Shown one piece after another: positions 1 to 64,000 of a stretch of 64,000 nt of DNA (the stretch's first letter is position 1; every line of letters starts with the position of its first letter). Under the pieces are notes generated by a model, which worked only from the letters and a program-made list of their open reading frames with translations, made no database searches and had not been told where the DNA came from. The position numbers were made by a program, and so were the translations under genes. Source of the DNA: an uncultured Elusimicrobia bacterium (GTDB taxonomy: Bacteria; Elusimicrobiota; Endomicrobiia; Endomicrobiales; CAIRNS01); the NCBI GenBank assembly GCA_903880015.1, contig CAIRNS010000008.1, forward strand, positions 1 through 64,000, given 5' to 3'.

Positions 1-1046
1 GTAAAACCAAACCAGCTAGGATCACTATTTTTTGTTGCCACCGGCAAAATAAAATATTTTTCATACTTTTTCAGAAAGCTGCGCAACTTTTTGAAATTTT
101 CTTTCCTTTTGGCGATAAATGCCGGTAATTTCTTTAATTGCGCCACACCAACTGCTGCCTGCATATCAGTAATTTTGAGGTTATATCCTACATGTGAATA
201 AACATATTTATGATCGTAACCAAGCGGCAGCCTACCGAACTGTTTATCGAACCGGCTCCGACAAGTATCGTCGTGCCCCGGTTCACACCAACATTCCCTT
301 CCCCAATCTCTCAATGACAGGATGATCTTTCTCAACAATGGATCATTGGTTAGAAGCGCGCCACCTTCTCCCATCGTTATATGATGACCCGGATAAAAGC
401 TGAGCGTTGAAATGTGTCCGAACGATCCGGTGTACAAACCTTTATATGTAGACCCTAACGCATCGCAATTATCTTCGATAAACCAAAGTCCATATTTTTT
501 TACAATACGGTTTATCGCGTCAATATCCATCGGATTTCCAAGCGTGTGGGGTAAAAACAATGCTTTTGTTTTCCGGGTTATCGCTTTTTCTATCTTCTCA
601 ATCTGTATATTATAAGTCCCTGGCTCAATGTCAATAAATACGGGAACAAGGTTATTCTGTATAATGGGGTTTAGCGTGGTAGGAAAACCGCACGCAATAG
701 TAATTACTTCATCGCCGGGTTTTAGCTGCCTTTCGCAAAGCAGGGGCGAGGTAAGCGCAGACATGGCAAGCAGGTTCGCAGAGGAACCCGAGTTTGTCAA
801 CATACAATGTTTTACGCCCAAATATGCGGCAATTGATTGCTCGAATTGACCGGCATACCTGCCAGAGGTCAACCAAAAGTCCAACGATGAATCAACAAGA
901 TTTACAAGCTCATTCTCATCAAATACTCTTCCCGCATAATGCACATAATCAGTACCTGCAATAAATTGTGATTCCTTTAAACTGACCGCATAAAACTTTT
1001 TAACATTTTCTAATACTAATTTTCTGATTGTATTTTCTCGATTCAT
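1..1046 (-). CDS. rfbH: CDP-4-keto-6-deoxyglucose 3-dehydrase, RfbH/DdhC type (3' end cut by window edge)
   Basis: This gene encodes a member of the DegT/AHBA aminotransferase fold that removes the C3 hydroxyl of CDP-4-keto-6-deoxyglucose using PMP and an iron-sulfur cluster. The 348 visible residues start at an ATG preceded by GGGAG and read open to the window edge. The normal PLP lysine is replaced by histidine (His221 in SFYPGHHIT), the hallmark of the RfbH/E1 branch, and the cluster cysteines appear as Cys194, Cys252, Cys254 and Cys262 ([12 protein letters not shown]). Members run to about 435 residues, so roughly 90 are missing. It is the most downstream gene of the sugar locus visible here. 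The partner reductase (DdhD/E3) is not in the window and may lie beyond the left edge. The identification is firm. Confidence 0.93.
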
Positions 1047-1206
1047 GGTTACTCCCTTAACACAAGAGTGCTTCTATTGCAGGCATAAGCACATCAATAG
1101 AGGCATAGAGCTGGGTAAAGCCGCTTTTTATTATCTTTTATGGCATTTTTCATAGTAAAGTAATTACCTTGAACACAATGACATTAATGACAACACAAAT
1201 CACATA

Positions 1207-2142
1207 CTACAATATTTTGCAAAATTTAATATACTCATCGTTCTCAAGTATTTTCCTATCGTATTTTCCTGCGTTAGCCTTGAAATAAGTGTACAACTCC
1301 GCAATAGCATCTTTCATAGTCGTGAATTTAAAGTTACCTTGTTCTTTTAACAGCCTTGTGTTGTCGCCGCTATATTCTTTATTGAGTCCAGGATTCTTGA
1401 TGAGAATGTCTGATTCATTACCACCAACTTCATTGATTATTCCGGCTATTGAAACAAGATCAATTACTGAGCCAGTACACATATTAAATGTTTTATCGGT
1501 AACCTTGTTATCTATAAAATGACTGGTTAATCTCACCAAGTCTTCCACATAGAGATAATCAAAATTTACATTTTGGTTAATGACGATAGGCAACCCATAC
1601 ATGTTTTTTAGTATGGCGTTGGATATGAATCTGATAGCGTGGTCTTCGTATTTTCCAAAAACACCAAAAAGTCGCAGGTTGGTTATTCTATCGGCCCGCT
1701 CAGCATATTTTGAGCAGACATACTTTGAAAACCCGTACGGATCTATCGGGACATGGATATCAAAATAATCTTCCTTCATCAGGGGCAGAAAATGCGGTTT
1801 TGAGTATTCGGCACCGCTACCGAAATAAATAATCTTGTTAACAATATCAGAACATCGCACGACATTAAAGAACATCAGCAGATTCACCGCGACAACATCA
1901 GTTTTATGTATATCGTAATCGGTTTTTCTTGTTCCGCCGATGCTCGCACAGTGAAGGATTATCTCAATGCCTTTGTCTTTAATATAGTTCCTGACAGCAT
2001 AGGAGTCAGTAAGTTCAAGTTCCGCATGATAAGGATAGAACAACTCATATGTATCAGCCGCGGATACGCGATATGATTCAACTATCGAGCGCCCAATAAA
2101 ACCCCGGGCTCCCGTGATCAGTATTCGTTTTTTTTCTTGCAT
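1207..2142 (-). CDS. Extended SDR, NAD-dependent epimerase/reductase of the sugar locus
   Basis: The 311-residue product is an extended short-chain dehydrogenase with a nucleotide-binding GARGFIG at about residues 11-17 and a YGFSK catalytic Tyr/Lys pair near residue 140. The overall look is that of WcaG-like epimerase/reductases. The gene lies 41 bp downstream of another SDR and 160 bp upstream of rfbH. I saw no strong promoter in that 160-bp gap. In yersiniose synthesis an SDR reduces the ketone left on the branch after ThDP-dependent transfer, so a similar ketoreductase role is possible, but this is inferred from context. The substrate cannot be read from the sequence. Confidence 0.8.
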   Translation of the reverse strand: MQEKKRILITGARGFIGRSIVESYRVSAADTYELFYPYHAELELTDSYAVRNYIKDKGIEIILHCASIGGTRKTDYDIHKTDVVAVNLLMFFNVVRCSDIVNKIIYFGSGAEYSKPHFLPLMKEDYFDIHVPIDPYGFSKYVCSKYAERADRITNLRLFGVFGKYEDHAIRFISNAILKNMYGLPIVINQNVNFDYLYVEDLVRLTSHFIDNKVTDKTFNMCTGSVIDLVSIAGIINEVGGNESDILIKNPGLNKEYSGDNTRLLKEQGNFKFTTMKDAIAELYTYFKANAGKYDRKILENDEYIKFCKIL

Positions 2143-2183
2143 TTAGTTTTCCTAAAAATTAAGATTCAGCGGCCACCTACTAG

Positions 2184-3239
2184 CTAAATACCCCTATCCT
2201 TGTGCCACATCATTGTGCGTTTTATCGCTTCGTTTATATTTACCGTGATAGTTAAGGCGAGTGATTTTTGCGCCAGAGCTACATCAGGAACGAAGCGTGA
2301 TTTGAGCGCGGCTTTATTTACCGGGACATGGACTATCTCAGGCGTAGCCGGAAAGTGCGAAGCAATGCATTCGGCCAATTGTTTTAACGATATCCCGTTG
2401 GGGCTTCCCACATTGTATGACTGGCCGGGTTTACCGTTGATAAGTATTGTAAGTAGCCATACCGCCATGTCGCTGGCGTACATGTAGCTTCTCACCGTGT
2501 TCTCATCTCCCAGTATCCTGATAGGGCCGCCAAGCAGGCTATCCCTGATAAAATTATTTATCGCCCATGGTTTATCAAGAAGTTGGTACGGGCCGATAAA
2601 CGCGAAAGGTCGAACAGTTACTATGGGAAGTTTGAACTGATTCCTATACGCCGTGCATAATGTCTCGGCATATCTCTTTGCTTCTGAATATATAGATAGA
2701 ATTGAATCACAGTCAGGCCCCCCGTGCGCTGTCTCGGGAATACATTCCATGTCCTGCGGCTGCGGTCCGTAAATAAGACCCGAACTGATATTAAGGATGT
2801 TTTTTATGTTCGGCAGTCGGCTGGCGGCATTGAGCACGGCGCCCGTGCCTCTTGATATCACATCCATCACCTTCAGCGGATCCGATGAATGCTGCCGGTT
2901 GTCGGGGTTTGCCGCTGCATGGATTATATATGTCACTTCCCGTGGTAATTCTATTAGGTTGCGTACATCTTTTTCAACGATAGCAACATCTTTGCGCGTG
3001 GCAAGATGTGGGGCTTTAGAGCTGAAACTGAACGCATGTTCGGAAAGGAGAATCATTTTGGTATTGAACGCATAATGGTCATTCAAATAAGCCAGCATCT
3101 CTGCAATCCATGTGCCGACGAAACCTGTCCCCCCTGATATAAAAACTGTTTCGTTCTTAAGAGCATTAAATCTCTCGGGAGAATTTCCGATGGCTTCAAT
3201 ACAATCTTTTAACAGAACATGCGTCATCGGATTCGTCAT
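2184..3239 (-). CDS. Extended SDR, NAD-dependent epimerase/dehydratase family
   Basis: The 351-residue protein has a short N-terminal helix region and then a Rossmann motif (SGGTGFVG, about residues 34-41). A serine in ISSG and the YSEAK Tyr/Lys pair near residue 185 complete the active-site pattern of extended SDRs. Its start overlaps the end of the upstream aldolase gene by 4 bp, which argues for translational coupling and a shared pathway. It probably acts on a CDP-linked 4-keto or branched sugar as reductase or epimerase. The exact reaction is unknown, and a dTDP- or UDP-sugar substrate cannot be excluded. Confidence 0.8.
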   Translation of the reverse strand: MTNPMTHVLLKDCIEAIGNSPERFNALKNETVFISGGTGFVGTWIAEMLAYLNDHYAFNTKMILLSEHAFSFSSKAPHLATRKDVAIVEKDVRNLIELPREVTYIIHAAANPDNRQHSSDPLKVMDVISRGTGAVLNAASRLPNIKNILNISSGLIYGPQPQDMECIPETAHGGPDCDSILSIYSEAKRYAETLCTAYRNQFKLPIVTVRPFAFIGPYQLLDKPWAINNFIRDSLLGGPIRILGDENTVRSYMYASDMAVWLLTILINGKPGQSYNVGSPNGISLKQLAECIASHFPATPEIVHVPVNKAALKSRFVPDVALAQKSLALTITVNINEAIKRTMMWHKDRGI

Positions 3240-4249
3240 TGTGTTTTCCTCTTTTGGGATAATTGAATCGCGACCTCTACAATAAGGTCTTCCTGCCCTG
3301 CCACTACCTTTCGTTTGCCCAGCTCAAAGAATATGTCCCGGGGGTCAAGCTTGTATTCAGTTGCTACCCGTTCGACATGCTTCGAAAATCCTGCAAACAC
3401 TCCCGCCAAACCACTGATTACGCTAATCGGCTTAATACTTGGAAGAACCTTCATAAGTTCTTTTTCGGCGACATCGCTCGCGTCAAGAACCTTATAAAGG
3501 TCTATGCCGGTTGAATAACCCATTTTTTCGAGCACCGCCACCAGTATCTCTATCGGGGTATTGCCCGCACCGGCACCAAAACCTTTCGCGGTACCGTCCA
3601 AAATGGATGCGCCGGCTTCAACAGCTGCCACCGAGTTCGCCACTGCCATGCTGAGGTTGTTGTGAGCGTGAAATCCCACCGGAACATTCAGATGTTCCGC
3701 CAGAATCCCTACTTTCTCCTTTACATCCTGTGGCAGATACGCTCCGGCTGAATCCATGAGTATAACGCCCTGAGCTCCGTAGGATTCCATCTTACGGGCT
3801 TCCTCCAGAAGCGTTTCTTTTGAAACCATGTGAGTCATCATTAAACATCCGTACGCAAGTTTCCCCTTTTCACGTACGAAGCTGATATGGCGTTCTGTGA
3901 TGTCGGCTTCCGTGCAGTGAGCAGCGACACGAACCGCGTCGACGCCTGCTTCCAATGCGGGTTTAAGATCCTTATTTATCGTGGCGAAACCCGGCAGAAC
4001 AAATATCTCAAGTTTGCTGGTTGTCAGATTTTCACGGGCGATCTTCAGCATCTCCCCGTCTTCAAGAAGGCTTAAACCCACCTGCAACGAAGAAGCTCCC
4101 ATCCCGTTGCCGTGACCAACCTCTACAATCGGAATACCTGCGGCGTCCGCGGCTTTACAATACGCCGCTATTTGAGCTGCACTAATTTGATGCCCTACCG
4201 CATGCGAACCATCTCTTAAAGTCGGATCTGTGATCAAAATATTTTTCAT
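3236..4249 (-). CDS. mhpE: 4-hydroxy-2-oxovalerate aldolase (MhpE/DmpG type)
   Basis: This is a full-length (337 aa) class II pyruvate aldolase of the DRE-TIM family. The metal-binding Asp13 sits in TLRDG and metal histidines 194 and 196 in FHAHNN; the C-terminal third matches the domain that contacts the partner dehydrogenase. Family enzymes interconvert 4-hydroxy-2-oxopentanoate with pyruvate plus acetaldehyde and channel acetaldehyde to an MhpF/DmpF partner, which is encoded immediately upstream 11 bp away. No aromatic ring-cleavage genes are nearby. The CDP-sugar neighbours suggest use in the condensing direction to build a 4-hydroxy-2-oxo acid donor. Family assignment is firm; the direction is inference. 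Confidence 0.9.
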   Translation of the reverse strand: MKNILITDPTLRDGSHAVGHQISAAQIAAYCKAADAAGIPIVEVGHGNGMGASSLQVGLSLLEDGEMLKIARENLTTSKLEIFVLPGFATINKDLKPALEAGVDAVRVAAHCTEADITERHISFVREKGKLAYGCLMMTHMVSKETLLEEARKMESYGAQGVILMDSAGAYLPQDVKEKVGILAEHLNVPVGFHAHNNLSMAVANSVAAVEAGASILDGTAKGFGAGAGNTPIEILVAVLEKMGYSTGIDLYKVLDASDVAEKELMKVLPSIKPISVISGLAGVFAGFSKHVERVATEYKLDPRDIFFELGKRKVVAGQEDLIVEVAIQLSQKRKTQ

Positions 4250-4260
4250 GATAATTCCTT

Positions 4261-5148
4261 TTAATATTCCTGTATCCCGTATTTTCTTTTCGCGTATTCC
4301 TCCGCGGTAGCGATAGCCGCGCAGTTAATGATATCGAGATTCCCCGCATAGCTCGGCAGGTAATCGCCGGCTCCCTGAACCCGTACCATGGTTATGACTC
4401 TGTTGTTCTCGTATGTTGGAGAAATAACGAGGCTGTAGCCAGGCACATATTTCTGCATTTTTTTCACAATGTCATCAACAGCTATATTAATCGCCACCAT
4501 GTCGGGCTTAGAGATTTTAGCGAAAACGGTGGTTTGCATATTTATGCACGGCTGTGCCGGATTTAAAACAAGCACCGCTTTTGTTTTTTTTGCGCCGGAA
4601 AATACTTTAACAGCTTTCTCCGTGGTCTCTATGTATTCGTCCATGTTTGCCCTGGTCGCAGGCCCGGCGCTTCGGGAAGCGATTGTTGAAATGACTTCAA
4701 TATAGTCAACATCCTTATGAACCTGCCCAATCGCGTACGCAATGGGCGTCGAGGCCTGCCCACCGCAGGTCACCATATTCACATTGTCCTTATCAAGGCA
4801 CTCTTTAAGGTTTACCGCGGGTATGCACATGCCCCCTACCTGAGCGGGCGTCATGTCTATGGCTATAATACCCAATTTCTTGAGAATGGGAGCGTGGATC
4901 TGATGAAAATGCGCTGAAGTAGCATCAAAGACCAATTCAAAGTTTTTTGGGTTTTCCGCAATCGCTTCGATGCTTCTGTCTGAAACCGCCACACCGAGGC
5001 TCACTGCTTTTGACATGCCCGAGGACTGCAAATTTCTTCCGACGAAAAGGGTACAGTCAAGATACTTCGACCGCAGGATTTTTATTAAAAGATCCGTGCC
5101 AATAAAACCACTGCCAAGAATGGCTACTTTCAGTTTTTTACTATCCAT
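4261..5148 (-). CDS. mhpF: Acetaldehyde dehydrogenase, CoA-acylating (MhpF/DmpF type)
   Basis: The 295-residue protein carries an N-terminal NAD-binding motif (ILGSGFIG, residues 10-17) and the nucleophile Cys128 in MVTCGGQAS, as in acylating acetaldehyde dehydrogenases of the aldolase-dehydrogenase complex. The family interconverts acetaldehyde and acetyl-CoA. Its start overlaps the ThDP-enzyme gene by 8 bp and the aldolase gene follows 11 bp later, so the three are expected to be made together. In this setting it would draw acetaldehyde from acetyl-CoA for the aldolase rather than finish a catabolic route. The family call is strong; the biosynthetic role is inferred. Confidence 0.9.
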   Translation of the reverse strand: MDSKKLKVAILGSGFIGTDLLIKILRSKYLDCTLFVGRNLQSSGMSKAVSLGVAVSDRSIEAIAENPKNFELVFDATSAHFHQIHAPILKKLGIIAIDMTPAQVGGMCIPAVNLKECLDKDNVNMVTCGGQASTPIAYAIGQVHKDVDYIEVISTIASRSAGPATRANMDEYIETTEKAVKVFSGAKKTKAVLVLNPAQPCINMQTTVFAKISKPDMVAINIAVDDIVKKMQKYVPGYSLVISPTYENNRVITMVRVQGAGDYLPSYAGNLDIINCAAIATAEEYAKRKYGIQEY

Positions 5149-6946
5149 TTTTGCATTCTACTTTTTCCCGCAGGCAGTTGCCAAGATATTCTTCCCTGGA
5201 CATAAACGGAAACATATCGTCAAACGGCATTGAAACCATCCTGCCATCATCAAGCTTTTTGGAAGCAATACGAGGGATCAACAACTGATTTGGAGGAGTC
5301 ATAACTTCACAGATAATAGGCCCTTTTGCCTTTTGCAATTCCTTAATCTTCTTCTCCATCTCTGACCTTTTTGATATCTTCATATACTTTATTCCATATG
5401 CAAGGGCAATTTTCTTCATATTGGGGAATCCCACCCCAGAAGCCGGGCTCTCGCCGATAAGTCTACCACCGCAGAAGTTCATCTGGGTATGGCGTATTAG
5501 TAAGTATCCATTGTTATTAAATATGATGATCTTTACGGGAAGTTTGTTAAAGGCAATGGTTTGCAATTCCTGAAGATTCATCTGGACAGAACCATCCCCG
5601 GTAACACAGTACACATCTTTTCTTCTGTCAATCGCAGCTACACCAATAACCGCCGGCATATATCCCATAGTAGAAAGTCCACCTGTTATGATATGCCTCT
5701 GCCCGTACTTTACCTTGAAAGCCTGGGCGTAAACATGGAAACACGATCCAGTATCAACAACAAAGAGACTGTCTTTAGACATTTTTTCCGATAAAACTCT
5801 TGTGAAATGATATGAATTAATACCGTTTTTTTCTTTTGAATATTCCGGCAAATCTACAGGGTATTTATCTTTCCAATATTGAGCCTTTTTCACCCAATCT
5901 GTGTTGTGATTGCGATACCCTTTTAAATTTCCTTTTAAAACCTTCAAGAATTCCCCTACATCAGCTTTTATCGGAATATCCGGAACAACAGCCGGCTTTT
6001 TCAATTCCTGCTCATCAACATCAACCATCACTTTCCTTGCATGCATGGCGAAATTCTGAAAATCATAGCCAACAAGGCCAATCCCCATTCTGCACCCGAG
6101 CACAATAAGAAGATCGCAGTTTTGCACGGCAAAATTCGCCGCGCGATCGCCGTAGGTTCCTGGCCGTCCTATAAAAAGAGAATGGTCGTCGCCTATCAAA
6201 TCCATCCCTAAGCGGGATGTTACAATCGGAATATTTGTTTTCTCAATGAATTTTTGCAGTTCTGCAATGCATCCCGACAACCTCACGCCGGCGCCAGCTA
6301 AAACAAGGGGCCGCTTGCTTTTCAAGAGTTCCTGTTTTACCTGCTCTGTCTGCCTTTTAAACTTATTGCTATAAATAATAATATCTTGCACCGGGGGAAC
6401 ATACCCTTTGCATAAGTCAGGATCGAACCAAGCCCCCTGCACATCTACGGGGCATTCAAGGTAGACCGGCCCCACTCTCGGGCTTTTCGCAATGTGAATA
6501 CATTTTTCAACCTCATACCTAACTTTTGAGAGATCGTCAAGCATAACTGCGTATTTGGTTATGTGCTTAAACATCGGGATCGCATTGTACCCCTGCAAAG
6601 GGAATTGCCGTGGGCCCTCAACCTTCGCCAACGAAACTTTCGACTGACCTCCCACAATAATGCATGGGGCCGAATCTACATAAGCTCCTACAACGCCAGT
6701 AATCGTATTTAATACCCCCGGTCCGGCAGTAACATACGCAACCCCCAGACGACCAGTGTACCTGCCATAAGCATCAGCTGCCATGGCAGCTGCTTGTTCA
6801 TGCTGAAAGCAAATATACTTCATTTTCTTATTTGCCATCAGAGCATCCGTTAAATGCATGATCATCCCGCCGGTTATCATAAAAACATACCCTGCACCGG
6901 CTTCATAAAGCTTCTGAGTGATATAATCCGCAACTCGCACTTTCAT
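5141..6946 (-). CDS. ThDP-dependent lyase, acetolactate synthase/YerE-like
   Basis: The 601-residue protein has the three-domain layout of the acetohydroxyacid synthase superfamily. The ThDP-activating Glu50 lies in CFQHEQ, a middle domain (about 200-335) follows, and the C-terminal ThDP motif runs from GDGSVQMN near residue 450 to NNNGY. A true IlvB would normally sit with ilvN or ilvC, which are absent. Its neighbours are CDP-hexose genes plus an aldolase/dehydrogenase pair. The best-known analogue is YerE, which decarboxylates pyruvate and adds the two-carbon unit to C4 of CDP-3,6-dideoxy-4-ketohexose in yersiniose synthesis. I infer a branch-forming transferase whose donor may be 4-hydroxy-2-oxovalerate. 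Sequence alone does not settle donor choice. Confidence 0.85.
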   Translation of the reverse strand: MKVRVADYITQKLYEAGAGYVFMITGGMIMHLTDALMANKKMKYICFQHEQAAAMAADAYGRYTGRLGVAYVTAGPGVLNTITGVVGAYVDSAPCIIVGGQSKVSLAKVEGPRQFPLQGYNAIPMFKHITKYAVMLDDLSKVRYEVEKCIHIAKSPRVGPVYLECPVDVQGAWFDPDLCKGYVPPVQDIIIYSNKFKRQTEQVKQELLKSKRPLVLAGAGVRLSGCIAELQKFIEKTNIPIVTSRLGMDLIGDDHSLFIGRPGTYGDRAANFAVQNCDLLIVLGCRMGIGLVGYDFQNFAMHARKVMVDVDEQELKKPAVVPDIPIKADVGEFLKVLKGNLKGYRNHNTDWVKKAQYWKDKYPVDLPEYSKEKNGINSYHFTRVLSEKMSKDSLFVVDTGSCFHVYAQAFKVKYGQRHIITGGLSTMGYMPAVIGVAAIDRRKDVYCVTGDGSVQMNLQELQTIAFNKLPVKIIIFNNNGYLLIRHTQMNFCGGRLIGESPASGVGFPNMKKIALAYGIKYMKISKRSEMEKKIKELQKAKGPIICEVMTPPNQLLIPRIASKKLDDGRMVSMPFDDMFPFMSREEYLGNCLREKVECKNG

Positions 6947-7088
6947 TGATTTTTTTCCTTTATATTTACACTATATCTTCCTAATTTTTATTAAGCACCT
7001 GACGCATAGGTGACCTTCAAGTTTATGAGAATTTCAGAGAGTCAACACTGATTAAAAAACCTCTTTATATAATTCATGCTGCAATCAA

Positions 7089-8060
7089 TTAACATAAAAT
7101 ATTTTTATACCACGCAATTGTTTTGCGCAACCCCTGTTCTAAAGTATACCTTGGCTTCCACGCAAGCATTTTTCGTGCTGTTATTGAAGAAAGATATTGG
7201 TATTTTATTTCATATTTTGCTTCGTTTAGAACTTTGATATTTTGTTTCACATTAGACAGCAGATAAATCTTCTTTACGATATCAAAAACCGTCAAGGGAT
7301 CTTCATAGCTGAAATTAAAGGCATTCCCAGATAATTTGTTTTTTTGTAAACGCTCAGCAATAGTTATAAAACCGTCTATAATATCATCAATAAAAACATA
7401 GTCGCGGGTGAATTTACCGTCACTTCGTATTGAGAATGTTTTATTTGAAAGGCAGCATCGAATTGCATCAGGAACTAATCGTGAAAAGCTATAATCACCC
7501 GGGCCGAATATATTGCCACACCGTGTCACAACAACAGGCAATTTATATGTTTTGTGATACATATATGCGATCAGATCAGCACAACTTTTCGAAACATCGT
7601 ACGGATAATTACCGCTAAGAGACGCATCTTCTTTATACGGCAATATTTTATGGCTACCATATGCCTTATCGCTCGAAGCAACGACAATGGCCTTAGCACA
7701 GGATTCCTGCCTGAGGATTTCTATGACATTCCAAGTGCCCTCAATATTTGAAGTAAACGTGCGTAAAGGATTAGTGTTGCATCTGCCGACAATAGCTTCG
7801 GCTGCAAGATGAAATACTATTTCCGGTTGAAAACGCGATACAATCCTTTTGATTTTCCCATAGTGCGAAACATCATCATTAAAAACTGATATTTTCTTGT
7901 AATCATCCTTTTCGAGTATCGTTTCTTTCCTATTTACCAAAATGTCAATACCAACGACGCGTGCACCGCATGATATCATCCGCCTGGTCAAGTTTGAACC
8001 CAGGAAACCTTCAAAACCGGTGATTAAAACTCTTTTACCTTTCCAAAATTGAGCATTCAC
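7089..8060 (-). CDS. Extended SDR, nucleotide-sugar dehydratase/epimerase (RfbG-like)
   Basis: The 323-residue extended SDR has TGFEGFLG at about residues 14-21, an SSDKAYG segment near residue 130 and a YDVSK Tyr/Lys pair near 155. The SDK signature and the RCGNIFGPGDY stretch resemble CDP-glucose 4,6-dehydratase, so it is related to the rfbG product of this locus but lacks that enzyme's full pattern. It follows the large membrane-protein gene after a 254-bp gap that holds a plausible promoter, and would be the first gene of a second transcription unit. Possible roles are a second 4,6-dehydratase or an epimerase/reductase acting on the branched CDP-sugar. Confidence 0.78.
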   Translation of the reverse strand: MNAQFWKGKRVLITGFEGFLGSNLTRRMISCGARVVGIDILVNRKETILEKDDYKKISVFNDDVSHYGKIKRIVSRFQPEIVFHLAAEAIVGRCNTNPLRTFTSNIEGTWNVIEILRQESCAKAIVVASSDKAYGSHKILPYKEDASLSGNYPYDVSKSCADLIAYMYHKTYKLPVVVTRCGNIFGPGDYSFSRLVPDAIRCCLSNKTFSIRSDGKFTRDYVFIDDIIDGFITIAERLQKNKLSGNAFNFSYEDPLTVFDIVKKIYLLSNVKQNIKVLNEAKYEIKYQYLSSITARKMLAWKPRYTLEQGLRKTIAWYKNILC

Positions 8061-8314
8061 AATGACCCCGCCTTTGAATACTTCCTTAAAGGATTGAATC
8101 GAGAAGTTTTGTTATTGCTTTTTCTATCGTGAACTATCAATCGATGACCAGCGAAGGGCATCCCCGCTAGTAATAATCGATACCAAATCATTGCTTCAAT
8201 CCCGCACCATTTCAGTATGGAGAAATCCGACAAAATTCACTGAAGATTAAAATATAATTGACTATATTATGTCAGATATTTGATTGCATGTAAAGCACAA
8301 ATCCATACCACGAA
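8061..8314 (-). other. Intergenic leader between membrane protein and SDR genes
   Basis: This 254-bp gap is AT-rich and holds no convincing gene on either strand. It contains a promoter-like pair at 8266-8294, which would give a transcript leader of about 200 nt before the SDR start. I saw no clear terminator or riboswitch fold in the leader by eye. Confidence 0.5.
8266..8294 (-). promoter_or_regulatory. Predicted sigma70 promoter for the second half of the CDP-sugar operon
   Basis: On the minus strand TTTACA (8289-8294) and CATAAT (8266-8271) are separated by exactly 17 bp. Each differs from consensus by one base. It would allow the branch-forming genes (SDR, ThDP lyase, dehydrogenase, aldolase, SDRs, rfbH) to be transcribed separately from the regulator-led promoter. 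This is prediction from sequence only. Confidence 0.5.
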
Positions 8315-10954
8315 CTATCTGTCTCCCATCGTATGCTGACTGCGTATTTTTTCCCAGGTTCTCTGTATTTCAACAGTGTTTTTCAGCACATTCGAAATGG
8401 CAACTTCATCAATCATCCCATTAAACGGCCTGTCGCCTCTATCCCCGTTGCCAAGAAATAAAGGTGCGAGCGTATTCTTGAGGTCCCCGGTGTTATTAAC
8501 GGTGTCGACAAGGATGCCATTATTAAAGACATTAATCGTGCCATGATCAAATGTGACGGCCAGGTAATTCTTGATATTCGCGGTAAGGCTGAATCGTACT
8601 CCCGGCAGCCATGCGGAACCGTATCCGTAACTAAAACTATACACATTCGCCTTCATGCTATCATGTTCAATGGAAAACCCAGAAAAACCACTGCGATTAC
8701 TGATAATCGTGGCAAAGGGAACCTGAGTTCCTGAAGGAAAAATAATCGCCTCTATCGTAAAATGATCTTCGAGCATCACCGGTTTATAACATACCCCATC
8801 GAAATTCAGGGTGCCGTCATTCTTGCAGTATGTCATGGAGCCGTTTTGTTGCTTCTTGATATGAAATATTGATTTGACTGAATCGTATATCTGATAATCC
8901 AGTCTGCCATTAATGGTATCGCTTCCTTTCTCAAGAAGATATAAATTCCCGTCAATGCTTTTCGCCACTTTCTTATATTTGAGCCATAGAGGATAAGAAA
9001 GTATGTTATAAACTGAGTTGGCACGATTACTGTCAATATCGTACATAACACGGCTGTTAGTATCGCTGGACAAAAAATCGTATATTGAACTAAAATCTTT
9101 CCATAAGAACAGTTCGGTTAATCCCGGGATTTTCAATGGGCATGCGGTTTTTGAATACAGGTGATAAATTCCGGAAAGATACGATATTAACAATATTTGC
9201 TCACCCGGCTTTGTATTGTTTTTGACAAAGTTTACATTCCTCTTGACAACGGTTTCCCCATTATGCGTTAATACTGCGACTTTGTGCTTAATCTCCTCAT
9301 ACATATAATTGACGCTAGATACCGTGTTAATGACCGCACTGAAGATAAAGTAGAAAACGGTCAACCCGACAATAACTTTTCCCCAATCGACCCGCATGTG
9401 TTGTGCTTGCAAGTAGACATCATCAAATAATCGGTCAATGAATATCACCACAATCAGCAAGGCGGGATACCACACTACGGTAAGATTAAAATCGTGGCTC
9501 CTTCCTTGATAATAGCTGAAAAGGCTGATACCCAGAACAGACAGCATAAAGATTAAAGCACTTTCACGGTCTGCATGTTTTTGAACCAACCGGCGGATGG
9601 CAAACGAGAGTCCCAGGATATAAGTTAAAATCACCAAATTCCAAGCATGGAAGAGATGCATGGGAAGCATGAAAAATCCATACATGTAAAAACATCTCTG
9701 ATAGTCAAAATACTTACTAAAATCGGGGAAAGATCCATTCCTAAAGTATATAAACAATGAAAATGCCGCAACAGTTACAACCAACGCGCCGATACCCATA
9801 CTGGCATGAATGAACGACCTTTTAACGGATTTCAAGACATCGTAACGGGCATATTCAATATATGCCAAAAACAGCACCCAAACAATAAGTGCAACTGCCC
9901 CGGTCTCAAAATTCCAAAGCACCCCGATAGAAAATAAAAAAAACGACGCAATATATAAACCCCTGCTCCGGCCCGTGTAATACCAAACCGACAACAATAG
10001 AAGCAGTGCAGGAAAAATGGAGCGGAGAGGATAATTAGCAAAATAGAACTCTGCACCGTCTTTAAGTTTAAGAAGGAAATATGAATAAAACAGGAACATA
10101 GTAAATCCGGCATATAATATAATCTTATTTCTGATCATACACCTCAAAAAATAAAAATAAATAAGGAATGTGATAACGATAAGTGAGCTTTGAACAAGAG
10201 TAAACTTGAGCATCCCAAAGCCGATTACCTTAAATAGTGGGACAAGAAAATGAGGATAAAAACCATATTGATTGAGCAAATCAACCAACAACGCTTTTCC
10301 CGCAAACACCTGTGAAAAGGAATAACAAATAGCATTAAAGTCAATGGTATATGCTTCTCTGTATTCTATTGACGAAGAATTGAGAAGCGGTGTAATCCCG
10401 ATAGTAACCATCATGACTGAAAAAATGATATAGAAACCTGCTGTGACAATGCCAGCGGACAACTCTTTCAAACGCATGCTGAACACATGGAAATACATGA
10501 AGATCCCTGTCAATGCAGCTAAGAATAGAAGTGTATTCCCGAGTAGATGTCCAGAATTATAGCCATTTAAAAAGAAGTTAGGACTTCTCGTTAAATCGAC
10601 CATCACAAGAAGAATCAACGAACCAGCAATTACCAGCGAAGCGACATTGCGCAGCGTTGCTGACATTATCAAATGAAATCTGAGGGATATTGTACGCATG
10701 CCAACATGCATCATCAAGAGCAATGGAGGGCACAGCAATGCTAAGAATATATATGTATTTCTCTCTGTATTTTCAGGCATAAAACAGGAAGTTGGAAGGA
10801 TGAAAGTAGAGGTTAACTTGTTTGTGTCGATGAGATCCAGATACGCAAATGTGCGATAAATATAGCATCCCACAGCATACAATACAAGTATCGAGATGGC
10901 GGTGGCAAGAGCATTAAAAATATACTCATTTCTATCGCTTACGTCAATTTTCAT
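8315..10954 (-). CDS. Large polytopic membrane protein with C-terminal LamG/concanavalin-like domain
   Basis: I chose the ATG at 10954 (879 aa), because an earlier in-frame start would run well into rfbG. Roughly the first 590 residues contain many hydrophobic membrane segments, beginning at about residues 12-32. The segment with NQYGFYPHF is of a kind seen in GT-C-like or O-antigen-type membrane proteins, but I cannot name a family. A soluble region follows, and about residues 710-870 form a LamG-like beta-sandwich (HFTIEAIIF, NGMIDEVAIS). The layout suggests an envelope protein with an outward glycan-binding domain, perhaps a glycosyltransferase or polymerase. Function is unknown. Confidence 0.75.
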   Translation of the reverse strand: MKIDVSDRNEYIFNALATAISILVLYAVGCYIYRTFAYLDLIDTNKLTSTFILPTSCFMPENTERNTYIFLALLCPPLLLMMHVGMRTISLRFHLIMSATLRNVASLVIAGSLILLVMVDLTRSPNFFLNGYNSGHLLGNTLLFLAALTGIFMYFHVFSMRLKELSAGIVTAGFYIIFSVMMVTIGITPLLNSSSIEYREAYTIDFNAICYSFSQVFAGKALLVDLLNQYGFYPHFLVPLFKVIGFGMLKFTLVQSSLIVITFLIYFYFLRCMIRNKIILYAGFTMFLFYSYFLLKLKDGAEFYFANYPLRSIFPALLLLLSVWYYTGRSRGLYIASFFLFSIGVLWNFETGAVALIVWVLFLAYIEYARYDVLKSVKRSFIHASMGIGALVVTVAAFSLFIYFRNGSFPDFSKYFDYQRCFYMYGFFMLPMHLFHAWNLVILTYILGLSFAIRRLVQKHADRESALIFMLSVLGISLFSYYQGRSHDFNLTVVWYPALLIVVIFIDRLFDDVYLQAQHMRVDWGKVIVGLTVFYFIFSAVINTVSSVNYMYEEIKHKVAVLTHNGETVVKRNVNFVKNNTKPGEQILLISYLSGIYHLYSKTACPLKIPGLTELFLWKDFSSIYDFLSSDTNSRVMYDIDSNRANSVYNILSYPLWLKYKKVAKSIDGNLYLLEKGSDTINGRLDYQIYDSVKSIFHIKKQQNGSMTYCKNDGTLNFDGVCYKPVMLEDHFTIEAIIFPSGTQVPFATIISNRSGFSGFSIEHDSMKANVYSFSYGYGSAWLPGVRFSLTANIKNYLAVTFDHGTINVFNNGILVDTVNNTGDLKNTLAPLFLGNGDRGDRPFNGMIDEVAISNVLKNTVEIQRTWEKIRSQHTMGDR

Positions 10955-10992
10955 TGACACGCTGCTTTCACTATGACCCTGTGTCCATTTAA

Positions 10993-12060
10993 TTATGCAT
11001 GCTCCATATATTGTTGAATGTGAGACGCCGTCACCGTTTCGGCCGGGATGCCGGATACTACCTGCCGGTACCACTCGACTGTTTTTTCAACGCCCTTCTC
11101 AAATCCCCAGCGAGGATTCCAGCCAAGTTCCTGATGAGCTTTGTCGCAATTAAGATGCAATAAGCCGCATTCGTGCGGCGCATTCGGCTGGGGCTCAATA
11201 ATAATTTCGCCTGTTCCCCATGTACGCACAATTTTTCCAGCCAACTCTTTTACTGTCTTTATTGATTCGACACGGGGGCCAAAATTATATGAATTTGAAT
11301 ATTCTTTTGGGTTGGCAAACAGTTTATACGCTAACAGCAGGTATCCTGACAACGGTTCAAGCACATGCTGCCAGGGGCGGGTTGAATCCGGATTACGCAG
11401 TATAACCTGCTTATTATCGCGCAACGATCTTATCGTGTCAGGAACCACCCGATCAGCTGACCAGTCCCCTCCGCCAATCACATTGCCCGCCCGCGCACTT
11501 GCAATCCCCATATCCCGTCGCGCTGAAAAATATGATGCAGTATAGGCATGAAACACCACTTCCGCGGCTGCTTTAGATGCACTATAGGGATCTTCACCGC
11601 CCAGAATATCATTTTCGCGGTAGCCCCACACCCACTCTCTGTTGCTATAACACTTATCGGAAGTTATGTAAACGGCAGACCGGACGCTCGGCGTCATCCG
11701 TATCGCTTCAAGGACATTCACTGCCCCCCCGATATTGGTGTCAAAGGTCAATTTCGGTTCATTGTACGAACGGCGGACAAGTGCCTGTGCTGCAAGATGA
11801 AATACGATATCTGGCTGAAACGAGGCAAATACTTTCTTAATCGCATCATAGTCACGAATATCGCCGATTACATGAGATATCCGTTTGTCCAGCTGCAACA
11901 GATTAAAATGATCGTCCTTTTGCAAAGGTGGCAGAGCAAACCCCGTTACTTGTGCACCCATACTATTCAACCAAGAGACAAGCCAAGACCCCTTAAAACC
12001 GGTATGGCCCGTAATGAGAACCTTCTTGTTGGCATAAAACTCTTTTAATGTCTTCATCAT
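10993..12060 (-). CDS. rfbG: CDP-glucose 4,6-dehydratase
   Basis: This extended SDR converts CDP-glucose to CDP-4-keto-6-deoxyglucose. The Rossmann motif TGHTGFKGSW, the TSDKCY segment, the YSASK Tyr/Lys pair, and ARAGNVIGGGDW are all family-specific. The ATG at 12060 shares one base with the rfbF stop (TAATG) and gives 355 aa with the usual short lead before the Rossmann strand; an in-frame ATG at 12075 with a fair ribosome site is the alternative. It works directly after RfbF and supplies the substrate of RfbH. The identification is firm. Confidence 0.95.
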   Translation of the reverse strand: MMKTLKEFYANKKVLITGHTGFKGSWLVSWLNSMGAQVTGFALPPLQKDDHFNLLQLDKRISHVIGDIRDYDAIKKVFASFQPDIVFHLAAQALVRRSYNEPKLTFDTNIGGAVNVLEAIRMTPSVRSAVYITSDKCYSNREWVWGYRENDILGGEDPYSASKAAAEVVFHAYTASYFSARRDMGIASARAGNVIGGGDWSADRVVPDTIRSLRDNKQVILRNPDSTRPWQHVLEPLSGYLLLAYKLFANPKEYSNSYNFGPRVESIKTVKELAGKIVRTWGTGEIIIEPQPNAPHECGLLHLNCDKAHQELGWNPRWGFEKGVEKTVEWYRQVVSGIPAETVTASHIQQYMEHA

Positions 12061-12842
12061 TATCGTTTCACCCATGGCGCTTTCCCTTCGGCATACAGTT
12101 CATTTAATAAGGCATATTCACGGGCGGTGTCCATCGGCTGCCAAAAACCGTTATGCTCATACATCATCATCTGTTTGTCGGCGACCAGTTGACGCAGTGG
12201 TTCTTTCTCGAACACAAGGTCATTGCGTTCGGATAAATAGGTGAACAATGCTCGCTTACAAACAAAAAATCCGCCGGATATTCTGCCCCCTGCCGACTGT
12301 GGCTTTTCGTTAAACTCGGTTACCAACCCAGTACTGTCACCGGCAAGCTCCCCAAAACGGCCCGGAGGATTGACCCCGGTAACAGTCAATATCTTCCCGT
12401 GTTTCCGGTGGAATGCCAGCAGAGCAGTAATATCCACATCGCCTACCCCATCCCCGTATGTCAGCATAAATTCGTCGTCCTGCCCGATATATTTCTCAAT
12501 CTGTTTTACCCGGGCACCGGTCAACGCGCTCAATCCCGTATCCGCAAGGGTCACATTCCAGTCCATTTCCTCCGTACGGGTATGGTACATAATGGGACGC
12601 GTGTTATTGAGAGATAAGGTAAAATCCTGCGTTCGATTCTTATAATTGACAAAAAAATTCTTTATAACATCCCCCTGATGCCCCAGGCAGAGAATGAAAT
12701 CCTTATGCCCAAACTGCGCATAGTATTTCATGATATGCAGAAGAACCGGATACGGACCGATGGGAATCATCGGTTTGGGAATGTTATCGGCAACATCACG
12801 AATTCTCGTGCCAAAACCACCGCACAAAATTACTGTTTTCAT
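12060..12842 (-). CDS. rfbF: Glucose-1-phosphate cytidylyltransferase
   Basis: The 260-residue enzyme makes CDP-glucose from CTP and glucose 1-phosphate, the entry step to CDP-3,6-dideoxyhexoses. The N-terminal nucleotide-binding loop LCGGFGTRIRD, the IPKPMIPIG segment, TYGDGVGDVD near residue 130 and a GFWQPMDT motif near the C terminus are typical of RfbF and differ from the thymidylyl- and uridylyltransferases. Length matches the family (about 257). It lies 23 bp after rmlC and is coupled to rfbG. Confidence 0.96.
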   Translation of the reverse strand: MKTVILCGGFGTRIRDVADNIPKPMIPIGPYPVLLHIMKYYAQFGHKDFILCLGHQGDVIKNFFVNYKNRTQDFTLSLNNTRPIMYHTRTEEMDWNVTLADTGLSALTGARVKQIEKYIGQDDEFMLTYGDGVGDVDITALLAFHRKHGKILTVTGVNPPGRFGELAGDSTGLVTEFNEKPQSAGGRISGGFFVCKRALFTYLSERNDLVFEKEPLRQLVADKQMMMYEHNGFWQPMDTAREYALLNELYAEGKAPWVKR

Positions 12843-12865
12843 TTTTCCCCCTCAAGAATAGTACG

Positions 12866-13420
12866 CTATCTATGCATTGCCTGCTGCAGCAACAACCACA
12901 CAGGCAATGCAGCGTCTTTGGCAGAAACACTTATATCCAATCGGGGTATCTGCCAGTCAATATTAAGCGTAGCGTCGTCGTAACGAATACCTGCTTCTGA
13001 AGGTGGATGATAAAAATTGTCGCATTTATACAGTAATACCACCTCATTGCTGAGAGATACAAAGCCGTGAGCATATCCGCGGGGGACAAATAGTTGCCGT
13101 CGGTTTTCAGCGGAAAGCTCAACACTTATCCATTGCCCGCATTGTGGGGAATCTTTGCGGATATCGACGACAACATCAAGCACTTTTCCCTGAGCAACAC
13201 GAACTAATTTTGCCTGTGCATGGGGAGCGCGTTGGAAATGGAGTCCCCGTAAGACGCCGTAATTGGACCTCGATTCATTGTCCTGGACGAACACCGCATC
13301 AATGCCGGCTTGTTTAAACACGTCGGCGTTATAGCTTTCAAAAAAATACCCGCGGCTGTCGCCGAACACTTTGGGTTCAAAAATTATTACTCCGGGTAAT
13401 TTTGTCGGCATGAAAGGCAT
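12866..13420 (-). CDS. rfbC: dTDP-4-dehydrorhamnose 3,5-epimerase
   Basis: The 184-residue cupin carries the RmlC signature: FFESYN near the N terminus, the base histidine in LRGLHFQ, an HGFVSLS segment and the tyrosine stretch LYKCDNFYHP. It performs the third step of dTDP-L-rhamnose synthesis. The other three rml genes lie at 16,311-19,558, so rmlC is split from them by ugd, the UDP-xylose synthase gene and a regulator. Its start shares one base with the stop of the regulator gene, placing it under the regulator's promoter. An in-frame ATG at 13411 is an alternative start. Confidence 0.94.
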   Translation of the reverse strand: MPFMPTKLPGVIIFEPKVFGDSRGYFFESYNADVFKQAGIDAVFVQDNESRSNYGVLRGLHFQRAPHAQAKLVRVAQGKVLDVVVDIRKDSPQCGQWISVELSAENRRQLFVPRGYAHGFVSLSNEVVLLYKCDNFYHPPSEAGIRYDDATLNIDWQIPRLDISVSAKDAALPVWLLLQQAMHR

Positions 13421-13941
13421 TAAAATAGTACCCCCGAATCAGATAAATAACTTACCAAATCAATGGAAGTTTTATAGGTTTGATTGGTGTTAAACGAGAG
13501 AAGAACGGAGGAATCAGCGTTGAGGTCGTCCCGACGGAGGAAGTGAATATCAGGGCGCGCTAAGGCACGGAACGCCGATTCGGCGATATCAGCCAAGTCG
13601 CTGTCGCCTTCAATAATAAATTGATCCGCGCCTTTTTTGTTCTCTGCGAGAATCAGTTCTTTTATTTTCGCCTTCGTTGTCTTAAATAATCCGATGGTAC
13701 GACGGGTGAATGCGTAGGATTTTTTTGCTTTTTCAGCGAAGCCCTGCGGGGTAAGCAGATAGTGTATCTTTTTCTTGTCGAGCTGTTTTGCTTTTACATA
13801 TCCGGTATTGATAAGCCGTTTTATGATGAGATTTGTCATGCCCAGGGAAATCCCCGAACGCAATGCAATCCCGCGTTGATCGGAAATGCCATTATTTGAA
13901 ATTTCCCGTATGACCGCAAGCTCTTTTTCAGTTATTTCCAT
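13420..13941 (-). CDS. MarR-like winged-helix regulator, EPS-associated type
   Basis: I take the ATG at 13941 (173 aa), which has AGGA six bases upstream; a TTG at 13959 is less likely because it lies inside the palindromic operator. Residues 1-65 form a winged helix (RGIALRSGISLGMTNLIIKRLINTGYV) like that of MarR family EPS-associated regulators. The C-terminal hundred residues do not match a domain I recognise. It is the first gene of the CDP-sugar operon, with a palindrome spanning its own promoter, so autoregulation and control of the sugar genes are the simple reading. The effector is unknown. Confidence 0.82.
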   Translation of the reverse strand: MEITEKELAVIREISNNGISDQRGIALRSGISLGMTNLIIKRLINTGYVKAKQLDKKKIHYLLTPQGFAEKAKKSYAFTRRTIGLFKTTKAKIKELILAENKKGADQFIIEGDSDLADIAESAFRALARPDIHFLRRDDLNADSSVLLSFNTNQTYKTSIDLVSYLSDSGVLF

Positions 13942-13956
13942 GCATGATCCTGTGAG

Positions 13957-13979
13957 CAATGTTCAACTATTGAACATTG
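13957..13979. promoter_or_regulatory. Perfect palindromic operator candidate
   Basis: CAATGTTCAA and its exact reverse complement are separated by three bases. The site covers the expected transcription start and overlaps the last four bases of the -10 box, which suits repression by a dimeric winged-helix protein, most simply the adjacent MarR-like product. Confidence 0.72.
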
Positions 13980-14004
13980 TAACTTATCATGGATTAACTG
14001 TCAA
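13976..14004 (-). promoter_or_regulatory. Strong sigma70-type promoter of the regulator/CDP-sugar operon
   Basis: On the minus strand a consensus TTGACA (13999-14004) and TACAAT (13976-13981) are separated by 17 bp. The leader to the regulator ATG is short, about 28 nt. The -10 box overlaps the palindrome at 13957-13979. It is the best promoter seen in the window. Confidence 0.75.
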
Positions 14005-14089
14005 GTATTATCATGTAATTTGGGGGCAAATAAAACAACCCTTTTACATTTCCCCTTATTGTAATAAGGTTAATTAACTTACTCTGATT

Positions 14090-15010
14090 TTAACTGAAAT
14101 AATCTATGGTTTTCTGCAAGCCGGCTTGCAGAGGGATCGAAGGTGCCCATGTGAGGAGTTTTGTTGCTTTTGTTATGTCGGGCCAGCGGACTTGCGGGTC
14201 ATCGGTGGGAAGCTTTTTGTGAACGATGCGGGAACGGCTGTGGGTGAGCTTTATTATGGTTTGTGCCAGTTCGTTGAGCGTTATTTCATGGGGGTTGCCT
14301 ATGTTAACTGGCTCATTGCAGCCGGACATCAGTAGCGCATAGATTCCTGCCACCAAATCGGAGACATAACAAAACGAGCGGGTTTGATTGCCGGTCCCGA
14401 ACACCGTCACCGGTTTGTTCTTCTGCGCCTGGTCAATGAATTCCGGCACGGCTCTGCCGTCGTGACGGCGCATCCGGGGGCCGTAAGTATTGAATATGCG
14501 GACAATGCGTACGGGCATGTGATGATAGCGGTGATACGCCATCGTCATTGCTTCGCCGAAGCGTTTAGCTTCGTCATAGACACCGCGCGGTCCGATGGGG
14601 TTGACATTTCCCCAGTAGGTTTCCGGCTGGGGGTTTACCAGCGGATCGCCGTAAACTTCGCTTGTCGAGGCCAATAAGAATATAGCTTTTTTTTCTTTGG
14701 CAAGGCCCAACGCCTTGTGCGTGCCCAACGAGCCGACTTTCAAGGTCGGAATAGGATGCTCAAGATAATCTATCGGGCTGGCGGGAGATGCAAAATGCAA
14801 CACTGCATCGAGTTTTCCGGGAACATGAATAAAGTTCGTGACATCCTGCTTGATAAAAGAAAATTTGTCGTTACGAAATAAATGTTCGATATTTTTCAGG
14901 TCGCCGGTAATGAGATTGTCCATAACCACGACTGAATGTTTCTTTTTAAGGAACAAATCACACAAATGGGAACCCAGAAACCCAGCTCCGCCGGTAATCA
15001 AAACACGCAT
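14090..15010 (-). CDS. UDP-glucuronate decarboxylase (UDP-xylose synthase)
   Basis: The 306-residue SDR has GGAGFLGSH at residues 7-15 and the family block [11 protein letters not shown]...[11 protein letters not shown] near residues 118-145 followed by the YDEAK catalytic pair. This pattern is specific for UXS, which converts UDP-glucuronate to UDP-xylose. The neighbouring ugd gene two bases upstream provides the UDP-glucuronate, so the pair forms a UDP-xylose route for cell-surface glycan. No ArnA-type formyltransferase domain is attached. Confidence 0.93.
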
Positions 15011-15012
15011 AA

Positions 15013-16311
15013 TTATTCCCCTCTTCCCATGCTTTTATAGACAATGCCCAGCGCCCGCATCGCCGCGGGATCAAACATATTGCGACCGTCAATGATTATG
15101 GGATGTTTTAACAATTTCGCCATGCGGCGCATATCTATTTCCTTGAACTCATCCCATTCTGTTATGATAACAATGCAGTCAGCACCTTTAGCGGCTTCAT
15201 AGGGGCTTTTTGTATAGGTAACATCTTTCAAAACAAGTTTAGCTCGTTTGACGGACTGCGGATCGTACGCTCTGATGGATGCCCCCGCTTTTTGAAGGTC
15301 GGCGATGATATCGATTGATGGAGCGAACCGCATGTCATCGGTGTCGGGCTTAAACGCCAGACCCAGAACTGCAATATTTTTTCCCTTTAGATTCCATAAA
15401 GCGTCTTCAACTTTCTTTACCAAAAGTATGCGCTGGGATTTATTAATTTCCATGACTTCTTTGAGCAAATTGAATTCATAGCCCATTTTGCGCGATATCC
15501 AATAAAAGGCCTCTAAGTCCTTGGGAAAACAAAATCCGCCAAAACCGATACCCGCATTGAGGAATGAACGGCCGATGCGTTTATCCATACCCATTCCTTC
15601 GGCAACTTTCTCGATATCGGCACCGGTTCGCTCACAAATATTTGAAACAGCGTTTATATACGATATTTTCATCGCCAGAAAGGAATTTGAAGCATGTTTG
15701 ATAATCTCAGCGCTTTTTATGTCGGTCACAATAACCGGGGCTTTAATGGGGGCGTATATTTCTTTGAGTATTTGCTCAGCTTTTTTAGATTTCACCCCGA
15801 TAACGATTCGGTCGGGATGAAAGGTGTCTTTAATAGCCGACCCTTCACGCAAAAATTCAGGGTTTGAAGCGACATCAAAAGGAATTTTCTTGACAAGATT
15901 CCGTCGTATCGTGACTTCAACATTCTCCCCGGTCTCAACCGGCACGGTTGATTTGTCAACGATCAATTTATAGGTGTCCATACTGCGCGCTATTTCACAG
16001 GCGACCGTTTCAATGAACGACAAATCAGCAGAACCATCGTCACGCGGCGGCGTGACGACCGCAATAAAGATAACTTCCGATTCTTTGACCGCGGTTTTTA
16101 AGTTAACTGAAAAAGATAACCGGCGGCGTTTAACATTATTCTTTACCAGCACATCCAGCCCGGGTTCATAGAGGGGCATTATGTTTTTTTTGAGCTGCTG
16201 GATTTTACGGACATCATTATCGACACAGACCACGCGATGGCCCAGCTCAGCCAAACACGCCCCCGTCACCAACCCGACATACCCGGTTCCTACAACACAA
16301 ATTGTTCTCAT
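15013..16311 (-). CDS. ugd: UDP-glucose 6-dehydrogenase
   Basis: The 432-residue enzyme oxidises UDP-glucose to UDP-glucuronate. It has the N-terminal [10 protein letters not shown] dinucleotide motif, the central helix region, the catalytic cysteine in [10 protein letters not shown] near residue 260 and the C-terminal UDP-binding domain with [10 protein letters not shown]. Length is normal. It shares one base with rmlD upstream and lies two bases before the UDP-xylose synthase gene, so the genes are coupled. A GDP-mannose or UDP-ManNAc dehydrogenase is less likely given the FCFPKD motif and the UXS neighbour. Confidence 0.93.
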
Positions 16312-17183
16312 TATTTCCCCTCGATAAATTCAGAGACAGCGTCCTGCCAAGAACGAAGCGGTTTAAAATTGTTAAGTTCCCAGACATAATTACGCAATCC
16401 GGAAAACAACGGGCGCGGAGCAGGCAGACGCAAATCCTTTAAAGACGCTTTTCGTATAACGGTATGCGGAACCCCTAACTGTACTGCTATGGCCTGCGCA
16501 ATCTCGTAGCGTGAGGAAAAACCGGTATTCGTGAGATGGTATGTCCCGTACAACGGAGTGGTGATAAGATGTGCTATACCATCGGCAAGGTCAGTAACCA
16601 GCGTCGGGGCACTGTACATGTCGTCAACTGCTGTATAGGGGCTGCCCTCGTTTAGGGCAGAAACTATCTGACTGACAAAGTTTGCCCGGGTTCTTCCAAA
16701 CAACCATGATGTGCGGACGATAAAATAGCGGCTCAGCAAAGACCTGACGAACTCTTCACCCTGTAATTTTGATTTGCCGTACACGCTGGCCGGAGCGGTT
16801 GCATCGAATTCCGTATATCCACCCTGAGGAGCGTTGTCGCCAGAAAAAACATAATCAGTTGATATGTGAACCATAACCGCATCAAAGCGCTGACAAGCAA
16901 TGGCAATGTTTCTGGTTCCCAGGGCATTAATACGATATGCATATTCAGGATCTTTTTCGCAGGCGTCGACATTGGATTGCGCGGCGGTATGAATGACTAC
17001 ATCGGGATTGATTCTGGTTATAGCGTCATAGACAGTCTTCCAGTCGGACAGGTCCGCCTTGACGGTGGGATGAGTAGAACTCGAAGAATCCTTGCATAAC
17101 CCGGTAATCTCGTGATTATCCTGCAGCGATTCAGCCAGCGCCGTACCCAATTGCCCAGTAATACCTGTAATGAGGATTTTCAT
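16311..17183 (-). CDS. rfbD: dTDP-4-dehydrorhamnose reductase
   Basis: The 290-residue SDR starts with ITGITGQLGTAL and contains STDYVFSGD near residue 108 and YGKSKLQGE near 135, the RmlD signature. It performs the last step of dTDP-L-rhamnose synthesis. It overlaps ugd by one base. Upstream, 263 bp that include a palindromic repeat element separate it from rmlB. Confidence 0.94.
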   Translation of the reverse strand: MKILITGITGQLGTALAESLQDNHEITGLCKDSSSSTHPTVKADLSDWKTVYDAITRINPDVVIHTAAQSNVDACEKDPEYAYRINALGTRNIAIACQRFDAVMVHISTDYVFSGDNAPQGGYTEFDATAPASVYGKSKLQGEEFVRSLLSRYFIVRTSWLFGRTRANFVSQIVSALNEGSPYTAVDDMYSAPTLVTDLADGIAHLITTPLYGTYHLTNTGFSSRYEIAQAIAVQLGVPHTVIRKASLKDLRLPAPRPLFSGLRNYVWELNNFKPLRSWQDAVSEFIEGK

Positions 17184-17278
17184 ATATAAATTAAACCCGG
17201 ATGTAGAATCATACGTGGCTGAAAAAATTACCGCAAAGATAAGATTTGTAACACCACATTTGTAATAACTGAAACATC

Positions 17279-17424
17279 AAATCCACCCAGCCCCCTTTGC
17301 CAAAGGGGGAGCATACAACAATCCTCCCGATTTTTAAAGCGGAAGTATCAAGCAATCCCCTCAATGGCTAAATGGGGATTAAAAACTACCCCCTCCTTTG
17401 ACAAAGGAGGGTGGGGGAGGATTT
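17279..17424. repeat. Palindromic repeat element, family A copy 1
   Basis: A 146-bp intergenic element begins with AAATCC-ACCC then CCCCTTTG-CAAAGGGG, and ends with a related CCTCCTTTG-CAAAGGAGG palindrome followed by GGAGGATTT. The ends are imperfect inverted repeats of one another, and each also contains its own small hairpin. It lies between rmlD and rmlB and resembles the element at 34,475-34,683. No coding capacity is seen, so it looks like a MITE- or REP-like sequence. Confidence 0.75.
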
Positions 17425-17446
17425 GTAAATATTTTTTACTGCTAAA

Positions 17447-18451
17447 TCAGCTTTTCGTCTTGTATTGTTGGGCGTAGTACTTTTTGAAATCTTTGTTTTT
17501 TAGTTTCTTCCACCATGATTGGTTGGTGCAGTACCAATTGACGGTTTCCGTTAGGGCGGTAGTGAAGTCGGTGTCGGGGGCGTATTTAAGTTCTTTTTTA
17601 AGTTTAGAACAATCCAGCGAATAGCGGCGGTCGTGCCCGGGACGGTCAGGGACACGGACTATAAGCGATGACGGTTTGCCGAGTTGCTTAAGGATAAGAT
17701 TGGTAAGGACCCGATTGGTTATCTCGTTACCGCCGCCGATGTTGTACACTTCCCCCTCACGACCACGCTGAAGGACGGCGTCTATGGCACGACAATTGTC
17801 AACAACATACAACCAGTCACGGACATTTTTCCCATCGCCGTACAGCGGAAGCGGTTTATCTTCCAGCGCATTGGTAATAAACAATGGAATGATTTTTTCC
17901 GGGTATTGAGCGGGGCCGAAATTATTGGATGAGCGGGTAATAATGGTCGGGACCTTGTAAGTAATGAAATATGAACGAACCAGAAGGTCACCGCCTGCTT
18001 TTGACGATGAATACGGGCTGTTCGGCGACAAGTGGCTTTTCTCGGTAAACGACCCTTTGGCGATACTGCCGTACACTTCGTCAGTGGAGATTTGAATGTA
18101 TCTCTTTATTTTGTATTTTTTCGCGGCTTCAAGAAGCGTAAAGGTTCCCCGCACATCGGTCTCTATAAAGGACTCGGGGGTAAGAATTGAGCGGTCCACA
18201 TGTGTTTCGGCGGCAAAATTGACCACTGCGTCGACTTGAGCGGTGAGACGGTTGACAACTTTCGCGTCGCAGATATCGCCTTTTACAAACTTGTAGCGCG
18301 GATTGTTTTCACAATCCCGTAAATTCTCGAGGTTTCCCGCATAGGTAAGTTTATCAAGATTGATAACCCAGCAGGAAGGATGCTCTTTTAGCATGTACCG
18401 AATAAAATTTGAACCAATAAAACCTGCGCCGCCGGTAACGAGTAGTTTCAT
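17447..18451 (-). CDS. rfbB: dTDP-glucose 4,6-dehydratase
   Basis: The 334-residue SDR carries TGGAGFIGSNFIR at the N terminus, AAETHVDRSI near residue 80, STDEVYGS near 122 and the YSSSK catalytic pair near 148, all diagnostic for RmlB. It makes dTDP-4-keto-6-deoxyglucose, the common intermediate for dTDP-rhamnose. It follows rmlA after 45 bp. The repeat element downstream separates it from rmlD. Confidence 0.96.
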   Translation of the reverse strand: MKLLVTGGAGFIGSNFIRYMLKEHPSCWVINLDKLTYAGNLENLRDCENNPRYKFVKGDICDAKVVNRLTAQVDAVVNFAAETHVDRSILTPESFIETDVRGTFTLLEAAKKYKIKRYIQISTDEVYGSIAKGSFTEKSHLSPNSPYSSSKAGGDLLVRSYFITYKVPTIITRSSNNFGPAQYPEKIIPLFITNALEDKPLPLYGDGKNVRDWLYVVDNCRAIDAVLQRGREGEVYNIGGGNEITNRVLTNLILKQLGKPSSLIVRVPDRPGHDRRYSLDCSKLKKELKYAPDTDFTTALTETVNWYCTNQSWWKKLKNKDFKKYYAQQYKTKS

Positions 18452-18496
18452 ACATTCCTTACGAACTGAGATTTTGATTAAAAAATTAAAAGCTTG

Positions 18497-19558
18497 TTAT
18501 GCTATTTCTACGGCCGACGAATCGCCTAACATCATCCGGTAAGCGGCGGGTTTTTTATCGGTTTTGCTAATCTTTACATTTTGCCCGATAAGTGAATCCT
18601 CAAGCCGTTTGATGTCTTTTATGCTGGAATTCTCAAGAATAATGGAATGCTCTATTTCGCAGTTTTCAATATGGCAACCATAATAAATTGAGGTAAATGG
18701 ACCAACATACGAGTTTACAATACGGGTGTTTTCGCCGATAATTGCCGGACCGCGGATAGAACTGTTGATTACCTGCGCATTGCGTTCAAGCACTACTTTT
18801 CCCTCGATGCGCGAAGCGCTGTCAACGGTACCGGCATTCTCCGGCAATTTTGTTTCCAGTATCAACCGGTTGGCTTCAAGCATATCCTCAAGCTTCCCGG
18901 TATCTTTCCACCAACCGCTGACGATGTGGGGGTGAACCGTGTAGCCCTTGTCTATGAGATACTGAATAGCGTCGGTAATTTCAAGCTCGCCGCGCGCTGA
19001 AGGTTTAATGGCATTAACCGCCTTAAATATATTCTTATCGAACAGATACACACCCACCAGAGCAAGATCTGAGCGCGGACTGACCGGCTTTTCTTCAAGG
19101 CGAACCACCGTGTTACCGTTTAACTCTGCAACGCCGAACTGCTGGGGATTGGGCACGCGGGACAACAATATCTGGGCATTGGGCCGATTCTTTTGAAATT
19201 CAGCGACCAAGTCCGTGAGCCCGTCTTTGAGAAGATTGTCGCCGAGATACATAACAAAATCATCGTCACCCATGAACGGTTGAGCGATTTTTACGGCATG
19301 TGCAAGGCCGAGAGGTGCTTCTTGTTCGATGTAGGTAATATTCAAATTCCATTTTTCACCATTGCCGACTGCGGCTTGTATCTCATTTTTGGTTTCGCCG
19401 ACTATAATGCCCACTTCGCGTATGCCGGCCAGAGCAAGGGATTCCAAACCATAAAAGAGTATGGGCTTATTGGCAACCGGCACCAACTGCTTTGCTGAAG
19501 TGTGGGTGATAGGGCGCAGGCGCGTACCCTTGCCGCCGGACAGAACAAGCGCTTTCAT
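18497..19558 (-). CDS. rfbA: Glucose-1-phosphate thymidylyltransferase, long form
   Basis: The N-terminal nucleotidyltransferase domain has LSGGKGTRLRP at residues 6-16, KQLVPVANKP, and YLGDNLL near residue 105. At 353 residues it is longer than classic RmlA (about 290) because of a C-terminal left-handed beta-helix region, as in StrD/GraD-type enzymes. It starts dTDP-sugar synthesis from dTTP and glucose 1-phosphate. It shares one base with the Wzz-like gene upstream. Confidence 0.92.
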   Translation of the reverse strand: MKALVLSGGKGTRLRPITHTSAKQLVPVANKPILFYGLESLALAGIREVGIIVGETKNEIQAAVGNGEKWNLNITYIEQEAPLGLAHAVKIAQPFMGDDDFVMYLGDNLLKDGLTDLVAEFQKNRPNAQILLSRVPNPQQFGVAELNGNTVVRLEEKPVSPRSDLALVGVYLFDKNIFKAVNAIKPSARGELEITDAIQYLIDKGYTVHPHIVSGWWKDTGKLEDMLEANRLILETKLPENAGTVDSASRIEGKVVLERNAQVINSSIRGPAIIGENTRIVNSYVGPFTSIYYGCHIENCEIEHSIILENSSIKDIKRLEDSLIGQNVKISKTDKKPAAYRMMLGDSSAVEIA

Positions 19559-20244
19559 TATTGCCTCGATTGTGCAACATCGCCTGCGGATGATTGGCGA
19601 TAAAATGCGGACAGGGTCATGATGAAAAACACAAGAAAAAAAGCCGACACAGGGATTGCTTTGTTTTTTGAAGCAACCGGTTTTTTACTGACTACAGCGG
19701 GTATCTCGACTACACTCGGAGAATATCGATATTCAGTAATACTCGTTGAAATAATCGAAACCGGCTTTACCGTGCTTTTAACATATTCAACAAGAGCGTC
19801 CGACCCTGTTTTTGCTTCTACTAACAACTGCTGATGCCGCGTCACGGTCAATGATGTTGCGATATTGACCAGTTCTGCCGCTTTCACCGGACTTGCAGCC
19901 GCAGCTGATATTTTTAGAAGCCCTGATTCGTCTGTGTACACCAGTAAATCTTCCAATGCCTCGGGGGTGTTCGGCGGCTCTGTTGATTTCATTTGCTGAA
20001 CAATCGCAGCGCGTTGGGGATACGATTGCATAATGGCGTTAATAGTGCCAATACTTTCAAATGGTTTCGTCTGAGATCCACCTATGCGAACCAATGAATA
20101 TGATTCATATGATTTTGGGAGTGTCTTGACATACCCAAATGCGATTAATGCGACAGCAATACTGGGAATAATAATAAATTTCCACTGCTTTTTGAAAACA
20201 GCCATAATGTCACTGAGTTTAATTTCCTGCTCTTCATAATCCAT
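19558..20244 (-). CDS. Short Wzz-like chain-length determinant protein
   Basis: The 228-residue protein has a cytoplasmic N-terminal stretch, a membrane segment at about residues 23-42 (FIIIPSIAVALIAFGYV), a periplasmic region and a second membrane segment near residue 200 (VSAFFLVFFIMTLSAF). This is the layout of polysaccharide co-polymerases that set O-antigen or capsule length. Typical members have 300 or more residues, so the periplasmic part is reduced. The position beside nucleotide-sugar genes supports the call. No C-terminal tyrosine kinase is present. Confidence 0.75.
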   Translation of the reverse strand: MDYEEQEIKLSDIMAVFKKQWKFIIIPSIAVALIAFGYVKTLPKSYESYSLVRIGGSQTKPFESIGTINAIMQSYPQRAAIVQQMKSTEPPNTPEALEDLLVYTDESGLLKISAAAASPVKAAELVNIATSLTVTRHQQLLVEAKTGSDALVEYVKSTVKPVSIISTSITEYRYSPSVVEIPAVVSKKPVASKNKAIPVSAFFLVFFIMTLSAFYRQSSAGDVAQSRQ

Positions 20245-20312
20245 AATGAGCCCCCCGAATTTATAATTTTACAAAATATCGTATGGAATTTCAATATATT
20301 TGCAGTATTTTC

Positions 20313-22331
20313 TCAGCGCCACGGGTAAAACTCTTTGGCGTCGCGCGTCGGGTATCGTTTTTTATCTTTTGCCGAGCTCTTTAGTCCTATCTGGAAATTT
20401 ATATCTTCCTGGCCATCAGGCCGGTGACGATAGGTGAGCTTGACCTCCCAGCAGTGCAGGTCGCGATATATCTTTAATTCGTGGTCGTTTGCGATCAGTG
20501 TATCGAAATTGTTGACGCTGGTCCAGTGCAGGGCATAATCGATTTTCCATTTTGTTGTCGGCCAGAAACCAACACCGGTCGTAAAATCAAGATTATTGGG
20601 ATTGACTGATTGATAAAAAGCGCCGACATTTACATATCGCTTATCCAGTTGCCCAAAACGACTGTCCAGCTGGACAGAATTAATCTGATAGGGATAGATT
20701 GAATTTTCTTCGCGGCCGAAGACCGACACCGTCGGGCGCGGGGACCAATAAATCTCGTTGACCAGCGGGGTGAACGGGGTGCGCCAATCCTCGACAGTGG
20801 TAATGCGGTACAGATGGAGATTGTATCCTATGGAATCCTTTACGCGTAATTTTCCGAACGACATGGTGTTGACATAATTGAGCGCATTTGTCGCTTCCCC
20901 GTTGGGATCAATTACCAGAGAATTGGTTTGCGTCTGCCACACCCATGAATGGCTCAGGTCCCAGTCCATCCACCGCAAAAGCCGCAAACGGATATTGTTA
21001 TTGGTGTAATAGGAAGTAAGAAACTGGTCCGACAAGGCGCCACCCGGTTCACGGTTCACCCAGTTTACCCGTACACCCACCTGCGGCTTGTAGGTCACCT
21101 GGCGCGATAGCCGGATATCGCGGGTAACATTGAGATCGGTATTCCCGTTCATCGTATATACGCCGCTGGCCCGCGTGTACTGGTTTTGAACAAAAGCCGA
21201 GAAACTGGTATAAAACGGCATGTTCCATTTTTGAGGATACAGCGTATACGCCAGGCTGGGAAGCGTGACCACATCAGAAACAAACATGCCGCTTATGGGG
21301 TCATAGACATCGTAACTTTCCACAACGACACGTAGATTGCTTATTTTCCCTTGACGAGTAAGAGCCCCGAATGAATGGACCCTCATATCAATGCGGTTGT
21401 TTTCAATATATTGGCTGTCGTTGTAGCTGTTGTTGGTGACATAATCCATTTCCCCCTGCGCCAACCATTGGGGATTGAGTTTTTGCCAGTACTCCGACCT
21501 GAGTGTCAAACTTTCGCGCATATCTCTTTTATCATCAAGATGGTACGCGTACACCGTTCCGCGCAGGGTTGCCGTGCTGTAGGTGAGTTCTCCGCCCTCG
21601 CCCCATCCTCGCTTGCCCAAATCGTCAAGATAGAGTTTCCCGTATAATTGGTCGCTGAAAGGATAGCCGTAAATCGTTTTCAGCGTGAGCCCATCCTGAT
21701 TGTTATACCCCGGTGAAATTTCAAGATTAGCGCGGTGAGAACCCAACGCCGTTGAAAAAATGGGCAGATAAAAGACCGGCACCTTTTTTAGATAAAAAAC
21801 AGGATGATAGAGGGTGATGCGTTTATTGAGTGTTATTTTAGCGCGGCGGGCGCGGATAAGATAATGCGGTCGGGCGAGGTCGCAGGTGGTAACCGCGATG
21901 CGTCCGGTTTCGTAGGTGGTGCTCCCCTTGCGGACTATTTGTTCCGTTGAAAAATATTGGGGATCAGCGCGACCGGATGCGTTGGTGATAATGGCAGAAT
22001 CCGCCTGATAATCATAGGCCAATTTGTCGGCATAGAGTACATTTTTGTTTTCAAGGAATACGACTTTGTCTTCCGCCACCAGATATTTTTTTTCTACCCA
22101 TATCCTGACCTGCTCGCCTTTAAGAACTTTGTCTTCCCATGAAATGGTCACGCTGCCCGTAGCTACCATATAGTGGGCAACTTCGTCGTATTCAAGATAA
22201 TTGGCGTTAATTTCTATATCGGCAGCGTTACCAATGGCAACAAAAAGGCAGACAAACAGCATTGAGGATGCTATTGAGCCAAAAAATGAAGATGTGTTTT
22301 TTATGAAAGTAATAACATGCTCACTTTGCAA
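20313..22331 (-). CDS. lptD: LPS-assembly outer-membrane protein LptD (OstA family)
   Basis: The protein delivers LPS to the outer leaflet. I propose the TTG at 22331 (672 aa), which overlaps the ROK kinase gene by 11 bp; a longer reading to 22415 would run deep into that gene. Residues 8-36 look like a signal peptide ending in GNAA. The next ~110 residues form an LptA-like OstA domain (YLEYDEVAHYMVATGSVTI), and the rest reads as alternating polar/aromatic beta strands of a barrel ending in W-R. No LptE candidate is nearby. The weakly defined start is the main uncertainty. Confidence 0.88.
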   Translation of the reverse strand: MQSEHVITFIKNTSSFFGSIASSMLFVCLFVAIGNAADIEINANYLEYDEVAHYMVATGSVTISWEDKVLKGEQVRIWVEKKYLVAEDKVVFLENKNVLYADKLAYDYQADSAIITNASGRADPQYFSTEQIVRKGSTTYETGRIAVTTCDLARPHYLIRARRAKITLNKRITLYHPVFYLKKVPVFYLPIFSTALGSHRANLEISPGYNNQDGLTLKTIYGYPFSDQLYGKLYLDDLGKRGWGEGGELTYSTATLRGTVYAYHLDDKRDMRESLTLRSEYWQKLNPQWLAQGEMDYVTNNSYNDSQYIENNRIDMRVHSFGALTRQGKISNLRVVVESYDVYDPISGMFVSDVVTLPSLAYTLYPQKWNMPFYTSFSAFVQNQYTRASGVYTMNGNTDLNVTRDIRLSRQVTYKPQVGVRVNWVNREPGGALSDQFLTSYYTNNNIRLRLLRWMDWDLSHSWVWQTQTNSLVIDPNGEATNALNYVNTMSFGKLRVKDSIGYNLHLYRITTVEDWRTPFTPLVNEIYWSPRPTVSVFGREENSIYPYQINSVQLDSRFGQLDKRYVNVGAFYQSVNPNNLDFTTGVGFWPTTKWKIDYALHWTSVNNFDTLIANDHELKIYRDLHCWEVKLTYRHRPDGQEDINFQIGLKSSAKDKKRYPTRDAKEFYPWR

Positions 22332-23259
22332 GAAGTGCCGCGCCCACCACGCCCAGTTTCTGCGTATACCGCGAGATGACAATCTTACATTCCCTTGATG
22401 ATGTAGAGAACGCACGTATTTTCACCATGCGCTTGACCGGATCAAGCAGTAACTTCCCGGCTTTGCTGACCCCGCCCGCAAGAACTACCATGTCGGGATT
22501 ATAGAAATTAATGACACTCGCCAGCACGACGCCAAGTTTTTCCCCTGCATCAACCCATATGCGCTTTGCTAAGGGGTCACCCATGAGCGCCGCCTGAGAC
22601 AAGATCGCAGGAGTAATGGCGTCCAAGTTATTATTTACCAACTTGGAGATGATTTTACTACCTTCGACCTCAACCAGCCCTTTTGCAAAACGGCTCAGAT
22701 AGGGGGCTCCGATATAGCGCTCAATGCACCCGCTGCTGCCGCAATTGCATTTTGGCCCGTCGTGATCAAAGGACATATGCCCAATTTCGCCGGCAGTACC
22801 GCTGCTGCCCCGATACAGTTTTCCCTGACAGACTATACCGCCGCCAACGCCGGTACCCAGCGTCACACAGATAAGATTGCGCGCTTTGCCCTGCGCATCC
22901 AGCCACACCGCGCCCAGCGCAGCAACATTCGCGTCGTTGTCCACTACTATATCACCCGGCAAATGTCCCGCAAGCATTTTCCTTAAAGGCACTTTTTTCC
23001 AATTGCCCAGATTGGGAGAAAACCGTACTATCCCTTTTTTTTGATCAATATCACCGGCAACACCGACACCGGTGCCAACCACTTGTGAGAAATTACGCAT
23101 TGCCCGGGACCGTCTGATAATTTCAGCTATGACGGTTTTCGGCACGGAAGCACCATTGTTGGCAATACCGGTCTCTTCTATGATACTGCCCGTTTGGTCA
23201 ACAATCGCAATCTTAATTTCCGTTCCGCCTAAATCAACGCCCAAATACATTTTGTTCAC
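22321..23259 (-). CDS. ROK-family glucokinase
   Basis: The 312-residue sugar kinase has the phosphate-1 motif DLGGTEIKIA (residues 9-18), DNDANVAALG near residue 105, TLGTGVGGG near 132 and the ROK zinc motif KCNCGSSGCIE near residue 165. ROK kinases phosphorylate glucose, N-acetylmannosamine and similar sugars; the lack of an N-terminal helix-turn-helix excludes a ROK repressor. A glucokinase role would feed glucose phosphate to the nucleotide-sugar genes downstream. The precise substrate is not certain. Confidence 0.88.
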   Translation of the reverse strand: MNKMYLGVDLGGTEIKIAIVDQTGSIIEETGIANNGASVPKTVIAEIIRRSRAMRNFSQVVGTGVGVAGDIDQKKGIVRFSPNLGNWKKVPLRKMLAGHLPGDIVVDNDANVAALGAVWLDAQGKARNLICVTLGTGVGGGIVCQGKLYRGSSGTAGEIGHMSFDHDGPKCNCGSSGCIERYIGAPYLSRFAKGLVEVEGSKIISKLVNNNLDAITPAILSQAALMGDPLAKRIWVDAGEKLGVVLASVINFYNPDMVVLAGGVSKAGKLLLDPVKRMVKIRAFSTSSRECKIVISRYTQKLGVVGAALLAK

Positions 23260-23276
23260 AAGGTACCCCTCTGGTA

Positions 23277-24578
23277 TTATTTTATTTTTGTTAGTGCTTC
23301 CCCTGCCAGATACAACGAACCAACTATTGCCGTAACGGGATTACTTTTTGTCAGTTCAATTGCCACCGACGATGAAGGCGCCGTTATTATTTTTTTGATG
23401 CACCGATATTTCGTAAAAAGCCCTGCCAAGTCCCCGGCAGGCACCGCGCGCGGAGAGGGCACCGTCACCACAACAACTTCGCTCATCAGCGGCGCCAGTA
23501 AACGGATTACGGCACGATAATCTTTGTCTTTAAGAATCCCGAATATAAATGGCTGACGGCTCCGGCCCCACGGACTTTTGCGCCATGCGTTCACAAAAGC
23601 AGTCACTGCCTGGGGGTTATGAGCGCCGTCAATAACCACTATTCGTTCACTACCACCACGGCGTATGCGGCGAACATCAAAACGACCCGGCCACTGCGTG
23701 ATGGAAAGTCCTTTTTTAATGTCCCCCGAAGTAATATCCCACCCTGCTGACTGCAGGACGCCGGTTGCGGCGATTGCCATAGCCGCATTGCCGGCTTGAT
23801 GGACGCCTAACAAGGGAACAGTACAAACCATTGAATCTGCAGTCACCGTCGAACCCGGCGCCGTGATTGCGCGATACGAAACCTGCTGCCGGCCTTTTGC
23901 CCAATCCGTTGTGACCGTGGTCCCCGTAAAATCAACGCCCAGACGGTACACGGGCGATTTTTTTTGTTCCGCGATACTCTGTATCACGCGGTATGCGATA
24001 CTGCTGGTTACGCCGGTTACGAGCGCGGAACCTTTTTTTATTATACCTGCTTTTTCGCGCGCTATGTCAGCAATGCGTTTGCCCAGAACTTGCTGATGAT
24101 CGCGCCCTATTTGCGTTATAACACATACTGCTGGATTAGCAATAACATTCGTCGCGTCAAAGCGCCCGCCAAGCCCCGTTTCAATGACCACAGCATCGCA
24201 ATCGTTATGACCAAAATATATGAATGCAATACCGGTCACAAACTCGAAAAAAGTCAAAGCACATTGATGAGCTACCCGTTCATAACGGACAATCAATTTG
24301 TCTAAGGCATTTTTGCTGATAGGCGCTGCGTTAAGACAGATGCGGTCACACACGCTAAACAAATGCGGGGATGTGTACAATCCCGTTGTGTATCCCGCCG
24401 CTGTCAAAATAGACGCAATCATTGCAGCTGTCGATCCCTTGCCGTTTGTTCCCGCCACATGAATAACAGGATAGCGTTTTTCGGGGTTCTTTGCCAGAGC
24501 CAGAAATTTCCTGATTCTGCCCAACCCCAGTTTCAAATGAGTATATTCCTGCTGCTGCCAATGATCCAATGAAATCAT
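23277..24578 (-). CDS. folC: Folylpolyglutamate synthase/dihydrofolate synthase
   Basis: The 433-residue Mur-ligase-family protein has the ATP loop HVAGTNGKGSTAAM near residue 42, ETGLGGRFDATN near 140, and the C-terminal domain with IDGAHNPQA near 318. These are FolC signatures. It adds glutamate to dihydropteroate or folate. It follows accD by 6 bp, a common accD-folC arrangement. Confidence 0.95.
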   Translation of the reverse strand: MISLDHWQQQEYTHLKLGLGRIRKFLALAKNPEKRYPVIHVAGTNGKGSTAAMIASILTAAGYTTGLYTSPHLFSVCDRICLNAAPISKNALDKLIVRYERVAHQCALTFFEFVTGIAFIYFGHNDCDAVVIETGLGGRFDATNVIANPAVCVITQIGRDHQQVLGKRIADIAREKAGIIKKGSALVTGVTSSIAYRVIQSIAEQKKSPVYRLGVDFTGTTVTTDWAKGRQQVSYRAITAPGSTVTADSMVCTVPLLGVHQAGNAAMAIAATGVLQSAGWDITSGDIKKGLSITQWPGRFDVRRIRRGGSERIVVIDGAHNPQAVTAFVNAWRKSPWGRSRQPFIFGILKDKDYRAVIRLLAPLMSEVVVVTVPSPRAVPAGDLAGLFTKYRCIKKIITAPSSSVAIELTKSNPVTAIVGSLYLAGEALTKIK

Positions 24579-24584
24579 CTTGTT

Positions 24585-25394
24585 TTACTTGAAATTAAAA
24601 AATGCCATTATGCGGGTCAGTAATGCTTTAATATCTTTGCGCTCAACGATAATATCCACCATGCCATGCTGGAGCAAAAACTCAGAAAGCTGGAACCCTT
24701 CGGGCAGTTGTTGACGGATGGTCTGCTCTATCACCCGGGGGCCAGCAAAACCGATAAGGGCCTTTGGTTCCGAGATATTAATGTCGCCCAACATCGAAAA
24801 TGACGCTGCAACGCCGCCGGTCGTCGGGTCCGTAAGAATTGAAATATAGGGAAGCCCTTTCTCTGCCAGCACAGCAAGCGCAGCACTGGTCTTGCCCATT
24901 TGCATCAAAGACAATATTCCCTCCTGCATCCGCGCGCCGCCGGAAGCGGAAACAATGATAACAGGAACTTTCTTTGAAATAGCTTTCTCAATGGCACGGA
25001 CAATCTTTTCCCCGACAACCGAACCCATACTCCCGCCCATGTACTCAAAGTTCATAACCGCAAGCACAACCGGATATCCGCCAATCTTGGCTTCCCCAGT
25101 CATCACCGCCTCGTTAACTTTGGCAGCAGAGATTTTTTTTCCGTAATCGGGAAACAGCAACGGATCCTTCGGCTTCAAGCCGGCATCGTATTCCTTAAAC
25201 GAATGTTTGTCAGAAAGCTGTTCGATGCGCTCCGTGGGGTTAAGACGAAAATAATAACCGCATTTCGGACATACCCGACAATTTTCTTTCAGAGTTTTTT
25301 CATAAATAATGTGTTCGCATTTCTTGCATTTAGCCCATAAACCATGCGGTATTTCTTTTTTATTTTCCGTCGATGTAGAACTGTGTTTTACCAC
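24585..25394 (-). CDS. accD: Acetyl-CoA carboxylase carboxyltransferase subunit beta
   Basis: The 269-residue protein has an N-terminal zinc ribbon of the C-x2-C...C-x2-C type (KCKKC and CPKC, about residues 23-45) and the carboxyltransferase core with SASGGARMQEG near residue 150. It pairs with AccA, not present here, to make malonyl-CoA. The gene lies 23 bp after trpA, so expression with the trp run is likely. Confidence 0.96.
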   Translation of the reverse strand: MVKHSSTSTENKKEIPHGLWAKCKKCEHIIYEKTLKENCRVCPKCGYYFRLNPTERIEQLSDKHSFKEYDAGLKPKDPLLFPDYGKKISAAKVNEAVMTGEAKIGGYPVVLAVMNFEYMGGSMGSVVGEKIVRAIEKAISKKVPVIIVSASGGARMQEGILSLMQMGKTSAALAVLAEKGLPYISILTDPTTGGVAASFSMLGDINISEPKALIGFAGPRVIEQTIRQQLPEGFQLSEFLLQHGMVDIIVERKDIKALLTRIMAFFNFK

Positions 25395-25417
25395 TGTTTC
25401 CCCCCGTAACCCTGTTT

Positions 25418-26227
25418 TTAACGCGCGTCCAGAGCACGCCGTAATGATGTAATAAACGCCGCTACTCTGGCGGTCCGCTGTTTGCCGCTACTGTGAGCAA
25501 TAATATCTATTAACGCCGACCCGACTATAACGCCGTCGCACTGTTCTTTTACGCTGGCAACATGCTCCGGCTTTGAAATACCAAAACCAACAAACCGGGG
25601 ATGAACAATATTTTTGCTCGTCGCCTGTAAAAACGCGTTGAGACCCGAAGGAATTTGCTTGCGGCCGCCGGTGACGCCCGTGAGCGAAACTACATATACA
25701 AAACTGTCTGAAGAACGGTCAATATAACGCATGCGCTGAGCCGGCGTTGTCGGCGCCACCAGATACACAACCGATAACCCCTCGCGGTTGCACGCACGGC
25801 GGAACGCGCCGCTTTCATCAGGGATACTATCCGGGACGATAAAACCGTCAACACCCGCCGCAGCGGCAGCCCGCGCCGCTTTTTCAATACCAAAATGATA
25901 TACGGGGTTCATGTAGGTCATGAGAATGATGGGAACATTTGTTTTTGTGCGGATATGCCTGACAGCTTTGAATATATCAGATAATCCGACGCCTTTTTTT
26001 ACCGCACGCTCCGAAGCGTTCTGGATAGTTGGTCCATCGGCAACGGGGTCGGAAAACGGTACGCCTATCTCAATAATATCCACGCCGTTTCCGGCAAGCT
26101 CCACCGCAACCTGTTCGGTATAGCGCATATCAGGAAATCCACCGGTCACATACGCAACCAATGCTTTTGACCGATGCTGTTTAAGCGCGCTCAATATCCG
26201 GCGCAGACGATATTGTTTCGCCATCAT
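25418..26227 (-). CDS. trpA: Tryptophan synthase alpha subunit
   Basis: The 269-residue TIM barrel cleaves indole-3-glycerol phosphate to indole. The catalytic glutamate lies in [14 protein letters not shown] near residue 55 and the second acid in the IPDSIPDES stretch. Phosphate-binding GVTGGR is near residue 187. The start overlaps the trpB stop by 4 bp, as expected for subunits made in equal amounts. Confidence 0.97.
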
Positions 26228-27384
26228 GTTCCTCGTACCGACGATTTTACTAACTTGCGTACTTCGTCCACATCTTTGTCGCCCCTGCCGGAAAGACAGA
26301 CCACAATAACTTTGTCTTTGGCGAGTTTCGGGGCCAGTTTCGGCAGATACGCCAGAGCGTGCGATGATTCAAGAGCTGGAATGATTCCCTCTTCTTTAGA
26401 CAATACCGTAAACGCTTTGAGCGCTTCAGCGTCGGTTATAGGAAAATACTGCGCCCGGTTGGTACTCTTCAAAAAACTGTGTTCAGGACCGACGCCCGGA
26501 TAATCCAGTCCGGCCGACAGCGAATTGGTCTCAGCAATCTGTCCGTTCTTGTCCTGCAGAATATATGTTTTCATCCCGTGCAATATGCCGACAGAACCTT
26601 TTGAGAGCGTCGCCGCGCCGGCGGCTTCAAGCCCGACAAGACGGACATTTTTATCGGCGATGAACGGGTGGAATATTCCCATCGAGTTACTGCCGCCGCC
26701 CACGCAGGCAAGGACATAATCCGGGAGTTTCCCTTCCGCCTTTTTAATCTGTTTTCTGGTTTCCTGACCGATGACCGATTGAAATTGCCGCACCATCAAT
26801 GGATACGGATAGGGGCCCATGACGGATCCTATTACATAAAAAGTGTCGCTGATATTGGTTACCCAGTCGCGCAGGGCTTCATTTATGGCATCCTTGAGCG
26901 TTTTAGACCCTGTTTTGACGGGAATAACGCGCGCGCCCATCAATTCCATTCTAAACACATTTAACGCCTGGCGTTTAGTGTCGTCCTCACCCATGTACAC
27001 ATCGCACGACAGCCCCAGCAAAGCTGCAACGGTAGCAGTCGCCACCCCGTGCTGACCGGCGCCGGTTTCGGCGATAACACGCCGTTTTCCCAGTCGTTTA
27101 GCCAGAAGAACCTGCCCCAAGGCATTATTGATTTTATGTGAACCGGTGTGACACAGATCTTCGCGCTTTAAGTAAATTTTTGCACCGCCGTAGCGGTGAG
27201 TTAATTTTTCGGCATAGTACAGCAGCGTCGGTCTGCCGGCATACCGGAGATAATAATCGCGTAATTCATTGCGAAAAGAAGTGTCTTTCCACGCAGCGAA
27301 GAATTCTTTTTCTAATGCGTTTAGCGGAGCAATAAGCGTTTCCGGGATGAACCGTCCGCCGAATTGCCCAAAATAACCTTTCAT
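26224..27384 (-). CDS. trpB: Tryptophan synthase beta subunit
   Basis: The 386-residue PLP enzyme joins indole and serine. The PLP lysine is Lys84 in [13 protein letters not shown], the ammonium/catalytic segment ETGAGQHG follows, and GGGSNSMG near residue 230 binds the cofactor phosphate. This is the TrpB1 type. The gene starts after a 294-bp gap filled with repeats that parts it from kdsD, so it may need its own promoter or readthrough. Confidence 0.97.
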
Positions 27385-27430
27385 AGGACCTCGTGAAAAA
27401 ACATTATAATATTTCGCATCTCATTTTTTC

Positions 27431-27650
27431 CATCCCCGAATGATTTACCTGCTTGCCTGCTTGTCATCCCCGAATGCCTTGCTTGTTTGCTTGCGTGTCA
27501 TCCCCGCATGACCTTATCGGGGATATGGTTCTAATTCATACCATCAATCATCATATCTCAAAACCATATTCCCGATAACACCCTCAGGATTGACAAACAT
27601 TAGAATACCCTTGGGATTGACATGCATTATAACACCCTTAGGAATGCCAA
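27431..27650. repeat. Stacked tandem repeats around a palindromic element between kdsD and trpB
   Basis: On the left CATCCCCGAATG-like units begin at 27431, 27465 and 27499, a strict 34-bp period. On the right CCCTCAGGATTG-like units begin at 27581, 27608 and 27635, a strict 27-bp period. The third left unit and first right unit form the ends of the palindromic element at 27496-27595. No gene is seen here. Confidence 0.75.
27496..27595. repeat. Palindromic repeat element, family B copy 1
   Basis: The ends TGTCATCCCCG...TATCGGGGATATGGTT and, on the opposite strand, TGTCAATCCTGAGGG...TATCGGGAATATGGTT are inverted repeats about 35 bp long around a short AT-rich centre. The same element occurs at 40,418-40,506. 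Confidence 0.78.
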
Positions 27651-27678
27651 TCGGGGCAATGCCATCAGAAATGACAAT

Positions 27679-28653
27679 TTAGACGACGCCTTCGGACATC
27701 AGGTCTTGCTCGTCGACGATGCCGATGGGTTTGCCCTGTTTATTGACGACCGGGATATTGTCGCATTTATGTTTCTTAAGAATTTTTGCCGCTTCGACAG
27801 CTAACAAATCATCGGTTATCGTCCGCGGGTTTTTTGTCATGACTGCGGTCATGGGGCGCCCGAGAAGTTGCGGGTCGTCCTGCAGTTTTCTGCGCAGGTC
27901 GCCGTCGGTAAAAAACCCGACTAGTTTTCCCGCCGTATTAACCACGCTGGTAGCGCCCAGCCGTGTTTTCGTCATAACGAGAAGCGCTTCGTTGACCGTC
28001 GCGGTATCGCTGACCATCGGATTATCTTTCCCATGGCGCATCAAAGAGCCAACGCGGAGCGTCAGCCGTTTACCCAATCCGCCTGACGGATGGAATTGAG
28101 CGAAATGCTCTTTTTTGAATCCTTTTTGCTCGGATGCGCACAGTGCCAGAGCATCACCCATGGCAAGCATGGCAGTAGTTGACGCCGTCGGAGCAAGGTT
28201 ATACGGACATGCCTCTTTGTTAATGCGCGTATTGACCACGGCGTCGGCGTCGCACCAAACTCTTGCCGCAGGACGGCCGGTCATGACGATAACGCTTATT
28301 TCCATCCGTTTTATCATCGGAATGACTTTTTTAATCTCCGCCGTCTCGCCGGTATACGATAAGAGTATCACAACATCAGCGGGCATCAGCATTCCGATAT
28401 CGCCGTGCAAAGATTCCGATGGATGCAAAAAAACCGCCGGTATCCCAACCGAAGACATCGTTGACGCAATCTTTCTGCCAACGATTCCCGATTTACCGAG
28501 ACCCATAACCACCGTGCGTCCCCTGCAGGCGGCAATAAGCTCGACGCCTGTCACGAAACCGCGATCGAGGTGTTTAATCTGGTCATGCACCGCGGCTGCC
28601 TCTATCATAAGCGTTTTTTGCGCGCGAACAAGTATGGGACCGTTTGGTTTCAT
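27679..28653 (-). CDS. kdsD: Arabinose-5-phosphate isomerase, KpsF/GutQ/KdsD family
   Basis: The 324-residue protein has an N-terminal SIS domain (GLGKSGIVGRKIA near residue 52; LLSYTGETAEI near 100) and two C-terminal CBS domains (about residues 205-324). It converts ribulose 5-phosphate to arabinose 5-phosphate, the first step to KDO. Its SIS, CBS, CBS order and length match KdsD. It lies between trpF and trpB, an unusual insertion into the trp run, 28 bp after trpF. Confidence 0.93.
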   Translation of the reverse strand: MKPNGPILVRAQKTLMIEAAAVHDQIKHLDRGFVTGVELIAACRGRTVVMGLGKSGIVGRKIASTMSSVGIPAVFLHPSESLHGDIGMLMPADVVILLSYTGETAEIKKVIPMIKRMEISVIVMTGRPAARVWCDADAVVNTRINKEACPYNLAPTASTTAMLAMGDALALCASEQKGFKKEHFAQFHPSGGLGKRLTLRVGSLMRHGKDNPMVSDTATVNEALLVMTKTRLGATSVVNTAGKLVGFFTDGDLRRKLQDDPQLLGRPMTAVMTKNPRTITDDLLAVEAAKILKKHKCDNIPVVNKQGKPIGIVDEQDLMSEGVV

Positions 28654-28681
28654 AGTGTCACCTTTGATTGTGTCGTCACCG

Positions 28682-29314
28682 TCATATACCCCGCGCTTTA
28701 CGCATGAACTGATTCATACGGTCATAATCTTTTCTCCGGGGTATTCTTTCGACGCCTGAAGCAACATCCACCGCAAACGGCATGACTTTTTTAATGGCTT
28801 CGGCTACATTATCGGGCGTCAATCCCCCCGCAAGAAAAACCGGTTTTCCCAGTTCCTTAACCTTGAGCGCCATGTCCCAATCGAAGACCTCTCCGGTCCC
28901 CCCGGGCGTTTCGGCGACAAAACTATCCAACAGATAATACTGAACCGCATCGGCATAGCGTGATATTTTATCGATCATCTGATCGTTTTCCATCCGAAAC
29001 GCCTTGATGACCGGAACACCTATTTTTTCGTGCAATTGACTGCAGTATTCGGGTGTCTCGTCGCCGTGCAGCTGGACCATTTTAAGATTACATTTCTTGA
29101 CATACTTAGCGATAACGACAGGATCTTCATTAACAAAAATCCCCACCGGAGTTACAAACGGCGGTAATTTTTCGATAATCGTTTTTGCCAGTTTGTCCGA
29201 AATCTTACGGGCGCTGCCCGCGACAAAATTAAAACCGATATATTCCGCCCCTGCATTGGTTATCAACAATGCATCATCGTAATTAGTCACGCCGCACATC
29301 TTAACCTTCACCAT
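28682..29314 (-). CDS. trpF: Phosphoribosylanthranilate isomerase
   Basis: The 210-residue TIM barrel starts with KMCGVTNYDDA, containing the catalytic cysteine at residue 7; the general acid is an aspartate in LLDSF near residue 128. FLAGGLTPDNV near 160 binds phosphate. It follows trpC by 18 bp. Confidence 0.96.
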   Translation of the reverse strand: MVKVKMCGVTNYDDALLITNAGAEYIGFNFVAGSARKISDKLAKTIIEKLPPFVTPVGIFVNEDPVVIAKYVKKCNLKMVQLHGDETPEYCSQLHEKIGVPVIKAFRMENDQMIDKISRYADAVQYYLLDSFVAETPGGTGEVFDWDMALKVKELGKPVFLAGGLTPDNVAEAIKKVMPFAVDVASGVERIPRRKDYDRMNQFMRKARGI

Positions 29315-29332
29315 ATATGCCCCTTTTGACCG

Positions 29333-30112
29333 TCAGCTGTTAAGCGATCGCAATGTTATTGCCGGATTTGGTGAGCGCAGAAGGGTTTCCCCGACAAGAA
29401 ATGCACTGACACCCAACCCTTTAAACCGTTCTATTTCTTGCTTTGTTTTGATACCGCTTTCCATGACCACCGCCGTTGACGCCGGTATCATCGGCAGTAA
29501 CCGGGCGGTTGTTTCCAGATCAACAGTAAAACTGTTTAAGTCGCGGTTATTGATACCGACAATGGGCGCAGTGCACGAAATCGCCCGGGACAACTCGTCT
29601 TCATTATGGACTTCAACGAGACAATCAAGCTTCATCGTTGCGGCTATCTCGCAATATTCCTGCAATTCGGTTTTTTCTAATGCGGCGGCAATAAGCAGAA
29701 TTGCATCCGCGCCGACGGCTGCTGATTCGTATATTTGGTACACATCAACAATAAAATCCTTACGTAATACCGGCACCGACGCGGCACGGCGGACAATTGC
29801 CAAATGAGCCAATGATCCATGGAAATAATGCTCCTCAGTCAACACCGAAATTGCGCACGCGCCGTTATCAGCATACCCCTTCGCCAAAAGCGCCGCATCA
29901 AAATAGGGTTGAAACTCCCCCGCTGAAGGACTCGCTTTCTTTATTTCAGCGATAATGTTAATCGTGCCCCTGTGCGAAACTGCCTGGCGAAAATTCCGAT
30001 AATCAGTGCGCTGGGCGGCAATCTCTTGCACATGTCCGATGGGAACGCTTTTTTTAATACCTATCAATCCATCTTTTTTTTTGGCTATTATCTCGCACAA
30101 TATGCTGTTCAT
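29333..30112 (-). CDS. trpC: Indole-3-glycerol phosphate synthase
   Basis: The 259-residue TIM barrel carries the TrpC block IIAEIKKASPSAGEF near residues 51-65, the lysine in VLRKDFIVD near 112 and the LVEVHNEDEL segment near 163. It closes the indole ring. It is monofunctional; trpF is a separate gene. It sits 5 bp after trpD. Confidence 0.97.
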   Translation of the reverse strand: MNSILCEIIAKKKDGLIGIKKSVPIGHVQEIAAQRTDYRNFRQAVSHRGTINIIAEIKKASPSAGEFQPYFDAALLAKGYADNGACAISVLTEEHYFHGSLAHLAIVRRAASVPVLRKDFIVDVYQIYESAAVGADAILLIAAALEKTELQEYCEIAATMKLDCLVEVHNEDELSRAISCTAPIVGINNRDLNSFTVDLETTARLLPMIPASTAVVMESGIKTKQEIERFKGLGVSAFLVGETLLRSPNPAITLRSLNS

Positions 30113-30117
30113 CGGGA

Positions 30118-31167
30118 TTATATATTGGTCAGCTCGACCAGCTGGTCAAGCTTCTTTTTGACGGCCCCGGAATCAAGTGCGGCTGCCGCCATGCTCACGC
30201 CCTCTTCAACGGACTCAGCCCGCGAACCGACATATAATCCGGCTGCTGCATTGAGCACAACGATGTCGCGCCGAGCGCTTTTCTCGCCGGCAATAATCGA
30301 GCGGATAATTGCCGCATTATCGCTGGCGGTCCCGCCTTTTATGTCGCTTATACGCGCCCGTTTTAATGCATATTTTTCAGGGGTAATGGTAAAGCGCGTT
30401 ACCGCTCCGTTAGAAAGCTCGGCAACGGCAGTTTCACCGGAAATAGAAATCTCGTCCATACCGTCAGCACCATGCACGACCCAAGCTCTGCGAATGCCGA
30501 GCTTGTTAAGCACCTGCGCAAGCGGTTCCACAAGGTTGGTATCGTAAACACCCAGGACCTGACAATTGGCGTTTGCCGGATTGGTCAGTGGCCCGAGCAG
30601 ATTAAAAATGGTCCGTATACCGATTTGACGCCGCGGCCCGGCAGCGTATTTCATGGAGCCGTGCAAGAGCGGTGCGAATAAAAAACCAATGCCGATCTTG
30701 GTCAAACATTCCTCAACTTTTTCGGGCGTCACGGAAACATTGACCCCCAGCGCCTCCAGAACATCCGCACTGCCGCAGGCACTTGAAACCGAGCGATTGC
30801 CGTGTTTGGCAACCGTCATCCCGCATGCCGCGGCAACCAGAGCGGTTGCCGTTGAAACATTAAAAGTATTGGTTCCGTCACCGCCGGTCCCGCAGGTGTC
30901 AAGTATCGTTTCCCGGTCAGCCGTGATATCTTCGCGGTCGATATCAAGCGTTGATTTTACCCGGATGGGCGTTGCAAAGGTGCGCATCACCCGCGCACAC
31001 CCCGTTATTTCGTCGACGGTCTCGCCCTTCATGCGCAGGGCTGTTATAAAGGCCGCTATCTGCGATTCGGTCGCTTCGCCGGCCATGATTTCACTCATGA
31101 CCGCGGTTGCCTCCGCCTCGGATAAGTGGTTCCCCGCAACGATTTGAGCTATAGATTCTTTTATCAT
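30118..31167 (-). CDS. trpD: Anthranilate phosphoribosyltransferase
   Basis: The 349-residue type III phosphoribosyltransferase has the pyrophosphate loop [14 protein letters not shown] near residue 88 and the KHGNRSVSS motif near 118. It transfers phosphoribose to anthranilate. The start overlaps trpG by 4 bp. No fused amidotransferase is present. Confidence 0.97.
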
Positions 31168-31757
31168 AATGATATGTTTTTTTTCTTTGCCGGCAGTTGT
31201 GCCACAAAATTTTGCAAAAGTTTCTTGCCCGCAACGGTCAATATTGATTCAGGATGGAACTGGACGCCTTCAACAGCGTGAACCGCATGACGCAGCCCCA
31301 TGATTTCGCCTTCCTTAGTCCATGCCGAAACGATAAGGTCGCGCGGTAATGACCTTTTCTCAACAATAAGCGAATGGTACCGGGTCGCATCAAATGGATT
31401 GGGCATCCCTTTGAATATTTTTAATCCGTCATGCAGTATCGGAGATGTTTTTCCGTGCATCAACCGTCCCGCACGAATTACTTTACCGCCAAAAACTTCG
31501 CCGATGCATTGGTGTCCCAGGCAAACCCCCAACAGGGGGATTTTTCCCGCAAAAAAACGAATTGCATCCATCGATACGCCGGCCTGACGCGGCGTACCCG
31601 GCCCCGGTGAAACGACTATCGCGTCCGGAGACAATTTCTCAATGTGCTCAACCGATATTTTGTCGTTGCGAAACACGCGAACAACCGGCTGCCACTCATA
31701 GAGATACTGCACCAGATTGTAAGTAAACGAATCGTAATTATCGATAACCAGAATCAT
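31164..31757 (-). CDS. trpG: Anthranilate synthase glutamine amidotransferase component
   Basis: The 197-residue class I amidotransferase has the nucleophile in [11 protein letters not shown] near residue 79 and the His/Glu pair in FHPESI near residue 172. The [12 protein letters not shown] start is typical of TrpG/PabA. The adjacent trpE supports anthranilate synthesis, though sharing with PabB is possible in many bacteria. Confidence 0.96.
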
Positions 31758-31778
31758 AAGATTTCTCTGTCCGCTCCG

Positions 31779-33260
31779 TTAGAGGCCGTTTTCCGCGCGG
31801 TCTATGGCGGCAAAAAGCCCCGCAGCCTTATTGCGTGTTTCCTGATATTCAGTGAGCGGCACCGAATCAGCGACCACTCCCCCGCCCGCCTGAGCGTAGG
31901 CAATACCGTCTTTAAGAACTATCGTCCTGATGGTAATCGCCATGTCCATGTTCCCCGAAAATGAAAAATAACCAACAGCCCCGGCATAAATGCCGCGCGA
32001 TACCGGCTCTAGTTCGTCAATAATCTCCATTGCCCTGATCTTCGGCGCTCCCGAAACGGTGCCAGCCGGGAAACAAGCGCGAAACAATTCAAAAGCGTCA
32101 ACACCCGGATTTAATGTCCCGGTGACCGATGAAACAATATGCATAACATGGGAGTATTTCTCAATTATCATCAGTTCGGGAATCGCAATAGTCGTCGGTT
32201 TACAGACGCGCCCCAAATCGTTTCTGCCCAAATCAACAAGCATGATATGTTCCGCCCGCTCTTTAGGATCGGCTAATAGTTCCCGTGCAAGCGCTTCTTC
32301 AGTCGCGGCATCTTTTGAGCGGGGGCGCGTACCGGCGATGGGGCGGGTTTCCGCGTGTTCGCCCTCTTTGCGCACCAGCAGTTCCGGCGACGACCCGATA
32401 ACGGAAAAATCGCCGGCAGTGATGTGGTACAGATACGGCGACGGATTTACCAGCCGCAACGCACGGTATATATCAAAAGAATCTGCACCGGTGCGGCGCG
32501 AAAAACGCTGGGACGGAACGACCTGAATGATATCGCCTGCCCTAATATATTTTTTTGCCTGTGAAACCGTTTCACAATACGCCCGGGGCGTCATGTTGGA
32601 CTTCTGCGGTTGATGCGCGTGCTTTTTCACCGGCGCCAATTTTAACGGCAAACGGAGTTTAACGATTATTTTATCGATATCCTGCTCAGCCGCATCATAG
32701 AGTCCACGCAAATCGGACGAAGCACCAGTGTCTATGCACTTGAGAATCTTTACAGAGTGAGATAAATGGTCGAATATGACCAACTGGTCCGTGATAAAGA
32801 ACAGCATGTCGGGTACGGTCAGTTTTTCAGGCGGCTTGTTCGGCAGTTGCTCGATACACCGCACAACATCGTATGTCGCATAGCCGACCGCGCCACCCCA
32901 AAACCGGGGAAGTCCTTCGACAGATACAGGTTTAAAGTTCTCCATCAGCTCTTTGAGCGACGCCAAAGGATCTTCAGTTGACTGCCACTGCGGGGCCTTG
33001 CCGGGCGCAGTCACTGAGAACTGTTTTCCCTTGCTGATGAATATTCGTTTAGGCGCCCATGAAATAAACGAGTACCGCGCCCACCGTTCACCCCCCTCGA
33101 CGCTCTCGAGCAGATAGGAATACGGCTCGCCGGCGGCAAGCTTCAAGAAAGTCGATACAGGTGTTTCCGTATCAGCCACGATCTCTTTGTACACCGGAAT
33201 AAGATTTCCGGCGGCAGCCAACTTTTTGACTGCAGGAAATGAAGGAAATAAGTGAACCAT
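31779..33260 (-). CDS. trpE: Anthranilate synthase component I
   Basis: The 493-residue chorismate enzyme has the N-terminal feedback segment LLESVEGGERWARYSFI near residue 50 and the C-terminal chorismate-binding domain with the ETRPIAGTRPR block near residue 310. It forms anthranilate with TrpG. The LLES motif suggests tryptophan feedback inhibition. Its start touches the hisI stop, so the trp and his runs are directly joined. Confidence 0.96.
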   Translation of the reverse strand: MVHLFPSFPAVKKLAAAGNLIPVYKEIVADTETPVSTFLKLAAGEPYSYLLESVEGGERWARYSFISWAPKRIFISKGKQFSVTAPGKAPQWQSTEDPLASLKELMENFKPVSVEGLPRFWGGAVGYATYDVVRCIEQLPNKPPEKLTVPDMLFFITDQLVIFDHLSHSVKILKCIDTGASSDLRGLYDAAEQDIDKIIVKLRLPLKLAPVKKHAHQPQKSNMTPRAYCETVSQAKKYIRAGDIIQVVPSQRFSRRTGADSFDIYRALRLVNPSPYLYHITAGDFSVIGSSPELLVRKEGEHAETRPIAGTRPRSKDAATEEALARELLADPKERAEHIMLVDLGRNDLGRVCKPTTIAIPELMIIEKYSHVMHIVSSVTGTLNPGVDAFELFRACFPAGTVSGAPKIRAMEIIDELEPVSRGIYAGAVGYFSFSGNMDMAITIRTIVLKDGIAYAQAGGGVVADSVPLTEYQETRNKAAGLFAAIDRAENGL

Positions 33261-33643
33261 TATTTATATACTTTTTTCGGGTCGAAAACTTTTTTTCCTA
33301 CCACGCTTACTACTCCTTCAAATGAAACTTTCCGATAAAAACAGCTGCGAAATCCCGTATGGCAGGCGGCTTTGCCGATTTGCTCGACTTTTATGAGCAA
33401 ACAATCGCCATCGCAATCGTAGAACAGCGCCTTGACTTTCTGAACATTGCCGGACTGTTCCCCCTTGACCCAATACTGCTGGCGAGAACGGCTCCAGAAA
33501 GTGGCTTTTTTTGTTTTCAGTGTTCGTTTTACGGCTTCCTGGTTCATGTAGGCAACCATGAGGATGACGCCGTCTTTCCAGTCCTGAACAACCGTGCAAA
33601 TAAGTCCGTTGTCGTCGAATTTAAGATCGTTAATGAATTTCAC
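33260..33643 (-). CDS. hisI: Phosphoribosyl-AMP cyclohydrolase
   Basis: The 127-residue protein has the metal-binding cysteines and acids in [11 protein letters not shown] and the [15 protein letters not shown] block. It opens the adenine ring in histidine synthesis. It is the stand-alone form without the HisE pyrophosphohydrolase domain, and no hisE is in the window. It overlaps hisF by 4 bp. Confidence 0.95.
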
Positions 33644-34416
33644 GATACGCTCCTTGCGGGGATGTTATTTTTGTTGAGATAATTCTTAACTGAACGAATC
33701 GTCAGTTCCCGGTAATGGAACAATGAAGCAGCCAGCACGGCAGACGCGCCGGCACGGCAGGCATCGGCAAAATGTTCAAGGTTCCCGGCGCCACCCGATG
33801 CTATAACCGGGATCGTGACTGCCGCACTAACCGCGGCGGTTAAAAGAGTGTCATAACCGTTTTTGGTACCGTCGGCATCCATGCTGGTAAGCAGTATTTC
33901 ACCGGCGCCCTGTTTTTCCACGGTGCGGGCCCAGTCAACTGCGTCAAGCGCGGTTTCTTTTCTGCCGCCGTGAGTGTATACTTTCCAGCGCGGTTTCGCG
34001 GAAGAAAAATCCGACGCCCGTTTTGCATCTATAGCTACCACAATGCACTGATTGCCGAAGTGCTTACTGGAGAGCCTTATCAATCGGAGATTCAGTATCG
34101 CCGCTGTGTTTAATGATACTTTGTCGGCACCGGCATTGAGCAGAGCGCGAATATCTTCAATAGTTCTGACGCCGCCACCGACAGTCAGCGGAATGAACAC
34201 CTGTTCAGCTGTCCTCCGGACGACATCAAGAGTAATCTCACGATTTTCAGAGGAAGCTGTAATGTCCAAAAAAATCAGCTCGTCGGCACCTTCGGTGTTG
34301 TACCGTTTGGCTACTGCGACCGGATCGCCCGCATCGCGCAAATTAAGGAACTTAGTCCCCTTAACTACCCGCCCGGCATGAACATCAAGACAAGGAATAA
34401 CCCGCACTGCCAGCAT
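33640..34416 (-). CDS. hisF: Imidazole glycerol phosphate synthase cyclase subunit
   Basis: The 258-residue TIM barrel carries the HisF signatures [16 protein letters not shown] with catalytic Asp11 and [14 protein letters not shown] near residue 80; the second catalytic aspartate sits in VVAIDAKR near 130. It uses ammonia from HisH. Separated from hisA upstream by a 276-bp gap filled by a repeat element. Confidence 0.97.
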
Positions 34417-34474
34417 AGCGCCTCAATTGAAATGATATTTTTACAATACACAAAACACCCTTCGGAGGAAAATC

Positions 34475-34683
34475 AAATCCCCCTCAATCCCCCTTTTTCA
34501 AAGGGGGAAGGTGTTTTGCTCCCCATCGTTTATGGGGAAATAACCACTTTACTCCCCACTTGTTGTAGGGTCGATTCTATTTCTTCTCCATTTATTGCGA
34601 TGTTGATTCTATTCCGTCCCCATTTATGGCGGGGTTGATTCTATTTTCTCTCCCCCTTTGCAAAGGGGGATTAAGGGGGATTT
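34475..34683. repeat. Palindromic repeat element, family A copy 2, inside the his run
   Basis: The 209-bp element begins with AAATCCCCCTCAATCCCCCT then TTTTTCAAAGGGGG. It ends with CCCCCTTTGCAAAGGGGG followed by ATTAAGGGGGATTT, so the ends are inverted repeats and each carries its own hairpin. Inside, GATTCTATT units start at 34573, 34605 and 34637, a strict 32-bp period. It has no coding capacity and lies between hisA and hisF. Confidence 0.82.
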
Positions 34684-34692
34684 GCCGTGCCT

Positions 34693-35415
34693 TTATTGCG
34701 CTGACTTTATGGCTTCATCGAGTTTGATTGATTCTGTATACAGGGCTTTGCCTATTATGGCGCCGCTTATGCCTGCCGGCTCCAGTGCTTTGAGCGCAAC
34801 AATATCTTCAAGGGTTGTCACTCCGCCGGAAGCAAGTATGGGAACGCCACTCTCCTCAGCCATGGTTTTAAGCGCTGAAAGATTTGGACCGGCCATCATG
34901 CCGTCTTTGTTAATGTCGGTAAACAGTATCTGGGCAACCTTCATTGCCTTCATTTTCTGCGCCAATTCAACGGCGTCTACGGCAGTCGTATCCTTCCATC
35001 CGCCGATAGCGACTTTCCCGTCGCGCGCGTCAAGCGCTACAATGATTTTATCACCATACGCGTCGAGCGCCTGACGAAGAATAGCGGGATTGTAAACCAC
35101 AACGGTACCGAGAATGATATAATTGACCCCAATATCAATGAGCGTTTCAACTGCTTTGATACTGCGAATACCGCCGCCTACCTCCATCGGGATATCAACG
35201 GCGGCGCGTATTTTCTTGATGATCTCAAGATTCCGGGGCATACCGCTAAAGGCGCCGTCAAGATCAACCACATGTAAGCGACGGGCGCCCTTCATTTGCC
35301 ACAGTTTCGCCATGAAAACGGGGTCTTTTGAATAAATAGTTTCATCTTCTATCTTGCCCTGCTGAAGCATTACACAATTGCCGTCGCGAATATCAATAGC
35401 GGGAATAATTAACAT
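34693..35415 (-). CDS. hisA: ProFAR isomerase
   Basis: The 240-residue TIM barrel has the catalytic Asp8 in IPAIDIRDGNCV and the second aspartate in FTDINKDG near residue 130, with the MEVGGGIRSI phosphate motif near 78. It isomerises ProFAR in histidine synthesis. It overlaps hisH by 7 bp. As trpF is present separately, it need not act as the bifunctional PriA form. Confidence 0.96.
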   Translation of the reverse strand: MLIIPAIDIRDGNCVMLQQGKIEDETIYSKDPVFMAKLWQMKGARRLHVVDLDGAFSGMPRNLEIIKKIRAAVDIPMEVGGGIRSIKAVETLIDIGVNYIILGTVVVYNPAILRQALDAYGDKIIVALDARDGKVAIGGWKDTTAVDAVELAQKMKAMKVAQILFTDINKDGMMAGPNLSALKTMAEESGVPILASGGVTTLEDIVALKALEPAGISGAIIGKALYTESIKLDEAIKSAQ

Positions 35416-36065
35416 GCAGTCACCTCAGTAAGAAAGTTTTTCAGCAGGCGCAATCCGGACGCGCTGCTCTTTTCAGGATGAAATTGACAACCCCACACTC
35501 TGCCGTGGGCGACGGCTGAACAGAACGGCTTTCCATAGTCAGTAGTCGCGGCAATCATGTTCTTTCGACGAGGAATGCCGTAATACGAATGAACGAAATA
35601 AAAATACGCGTTATCTTTTATACCGTTAAACATTGTTTTTTTGAGCGCCGCGTCAGTGCACGTAACCTGATTCCATCCCATGTGAGGAACTTTAAGCGCA
35701 TGGTCGCGGAAAGAAAATTTTTCAACTTTACCCGGGACTATGCCCAACCCCTCGTAATTGCCGTCCTCTGTACTGGTTGAAAACAACAACTGAAAACCCA
35801 AACACAATCCGAGAAAGCAACGGTCTTTGCTGATTACCTCACGGATAGTGTCAATCAATTTTCGCTTTTTCAAATATCTGACAGCAGGTCCGAATGAACC
35901 CACGCCGGGGAATATGACTCCCTGAGCATCCAATATCTGGCGGGCATTGTCCGTGACAACGGCATCGCCCCCGACCCATTCAACGGCTTTTGCAACACTG
36001 CGCAGGTTGCCCATGCCATAATCGATTATCGCTATTGTTGGCTTTTTTTTCATGCGTGCTTTCAC
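35409..36065 (-). CDS. hisH: Imidazole glycerol phosphate synthase amidotransferase subunit
   Basis: The 218-residue class I amidotransferase has the DYGMGNLRSV start typical of HisH, the nucleophile in GLCLGFQLLF near residue 92 and the His/Glu pair in QFHPEKS near residue 197. It delivers ammonia to HisF. It lies 9 bp after hisB. Confidence 0.96.
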   Translation of the reverse strand: MKARMKKKPTIAIIDYGMGNLRSVAKAVEWVGGDAVVTDNARQILDAQGVIFPGVGSFGPAVRYLKKRKLIDTIREVISKDRCFLGLCLGFQLLFSTSTEDGNYEGLGIVPGKVEKFSFRDHALKVPHMGWNQVTCTDAALKKTMFNGIKDNAYFYFVHSYYGIPRRKNMIAATTDYGKPFCSAVAHGRVWGCQFHPEKSSASGLRLLKNFLTEVTAC

Positions 36066-36074
36066 GGATAGATT

Positions 36075-36662
36075 TTAAAGACGGCCTTTGGTTGAAGGAA
36101 TGCCCGTTTGTTTACGGTTAACGGACACGGCCTGCGCCAGTGCGCGACCGAAACCTTTAAAAAGCGATTCGGCGATATGATGATTGTTTTTCCCCTTTAT
36201 CATACGCAGGTGCAGGGTCATGCGGGCGTTGACCGCCAGCGCCGAGAAAAATTCCTCGACAAGTCCAAAATCAAACCCCGACCGGCGAACCGCGAAGGGA
36301 ACATCGTAGTTTAAAAACGGTCTGCCGGAAAGATCGAGCGCCACATATGCAAGAGCCTCGTCCATGGGCAAGAGGAAATTACCGTAGCGGAAGATACCCT
36401 TTTTGTCACCAACGGCGCGGTCCAACGCCTGACCCAATGCTATGCCCAGGTCTTCTACCAAATGATGGTCGTCAATATGCGTATCACCGGATGCCGTGAT
36501 TGTCAATCCGAAAGCACCGTGGCTGGCGAACAGCGTAAGCATGTGATCCATGAACGGAATGGATGTCGCAATACTGACCTTCCCCGGGCGGTCAAGATCC
36601 AGGGAAATTGCGATTGAAGTTTCTTTGGTCGTGCGCTTGATAACTGCAGATCGTTTCTTCAT
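36075..36662 (-). CDS. hisB: Imidazoleglycerol-phosphate dehydratase
   Basis: The 195-residue enzyme has the metal-binding HIDDHHLVEDLGI block near residue 62 and MDEALAYVALDLSGRP near 102. It is the single-function dehydratase without a phosphatase domain. A small unknown gene lies 6 bp upstream. Confidence 0.96.
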   Translation of the reverse strand: MKKRSAVIKRTTKETSIAISLDLDRPGKVSIATSIPFMDHMLTLFASHGAFGLTITASGDTHIDDHHLVEDLGIALGQALDRAVGDKKGIFRYGNFLLPMDEALAYVALDLSGRPFLNYDVPFAVRRSGFDFGLVEEFFSALAVNARMTLHLRMIKGKNNHHIAESLFKGFGRALAQAVSVNRKQTGIPSTKGRL

Positions 36663-36668
36663 AAATAT

Positions 36669-36875
36669 TTAATGAGAGAGGTCGCTGACGGACGCATGGA
36701 TTGTGTCTTCGCCAAAAAATTCAACCCGTTTAAGCGCTGCCTCGAGTTTGTCGATTAACACAAGATCGTCAATCGAAAACCCGCCGGGCAACACACCCTC
36801 GGTATCCTTCCCGGCAGTTTCATATACCACCGATAATATCATCTCAATGTCGCGATGAGTTAAGTCAATTTTCAT
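36669..36875 (-). CDS. Small acidic protein of unknown function between hisD and hisB
   Basis: The 68-residue frame fits exactly between hisD and hisB with 6-bp gaps on each side, which argues strongly that it is a real gene. The product is acidic, mostly helical in appearance, with a central GVLPGGFSIDDL segment and no cysteine or signal peptide. I recognise no family. Its place suggests expression with the his genes, but a role in histidine synthesis is only a guess. Confidence 0.6.
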   Translation of the reverse strand: MKIDLTHRDIEMILSVVYETAGKDTEGVLPGGFSIDDLVLIDKLEAALKRVEFFGEDTIHASVSDLSH

Positions 36876-36881
36876 AGAGGG

Positions 36882-38066
36882 TCAACTCCTTGCCCGCAGT
36901 GACGCGGCGTGATGGTGCAATCCTTCGGTTTCTGCCAAAACAACACCGCTCTTTGCGCTTGATGCAGCAGCGGCGGCGGAATACTTGATATAACTTGTTC
37001 TTTTTAAAAATGTAGCCACGGACAAGCCGCTCGAAAACCGTGCAGTCCCCCCGGTGGGCAATACATGCGACGGTCCGGCCAGATAATCCCCCAACGCGGT
37101 CGGCGTGGCATAGCCGGCAAAAATGGCGCCGGCGTGACGGATTCGGAGCACAATAGCGTCGGGGTCGACAGTCAGTATCTCGAGATGTTCAGGCGCAATA
37201 GCATTGACCATGTCTACGGCACGATTGACTGAACACTGGGTGACATGAATTTGCGAACTATAAGTTTTATCGACGCCCTTGCGAACCGCCGCGGCGACCT
37301 TCGCAGAATCGGTAAACACATACGCACGCGCCATCGGATCGTGTTCCGCCTGGGCCATGCTGTCGGCAATGATAAACGCGGGATCGGCGCCGGCATCGGC
37401 AATAATTGCCACTTCGCTGGGGCCGGCCAGAGAATCAATGCCGGTGGTCCCGTACACCTGCCGTTTTGCCTCGTTTACATACGCATTGCCCGGGCCGACT
37501 ATCATATCAACCCGAGGAATTGAGTGCGTTCCCATAGCAAGAGCGGCGATTGCCTGTGCACCCCCAACGCGATACACTACTTCAACACCGCTGATATGCG
37601 CGGCGTACAAGACCGCCGGCGTTACATTTTTGGGCGGCGTAGCCATGACCACGCGCTTGACTCCCGCTATTCGGGCGCAGATTGCCGTCATAAGGACCGT
37701 TGAAGGATACGAATACCGCCCACCGGGAACATAGATGCCGATAGAATCAATCGGCGTCATTGTCTGACCAAGAACCACGCCCCGGCGCCGGACTTTCCAT
37801 GTTTTCTGCAACCCGCGCAATTCCCGGCGATGAAAAAGAGAAATAGCGGCAGCGGCTTGATCGAGCGCCGTCCGAACCTTCGGTTCAAGAGCTTTGCCTG
37901 AGCTGGATATATCGCGGGAAGAGACCTGAATTTCAGCAGGTTTCAGCGTTCGCGCGTCAAACTGCCGCGTATAGGCAATAAGAGCTGCGTCGCCCCGCGA
38001 TTTAACCGCCTGAATTATGCAACGAACAGACCCTGATATATCTGATTTCATGGTGCGCAATGGCAT
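36882..38066 (-). CDS. hisD: Histidinol dehydrogenase
   Basis: The enzyme oxidises histidinol to histidine. Seen are the VPGGRYSYPS loop, VDMIVGPGNAYV, the catalytic Glu/His pair in APEHLE near residue 295, GDYLAGPSHVLPTGG and the zinc-binding EGLHHHA near the C terminus. At 394 aa it is shorter than typical HisD (about 430), the difference being at the N terminus. The ATG at 38066 directly abuts GAGAGG, so a TTG six bases further (38060) or the ATG at 38051 may be the true start. It follows the murA terminator and may be the first gene of the his-trp run. Confidence 0.93.
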   Translation of the reverse strand: MPLRTMKSDISGSVRCIIQAVKSRGDAALIAYTRQFDARTLKPAEIQVSSRDISSSGKALEPKVRTALDQAAAAISLFHRRELRGLQKTWKVRRRGVVLGQTMTPIDSIGIYVPGGRYSYPSTVLMTAICARIAGVKRVVMATPPKNVTPAVLYAAHISGVEVVYRVGGAQAIAALAMGTHSIPRVDMIVGPGNAYVNEAKRQVYGTTGIDSLAGPSEVAIIADAGADPAFIIADSMAQAEHDPMARAYVFTDSAKVAAAVRKGVDKTYSSQIHVTQCSVNRAVDMVNAIAPEHLEILTVDPDAIVLRIRHAGAIFAGYATPTALGDYLAGPSHVLPTGGTARFSSGLSVATFLKRTSYIKYSAAAAASSAKSGVVLAETEGLHHHAASLRARS

Positions 38067-38115
38067 CCTCTCAACACGCCCTAAAGCACGGGGCTCCTAA
38101 ATACACTAAAAGTAT

Positions 38116-38158
38116 ATAAAAAAAGAAGCAGATGGGCAAGAAAAACCCCTGCTTCTTT
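38116..38158 (-). terminator. Rho-independent terminator after murA
   Basis: On the minus strand AAGAAGCAGGGG pairs imperfectly with CCCATCTGCTTCTT across a T-rich loop and runs into seven T residues. It lies just after the murA stop and before hisD, so it separates the two transcription units. Confidence 0.75.
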
Positions 38159-38177
38159 ACTAGTACTATGTAGACAA

Positions 38178-39431
38178 TTACTGGGCAACGCGGCGGATAT
38201 CAGCTCCCAGGGTGCGCAGTTTCTTTTCCAAGTGTTCGTAGCCGCGGTCAAGATGATAGACACGGAGCACTTCGGTTCTTCCTTCAGCTATCAATCCAGC
38301 AATTACCAATGCGGCGCCAGCCCTCAAATCGGATGCCATGACCGGCGCGCCGGAAATATTTTTTACCCCGGTCACCTGCACTGTGTTGCCTTTGATGTGT
38401 ATGTTCGCTCCCAGTCGCTGCAGTTCCGCCACATGAAGGAAACGGTTTTCAAAGACCGTTTCACGGATGGATGATTTGCCGTGAACTAAAGACATTAATG
38501 TCATCCACTGCGCCTGAACGTCAGTCGGGAACCCGGGAAAAACAGCGGTGGTTACGGTAACCGGTTTCAAGGGCTTTTTCCAGACAACGCGGATAGTATC
38601 ATTTGTGCACTGAACACCGGCGCCCGCGCGTTTTAAATGGCTCAATACCGCGGCGACATGGCGTGGATTGGTATGCGTCACGGTCACATCTCCCCGGGTG
38701 GCAGCGGCAGCAATAACATAGGTTGCTGTTTCTATCCGGTCAGGGATGACGCTATGACGGAACCCCTGCAATTTTTTTACGCCGCGAACGGTTATTTTTT
38801 TTGAACCGGCACCCGTCACGGACGCGCCCATTTTATTAAGAACATCTGCCAAATCTACAATTTCCGGCTCCCGCGCAGCATTTTCGATAATCGTCGTTCC
38901 TTTTGCAAGAACGGCTGCCAATAAAACATTTTCCGTAGCGCCAACACTGGGGTAACGAAAATGAATGTGCGCTCCGGACAAACAAGGGGCAATCGTTTTT
39001 ACATAACCGCATGTCAGAGTAATTTCCGCACCCATCTTAACGAAACTTTCAAGGTGAATATCAATTGGTCGCGCCCCAATCGCGCACCCGCCCGGCAAAG
39101 ACACCGAGACCCGGCCCAGGCGCCCCAGCAACGGGCCCATGACCAGAGTGCTGGCCCGCATTTTACGAACAAGGTCATAGGGCGCAGTCGGTTTCAACCG
39201 TCCATGAGAACGCACCGTGACGGTCGAACCGCGCATAACGATTTTTTTGCCGATATAGGTAAGAAACCGGATCGTTGTGTCAATATCCGCCAAAGCGGGA
39301 ACATTGTCGATTATGCATTCATCGTCAGTCAAAAGCGAAGCAATAAGGATGGGCAATGCCGCGTTTTTTGAACCCGACATCCGCACAGTGCCTGTTAGTT
39401 TTTTCCCGCCGCGAATAATTATCTTATCCAT
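38178..39431 (-). CDS. murA: UDP-N-acetylglucosamine 1-carboxyvinyltransferase
   Basis: The 417-residue EPSP-synthase-fold enzyme starts peptidoglycan synthesis. The nucleophile is Cys116 in SLPGGCAIGARPIDIHL, the cysteine that fosfomycin attacks, and the SGSKNAALPIL block near residue 19 binds UDP-GlcNAc. Length is normal. It lies 12 bp after prmC. Confidence 0.96.
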   Translation of the reverse strand: MDKIIIRGGKKLTGTVRMSGSKNAALPILIASLLTDDECIIDNVPALADIDTTIRFLTYIGKKIVMRGSTVTVRSHGRLKPTAPYDLVRKMRASTLVMGPLLGRLGRVSVSLPGGCAIGARPIDIHLESFVKMGAEITLTCGYVKTIAPCLSGAHIHFRYPSVGATENVLLAAVLAKGTTIIENAAREPEIVDLADVLNKMGASVTGAGSKKITVRGVKKLQGFRHSVIPDRIETATYVIAAAATRGDVTVTHTNPRHVAAVLSHLKRAGAGVQCTNDTIRVVWKKPLKPVTVTTAVFPGFPTDVQAQWMTLMSLVHGKSSIRETVFENRFLHVAELQRLGANIHIKGNTVQVTGVKNISGAPVMASDLRAGAALVIAGLIAEGRTEVLRVYHLDRGYEHLEKKLRTLGADIRRVAQ

Positions 39432-39443
39432 GATATTTCCTTT

Positions 39444-40334
39444 TTAGTGATGTATGCTTTGCACGATCAATATTCTATCAAGATGAGCGTAATCCTTAAC
39501 CATTTTGACCACTGCGAATCCCGCAGCGGTAAATAGCGCAGCCGTTTGAGCTGATTTTTGGGCATTGAGCTCAACGACTATATACCCCCGCGGTTTGAGG
39601 TACTGTTTTCCCGCAAGCGCCAATTGACGGTAAAAGCGAAGTCCGTCAGCCCCTCCGTCGAGCGCTGACCGGGGTTCACACAACAGTTCCGGCTCCAATC
39701 CGCTTAGTTCGCTGGAAAGCACATACGGCGGATTAGACACAATGATATCGAATGCGCCGGTAAGTCCTTCGCGATCAAACGGCTCGAACATATCGCCGTG
39801 ATGGAGCATGACCATACCGCTGACACCGTTAATAACGGCATTTTGACCCGCAATTGCAAGCGCGTCTTTGCTGATATCTGACGCATGGACGCGTGTTCCC
39901 GGCAAAAGTTTGGCAATGCTTACCGCAATACAGCCGGAACCCGTGCACACATCAGCTACCGTGGTTTTTTCGGCATTTTTTTTCGATAGTCCAGTCCCCG
40001 TTATCAGACGAACCACTTCTTCAACCAATAACTCTGTTTCGGGGCGCGGGATGAGGGTATGCTCATTGACGAAAAACCGCATCCCCATAAACTCGGTGTA
40101 GCCCAGAATATAGGCAACGGGCTCCCGCCGTGCCCGACGAACAATCATTTTTTTAAGCACAGAAAGACGGCCGGCAGGCACAATATCATCGCGATGCAAT
40201 GCAAGGACACCGCGGCGGCAGTCCAAAACAGACGACAAAAGCACTTCAGCGTCACAGCGCGGATCGGGAACCTTATACCGGTCCAAATACTGCGCTGTCC
40301 ATGCAAGAGTTTTTTCTATATTCCATGTTTCCAT
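39444..40334 (-). CDS. prmC: Peptide chain release factor N5-glutamine methyltransferase
   Basis: The 296-residue class I methyltransferase has the SAM loop VADVCTGSGCIAVS near residue 125 and the glutamine-binding SNPPYVLSS near 195. It methylates the GGQ glutamine of release factors, and its substrate PrfA is encoded just upstream. A 287-bp gap with a repeat element separates them. Confidence 0.95.
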   Translation of the reverse strand: METWNIEKTLAWTAQYLDRYKVPDPRCDAEVLLSSVLDCRRGVLALHRDDIVPAGRLSVLKKMIVRRARREPVAYILGYTEFMGMRFFVNEHTLIPRPETELLVEEVVRLITGTGLSKKNAEKTTVADVCTGSGCIAVSIAKLLPGTRVHASDISKDALAIAGQNAVINGVSGMVMLHHGDMFEPFDREGLTGAFDIIVSNPPYVLSSELSGLEPELLCEPRSALDGGADGLRFYRQLALAGKQYLKPRGYIVVELNAQKSAQTAALFTAAGFAVVKMVKDYAHLDRILIVQSIHH

Positions 40335-40417
40335 GATAGTAGTGCAATTTAAAGGCCGTTTGAAAAGATGACATCATACATCACCCTATCCCCTCTCGTT
40401 GTCATTCCCACCTTTTG

Positions 40418-40506
40418 TTGTCATTCCCGAGGGTTTAATCGGAAATATGGTGTTGGCTTTATTTGATATTAAACCATATCCCCGATACCACCATTCGGGG
40501 ATGACA
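40418..40506. repeat. Palindromic repeat element, family B copy 2
   Basis: An 89-bp element reads TGTCATTCCCGAGGG...AATCGGAAATATGGT on one side and AAACCATATCCCCGATACC...TTCGGGGATGACA on the other, forming an inverted repeat of about 35 bp per arm. It matches the element at 27,496-27,595. A partial GTTGTCATTCCC duplicate starts 19 bp before it and an ATCAGGATGACA copy follows it. The rest of the 40,335-40,621 gap holds no gene. Confidence 0.78.
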
Positions 40507-40621
40507 GTCATGAGATAAACCATCAGGATGACAGGATTTCTTTGTCATGCCTGCCTTCTGAATGAGAATCTGCGGGAGATATTTAAAAGAGCATTCAAGA
40601 ACAGAGAACTATTGCCTGAAA

Positions 40622-41692
40622 TTATTCTGAAGTTGTGGAAAGAAGACGAGTTTGTTCGTCGGTTATGAGTTTTTGCATCAGTTCGTCAAGGTCGCCTTCA
40701 AGGGCATCTTTAAGCCGATACATGCTGTAATCGATGCGATGGTCCGTAATGCGATTTTGAGGGAAATTATAGGTGCGGATTTTTTCTGAACGGTCGCCTG
40801 AACCGACTTGCTGACGGCGTTCCTTCATGATGGCGTCATCGTGATCCTGCTGTTTCTTTTCAAGCAAACGGGTCTGCAGTAAACGCATGGCAGTGGCGCG
40901 ATTTTTTATCTGACTGCGTTCAACCTGACAGGCAACCACGAGATTGGTCGGCAGATGGGTTATCCTGATCGCCGAATCTGTTTTATTGATGTGCTGGCCG
41001 CCTGCGCCGGACGCGCGATAGGTATCTATACGCAAATCCTCGGGCCGTATCTCGATATCAACATCTTCCGCCTCAGGGAGCACGGCGACGGTGACCGCCG
41101 ATGTATGAATACGCCCGGACGCTTCAGTTTCCGGGACACGCTGAACCCGATGAATGCCGCGCTCAAATTTCATCAACCGCCAAACATCAGAACCGGTCAC
41201 CGAAAAAATAACTTCCTTAAAACCACCCAATCCCGTTTCATGAGAATCGATGATTTCGGCTTTCCATCCCCGAATTTCCGCATACCGCGTGTACATACGC
41301 AGAAGCTCCCCGGCAAACAAGGCAGCTTCGTCTCCGCCGGTCCCGGCTCGTATTTCGACAATAATATTTTTCCCGTCGTTGGGGTCCGGAGGCAGCAACA
41401 TTACCTTCAGTTCGCGCTCGAGCGTCCCTTTTCTGACGGTGAGTTCCGCAAATTCAGCATCAGCGACCGCTTTCATCTCAGCGTCTTCTGAACTCTGCAG
41501 TTCCACTACGCCGCCAATATCCGCAAGAGTGGATATATATTCCTGCGATTTTTTCATCACCGGCACCAGACGCGAATGCTCACGCGAAAGTTTCCGGTAC
41601 TCATCCATGCGGGCGATCAGAGAAGGATCACTCAAGAGAGTTTCCAGTTCTTTAAAACGCCGTGCGATACTGTCTATTTTATTTCTTATCAT
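40622..41692 (-). CDS. prfA: Peptide chain release factor 1
   Basis: The 356-residue protein has the peptidyl-tRNA hydrolysis motif GAGGQHINKTDSA near residue 230 and an RVPETEASGRIHTSA segment before it, with the PxT-type codon-recognition domain around residues 110-200 and a C-terminal RIR/NFPQNRITDHR block. It releases at UAA and UAG. It lies downstream of rpmE, from which a terminator separates it. Confidence 0.96.
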   Translation of the reverse strand: MIRNKIDSIARRFKELETLLSDPSLIARMDEYRKLSREHSRLVPVMKKSQEYISTLADIGGVVELQSSEDAEMKAVADAEFAELTVRKGTLERELKVMLLPPDPNDGKNIIVEIRAGTGGDEAALFAGELLRMYTRYAEIRGWKAEIIDSHETGLGGFKEVIFSVTGSDVWRLMKFERGIHRVQRVPETEASGRIHTSAVTVAVLPEAEDVDIEIRPEDLRIDTYRASGAGGQHINKTDSAIRITHLPTNLVVACQVERSQIKNRATAMRLLQTRLLEKKQQDHDDAIMKERRQQVGSGDRSEKIRTYNFPQNRITDHRIDYSMYRLKDALEGDLDELMQKLITDEQTRLLSTTSE

Positions 41693-41760
41693 GTAAGATC
41701 ACCTGCTGTCCTATCAACAACGCTAACTTATTATTGCCATGTTTCCCAGTGATACTGCAA

Positions 41761-41802
41761 TAAAAAATGACAGGAGCATATCAAGCGATATGTTCCTGTC
41801 AT
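41761..41802 (-). terminator. Rho-independent terminator after rpmE
   Basis: On the minus strand ATGACAGGAACATATC and GATATGCTCCTGTCAT form a 16-bp stem with one mismatch around a four-base loop, followed by a run of six T residues. It is the strongest terminator seen in the window. Confidence 0.88.
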
Positions 41803-41818
41803 CAAATATAATCGAGGA

Positions 41819-42172
41819 CTACTTTTCTTTTTTATCTTCCTTTACTTTAACGGTTTTGGCGGCTTCCTTTTTCGTCTGCAGAATCGCCCGGCGCGGGGAA
41901 GTCGAAAGAATCTTACCCTTGGGTTTCTTAGTTATCGCCTTGACTTCCTTCTTTATGATAACTGTTTTTCCCTCAGTTTTTGCGAACCGTTTCTGGAAGC
42001 GTTCAACGCGACCGGCAGTATCGAGCAGTTTCTGTTTGCCGGTATAGAACGGATGGCAGTGGGAACAAATTTCAAGTCGAATCACGGGCTGTGTCGAGCG
42101 CGTTTTAAAAGCAAAACCACACGCACACTGCACATTTGATTCCACATATTCGGGATGTATTCCTTCTTTCAT
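41819..42172 (-). CDS. rpmE: Ribosomal protein L31 with long basic C-terminal tail
   Basis: Residues 1-75 match L31: KEGIHPEY start, zinc cysteines in CACG and [24 protein letters not shown]. This is the zinc-binding C+ form. The protein continues to 117 residues with a Lys/Thr/Ala-rich tail ([14 protein letters not shown]...), whereas ordinary L31 is about 70 residues. The tail probably contacts rRNA or is disordered. It lies between rho and prfA. Confidence 0.93.
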
Positions 42173-42263
42173 TGTTAGGTACTCCTTCTGTTGGTTTTAT
42201 GATTGCGGATTACAACTGCCTCCGAATCACCGTCTTTTAGTATGCCAAAATATTCCTCAAAAG

Positions 42264-43538
42264 TCAACGATCCATACTCGATGTTTCCATCGATTTCAGA
42301 AAATCCTTGTTGGATTTTGTCGATGAAAGCTTGGAGCTCAACAGTTCCATTGCCTCGATCGGGTTGAGCGGCGTAATAACTTTACGCAGGATCCAGACCT
42401 TGTTGATCTCGTCCTCGTTCATGAGCAGTTCTTCCTTGCGGGTACCCGAGCGGGTAATGTCTGCCGCAGGGAATATGCGCCGGTCAGCCAGTTTTCTGTC
42501 GAGATACACTTCGGAATTGCCGGTTCCTTTGAATTCCTCAAATATCACATCATCCATCCGGCTGCCCGTCTCAACAAGGGCGGTGGCGATAATCGTAAGA
42601 CTTCCCCCCTCTTCGATGTTGCGGGCGGCGCCAAAGAATCGTTTCGGCCGCTGAAGCGCGTTAGAATCAAGTCCGCCGGAAAGGACTCTGCCGCTTGAGG
42701 GTATCGCGGCATTGTACGCCCGGGCAAGGCGCGTGATTGAATCGAGCAAAATAACAACATCTTTACCGTGCTCAACCATGCGTTTAGCTTTTTCAATAAC
42801 CATCTCAGACACTTGAATATGACGATCTGACGCTTCGTCAAAAGTGGACGAAATAACTTCCCCTTTAACCGAGCGCTGCATGTCGGTCACTTCTTCGGGC
42901 CGTTCATCTATCAACAACACCATAAGAACGATTTCCGGATGATTTGTCGTAATCGAGTTGGCGATTTTCTGCAAAAGCACCGTTTTACCGGTGCGCGGCG
43001 CCGCGTTGATAAGCATACGCTGACCTTTGCCAAGCGGAACCAGCAAGTCCAGGACACGGGTAGACAGCTCATCGCGTTTTGTTTCCAATTGTATCCGTTT
43101 GTTAGGATATAATGGCGTTAAGTTATCGAACAACGGACGTTCTCTGATATTTTCCAGATCCTGGCCATTGACTGATTTTACCTGGAGCAACGCAAAAAAC
43201 CGTTCCTGGTCTTTCGGCGGGCGAACATATCCGGCAACCGTATCGCCTTTGCGCAAGGCAAATTTCTTTATTTGTGAAGGAGATATGTAAATATCGTCAG
43301 GGCCCGGGAGATAATTATAGTTAGGTGAGCGCAAAAAGCCAAAACCGTCCGGCAAAATCTCGAGAACACCTTCATCATACACCAAATTGTTCTCTTTGGT
43401 CTGGGCCTCAAGGATCTTGGCAATCATTTCCTGCTTGCGCAACCCCAAAGCCGCCTCAAGATTTAAGTCCTTTGCGATTTTGCTTAATTCCGCAATTGTC
43501 TTTTTAGACAATACGGTCACATCCATGGAATTCTCCAC
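42264..43538 (-). CDS. rho: Transcription termination factor Rho
   Basis: The 424-residue hexameric helicase has the RNA-binding cold-shock-like domain with [12 protein letters not shown] near residue 63, the P-loop [11 protein letters not shown] near 180 and the [13 protein letters not shown] and [11 protein letters not shown] blocks. The GTG at 43538 follows GGGAGG at good spacing; an ATG at 43526 after GGAG is nearly as good. No long N-terminal insertion is present. The 273-bp upstream gap probably holds its promoter. Confidence 0.96.
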
Positions 43539-43562
43539 TAAAACCCTCCCGTAATTAACATA

Positions 43563-43652
43563 CTATTGGCATTTCTTGTGTTCCGCCGCAACGGAACAGT
43601 GTTGGAATATGTTCATCTCTGCATTGTCTAATTTCATCGGAATTTCCTGCAT
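43563..43652 (-). CDS. Possible short leader peptide upstream of rho
   Basis: A 29-codon frame ends 25 bp before the rho start; a second in-frame ATG at 43637 has AGGA at a workable distance. E. coli rho is preceded by a leader peptide gene, which makes this worth noting, but nothing in the encoded peptide is diagnostic. It may well be chance. Confidence 0.2.
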   Translation of the reverse strand: MQEIPMKLDNAEMNIFQHCSVAAEHKKCQ

Positions 43653-43811
43653 AAGGATAGTGCCTTAGGTAACCGTGTGATCAAGTTGGCATTGTAAAAT
43701 GGGGGCGGTGATTAAAAACATCATTAGCAATTAACAGAGAATCAGCCATGGTTTGATTTGATTTAAGGAATGCCGATGCAGTTAACAATGTGAAGTACAA
43801 TGATAGTATAC

Positions 43812-44429
43812 TTATTTTCCCGCTCTTGTCAAGCGTTCAAAAAGTTCTCGCGCCTGAAGAGCGGTCGATGGCCGAAAACCGTCGTTGGCAATGACAAAAT
43901 CCGCCAGTGCTTTTTTTCGAGACAACGGCATCTGCGCTTTAATCCGCAGCGCCGCATCTGCCGTTCCCAGTGAGTCGCGCGCAATCAACCGCCGGCGCTG
44001 AACAACAGCCGGAACCCACACAACCACAACCGCATCAAAGAGTTTGAGCAGCCCCGCTTCATACAACAGGGGAACTTCCACTGCTATCATAGGCGCATGT
44101 GATTGCTTCTTAAGGCGGCCAATCGCTCGGATCAAAGCGGCAACAATGGCTGGATGCGTAATGGTATCAAGCTTCCTGCGCAATCGGGGCTGAGCGAAAA
44201 TGAGCAACGCAAGCTTCCGGCGATCGATAACTCCCGCCTGCGTCAGAATATTTTTTCCGAAAGCCCGCGCGACGCTTTTAGCGGCAACCGTGCCCGGACT
44301 GACAACCTCACGGGCAATACGGTCAACATCAATCGTTACTGCACCGCAACGGCGCAACGATCTCAAAACGGTTGATTTACCGCTGGCGATTCCTCCGGTA
44401 AGCCCGAGGATAATTGGATATTTCTTCAT
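43812..44429 (-). CDS. coaE: Dephospho-CoA kinase
   Basis: The 205-residue P-loop kinase has GLTGGIASGKSTV at residues 9-21, the DVDRIAREVV segment and an LLYEAGL motif near residue 125. It makes the last step to coenzyme A. It overlaps the 5'-nuclease gene by 4 bp, the usual polA-coaE order. Confidence 0.95.
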   Translation of the reverse strand: MKKYPIILGLTGGIASGKSTVLRSLRRCGAVTIDVDRIAREVVSPGTVAAKSVARAFGKNILTQAGVIDRRKLALLIFAQPRLRRKLDTITHPAIVAALIRAIGRLKKQSHAPMIAVEVPLLYEAGLLKLFDAVVVVWVPAVVQRRRLIARDSLGTADAALRIKAQMPLSRKKALADFVIANDGFRPSTALQARELFERLTRAGK

Positions 44430-45325
44430 GTTAACAGGTCAAAAAAAGTTTCTTTTACGGGCTCGGCATTTTTTGGCAGCATCTCCTGAGCCAGTGCCTT
44501 AAATTCATAGCGGGAAAGAAATTCTCCCAATACGCGTCTGTCGGGAACGCTCACGGTGCAGTCACGCCATGTTTTGTCCAGCGGTACCGTATCGCACAAA
44601 GTCACCAGGCGTTTACTTTGCAGCAACAGATCCCGGTTATTCTCAACTATACTTTTTAGTTTCCCTTCGATACTGGCGGATGATTTCAAAATAGTATCGA
44701 TAGACCCATAGGTTTGCATGAGCTTTAGCGCCGTTTTCTCGCCGACACCCGGCAACCCCGGAATATTATCCGAAGCGTCACCCATAAGACCGAAATAATC
44801 AACCAGATCCGTAACAGCCAGCCCATACTTCTCCCGCACGGCCGCAGGGGTATAAAATATATCCTTTGATTCGTTGTATACGGTTATATGGTCGCCGACA
44901 AGCTGCAGTGCGTCTTTATCGCCGGTGACAATCACTGTTTCAACGCCGTCGCGGGCTGACTGACGCGCGAGCGTTGCAATGATATCGTCCGCCTCATACC
45001 CTGGTTTTTCAATGGTTGTCAAAGATAACGCAGCCGCGGCGGCGCGGGCAATCGGCATTTGAACTTTCAAATCATCATCCATTTCTTTGCGATGAGATTT
45101 ATAGGCGGGAAAATCAGCGTGACGGAAAGTTGCCGATGGATGATCAAAACAAACTGCACAATAATCGGGGGAGTGGACGCTCAGAAGTTTAGATAAAAAA
45201 CGGATGAACCCGTAAACGGCATTAACAGGTACGCCCTGAGAAGTCGACAAAGACGGAATCCCGTGATACGACCGGTGCACATAGGCATTGCCATCTACAA
45301 TAAAAAATTTAGCTGAGGGATTCAA
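44426..45325 (-). CDS. Stand-alone 5'-3' exonuclease/flap nuclease domain of DNA polymerase I
   Basis: I propose the TTG at 45325 (299 aa), which overlaps the trxB end by 17 bp; the longer frame would sit inside trxB. Seen are the VDGNAYVHRSYH start, the acidic sites in CFDHPSATFRH and GYEADDIIATLA, TGDKDALQL, and the helix-hairpin-helix GLPGVGEKTALKL. The protein stops where Pol I would pass into its 3'-5' exonuclease and polymerase domains. It ends in a 4-bp overlap with coaE, so it looks like a natural end, not a frameshift. The polymerase part, if present, must be elsewhere in the genome. Confidence 0.9.
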   Translation of the reverse strand: MNPSAKFFIVDGNAYVHRSYHGIPSLSTSQGVPVNAVYGFIRFLSKLLSVHSPDYCAVCFDHPSATFRHADFPAYKSHRKEMDDDLKVQMPIARAAAAALSLTTIEKPGYEADDIIATLARQSARDGVETVIVTGDKDALQLVGDHITVYNESKDIFYTPAAVREKYGLAVTDLVDYFGLMGDASDNIPGLPGVGEKTALKLMQTYGSIDTILKSSASIEGKLKSIVENNRDLLLQSKRLVTLCDTVPLDKTWRDCTVSVPDRRVLGEFLSRYEFKALAQEMLPKNAEPVKETFFDLLT

Positions 45326-46229
45326 GGTAGTGTTGTGCGGCAACTGCGGCGGTGGCGCCGTCTCCGGCAGCAGTGACAACTTGGCGCAAAAGTTTAACAC
45401 GAATGTCACCGCAGGCAAAGATGCCGGGGATGGCGGTGGCCATGGCATCATCGGTAACAATATATCCCTGCTTATCGCAGGCAACCAAGCCGCTGAGAAA
45501 TGCAGTATTCGGCACCAGTCCTATAAAAACAAATATGCCGGAAACAGGCAATTCGCTGACGGCATCCGTGCGTACATTTTTAAGTGCCACTGCAGTAGCC
45601 TGATCGTTGCCGCGCACCGCAGTTACAACCGAATCCCAAATGAATTTAATTTTGGGATTAGCAAATGCTTTGTCTTGAAGTATCTTTGCCGCCCGCAACG
45701 AATCTCTGCGGTGTATTACTGTAACAGACTTTACAAAGCGCGTAAGAAATATCGCTTCCTGAATAGCGGAATCACCGCCGCCGACAAGCGCCACTTCTTT
45801 ATCGCGAAAAAATGGCCCGTCGCAAGTGGCGCAATACGACACCCCTTTGCCGGTCAGATCAAGCTCGCCGGGGACATCCATCTTTTTATGCGTAGCGCCG
45901 GCGGCAATAATGACCGTTTTCGTGTGATAGGTATTGGCCGGAGTGCTCACCGTAAACCCGTCGGGCTGGCGTTCAATTGATGTGGCCTCTTCAAGCACCA
46001 CTGCAAGATTAAACCGGCGCGCCTGTTTCTCCATGTTGGCGGCCAAATCATAGCCGCTGGAACCTTCAGGAAACCCGGGATAATTATCTATCCAGTCGGT
46101 TATTACGGATTGACCGCCACAGCCCACCGAGTCAAGCAGGATGGTATCAAGTTTTGCCCGCGAGGCATATAAACCGGCGGTCATTCCTGACGGCCCTGCT
46201 CCAATGATTATGGTGTCGTGTTGATGCAT
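45309..46229 (-). CDS. trxB: Thioredoxin-disulfide reductase
   Basis: The 306-residue flavoprotein has the FAD motif IIGAGPSGMTAGLYASR, the redox pair in CATCDG near residue 138, the NADPH motif VGGGDSAIQEA and the C-terminal FACGDIR block. It reduces thioredoxin, encoded one base upstream. Confidence 0.96.
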   Translation of the reverse strand: MHQHDTIIIGAGPSGMTAGLYASRAKLDTILLDSVGCGGQSVITDWIDNYPGFPEGSSGYDLAANMEKQARRFNLAVVLEEATSIERQPDGFTVSTPANTYHTKTVIIAAGATHKKMDVPGELDLTGKGVSYCATCDGPFFRDKEVALVGGGDSAIQEAIFLTRFVKSVTVIHRRDSLRAAKILQDKAFANPKIKFIWDSVVTAVRGNDQATAVALKNVRTDAVSELPVSGIFVFIGLVPNTAFLSGLVACDKQGYIVTDDAMATAIPGIFACGDIRVKLLRQVVTAAGDGATAAVAAQHYLESLS

Positions 46230-46230
46230 G

Positions 46231-46551
46231 TTAAATGAAGGGGTCTATAAGTTTTTTGAGATCGGCCTTTGACTTAACACCGCTTATCCGCTGAACCACT
46301 TTTTTATCTTTAAATATCATGATGGTTGGGATAGAAGTAATCTGGTAGCGGCTGGCTACTGTAAGATTCTCGTCAGTATTGATTTTTCCCACTTTGAGCC
46401 GTTTGTCGTATTCCTGTGCAAGTTCAGTAATAACCGGACTAATCATTTTACAGGGGCCGCACCAAGGTGCCCAAAAATCAACCAGCACGGGAAGAGATGA
46501 ATTAAGCACTTCTGCATCAAATGTCTGTTCCGTTATAACCATTTCTGACAT
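46231..46551 (-). CDS. trxA: Thioredoxin
   Basis: The 106-residue thioredoxin has FWAPWCGPCK with Cys31 and Cys34, and the cis-proline TSIPTIM near residue 75. A strong AGGAGG ribosome site lies 5-6 bases before the ATG. It begins the trxA-trxB pair, which is followed by the 5'-nuclease gene. Confidence 0.97.
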   Translation of the reverse strand: MSEMVITEQTFDAEVLNSSLPVLVDFWAPWCGPCKMISPVITELAQEYDKRLKVGKINTDENLTVASRYQITSIPTIMIFKDKKVVQRISGVKSKADLKKLIDPFI

Positions 46552-46591
46552 AACTGCCTCCTATGATACAGCATACTGCGACACTGTAATT

Positions 46592-46621
46592 ATTCTATGC
46601 GTTATACAAAATAGTATTCAA
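46592..46621 (-). promoter_or_regulatory. Predicted sigma70 promoter for trxA
   Basis: On the minus strand TTGAAT (46616-46621) and TAGAAT (46592-46597) are 18 bp apart, about 40 bp before the trxA start. Each box departs from consensus slightly, so confidence is moderate. Confidence 0.45.
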
Positions 46622-46681
46622 AATATTCCGATAAATACTATATTTCAGAAGTTTAAGCAACCACATCGGGAACGGCACGTA

Positions 46682-47785
46682 TTAAACGATTGTTTTTCCC
46701 GTTTCAATATCAAACAGATGGGACTTGGCAAGATTAACGACTATCTCAATTAATTGATTGGGCTTAGCCTGATTGTGTGAATCAACCTTGGCTACGATTG
46801 TATTTTTACCGGTTCCGAGATGCAAAAATATTTCACTGCCGAGCGGTTCAACCACTTCAACCGTGGCGCTGAACATATTGCCGTCTTTGGCACCTATATT
46901 ATAGAATAGCTTATCGTAAATATCTTCCGCTCTGATACCCAGTGACATCTTTCGACCGATATAGGGGGCCACTGCCGCTTTAAATTGTTTCGGCAGTTTC
47001 AACTGAAACATCCCCTCATCGAGAAAAATATCCTCGCCGGTTTTCTGAATATCTACTTCAACAAAATTCATGGGCGGGCTGCCGATAAAACCCGCCACAA
47101 ATTTATTAATCGGATTATCATACAAGCTAAGGGGACCGTCAATTTGCTGAATGATGCCGTCTTTCATGACGCAAATCCGGTCTCCCATGGTCATTGCTTC
47201 GGTTTGATCATGCGTAACATAAATCATGGTGCTCTGGAGCCGGTCGTGCAATTTCTTGAGTTCCGCACGCATCTGAACACGCAGTTTAGCGTCAAGATTG
47301 GAAAGGGGTTCATCGAAAAGAAATACTTTTGGTTTTCTGACAATGGCACGCCCCAAAGCAACCCGCTGCCGCTGCCCGCCGGATAACTGTTTCGGCCTGC
47401 GTTCAAGGAGGTGGTCAATACCCAGAATATCAGCCGCTTCTTTGACTCGTTGTTCAATTTCACTGCGGGGATACCCGCGCAACTTGAGCCCGAAAGCCAT
47501 GTTGTCATAGACGGTCATATGCGGATATAATGCATAACTCTGGAACACCATGGCGATGTCCCGGTCTTTGGGGGCGACATCGTTGACCAGATGATCGCCG
47601 ATATAAATATCGCCGCTGGTTACTTCCTCAAGCCCTGCCACCATCCGCAAAGTAGTGGTTTTCCCGCAGCCGCTGGGGCCAACAAGGATACAAAATTCCC
47701 GATCAGGAATCTCAAGATTGAAATCCTTGACAATTTCATGTTCGCCATATTTTTTCCATACTTTACTTAACACAACCCGCGCCAT
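46682..47785 (-). CDS. Sugar ABC transporter ATP-binding protein, MsmK/UgpC type
   Basis: The 367-residue ATPase has Walker A GPSGCGKTT near residue 36, signature LSGGQRQRVALGRA near 134, Walker B FLFDEPLSNLDAKLR and a C-terminal TOBE/OB-fold region (from about 240). The long C-terminal domain marks the CUT1 carbohydrate-importer class. No permease or binding protein is nearby, so it may serve several importers, as MsmK does. Confidence 0.9.
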   Translation of the reverse strand: MARVVLSKVWKKYGEHEIVKDFNLEIPDREFCILVGPSGCGKTTTLRMVAGLEEVTSGDIYIGDHLVNDVAPKDRDIAMVFQSYALYPHMTVYDNMAFGLKLRGYPRSEIEQRVKEAADILGIDHLLERRPKQLSGGQRQRVALGRAIVRKPKVFLFDEPLSNLDAKLRVQMRAELKKLHDRLQSTMIYVTHDQTEAMTMGDRICVMKDGIIQQIDGPLSLYDNPINKFVAGFIGSPPMNFVEVDIQKTGEDIFLDEGMFQLKLPKQFKAAVAPYIGRKMSLGIRAEDIYDKLFYNIGAKDGNMFSATVEVVEPLGSEIFLHLGTGKNTIVAKVDSHNQAKPNQLIEIVVNLAKSHLFDIETGKTIV

Positions 47786-47837
47786 GAAACCCCTCCTTGT
47801 ATCAATCCTAAAAAATGATTATATACTTTTGAGCCAA

Positions 47838-49199
47838 TCAAGTCAAACGCTGAAATTCATGGATACCGTTCCTACCGTTTTGCTTCACCCAATACATCGC
47901 CTTATCGGCAGCCGCAATAAGAACTTCCGATGATTCTCCGTCGCCGGGGAAATGACTGATACCTATGCTGACCGTTACCTGAAGCTCCGTTAGATCGTTG
48001 CCTAAGTTTTTAAGAGCAAGCACCCGCTGAATTTCTTGGGCGACACGCACAGCCTCTGATCGGCTGGCGCCGGGAATCATCACAACGAACTCTTCGCCGC
48101 CATATCGGCAAATCAAGCCGCCCGGGGGCGTACAATTAACGAAAATACGGGCAAGGATGCACAAAACTCTGTCGCCAACAAGATGTCCGTAAGAATCGTT
48201 GACTTGTTTAAAATAATCTATGTCTATCATGCATAACGAGAACTCCGATGCATAGCGCGCGCTGCGCTGCAGTTCTGTTGAGAGACGTTCCAAAAAGTAA
48301 CGACGCAAGAAAAGCCCGGTTAATCCGTCAGTCCGGGACCGTTCCTGAACTTCCCAAAACAGCTGCATCCGTTTGAGTCCTAATGCTACCTGCGGAACAA
48401 ATATTGTTCCCTCTTCAACATACCGCGGTGCGACTTCAGGGGTGGTCGTCAAAAGAATTGCCGCAAGCGGAGATTGTTCGAACCGGACCGGCCAAAAAAC
48501 TACGGCTTTCTCCCGCAGCCAGAGAGGGCCGTCAAGAATATGAAATCTGCGTTCTCGGCTGAGATCATATTTCTTTTTCATGAATTCAGTCCAAACCGAT
48601 TTTTCATCCCGAGGGAAACAATAGACGCAACTCCATCCTTGATTTACCCATAGCAGCACTGCAATGCCGCTAACCCCTGAGCGTTTAAGAAATGCTTTGG
48701 CAATGTGCTCGAATACATCAGTCATGTCCGTATGCTCAACTAAATCTCTGCCCAGAATGTAGAGCTGATTCATGTTTTCTATCTCTTGGCGGAGCGATTC
48801 GCGGTGATGTGAATATTCTTCCACATACTCTGTTAATTCCTTCAAGCGATCGTTGTGACGGGTAGAGCTCTGCAGTGCTATTGCCTGCGCCATACGATTC
48901 TGCCGGGAAAAATAGTAGGGGACCGGCATCAGTCCGAGCAAAACAACGCTCAGAGACCACTGCGGAAAGTGCCAATCCTGGAGCCCGGACACCATCAAAA
49001 GTCCGATACCCACAAAGCCAGTAACAATGACAGAAGCATTGAACCATTGGCCGAACCAAAGCCCGATAAGAATAAGAATGTAGAGAGAGATCTGACGAAT
49101 TTCTGTTGAACCGGTTAGAAAATAGATGACAAGAAAGGCAGTCAGGGCAGAAACAAATTGAACATACTGTTTCGCTTTAATGGGTAAGCCATTATTCAT
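47838..49199 (-). CDS. Membrane diguanylate cyclase without I-site
   Basis: I take the ATG at 49199 (453 aa), which overlaps the upstream cyclase gene by 8 bp. The N terminus has about four hydrophobic segments (residues 10-110), then a coiled-coil-like stretch and a GAF-like region. A C-terminal GGDEF domain follows, with CRYGGEEFVVMIPG as active site. The inhibitory RxxD motif expected five residues before GGEEF is replaced by PPGG, so product inhibition at that site is probably lost. It makes cyclic di-GMP; the signal is unknown. Confidence 0.88.
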   Translation of the reverse strand: MNNGLPIKAKQYVQFVSALTAFLVIYFLTGSTEIRQISLYILILIGLWFGQWFNASVIVTGFVGIGLLMVSGLQDWHFPQWSLSVVLLGLMPVPYYFSRQNRMAQAIALQSSTRHNDRLKELTEYVEEYSHHRESLRQEIENMNQLYILGRDLVEHTDMTDVFEHIAKAFLKRSGVSGIAVLLWVNQGWSCVYCFPRDEKSVWTEFMKKKYDLSRERRFHILDGPLWLREKAVVFWPVRFEQSPLAAILLTTTPEVAPRYVEEGTIFVPQVALGLKRMQLFWEVQERSRTDGLTGLFLRRYFLERLSTELQRSARYASEFSLCMIDIDYFKQVNDSYGHLVGDRVLCILARIFVNCTPPGGLICRYGGEEFVVMIPGASRSEAVRVAQEIQRVLALKNLGNDLTELQVTVSIGISHFPGDGESSEVLIAAADKAMYWVKQNGRNGIHEFQRLT

Positions 49200-50571
49200 A
49201 TATTTCCACCCGGTTACGACCGTTGGCTTTTGCACGGTAGAGCGCTGCATCGGCAGCCCCAATAAGATCTTCAGCCCCGTTAATGGCATCCGACAATACC
49301 GCTACCCCCGCGCTGACCGTTATATTAACAAATTCAGGTTTAAATCCTTCCATCGGGAGAAAAAATTGTTCGATTTCCACGGCATGGCGCACTTTCTCAA
49401 TGATAGCAATAGCATCATCACGACATGTTTGAACCATAATAACAGCGAATTCTTCACCCCCGTACCGGCAGACAAAATCCGTTTCTCGAAGTCGCTCGCG
49501 TATCAGTACCGCAATGTGGCGCAAAACAACATCGCCGCCGGCATGTCCGTAGGTGTCATTGAATGTCTTGAAATTATCCACATCTATTATGGCGGCGCTC
49601 AACGAAAACAGACTGTTTTTTGAACGGAGAATCTCGCCGTGCAGTCGTTCCTTAAAGTAGCTCTGGACGAACAGTCCCGTCAATTCATCGGTTATGGCTA
49701 AATCCAGCGAGATTTGATAGAGGCGAGAATTGCTCAGCATCTGTGAAGCAATGCCGCCTAATAATGACAAGAGGCGCACATCATTTTCGCTAAAAACATC
49801 TGCCTCCTCCGCTGTCCCTTTGAGTATACCCCAGTAATGGCCGTCAACATTCAACGGCAAAGCTACCAAGGAGGCACCAACAGATTGTTGGACATAGAAC
49901 CGACTATCGTAAGCAATGTTCGCTATGACTAAAGGAATCCCGTGATCTTTGATCCATCGAGCAAAAATATCCTTCTGAACGCCTTGTATGACCGTCCATT
50001 CCCCCCGCCGAATAATTTTTTCAGCCATTTCGACAACTAAAGCAATAATTTTTTCTTTGTTCAACGACACGCCGAACTTTTCTATCATCCGCCCCAGTAG
50101 TTGATAATTGGATATTCGCTGTTTGAAGTCATCACAGGCGTGGCGCGTTTCCATAGCACTGTTCTCCATAAAGGCGATTTTACTCTCAAGCTCCTCTATT
50201 TCTTCCGCGCTATGATCAAACTGATTTTTTCCAAAAATGCGGTAGCGGTCAATGCAAAGAAATATCGACCACAAAACTACCGCTTGAACAATGAACAACA
50301 TTCGTGACAATTCATACGGAGTAATGAATTGCGCCAAAACTGCAACTATTGAAATAAAACAGAGCAGTATCCCCGCGAATACATAACCCGAAAAAAAATA
50401 AAACAGGACGATGACAATGCTTATAGAAGGAAAAATGAGGATTTTCGGCAGGGGGGACTCAACAAGGACATATATCCAGACAAAAAACAAAATAAAAGAG
50501 ATTATCGGAACGACAATACTGCGTACTAAGTCGCCCACCGGCCAATGTTTTATTTCCGGGACGGTACTCAT
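49192..50571 (-). CDS. Membrane diguanylate cyclase with GAF domain and I-site
   Basis: I take the ATG at 50571 (459 aa); the longer frame would overlap the SpoVG-like gene. It has several membrane segments in the first 125 residues, a short coiled coil, a GAF domain (about 165-295) and a GGDEF domain with CRYGGEEFAVIM. RETD precedes GGEEF by five residues, the usual inhibitory site. Its architecture parallels the next gene downstream, so the pair probably arose by duplication. Confidence 0.88.
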   Translation of the reverse strand: MSTVPEIKHWPVGDLVRSIVVPIISFILFFVWIYVLVESPLPKILIFPSISIVIVLFYFFSGYVFAGILLCFISIVAVLAQFITPYELSRMLFIVQAVVLWSIFLCIDRYRIFGKNQFDHSAEEIEELESKIAFMENSAMETRHACDDFKQRISNYQLLGRMIEKFGVSLNKEKIIALVVEMAEKIIRRGEWTVIQGVQKDIFARWIKDHGIPLVIANIAYDSRFYVQQSVGASLVALPLNVDGHYWGILKGTAEEADVFSENDVRLLSLLGGIASQMLSNSRLYQISLDLAITDELTGLFVQSYFKERLHGEILRSKNSLFSLSAAIIDVDNFKTFNDTYGHAGGDVVLRHIAVLIRERLRETDFVCRYGGEEFAVIMVQTCRDDAIAIIEKVRHAVEIEQFFLPMEGFKPEFVNITVSAGVAVLSDAINGAEDLIGAADAALYRAKANGRNRVEIYE

Positions 50572-50590
50572 AAGTATTAGTATACAATAA

Positions 50591-51238
50591 TTAGGAACTA
50601 TTGTCTTGCGATTGCTGATGACGGCGAAGAATATCCTTAGTGATCGCATCCTTAAGACGGGCATCAAGGAAATTTACCTGATCGATCCATTTGCCTCCAC
50701 CCGATGGCTGGCGCGCCGGCCAAGCGACCCATAGTCCAAACTTAGTTGCGATAACTTTACACTCGATCGCGACAGCATCGTTGAAACTGACTGTTGCAAC
50801 AGCTTTAATTTTCGATTTTGCCGTAATGATTTTCCATTCCGTAACGGCATACGACAACGAGGAATACGAAGTGCGGGAAGGTGTCTTCGCCGTCAGTGCG
50901 GCATACACTGCATCGTGCGCCTGACGGGATACCAGACGAATCTGCGGGTAAACGCGTCCCCGTCGGGAAATATATTCAGGAAAGCGGACATCCAAACGCC
51001 CGCCAACGGTGCGTATTTCTATTTCTTTGATGGTCAGCTCGCCATTGATGGTAATTTCAGCAAGTGTCGGATGGAGTCCTTCCGCAGGGCGAAGGCGCAC
51101 CGCGGTTACTGTTATATCGGCGGCGGAAACCGGGACAACGGCAATGAAACAAAAAAGTATCGCAACGGTACGGATAACTACGCAGTATCTGCCTAATAGG
51201 GACCTATGGGATGATAGAATACTATTGCCCCTTTGCAC
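50591..51238 (-). CDS. Exported protein with two tandem SpoVG-like domains
   Basis: The 215-residue product starts (GTG, overlapping the upstream gene by 17 bp) with a basic stretch and hydrophobic segment ending PVSAAD, a likely signal peptide of about 41 residues. Two similar units follow. The first, about residues 42-118, begins ITVTAVRLRP and holds LDVRFPEYISRRG; the second, about 130-200, holds AVATVSFNDAVAIECKVI and LWVAWPARQ. Both match the SpoVG pattern (VRLR start, SITLD-like strand, FVAMPSKR-like motif). SpoVG is normally a single cytoplasmic nucleic-acid-binding domain of about 85-100 residues, so export and duplication are unusual. Function is unknown. Confidence 0.7.
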   Translation of the reverse strand: MQRGNSILSSHRSLLGRYCVVIRTVAILFCFIAVVPVSAADITVTAVRLRPAEGLHPTLAEITINGELTIKEIEIRTVGGRLDVRFPEYISRRGRVYPQIRLVSRQAHDAVYAALTAKTPSRTSYSSLSYAVTEWKIITAKSKIKAVATVSFNDAVAIECKVIATKFGLWVAWPARQPSGGGKWIDQVNFLDARLKDAITKDILRRHQQSQDNSS

Positions 51239-52253
51239 ACTTATTTTCGATAAATTTCATAAGGCACGCGCTGTTGCGGGCGGCGTCAGTACCGAGGTAT
51301 ATACAATAGTGTCGGGTTCTCAATAACAATCGTCCCGCCGCGTACAGGCGGGATAAAACTATAACGCATTTCCTGACGCCGTCACGAGGATCTCGGCGCA
51401 AAAAATATTCAACAACCTGCGGCAAACCGAGACCGATAACACACTGTGAGAGCAGTGCGCCGGCAGCGTAGAGGATGGATGCAGGTTTGATATCTGCGGT
51501 AGCGGCGTTCACTCTTTTGCCGATAAACAAAAAACGGGGTCTGATGGGATTGGATATTTTTTCGGAAAAAAATGAGATATCAATAAGCGCTTTACTGCCG
51601 TGGTTCCGGCGATGAAATATCGTCACCGCTGCGGAAGGTATATGGGAAGGCACTTTCTCCTCGGCAACACCGACGCGTACCGGGAACGGAAATAGCATGC
51701 CGCCGCGATCGATTAATGGGGTGTCGTCAGAAAGAATCATTGTCGCGGGGTTTTTCATCAATTCAAGGAAGAGGGTTGTTTTTCCGCCGCCTTGGGGTAA
51801 CAAGCAAAGAATTCCTCGACCGGCAACCGCTATACCTAATGCATGGACGCGGTGAAAACCGCGCCGGTCCAAAAGTTCCCCCACCCGGGAGTGAATAAGC
51901 AAATACAAAAGTTCATGAAGCAGAGACGGGTCCCCGCTGTAAAGTTCCCCTGATTCTGCATGGTAATCATACCTGACGACCGCTTTACCGTTATAGTCGA
52001 CATAGCGGATGTTATCTCGGTCATAGACAACCCCGTCCGCAAGAGACATGCTCGCGGTCAGCGGCGGAATAAATCCGCCAACAGGGCTATTGCCGTGAGC
52101 GACAATGCGTATAATCGACAAGAGGGGCGCTTCAGGGAGAGACGGCACCATAAAATAGGAAAAATCAAGCTGTAGTTGCCGAGCTGTCTCCGCTGGGGCT
52201 TCGACAATTAATGAAATCCCATAAAAAGAAAAAGTTACTTTTTTGTTTTCCAT
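51222..52253 (-). CDS. HprK-like P-loop kinase
   Basis: From the ATG at 52253 the product has 343 residues; the start overlaps the glycosyltransferase gene by 19 bp. The first half (about 1-150) is a variable N-terminal domain. The second half has a PEPCK/HPr-kinase-like P loop (LLPQGGGKTTL near residue 175) and the downstream ILSDDTPLI motif. Such HprK-related kinases occur in surface-glycan and modified-peptide loci and are not true HPr kinases, as the HPr-interaction C terminus is not evident. The substrate is unknown; neighbours are a glycosyltransferase and radical SAM enzymes. Confidence 0.78.
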   Translation of the reverse strand: MENKKVTFSFYGISLIVEAPAETARQLQLDFSYFMVPSLPEAPLLSIIRIVAHGNSPVGGFIPPLTASMSLADGVVYDRDNIRYVDYNGKAVVRYDYHAESGELYSGDPSLLHELLYLLIHSRVGELLDRRGFHRVHALGIAVAGRGILCLLPQGGGKTTLFLELMKNPATMILSDDTPLIDRGGMLFPFPVRVGVAEEKVPSHIPSAAVTIFHRRNHGSKALIDISFFSEKISNPIRPRFLFIGKRVNAATADIKPASILYAAGALLSQCVIGLGLPQVVEYFLRRDPRDGVRKCVIVLSRLYAAGRLLLRTRHYCIYLGTDAARNSACLMKFIENKCAKGQ

Positions 52254-53203
52254 GATCCTGACACTATGCCGGTGATAAATCCTGCACCATATGCCGTATG
52301 GGCAACGGGGATAAGCAACAGAGCAATCAATCTTTCTTTTGTGCCGCACGCAGAAAGATATGCGGAAAGGATAACATACAACACATATATCGCCAAAAGA
52401 ATAACCCGTAATGTCGTCGGGTTGAGCATTGCAAAAACAATATATCCAACCAGAAGAGCCGGCATCGCAAATACTGCAGAAAAACTCAGTGGCGCTATGA
52501 TACTCATGACCGCACGCCCTTTTCCTGAACCAAAAACCTGTCGTGCAAAAGGCAATAATGCTGCTCGGCGATCGTGATACACCGCAAGATCAGGACAATA
52601 CATCATGCGTCCGCCGGCGCGCGCAATCTGCCACAGCAGAAGATTTTCCTCATTATAATGCAGTCGCTCGTCAAACCGGTGTCCGTCGCCAGAAAATAGC
52701 GAGCGCCGCATTGCCAGATTGCACAATATAAGCGGACGATCAGTAGAGATACGATCCTGACCATGAGCCGCATAACGACGCGACATAGAAAAGGACACAA
52801 ACGGCGACGCAAGTATCAACCCGGCGGTCTTTTGAAAGCGCGAACTCTCAGCCGGTGTCAGGTTTGGGCCGCCGATAACATCAGCGGATGGATAGAGCTG
52901 AAACTTCTTGGCAACCAATGCGACTATTTCCGGTGAAGCGCGGACATCATCATCAAGAAAATAAATTATGTCGCCCGTTGCCGCTAAACAGCCTGCGTTA
53001 CGAGCAGAACCCTTGCAAGAGACATGTTGCTTAATTATGCGAAGCGTGGGGATTGATTTCTGCAATACCTCAAGCGCTCCCGCAACAACAGCAGGTTCTC
53101 CGTCAATGACAACTACTATTTCATCGGCTGCTGCTGAAATGGACTGAATGCATCTGATAACCGACTCACTGCGGGGGTAAGTAACGATAACGACGCTAAT
53201 CAT
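52235..53203 (-). CDS. Family 2 glycosyltransferase with C-terminal membrane segments
   Basis: From the ATG at 53203 (322 aa, 8-bp overlap with the radical SAM gene) the protein opens with MISVVIVTYPRSESV. It contains the DXD-like LDDDVRASPE near residue 92 and a NEENLLLWQIARAG acceptor/base region near 195, as in GT2 enzymes. The last 90 residues hold two or three hydrophobic segments. The longer frame to 53425 would lie inside the neighbour and was rejected. Sugar and acceptor are unknown. Confidence 0.86.
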   Translation of the reverse strand: MISVVIVTYPRSESVIRCIQSISAAADEIVVVIDGEPAVVAGALEVLQKSIPTLRIIKQHVSCKGSARNAGCLAATGDIIYFLDDDVRASPEIVALVAKKFQLYPSADVIGGPNLTPAESSRFQKTAGLILASPFVSFSMSRRYAAHGQDRISTDRPLILCNLAMRRSLFSGDGHRFDERLHYNEENLLLWQIARAGGRMMYCPDLAVYHDRRAALLPFARQVFGSGKGRAVMSIIAPLSFSAVFAMPALLVGYIVFAMLNPTTLRVILLAIYVLYVILSAYLSACGTKERLIALLLIPVAHTAYGAGFITGIVSGSWKTKK

Positions 53204-54323
53204 CGGAAGAGTCCGTGACCATTGATCGAATGAACGGTTTTTTACCGTCAGCAATAGCGGTTCCCAGCATATATCCATTCGTGCACGTAAGCCAGCAATG
53301 ACATTCGCGACGGTTAAAAAAACTTCTCGCCGCGTCAGCTTCGTTTGATGACCATAGTGCGTCAAATGACTGTCGGTGAACATTGCCGGCATAGGTGGTT
53401 TTATGCACAGGACAGAAATATACATTACCGCGGGGATCGATCATCGCGTACTTGGATCCGCACGGGCAGTTGAGGAAATAGCGGCGGGGTTCGCGCAGGT
53501 AGCGCGGAATATAATGCAGTGCCAGCATCTGTGATAAAAGTCCCTCGCGGGTGAGCAATTCGTGCACAGCGTCGGGTGATATCTCTTCCTGGCGGCACAT
53601 ATACTCAATTATAGCGGTTATCTGACGGTCAACATCATCTATCTGAGTATTCTGCCAAACAAATTGTTTTGTTTCTTGCTTCTGGACCATCGCTTGATAT
53701 GAAATATGATACTTATTTTCTTGAGCCCAGAGAAATGTCGGCAGGATTTGTTCGCAGTTGTCCGGCGTCAGTGTGAAATTGAAACTAAAAAATACAGATG
53801 GAAATTCCTTTTTAAGAAATCCTACCGTGCGCTGCAAAGCATCAAAACTTCCCTGTTTGCCGCGGATACGGTCATGTGCGTCCGCAATACCATCGAGCGA
53901 AGTCCCTATGGAAAGATTATCAAGCCCGGCAGTGTCCCGTATGCTTTTCATGCGGGACACAACGAGGTCCGTATCGATAAGATTTGAAAGAATAAGTATA
54001 CCGGCGCGGGGATAGCGCGCGCGTAAGAAAACAATGATATCAACGAGGTCGGGTCGTAGAAATGCCTCACCGCCGCTGAGCACAATATAAGAAATCTTAT
54101 TAAGCTGGTTGGAATGTTCAATGAAATTTTTTATCTCCGGCAGCGTCAGCTCGGGGGCGTCAGGGGTCAGGTAACGCAGGTTGCACATGACACAGGCGGT
54201 GTTGCAGCGGTAGGTTAGCTCAATGTGCAGTTCTGTCGGCGGACAGACGGTTACTTGCTGCGGCGATGATGCCGCGGCGATTGAAGCGCCGAACACATCA
54301 AGAAATTGTCGGAGCTTGTTCAT
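53196..54323 (-). CDS. Radical SAM protein with SPASM-type C-terminal cluster
   Basis: The 375-residue protein has the cluster motif CNTACVMC near residue 40, the SGGEAFLRPD strand near 85 and a C-terminal cysteine-rich region (NCPCGSKYA, FCPVHKT, CHCWLTC) as in SPASM or twitch proteins that bind extra Fe-S clusters. SPASM enzymes modify peptides or serve in tungsto-/sugar-related pathways. It lies between another radical SAM gene (26-bp overlap) and the GT2 gene. The substrate is unknown; no precursor peptide is obvious. Confidence 0.87.
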   Translation of the reverse strand: MNKLRQFLDVFGASIAAASSPQQVTVCPPTELHIELTYRCNTACVMCNLRYLTPDAPELTLPEIKNFIEHSNQLNKISYIVLSGGEAFLRPDLVDIIVFLRARYPRAGILILSNLIDTDLVVSRMKSIRDTAGLDNLSIGTSLDGIADAHDRIRGKQGSFDALQRTVGFLKKEFPSVFFSFNFTLTPDNCEQILPTFLWAQENKYHISYQAMVQKQETKQFVWQNTQIDDVDRQITAIIEYMCRQEEISPDAVHELLTREGLLSQMLALHYIPRYLREPRRYFLNCPCGSKYAMIDPRGNVYFCPVHKTTYAGNVHRQSFDALWSSNEADAARSFFNRRECHCWLTCTNGYMLGTAIADGKKPFIRSMVTDSSDD

Positions 54324-55893
54324 GAGATGCCTGCTCTTTCCGGCACCGGGCGAGCAAATCTCTCACCGTGGCGGTATCCGACTCATCAGCGATGGACCGT
54401 TCGAAACATTCAGCTGCGCGCATAAAATCATGTTCGTAGAGATAATAGTTCCCCAATAAAAACCATTTGTCGGGTTTTACCCGCAGAACGCCTGATGTTT
54501 CCGGAATGCCCAAACTGACGGCGAACTGGCAGAATTCCTCGTACCGGCGAAACCGTTCAGCATAGGTGTTCAAACCGTTGTCCGATTTCCAATACAGATG
54601 ATGAGCGGCATTGACGATACCGAACTGCTCGGGATGCGTGCGAACAAAGGTTTCTTTTTCAAGGGTAAAAAACGATTGGCTCGCGAGTATGGAATCTACC
54701 CATGGTCGGATGTGGGCAAAAAGCTTTAGTGTTTGCTGAAAATCAGCTTCGGTTTCATTGGGAAAACCGAACATCAGATTGATTTGGAATACTATTCCCG
54801 CTTCTTTGGTATCGCGGAGTACACGGGGAACCGCTTCCACCGAAACCCGCTTATTCATACCGTCAAGTACGATTTGCGACCCGGACTCTAAACCGTACCC
54901 AAGCCATTGGCAACCGGCCTTTTTCATTTTTACCAGCAAATCCTTGGTCATATCGGCGCGCACAACAGCTTGCCCCGCCCACGAAATGCGCAGATTACCG
55001 GCAATCACAAGGTCACAAAATGATTCCAGATTTTTAAGATTTCCGTTAATAAGCAGTCCGTTAAAATAATAATAATCTATCTGAGGAAAACGGGAGCGAT
55101 GGTCTGAAATCTGCTCGAACATCTTTTCAGCAGAGAGGAATCGAAAGTTTGGCCAAAAAAGTCGTTCATAACAAAAATGGCAAGCGTTAATGCAACCGCG
55201 GCTGTCAAGTATATCAAGGCGGTTTGGCTGAGCATAGCGGCGGTCCGCAATATCCTGGGCAAAATCAGTATAATCGGGAAACGGCAGTTGATTAATATCA
55301 TCGACCACGCGAGGGGTGCCGCCGTCAACTACCTCCCCGTTCCTTTTATAGAGGAATCCGGGACACGCAGGCAAATCCTTTTCTCCGGATGTTTCCTTTT
55401 TTTCCAGTGCCGTCAACAAGTCCAGAAGCGCCAGATCGGCCTCCCCGGGACACACATAATCAACAAATGGCTGGCGGATAAAATCAAATGCCATCTGCGC
55501 CCGAGACGCCTTGTGCCCGATAAAAACAATAACGCTGTCTTTCTTGCGTTCCTTAATAAGCGCAGCGACATGATAACTGATCAGGACTGACGGCGTATGG
55601 GTATCAAATATGAACACGCGGGCGTTCGACGAAATGATTGCATCAACGGCGCGAGACACCGGTAAACTGTCTATCAGCGAAGCGACAAACCCCTCGTTTT
55701 CCCAAGCCGAATAAAAATCACGATTATCCCAATATACTTTATACTGAACGGTTGCATCGTGATAGAGCGTATTGTTAAGGTCGAAACAAGCAACAGAATG
55801 GCGATGTGCGCGAAGCCATGCGGCGAAATAGGCAAGGATATACGGCGGGCAATACCGCACCCACCAGGGACATTTTATAAGAGCAACCTTCAT
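54298..55893 (-). CDS. Cobalamin-type radical SAM protein with C-terminal repeat helices
   Basis: The 531-residue protein begins with a B12-binding-like domain (about residues 1-170), followed by the radical SAM motif RGCINACHFCYERLF near residue 235 and YGLESGSQ near 330. The last 45 residues (LGNYYLYEHDFMRAAECFERSI) look like a TPR unit. It belongs with the BchE/P-methylase-type B12 radical SAM enzymes that act as methyltransferases or cyclases on lipids and other targets. It overlaps the neighbouring radical SAM genes at both ends. Confidence 0.87.
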   Translation of the reverse strand: MKVALIKCPWWVRYCPPYILAYFAAWLRAHRHSVACFDLNNTLYHDATVQYKVYWDNRDFYSAWENEGFVASLIDSLPVSRAVDAIISSNARVFIFDTHTPSVLISYHVAALIKERKKDSVIVFIGHKASRAQMAFDFIRQPFVDYVCPGEADLALLDLLTALEKKETSGEKDLPACPGFLYKRNGEVVDGGTPRVVDDINQLPFPDYTDFAQDIADRRYAQPNRLDILDSRGCINACHFCYERLFWPNFRFLSAEKMFEQISDHRSRFPQIDYYYFNGLLINGNLKNLESFCDLVIAGNLRISWAGQAVVRADMTKDLLVKMKKAGCQWLGYGLESGSQIVLDGMNKRVSVEAVPRVLRDTKEAGIVFQINLMFGFPNETEADFQQTLKLFAHIRPWVDSILASQSFFTLEKETFVRTHPEQFGIVNAAHHLYWKSDNGLNTYAERFRRYEEFCQFAVSLGIPETSGVLRVKPDKWFLLGNYYLYEHDFMRAAECFERSIADESDTATVRDLLARCRKEQASHEQAPTIS

Positions 55894-56723
55894 TTCGCGC
55901 GATCCTCGTCGACTATCCAGACATATTCATCGCACGGACAGATCTCCGCCTCGCAGGGCATGGGCGTATCAAAAAGCTTGAAATTATCATCGAACAAATT
56001 GCCGATGGGTTTGTGGCTCAGCGGGCCGCAACGAGTGACAGTGCCGTCAGCTTTTATCGATGCATATAACTGTCCGGACCGACACAGTTTCCCTTTGGTT
56101 TTTCGGCCTTCAAGATGATAATTCATCCGGTCGACATCGCCTAAATAAGGCGCCATCATCTTTTTTTCCTCTGCTGTGTAGGCAGCGGGATAGTTCTTCC
56201 CCTGCCATTCGCCCCAAAACGCCGCCAAAGCGAAGCCAATACCATGTTTCTCAAATTCCTGTCGATAAAAATCGATTTTATCCATCTGCGGCGGATACGC
56301 CAGATAACAAACTCCGCCGCGAAAACCCTTGTTCTTGAGTGCAAGGACTTTGCGGATAAAGGGCTCTATTTTCGCTTCCAAAGGATGAAAGTTCATGTCA
56401 AGATTGACCCGCTCGGGATTAATACGACGGGCAAAAGTATAGTAATCACCGGAAAGCTGACTGGTAACTTTGATCGTATGCATTTTCGAAAGCTCTTCGA
56501 TAAGATCGATAAAGTACGGATAAATGCTCGGTTCCCCGCCCGTGATAGCAATATGACATTCGCCATGACGGTCGTAAATTCGTTTCCATACCGCAATCAT
56601 ATCGGTCAAGGAAAGGTTACGATTATGGGTTTCCATCTGCTCCCAATTTTTATCGAACCAGCAGTAGGGGCACCGGAAATTACAGCGGTAATGAATATCC
56701 CAGACAAAATGTACTTTTGGCAT
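55890..56723 (-). CDS. Small radical SAM protein
   Basis: The 277-residue protein has the cluster motif RCNFRCPYCWFD near residue 14 and ITGGEPSIYP near 65, plus C-terminal cysteines (RCGPLSH, CEAEICPCDEY) consistent with an auxiliary cluster. It overlaps the next radical SAM gene by 4 bp. It resembles small radical SAM enzymes beside glycan or peptide loci. The function is not known. Confidence 0.85.
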   Translation of the reverse strand: MPKVHFVWDIHYRCNFRCPYCWFDKNWEQMETHNRNLSLTDMIAVWKRIYDRHGECHIAITGGEPSIYPYFIDLIEELSKMHTIKVTSQLSGDYYTFARRINPERVNLDMNFHPLEAKIEPFIRKVLALKNKGFRGGVCYLAYPPQMDKIDFYRQEFEKHGIGFALAAFWGEWQGKNYPAAYTAEEKKMMAPYLGDVDRMNYHLEGRKTKGKLCRSGQLYASIKADGTVTRCGPLSHKPIGNLFDDNFKLFDTPMPCEAEICPCDEYVWIVDEDRAK

Positions 56724-56794
56724 AACACGCTCCGGAAAAGAATAGGTAATGATTTTTTATACTATCAAAAGTCAGAGCTTTTTAGCAATGATAC

Positions 56795-56974
56795 TTAAAA
56801 CAGTACATAAACGAACGGCACGGTCGAGCTGGTATTGACAAAGGCAATCAAAAGACCCATGATGACGAACACCAGCAGCATCGGTATCAGCCACCACAGT
56901 TTCCTCTGCCAGAAAAACCTGCACAGATCTTTCACCACGCTCAAACGGGAACCAACGACTTTCAGCAAACGCAT
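56795..56974 (-). CDS. DUF5989-like small membrane protein next to carbamoyltransferase
   Basis: A 59-codon gene too short for usual cut-offs starts at an ATG with AAAGGAG seven bases upstream and overlaps the carbamoyltransferase stop by 13 bp. The product has a basic N-terminal helix, FFWQRKLWWLIPML, one membrane segment and a NTSSTVPFVYVLF end. This pattern (basic, W-rich, single membrane helix, P-F-x-Y-x-L-F end) matches DUF5989 proteins that accompany NodU/CmcH carbamoyltransferases. The role is unknown. I rank it as real on context and ribosome site. Confidence 0.8.
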   Translation of the reverse strand: MRLLKVVGSRLSVVKDLCRFFWQRKLWWLIPMLLVFVIMGLLIAFVNTSSTVPFVYVLF

Positions 56975-58695
56975 GATTTCTGCTCCTTTGTAATAACAGT
57001 GGATCCCATGACAAGAATATCGATCCCGCTCCGGTGAAATGTAGCAAGGGCATCTTCGGGAGAATTGACGATAGGCTCGCCCTTCAGATTAAATGAAGTA
57101 TTCAACAAAACAGGTACGCCGGTCTGTCCGTAAAAAGCTTTCAAGAGACCGTGCAAGAGTGAGTTCGATTCTGCCCGAACCACCTGAACCCGCGCGGTTC
57201 CGTCGACATGCGTAACAGCCGGAATAACAGTTCTTTTCGTTTCTTTGACCGGGACGGTGCACAGCATAAACTCATAGAGCAATAGATCCTGTTTACCCGG
57301 GAAATCAAAATACTCATCAGCATGCTCCGCAAGGACTGCCGGCGCGAACGGTCTGAAAAGTTCACGAAATTTTACTTTACTGTTGACGATATCCTTCATG
57401 GCAGGATTGCGCGGATCGGCCAGTATGCTCCGGTACCCCAGCGCGCGCGGCCCCCACTCGGCATGACCTTGAAACCAACCAATGACTTTACCGGCAGCAA
57501 GGTGAACGGCAATACTGCGAAAAAGATCTTCTTGATTGTCATAATTATGGTAAGGGATGTTGCCTTCATCAAGTATCTTGCAGATATCGCTGTCGGTGTA
57601 AGCAGACCCCAGTCCGGCGGACTCCATGACATACCCACGGGGATTATTAAGTACCTGATGGTGCATATACAGTGCCGCTCCCAGCGCCCCGCCGCCATCG
57701 CCGGCTGACGGCTGGACAAAAAGCTCCGTAAACGGGGTACGGGACAGAATCTTTTCGTTTGCAACGCAATTAAGTGCAACTCCGCCGGCGAGGCAAAGAC
57801 GCGGTACCGGATGAAGTTTGTACAGGGCACAACAGAGATTGACAGCCGCATTTTCAATGGCGCGCTGTATGCTCGCAGCAATATCGGCGTAATACGTATC
57901 GAATATCTCGGCATGAGAAGGATCCCGTGGGGAACCGAATTCTTGCACGAAGCGCTTTGAAAACGAACGGCGGTGTGAATAGTGATAGGCAAAATAACGC
58001 ATATCAAGGGTGAAAGACCCGTCATCGTGCATAGACAATAATTTTTCTATTTTATCAACAAATCGCGGGGTGCCGTAGGGCGCCATACCCATGACTTTAT
58101 ATTCGCCCTCATTTACTTCAAAACCCAAAAACGCTGTGAAGGTACTATAGAGAAGCCCCAATGAATGAGGAAAATGAATTTCCTGCTCAATCGCAAATCT
58201 ATTGCCGCTGCCATAGCCAAAAGTGGTCGTTGCCCATTCGCCGACACCGTCAACTGTCAGAATGGCGGCATCCTGATACGGAGAACACAAGTAGGCACTG
58301 GCCGCGTGGGATTGATGATGTTCGCAAAAAGAAATATTTTTTTCGGGAACACCGGTTCTTTCCTGAAGTATCTGACGAATCCATAATTTCTCATTGAGCC
58401 AGGTAACCATGGCCTCGCGAAATAAGAGGCAGGAACGAGGGAAAGAAAGAAGTATGCTGAGGATGATGCGCTCGAATTTCAGAAAAGGCTTTTCGTAAAA
58501 AACAACATAATCAATATCGATAGGCGCTATACCCGCGGCAGAACAACAATATGCAATCGCCTTGTCGGGAAAGCCCGCATCATGTTTTATACGCGAAAAC
58601 CGTTCCTCGGATGAAGCGGCAATCACCTGGCCGTCACGCACTATCGCGGCGGAAGCATCATGATAAAAGCAGGAAATCCCTAAAATAGTTACCAT
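56962..58695 (-). CDS. Carbamoyltransferase, NodU/CmcH/TobZ family
   Basis: The 577-residue enzyme has the N-terminal Kae1-like domain (GISCFYHDASAA, metal histidines in HHQSHAASA, AGGVALNC near residue 305) and the C-terminal YrdC-like part (GWFQGHAEWGPRALGYRSILADPR near residue 410). It transfers carbamoyl from carbamoyl phosphate to a hydroxyl of a sugar or metabolite. Beside an ABC-2 exporter and glycosyltransferases it probably decorates a surface glycan. It overlaps the small membrane-protein gene by 7 bp. Confidence 0.92.
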   Translation of the reverse strand: MVTILGISCFYHDASAAIVRDGQVIAASSEERFSRIKHDAGFPDKAIAYCCSAAGIAPIDIDYVVFYEKPFLKFERIILSILLSFPRSCLLFREAMVTWLNEKLWIRQILQERTGVPEKNISFCEHHQSHAASAYLCSPYQDAAILTVDGVGEWATTTFGYGSGNRFAIEQEIHFPHSLGLLYSTFTAFLGFEVNEGEYKVMGMAPYGTPRFVDKIEKLLSMHDDGSFTLDMRYFAYHYSHRRSFSKRFVQEFGSPRDPSHAEIFDTYYADIAASIQRAIENAAVNLCCALYKLHPVPRLCLAGGVALNCVANEKILSRTPFTELFVQPSAGDGGGALGAALYMHHQVLNNPRGYVMESAGLGSAYTDSDICKILDEGNIPYHNYDNQEDLFRSIAVHLAAGKVIGWFQGHAEWGPRALGYRSILADPRNPAMKDIVNSKVKFRELFRPFAPAVLAEHADEYFDFPGKQDLLLYEFMLCTVPVKETKRTVIPAVTHVDGTARVQVVRAESNSLLHGLLKAFYGQTGVPVLLNTSFNLKGEPIVNSPEDALATFHRSGIDILVMGSTVITKEQKSCVC

Positions 58696-58931
58696 TCTTT
58701 TTCAACGTGAGTGCGCAGTGACTCGATGGCTTCTTTACGCTGCCATCGACCTGATGCACGCAGGCGACCCGATGCAATACATCGCGCAATTATTACGAAC
58801 GGCGGCAAGCAAATAAAATAAACAACAACAGCCAGAATAGTCACTTGAATGGACGCCATACGCGCGCCGAAACGGCGTACGGCACGCCACACAGCGGTTG
58901 TTTTAGAATGCAGGAGTGGTTGATGCGTCAT
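58689..58931 (-). CDS. Small single-span membrane protein partner of carbamoyltransferase
   Basis: From the ATG at 58931 the product is 80 residues. It begins with a basic helix (VWRAVRRFGARMA), then one hydrophobic span (VTILAVVVYFICLPPFVIIA), and a basic tail. The RFG-then-span-with-PPF/PF pattern is seen in small proteins encoded beside carbamoyltransferases in polysaccharide loci. It overlaps the ABC ATPase end by 29 bp and the carbamoyltransferase start by 7 bp. The function is unknown. Confidence 0.75.
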   Translation of the reverse strand: MTHQPLLHSKTTAVWRAVRRFGARMASIQVTILAVVVYFICLPPFVIIARCIASGRLRASGRWQRKEAIESLRTHVEKEW

Positions 58932-59655
58932 TGAGGTACTGCTGTTCAATCTCATTGATGTCTCCGAACCCTTTTTGGATTCCGTGATTTATATACAGTG
59001 CTTTTGAACAGAATTTTCTTGCATCCCCCATCCCGTGAGAGATCACCAGTACCGTTTTCCCGTCGTTGAGCAGCTTTTCGATGGCGCTCATGCATTTTTT
59101 TTGAAAAGCAGCATCCCCAACAGCCAACGCTTCATCAATCATAATAATGCCACGAACAGTCTGAACTACGGTGGCAAATGCAAGCCGCGCCTTCATGCCG
59201 GATGAAAATTCCCCTAATTTTGCTCCCATGAAATCGCCTACCTCAGAAAAATCCATGATCTCGGGCAGTTTGCGGTTGATTTCCTTGCGCGTGATGCCGT
59301 GGAGTGCGGCGTATAGATATAAATTTTCCAAGGCCGAAAGGCGCGAATTAAATCCCAGCCCTAATTCAAAAATGGTAGAAACTTTATCGCGCACCGAGAA
59401 GGTTCCGCCCGTTGACGCTATAATCCCGGAAAGTATCCGGAGCAATGTGGTTTTCCCAGCACCGTTGGGCCCTAAAACAGCGACCATTTCCCCCCGGCGC
59501 ACAGAAAAGTTAATATCTTTGAGTGCCCAAAATTCCCGCACCGGAAAATCACCGCTGAGCTTATATCGTAGCGAAGAGAACAGCGTCATCCGTTCTGTAG
59601 TTCCTATCATAAACATTTTGGACAAGTGAGAGGTTTCTATGACTATATCATCCAT
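58903..59655 (-). CDS. Polysaccharide ABC exporter ATP-binding protein (Wzt/TagH/KpsT type)
   Basis: The ATG at 59655 overlaps the permease stop by 8 bp and gives 250 aa; the longer frame was rejected. Walker A GPNGAGKTTLL near residue 65, the GEFSSGMKARLAFA signature near 148 and MIDEALAVGDAAF are those of ABC-2 O-antigen/teichoic acid exporters. There is no C-terminal carbohydrate-binding domain as in O9a-type Wzt, so glycan recognition must lie elsewhere. Confidence 0.92.
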   Translation of the reverse strand: MDDIVIETSHLSKMFMIGTTERMTLFSSLRYKLSGDFPVREFWALKDINFSVRRGEMVAVLGPNGAGKTTLLRILSGIIASTGGTFSVRDKVSTIFELGLGFNSRLSALENLYLYAALHGITRKEINRKLPEIMDFSEVGDFMGAKLGEFSSGMKARLAFATVVQTVRGIIMIDEALAVGDAAFQKKCMSAIEKLLNDGKTVLVISHGMGDARKFCSKALYINHGIQKGFGDINEIEQQYLNDASTTPAF

Positions 59656-60442
59656 ATATTTTTTCCACGAAATAACCTTCTTTTTTCTTAAAATAGGCGA
59701 ACCCGAAAACAAAAAGAATCGTTGACAAAATAACCACATACAGAAGCCCGCCGAATGCCGGCATAGCCCGGTCTATAAGAATACTCCTGGCTGCATAAAT
59801 GATGTGCGTCATGGGGTTGCACAATATGATGATTCGTTTGTCCTGGCTAATAACGGACATGGGATAGAAAATCGGCGTAAGGAAGAAACCTATGCTCATA
59901 GCCAGCCCCCAAATACGGGACATATCAAGGAAATACACGCCGACCGTAGCCAAAATAAAAGAAAAAGACACAACGAGATATATGTTCAATACCAATAGGG
60001 GAATGAGCCACAACCAATACAAACTGATTGTTCCTTTTATCAGAACGAAAACAATAATGAGCGTAATCAGCTCAACTATATGCGAAAACAAAACAGACAG
60101 AACGGAAGAAAACACCAGCGCAGATTTTTCAACATCCATGCTGACAATTACCGACGCATTGCTGAGTATCGCACTTATGGCATTTGTTGTTGCGCTGGAA
60201 AAAAAATTCCATTGAACAATGCCAATGATCAGATATAAGGGAAAATCAGATACCTTGCTCCCCATCCATTTATTGAAAATAGTATATAAGACAAGAAAAT
60301 AGAGCAGCGGATTGATAAGTGTCCACAGAAATCCAAAAAATGTCCCCTGATCCTTTTGTTTAAAATTACTAAATGCCAACTCCCCCACCATATTCCAGTA
60401 GGGTTTGCTGAACATCTCGCCAAACCACTTCTTGTGCGACAT
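59648..60442 (-). CDS. ABC-2 type polysaccharide exporter permease
   Basis: The 264-residue membrane protein has about six hydrophobic spans and the family motif of an N-terminal amphipathic stretch ending in FGFLWTLINPLLYF near residue 38. The GFFLTPIFYP motif near residue 188 is typical of Wzm/TagG-like permeases. It pairs with the ATPase encoded next. Confidence 0.92.
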   Translation of the reverse strand: MSHKKWFGEMFSKPYWNMVGELAFSNFKQKDQGTFFGFLWTLINPLLYFLVLYTIFNKWMGSKVSDFPLYLIIGIVQWNFFSSATTNAISAILSNASVIVSMDVEKSALVFSSVLSVLFSHIVELITLIIVFVLIKGTISLYWLWLIPLLVLNIYLVVSFSFILATVGVYFLDMSRIWGLAMSIGFFLTPIFYPMSVISQDKRIIILCNPMTHIIYAARSILIDRAMPAFGGLLYVVILSTILFVFGFAYFKKKEGYFVEKIYG

Positions 60443-60554
60443 AAATAGTTCTCCCTATATACTATACAATAGCGTCAGTTGATACGCTTTGCTGATTGTC
60501 TGTGATATATCCTGGCTATAATCATATGATTATATCAGAAAATACATGTGATTT

Positions 60555-61196
60555 TCAGTACTTCTTGCACACGTAGGCAATATGAGCATATATATACCCG
60601 TGATCCATTCTGCCCAGAGTAACGGCAAATCCAATATTCTTGAGCAATGCGATGAAATCAGGCGCACTGCGCACTTGAAAAGATGAAGCCCGAGTAAATC
60701 TCAGGAGTTTCACCATTATAGCTTCATGAATATTGTTAATAAAATATTTCCAACGAGGGCGCGTATCGGTGTCCATAATGACCAAGAGTGCGCCATGCGG
60801 GAGTTGATCAAAACAGCGCCTGAGTATACATTCCTGTTGCGAAAAATCGATTAAATACAACATGTCACACATGATAACCGTTGTATATGCCGAAAAACAG
60901 GCGGTGTCCAAAGACGAAACAGTGAATGTCACATTGCTGAGCTGCTTTTCTATAGTCCGGGCAACTGCGATTTTTGAAGCGTCACTGTCAAATGCTTGTA
61001 CCATCCTACCCGGCGAAAGAAGCGAAAGAATTGCCGATAAAAGACCCACGCCACATCCGCAATCAAGAATAGCACCTTCGCGAGGAATATGCTTTTCCAA
61101 GGCAATAAGGGGGCATAGCTTTAATCTCAGCAAAGCATACAAGCGGTACCCGAAACCTGAAGAGCGATACAAAGAAACGACCTGTTGTGATATCAT
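60555..61196 (-). CDS. Class I SAM-dependent methyltransferase
   Basis: The 213-residue protein has the SAM motif ILDCGCGVGLLSAIL near residues 43-57, an acidic motif II FDSD near 69 and a CDMLYLID stretch near 108. It overlaps the deacetylase-glycosyltransferase gene by 4 bp. The substrate cannot be told; small-molecule, lipid or sugar O-methylation are all possible. Confidence 0.82.
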   Translation of the reverse strand: MISQQVVSLYRSSGFGYRLYALLRLKLCPLIALEKHIPREGAILDCGCGVGLLSAILSLLSPGRMVQAFDSDASKIAVARTIEKQLSNVTFTVSSLDTACFSAYTTVIMCDMLYLIDFSQQECILRRCFDQLPHGALLVIMDTDTRPRWKYFINNIHEAIMVKLLRFTRASSFQVRSAPDFIALLKNIGFAVTLGRMDHGYIYAHIAYVCKKY

Positions 61197-62743
61197 TGCA
61201 TCATAAACCGATACAACAAACTATCTTTTATAATCCGCCCAATATTAAAAGGGTTATGCAAATGAGATTTGCCAAAAGTTCGCCGTAGCCCAACAATGGG
61301 TATTTCTTTTACGGGATATCCCAATTTTTTCACCTGCAAAAGCATTTCGGCGTCAACAAAAGAACCTTTCGCTGAAAGCGACATCTTGTGAAACAATTCT
61401 TTTTTAAACAGTTTAAACGCAAAATTAATATCGATTGTCGTCAACCCAAAACTGGATCGAATATGAGCTCCATAGATTTTTCTATAAAGATGACGAAATA
61501 ATCCGTCATTGATAGAATTAGATCTACTGCCGATAATCATTGCGTATCTATCTGTATACAAAAGCGCGGTTGCAAGATTCTCGATGGCAGCAGGATAGTC
61601 CCCGTCACAATAAAAAATCCACTCTTTTTGGGCAAGCAAGAAACCAGCCTTGAGTGCCCCCCCGTACCCATCGCGCTCAGTGCGGGTAATTACCCTGCAA
61701 TTCTTTCCCTGTGCAACAGCTTGTGCAACGGCAGCAGTGCCGTCAGTGCTGCCGTCATCAATGACAATAATCTCATAATCTTTTACCGCAACATCAAGAA
61801 AACGAATAATCTTTTTTAATGTTTTCTGAATATTCTCAAACTCATTATATGCCGGAATTACTACCGATAACCCGTTAAATATATTTTGCTTTTCAACGGG
61901 TGTCCCTTCATTACCATAATGAGTCAACGAAATAGAACCGCCATGTGCGAGACCGGAGATAATGCTCTTGATAGCCGCTAATTCCTGACCCCACAAGAAA
62001 TTCCATTTCTTATAGCGATCGTAATCACGGGAAGTCCCATAACCGGGATGACAAATGATCTCAGTGGTCTCTCCATGAATCGCTTGCCCTAAGGAATCGC
62101 TTAAACGCTCAGCTGTCCAACTTCCGTTATTGTAAAATCCCATAATTCTATCGGAAAATGAAATACCGCGCGCATTGAGTTGTCCGTACTGCACCTGTGA
62201 ACGCAGCGACAAAAACCATTTTATACAATTACCAATAGATACTTGATTGCCTTCGCAGCTACCGTGACGCAAAATGCGAACCGAAGGAATGGAATACTCC
62301 TCAGCGAGATGAATGAGAATAGAAAATAATTGAGGAAAAAGGTGTACGTGGTTATGTGTGTCAAGATGAGATGGGACAATACCGGCTGCTATGGCCTTAT
62401 CAATCTGCCGCTTCCATTCAATGTAGATTTCTCGATACTCTATTCTATGCAACAAATATTTCCAGAGAAATCGACTATACCCGGCAAAATGGGATTTATG
62501 TACAAGAGTAGGTATTTCGGCTGGGGAAGACAATGGGATTTCATCATGGAGACACAGATGCACGCCTATGCCAATATGAGCATGCTTGAGCAAAGCCCCA
62601 ATTCCCTTGTCAAAATCAGAGCCGACCGTCAGCACAGAAACACTGCTTATCACACCTGCGGCGGCAGCTTCAATGATTCCGGCATTGACCGCTTCGGTTA
62701 GCCCAAAGTCGTCGGCATTAACAATAACTTTTCGCTGTTTCAT
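61193..62743 (-). CDS. Fused YdjC-type deacetylase and polyprenyl-phosphate glycosyltransferase
   Basis: Residues 1 to about 288 form a YdjC/ChbG/NaxD-type deacetylase: metal ligands in VNADDFGL (Asp11, Asp12), VHLCLHDE, and HLDTHNHVHLFP. Residues from about 292 form a GT2 domain of the DPM/ArnC type: LSVVIPAYNEFENI, IDDGSTDGT, YCDGDYPA. In Francisella and Bordetella, separate NaxD-type and FlmF2/LgmA-type proteins add and deacetylate a hexosamine on undecaprenyl phosphate for lipid A. Here both activities appear in one polypeptide, so a polyprenyl-phosphate hexosamine is the likely product. No ArnT-like transferase is in the window. Confidence 0.85.
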   Translation of the reverse strand: MKQRKVIVNADDFGLTEAVNAGIIEAAAAGVISSVSVLTVGSDFDKGIGALLKHAHIGIGVHLCLHDEIPLSSPAEIPTLVHKSHFAGYSRFLWKYLLHRIEYREIYIEWKRQIDKAIAAGIVPSHLDTHNHVHLFPQLFSILIHLAEEYSIPSVRILRHGSCEGNQVSIGNCIKWFLSLRSQVQYGQLNARGISFSDRIMGFYNNGSWTAERLSDSLGQAIHGETTEIICHPGYGTSRDYDRYKKWNFLWGQELAAIKSIISGLAHGGSISLTHYGNEGTPVEKQNIFNGLSVVIPAYNEFENIQKTLKKIIRFLDVAVKDYEIIVIDDGSTDGTAAVAQAVAQGKNCRVITRTERDGYGGALKAGFLLAQKEWIFYCDGDYPAAIENLATALLYTDRYAMIIGSRSNSINDGLFRHLYRKIYGAHIRSSFGLTTIDINFAFKLFKKELFHKMSLSAKGSFVDAEMLLQVKKLGYPVKEIPIVGLRRTFGKSHLHNPFNIGRIIKDSLLYRFMMQ

Positions 62744-64000
62744 AAAATATCACTATTTCTATCTGCGACTTCAAAATATGTCTTATTTTTAGTACGTATT
62801 GAATATTTAATAAATGCAAATCCGGCGGCAATATATTTCCCGAAAATAGATATATTTGTGCATCGCTGTACATAAGAAAAGATGATGCGTAACCGGAAGT
62901 AAAACATACGGTATGTGCCTTTTACAAAATCGGCGAGTTCGTCGCTCGTTATACCCTTCGGTAAAAATACAATTTGAAACTGATTGCTCTTGATCCAGTC
63001 ATCATCAAATGCACCGTGTGATGCGATTTGAGGATAGAGAGCCGTGCCGGTATAGGGGACAAAGAAAGTAATGCTGACATCATCAAGCGGTGCGGAAAGA
63101 ATTAATGAGCGCGTCTGCGCAAGTGTTTGGCGAGTTTCCCCCGGACTGCCGGCAATAACAAAGCCCTTGGTTTTGATGCCCTGCGCATGGACAGATTCTA
63201 TAGTGCTTCGTATTTGATCGACAGCGACCTGTTTTTCAAGTATATCCAAAATGCATTGAGACCCGCTTTCAATGCCGAGAAGTATCTGCCAGCAACCGGC
63301 ATTTTTCATCTCTTTGAGTAAATCAGGATCCAGGGGAGAGATTGTCGTAAGACATGACCAACGCAGGTCAAGTTTTCCCTTCTGTATCAAATCAATAAGC
63401 TTTCTGACCCTACTCTTGTTGACAAGGAAGTTATCGTCCTCAAAAAGTATTTCGCGAATCGAATATTGATCATGCATGACTTTGATCATTGAAAAAATAT
63501 ATTCCGGACTATGTGAACGATACTGATTCCCAAAAACACTATGATCGCAAAAAGTACATTTTCCCACACACCCGCGCGAGGTAATGAGCGAAACAGACGG
63601 CAAGCGGCTTACACTCTGCAGCGGAAGAGTGTAATGAGTCGCCAGCTCAGGCAAGAGGTCAAAAGCAGGCATCGGCAGAGTATCAAGATCGGGAATATAC
63701 GCACGGGGTGGATTGATAATCAAAGAGTCGTGGTCCTGGAAAATAATACCTGCAACCGAGCGCAAAGCATCGCTATTATGAAGCGCTGGGATAAGTTCAA
63801 GAATAGTTTGTTCCCCCTCACCGATAACTCCTGCATCGAATTGAGGGAACCTTAATAATGTTTCTCGGGGCATGGCACTGACATGAGCACCACCCACTAT
63901 AGCGCTTATGCGGGGAATAGCACTCTTAACTTGAGCAACAACAAATGCAGCGGCAGATACTGATGAAGTTACCGCAGTCAGACCGATAACATCCGGATTT
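62740..64000 (-). CDS. Cobalamin-type radical SAM protein (5' end cut by window edge)
   Basis: The frame is open to the right edge, so the start lies outside. The visible N-terminal part is the B12-binding domain (LTAVTSSVSAAA, IVGGAHVSAMP), followed by the radical SAM motif CVGKCTFCD near the middle and LGIESGSQ. The C-terminal stretch is basic with aromatic residues. It overlaps the fused deacetylase gene by 4 bp. It belongs to the B12 radical SAM group, whose members include lipid and hopanoid methylases, but the substrate is unknown. Confidence 0.88.
   Translation of the reverse strand, partial: NPDVIGLTAVTSSVSAAAFVVAQVKSAIPRISAIVGGAHVSAMPRETLLRFPQFDAGVIGEGEQTILELIPALHNSDALRSVAGIIFQDHDSLIINPPRAYIPDLDTLPMPAFDLLPELATHYTLPLQSVSRLPSVSLITSRGCVGKCTFCDHSVFGNQYRSHSPEYIFSMIKVMHDQYSIREILFEDDNFLVNKSRVRKLIDLIQKGKLDLRWSCLTTISPLDPDLLKEMKNAGCWQILLGIESGSQCILDILEKQVAVDQIRSTIESVHAQGIKTKGFVIAGSPGETRQTLAQTRSLILSAPLDDVSITFFVPYTGTALYPQIASHGAFDDDWIKSNQFQIVFLPKGITSDELADFVKGTYRMFYFRLRIIFSYVQRCTNISIFGKYIAAGFAFIKYSIRTKNKTYFEVADRNSDIL

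Follow-up and report, generated by a model that had tools for sequence, protein, structure and literature searches.

The window analysed here, a 64,000-nucleotide stretch of DNA from an uncultured Elusimicrobia bacterium, almost certainly encodes a protein in which two SpoVG units follow a conserved export signal. SpoVG is a small cytoplasmic nucleic-acid-binding regulator, canonically a single domain of about 100 residues, and to our knowledge its fold has so far been known only as an intracellular nucleic-acid binder. The exported, duplicated form is new within the SpoVG family: it has the fold and the homology and lacks the features of the canonical cytoplasmic regulator. The family to which it belongs is widespread, conserved and apparently undescribed. 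We found no exported or tandem SpoVG protein in the open-access literature, subscription papers and protein-architecture databases lying outside the search; within those searchable papers, the view of a sequence-only reading that a periplasmic use of the SpoVG fold was undescribed holds good. In terms of function, we tentatively favour, as a fair possibility short of a probable one, an envelope nucleic-acid binder. The protein, exported by the Sec route, would use its two SpoVG domains beyond the cytoplasmic membrane to bind nucleic acid or another polyanion of similar kind, and would serve DNA uptake or the handling of extracellular DNA.

The gene and its parts are arranged as follows.

50591..51238, minus strand: exported tandem SpoVG gene, 215 amino acids, with an uncertain GTG start.
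51122..51238, minus strand: N-terminal signal peptide region, residues 1-39, with the hydrophobic stretch RTVAILFCFIAVVPVSA and predicted cleavage before ADITV.
50885..51121, minus strand: SpoVG unit 1, divergent, residues 40-118, below the Pfam cutoff (14 bits alone) and recognised by hhalign and a structure model with its PDB match.
50609..50854, minus strand: SpoVG unit 2, residues 129-210, recognised by Pfam (35.4 bits alone), hhalign, and a structure model with its PDB match.
50708..50713, minus strand: R176-Q177, at the place of the Staphylococcus aureus K50-R51 doublet, with a single basic residue left, as judged from column counts.

The frame is thus the one proposed from the letters alone, on the minus strand and 215 residues long when counted from the GTG. 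The Pfam SpoVG profile (PF04026, cutoff 29.6 bits) scores 44.4 bits against the whole protein, in which it is the sole Pfam domain, helix-hairpin-helix being absent from the scan. The C-half alone passes the cutoff at 35.4 bits, whereas the N-half alone stays below it (14.1 bits, E 0.052), and the N-half was therefore examined by hhalign, through the score of a relative's N-half and by structure modelling. First of all, when N-halves and canonical SpoVG proteins, each set aligned independently, were compared by hhalign, the N-half profile matched with 95% probability (E 1.7e-8) and a score of 45, as against 13 or less for 30 column-shuffled N-half profiles; the C-half profile gave 99% and E 2.4e-19. 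Second, the N-half of a relative from the same order (G006) exceeds the Pfam cutoff with 31.8 bits. Third, AlphaFold2 folded the N-half alone with a pLDDT of 91.5, and Foldseek against the PDB ranked ten SpoVG chains first to tenth for this model, all with probability 1.00, the next best match having 0.38. The full mature chain (pLDDT 93.9, pTM 0.87) returned the same ten SpoVG chains on top, again with probability 1.00. The Foldseek E-values, about 1e-3 to 1e-1, are modest, as one would expect of a domain of 80 residues; the ranking is the informative part. Chance similarity of the N-half to SpoVG is rejected on the shuffled controls and the structure match. The two SpoVG-like units of the sequence-only reading are thus confirmed, the second by Pfam and the first by hhalign and its model: each half matches by profile, the N-half significantly in profile-profile comparison, and both the full and the N-half models match SpoVG crystal structures before anything else. 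The high pTM of the full model suggests a fixed mutual arrangement of the units and would fit a chain folded, probably, as a built-in pseudo-dimer.

Evidence for export comes mainly from conservation across the family, which is also the main support for the signal peptide of the window protein itself. A hydrophobic stretch N-terminal to the first unit (12 residues with a mean hydropathy of at least 1.8) is found in 82 of 84 tandem members and in none of 26 canonical SpoVG proteins; one of the two exceptions is interrupted by a contig end and the other scores 1.77. An AxA-like site is present in 83 of the 84. Two of the three members from a second phylum are lipoprotein-like, with a lipobox, and in the third the signal peptide is of the ordinary type. 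The window protein is thus probably exported by the Sec route, and the signal peptide predicted earlier is borne out. The location assigned to it, periplasmic, is better worded as exported, because the periplasm, the outer membrane and the surface are indistinguishable here. An ordinary cytoplasmic SpoVG regulator with its start placed too far upstream would fit the GTG at 51238, which has no Shine-Dalgarno sequence on inspection, but the near-constant hydrophobic segment and the lipoboxes of the second phylum speak against it, as does the layout of the frame. Codon 7 is an ATT, preceded by AAGGG at a distance of about 13 bases. The GTG at codon 47, which is the next standard start, lacks a Shine-Dalgarno sequence and lies inside the first strand, which it would truncate. 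All start candidates that spare the whole first strand also retain the hydrophobic segment. With no plausible start codon downstream of that segment, and with the segment conserved in the family, a start 3' of it is rejected, and the cytoplasmic regulator is barely credible.

The tandem gene is the sole SpoVG gene in the window's genome, where the only further match has an E of 0.15. Among 60 relatives from the order, a Pfam search gave SpoVG matches in 49, and many relatives carry a canonical SpoVG (E about 1e-31) together with a window-like frame of about 180-240 residues; 35 of these frames align well, with N65, W170 and P174 invariant. Across the phylum, a profile search found matches in 270 of 341 genomes, many of them being a canonical SpoVG recognised through the C-half alone; full-length tandem matches extend over the window's whole class and to several further families of the phylum. 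A scan of genome contigs with the single window sequence returned no loci; one based on the alignment, covering 84,980 species, returned 30, of which 29 are labelled as Endomicrobium, Endomicrobia, Elusimicrobia or candidate genera thereof. The thirtieth belongs to a second small phylum, where all three genomes have a tandem SpoVG. A tree built from the single units places the N-units in one clade and canonical SpoVG in another, with the C-units between them. The family is an old one that split from cytoplasmic SpoVG; as the survey of homologues shows, it spans Elusimicrobiota and reaches one other small phylum. It is independent of canonical SpoVG and of the diguanylate cyclases described below. 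The gene is under purifying selection, with dN/dS between close pairs of 0.13-0.51. An exported SpoVG throughout a phylum widens the known uses of a fold otherwise treated as that of a cytoplasmic regulator.

Several loci show departures from the usual arrangement. In some symbiont genomes (G026, G044 and G318), stop codons disrupt the tandem gene; interrupted copies in reduced symbiont genomes lie at L183:1756-2333, G044:C13 and G318:C32, and comEC is also broken in G318. A single-contig genome (G014:C1:1446254-1446501, locus L022) has a canonical SpoVG gene that runs across two briefly overlapping frames, through a frameshift or gene decay, and an intact exported tandem copy. At L137:1618-3385 (G332), two tandem SpoVG genes lie near each other, flanked by HHH_3 barrel proteins.

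The residues through which canonical SpoVG contacts DNA are only partly kept. In S. aureus, K50 and R51 are each required for DNA binding (PMC3688583). Canonical Elusimicrobiota SpoVG proteins mostly have two basic residues at this place. In unit 2 of the tandem family, the second residue is Lys in 63 of 84 members and the first is Arg in merely 22, and in unit 1, the first is Tyr in 69 of 84 and the second is mixed. The window protein reads R176-Q177 in unit 2 and Y89-I90 in unit 1, and the canonical basic doublet is thus absent from it, halved in one unit and lost in the other. Because these residues are half kept at best, we infer the function rather than read it from the site. Ten columns, on the other hand, hold a basic residue in 70% or more of the 84 members and one column is acidic, with median pI values of 9.3 for unit 1 and 9.6 for unit 2. 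Some of the basic columns may be due to AT-rich genomes, and the window protein deviates from four of the ten. With the doublet broken and ten basic columns present, canonical DNA binding is not to be assumed, and polyanion binding by the family is plausible from its residue make-up. Trp replaces the canonical Met or Phe at three conserved sites of unit 2 (W170, W173 and W184). The fold could have been recruited to bind something else outside the cell, such as peptidoglycan, a glycan or a protein, through the Trp-rich face of unit 2 and with no part for nucleic acid. The loss and halving of the DNA-contact doublet and the three Trp substitutions favour this reading, but the neighbours indicate no particular alternative ligand, and those that recur, HHH_3 and PLD-like proteins, indicate DNA; we regard it as possible, if somewhat unlikely.

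The tandem gene has the following neighbours in the window.

49192..50571, minus strand: first membrane diguanylate cyclase, with transmembrane, GAF-like and GGDEF regions, GGEEF kept and an RxxD I-site; its likely ATG at 50571 lies 20 bases past the SpoVG stop.
47838..49289, minus strand: second membrane diguanylate cyclase, a conserved neighbour with a clear GGDEF match.
51222..52349, minus strand: HprK-like P-loop kinase, upstream, with a weak TIGR04355 match; it also adjoins the gene at four further loci of the order.

The setting given by the sequence-only reading, an HprK-like kinase before the gene and two diguanylate cyclases after it, stands for the cyclases, with their clear GGDEF matches, and is weaker for the kinase, which scores 20.6 bits against a TIGR04355 cutoff of 200. 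The kinase is part of a block just upstream (51222-56723, minus strand) that also holds three radical-SAM-like proteins and a glycosyltransferase; the gene clusters of this block recur in identical order in L051 and L052.

The SpoVG gene is followed by both cyclases in the same order and strand at 25 of 33 loci of the order, in several families, one gene intervening at one of these loci. Such constancy would suit a periplasmic regulator that senses an envelope signal and tunes c-di-GMP through the two membrane cyclases, in the manner of YfiR. The tandem gene is found, however, without any GGDEF match in five genomes (G005, G012, G027, G028 and G034), and the cyclase pair without the tandem gene in three (G002, G003 and G007); the obligate co-occurrence of a YfiBNR-type system is thus not seen, and an obligate c-di-GMP partnership is rejected. 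Furthermore, both cyclases have hydrophobic segments only, with no sizeable periplasmic domain, and outside the order the cyclases do not adjoin the tandem gene. A regulator of this kind is therefore quite improbable. Conservation of the pair in those three genomes (L176, L177 and L178) makes the pair a conserved unit in itself.

In deeper families, the neighbours are of another kind: PorV/PorP-like barrels, proteins with FlgD_ig or T9SS-like tails, a subtilase, PilB and exported HHH_3 proteins. The barrels, the FlgD_ig-tailed proteins, the subtilase and PilB, which adjoin the gene in several families, would fit an accessory role in envelope machinery (type IV pili or type II secretion, or else export of the T9SS-like kind), for example that of a periplasmic chaperone for exported proteins with C-terminal sorting tails. 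Seven near-complete genomes (G005, G009, G012, G020, G027, G028 and G038), however, retain the gene and have no FlgD_ig match, and two of them (G012 and G038) have no T2SSE match either. A T9SS-like or pilus-only role is weakened by these genomes, and we consider a part in such machinery unlikely. PADLOC gave no anti-phage defence match for the tandem SpoVG protein.

Exported HHH_3 proteins of the ComEA type adjoin the tandem gene in five families outside the order. The HHH_3 matches beside the gene make up 4 of 4 in the genome for G329, 4 of 5 for G332, 3 of 4 for G229, 2 of 5 for G335, 2 of 4 for G339 and 1 of 1 for G228; chance estimates for this clustering in single genomes range from 2e-2 to 5e-6 and, given shared ancestry, are not independent. 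The HHH_3 domain is not confined to DNA-binding proteins, an example being T2SS protein K. No HHH_3 neighbours occur in the window's own order, and the only HHH_3 match in the window's genome is a frame of 760 residues, which is not small and ComEA-like. In each of the three genomes of the second phylum, the gene that comes next after the tandem SpoVG gene encodes an exported PLDc_2 protein. These are the following.

L188:318-6752, minus strand: large exported PLDc_2 protein after the tandem SpoVG gene.
L189:6862-9999: large exported PLDc_2 protein after the tandem SpoVG gene.
L187:8543-9586: large exported PLDc_2 protein after the tandem SpoVG gene.

Two of them carry fibronectin repeats and one (L188) a lamin tail domain, just under the cutoff; lamin tail domains are found in proteins of extracellular DNA metabolism (PMC5118699). 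In five families, the gene immediately downstream of the tandem gene encodes a membrane protein that has about five hydrophobic segments and that Pfam does not match (L143:9003-9851, and also L144, L037, L136 and L146).

It is the combination of HHH_3 and PLD-like partners outside the cytoplasm with a nucleic-acid-binding fold that favours a DNA role in the envelope. Where a lineage has ComEC and lacks an exported ComEA-type protein, the tandem SpoVG protein might act as the envelope DNA receptor. ComEC is present in the window's genome and in 31 of 31 near-complete genomes of the order with an intact tandem copy, compared with 6 of 8 without one; the associated p of 0.038 is uncorrected for kinship, and the comparison is confounded by genome reduction and by the near-universal presence of ComEC. 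Two genomes (G002 and G003) have ComEC and no tandem gene. The broken doublet, the near-universality of ComEC and the missing HHH_3 neighbours in the window's order all count against a DNA role. In Endomicrobium, comEC is conserved and expressed along with other competence genes, and the outer-membrane step is unexplained; some strains have few pilus genes or none (PMC8809381). The tandem SpoVG protein is a concrete candidate for DNA passage across the envelope of these bacteria, such strains included. The broader proposal, that a nucleic-acid-binding fold was exported, duplicated and put to use in Elusimicrobiota as an envelope DNA receptor feeding ComEC, Endomicrobium symbionts included, is a doubtful one; if true, such a receptor would also exist in the Endomicrobium symbionts living inside termite-gut flagellates.

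Among known systems, the closest is the SpoVG family itself (PF04026; Bacillus, Staphylococcus, Borrelia and Listeria), whose fold is found in both window units, unit 2 passing the Pfam cutoff, and whose crystal structures are matched by both window models, with nothing else matched well. The window protein differs from canonical SpoVG in being exported, in having two units per chain, in falling in clades separate from the canonical one, in its broken K50/R51 doublet and in its Trp-rich unit 2, and it reaches one-third of the cutoff of the NCBIfam SpoVG equivalog (36 against 108 bits). YfiR is the periplasmic partner of the diguanylate cyclase YfiN, and the likeness to it is that of an exported protein encoded beside membrane diguanylate cyclases; family scans of the window protein, on the other hand, gave no YfiR-type match, and its cyclase neighbours are dispensable and have no sizeable periplasmic domain. 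With ComEA, the exported helix-hairpin-helix DNA receptor of competence, the tandem SpoVG protein would share the proposed role only, that of an exported, basic and possibly DNA-binding protein upstream of ComEC, whereas it has no helix-hairpin-helix and its fold is unrelated.
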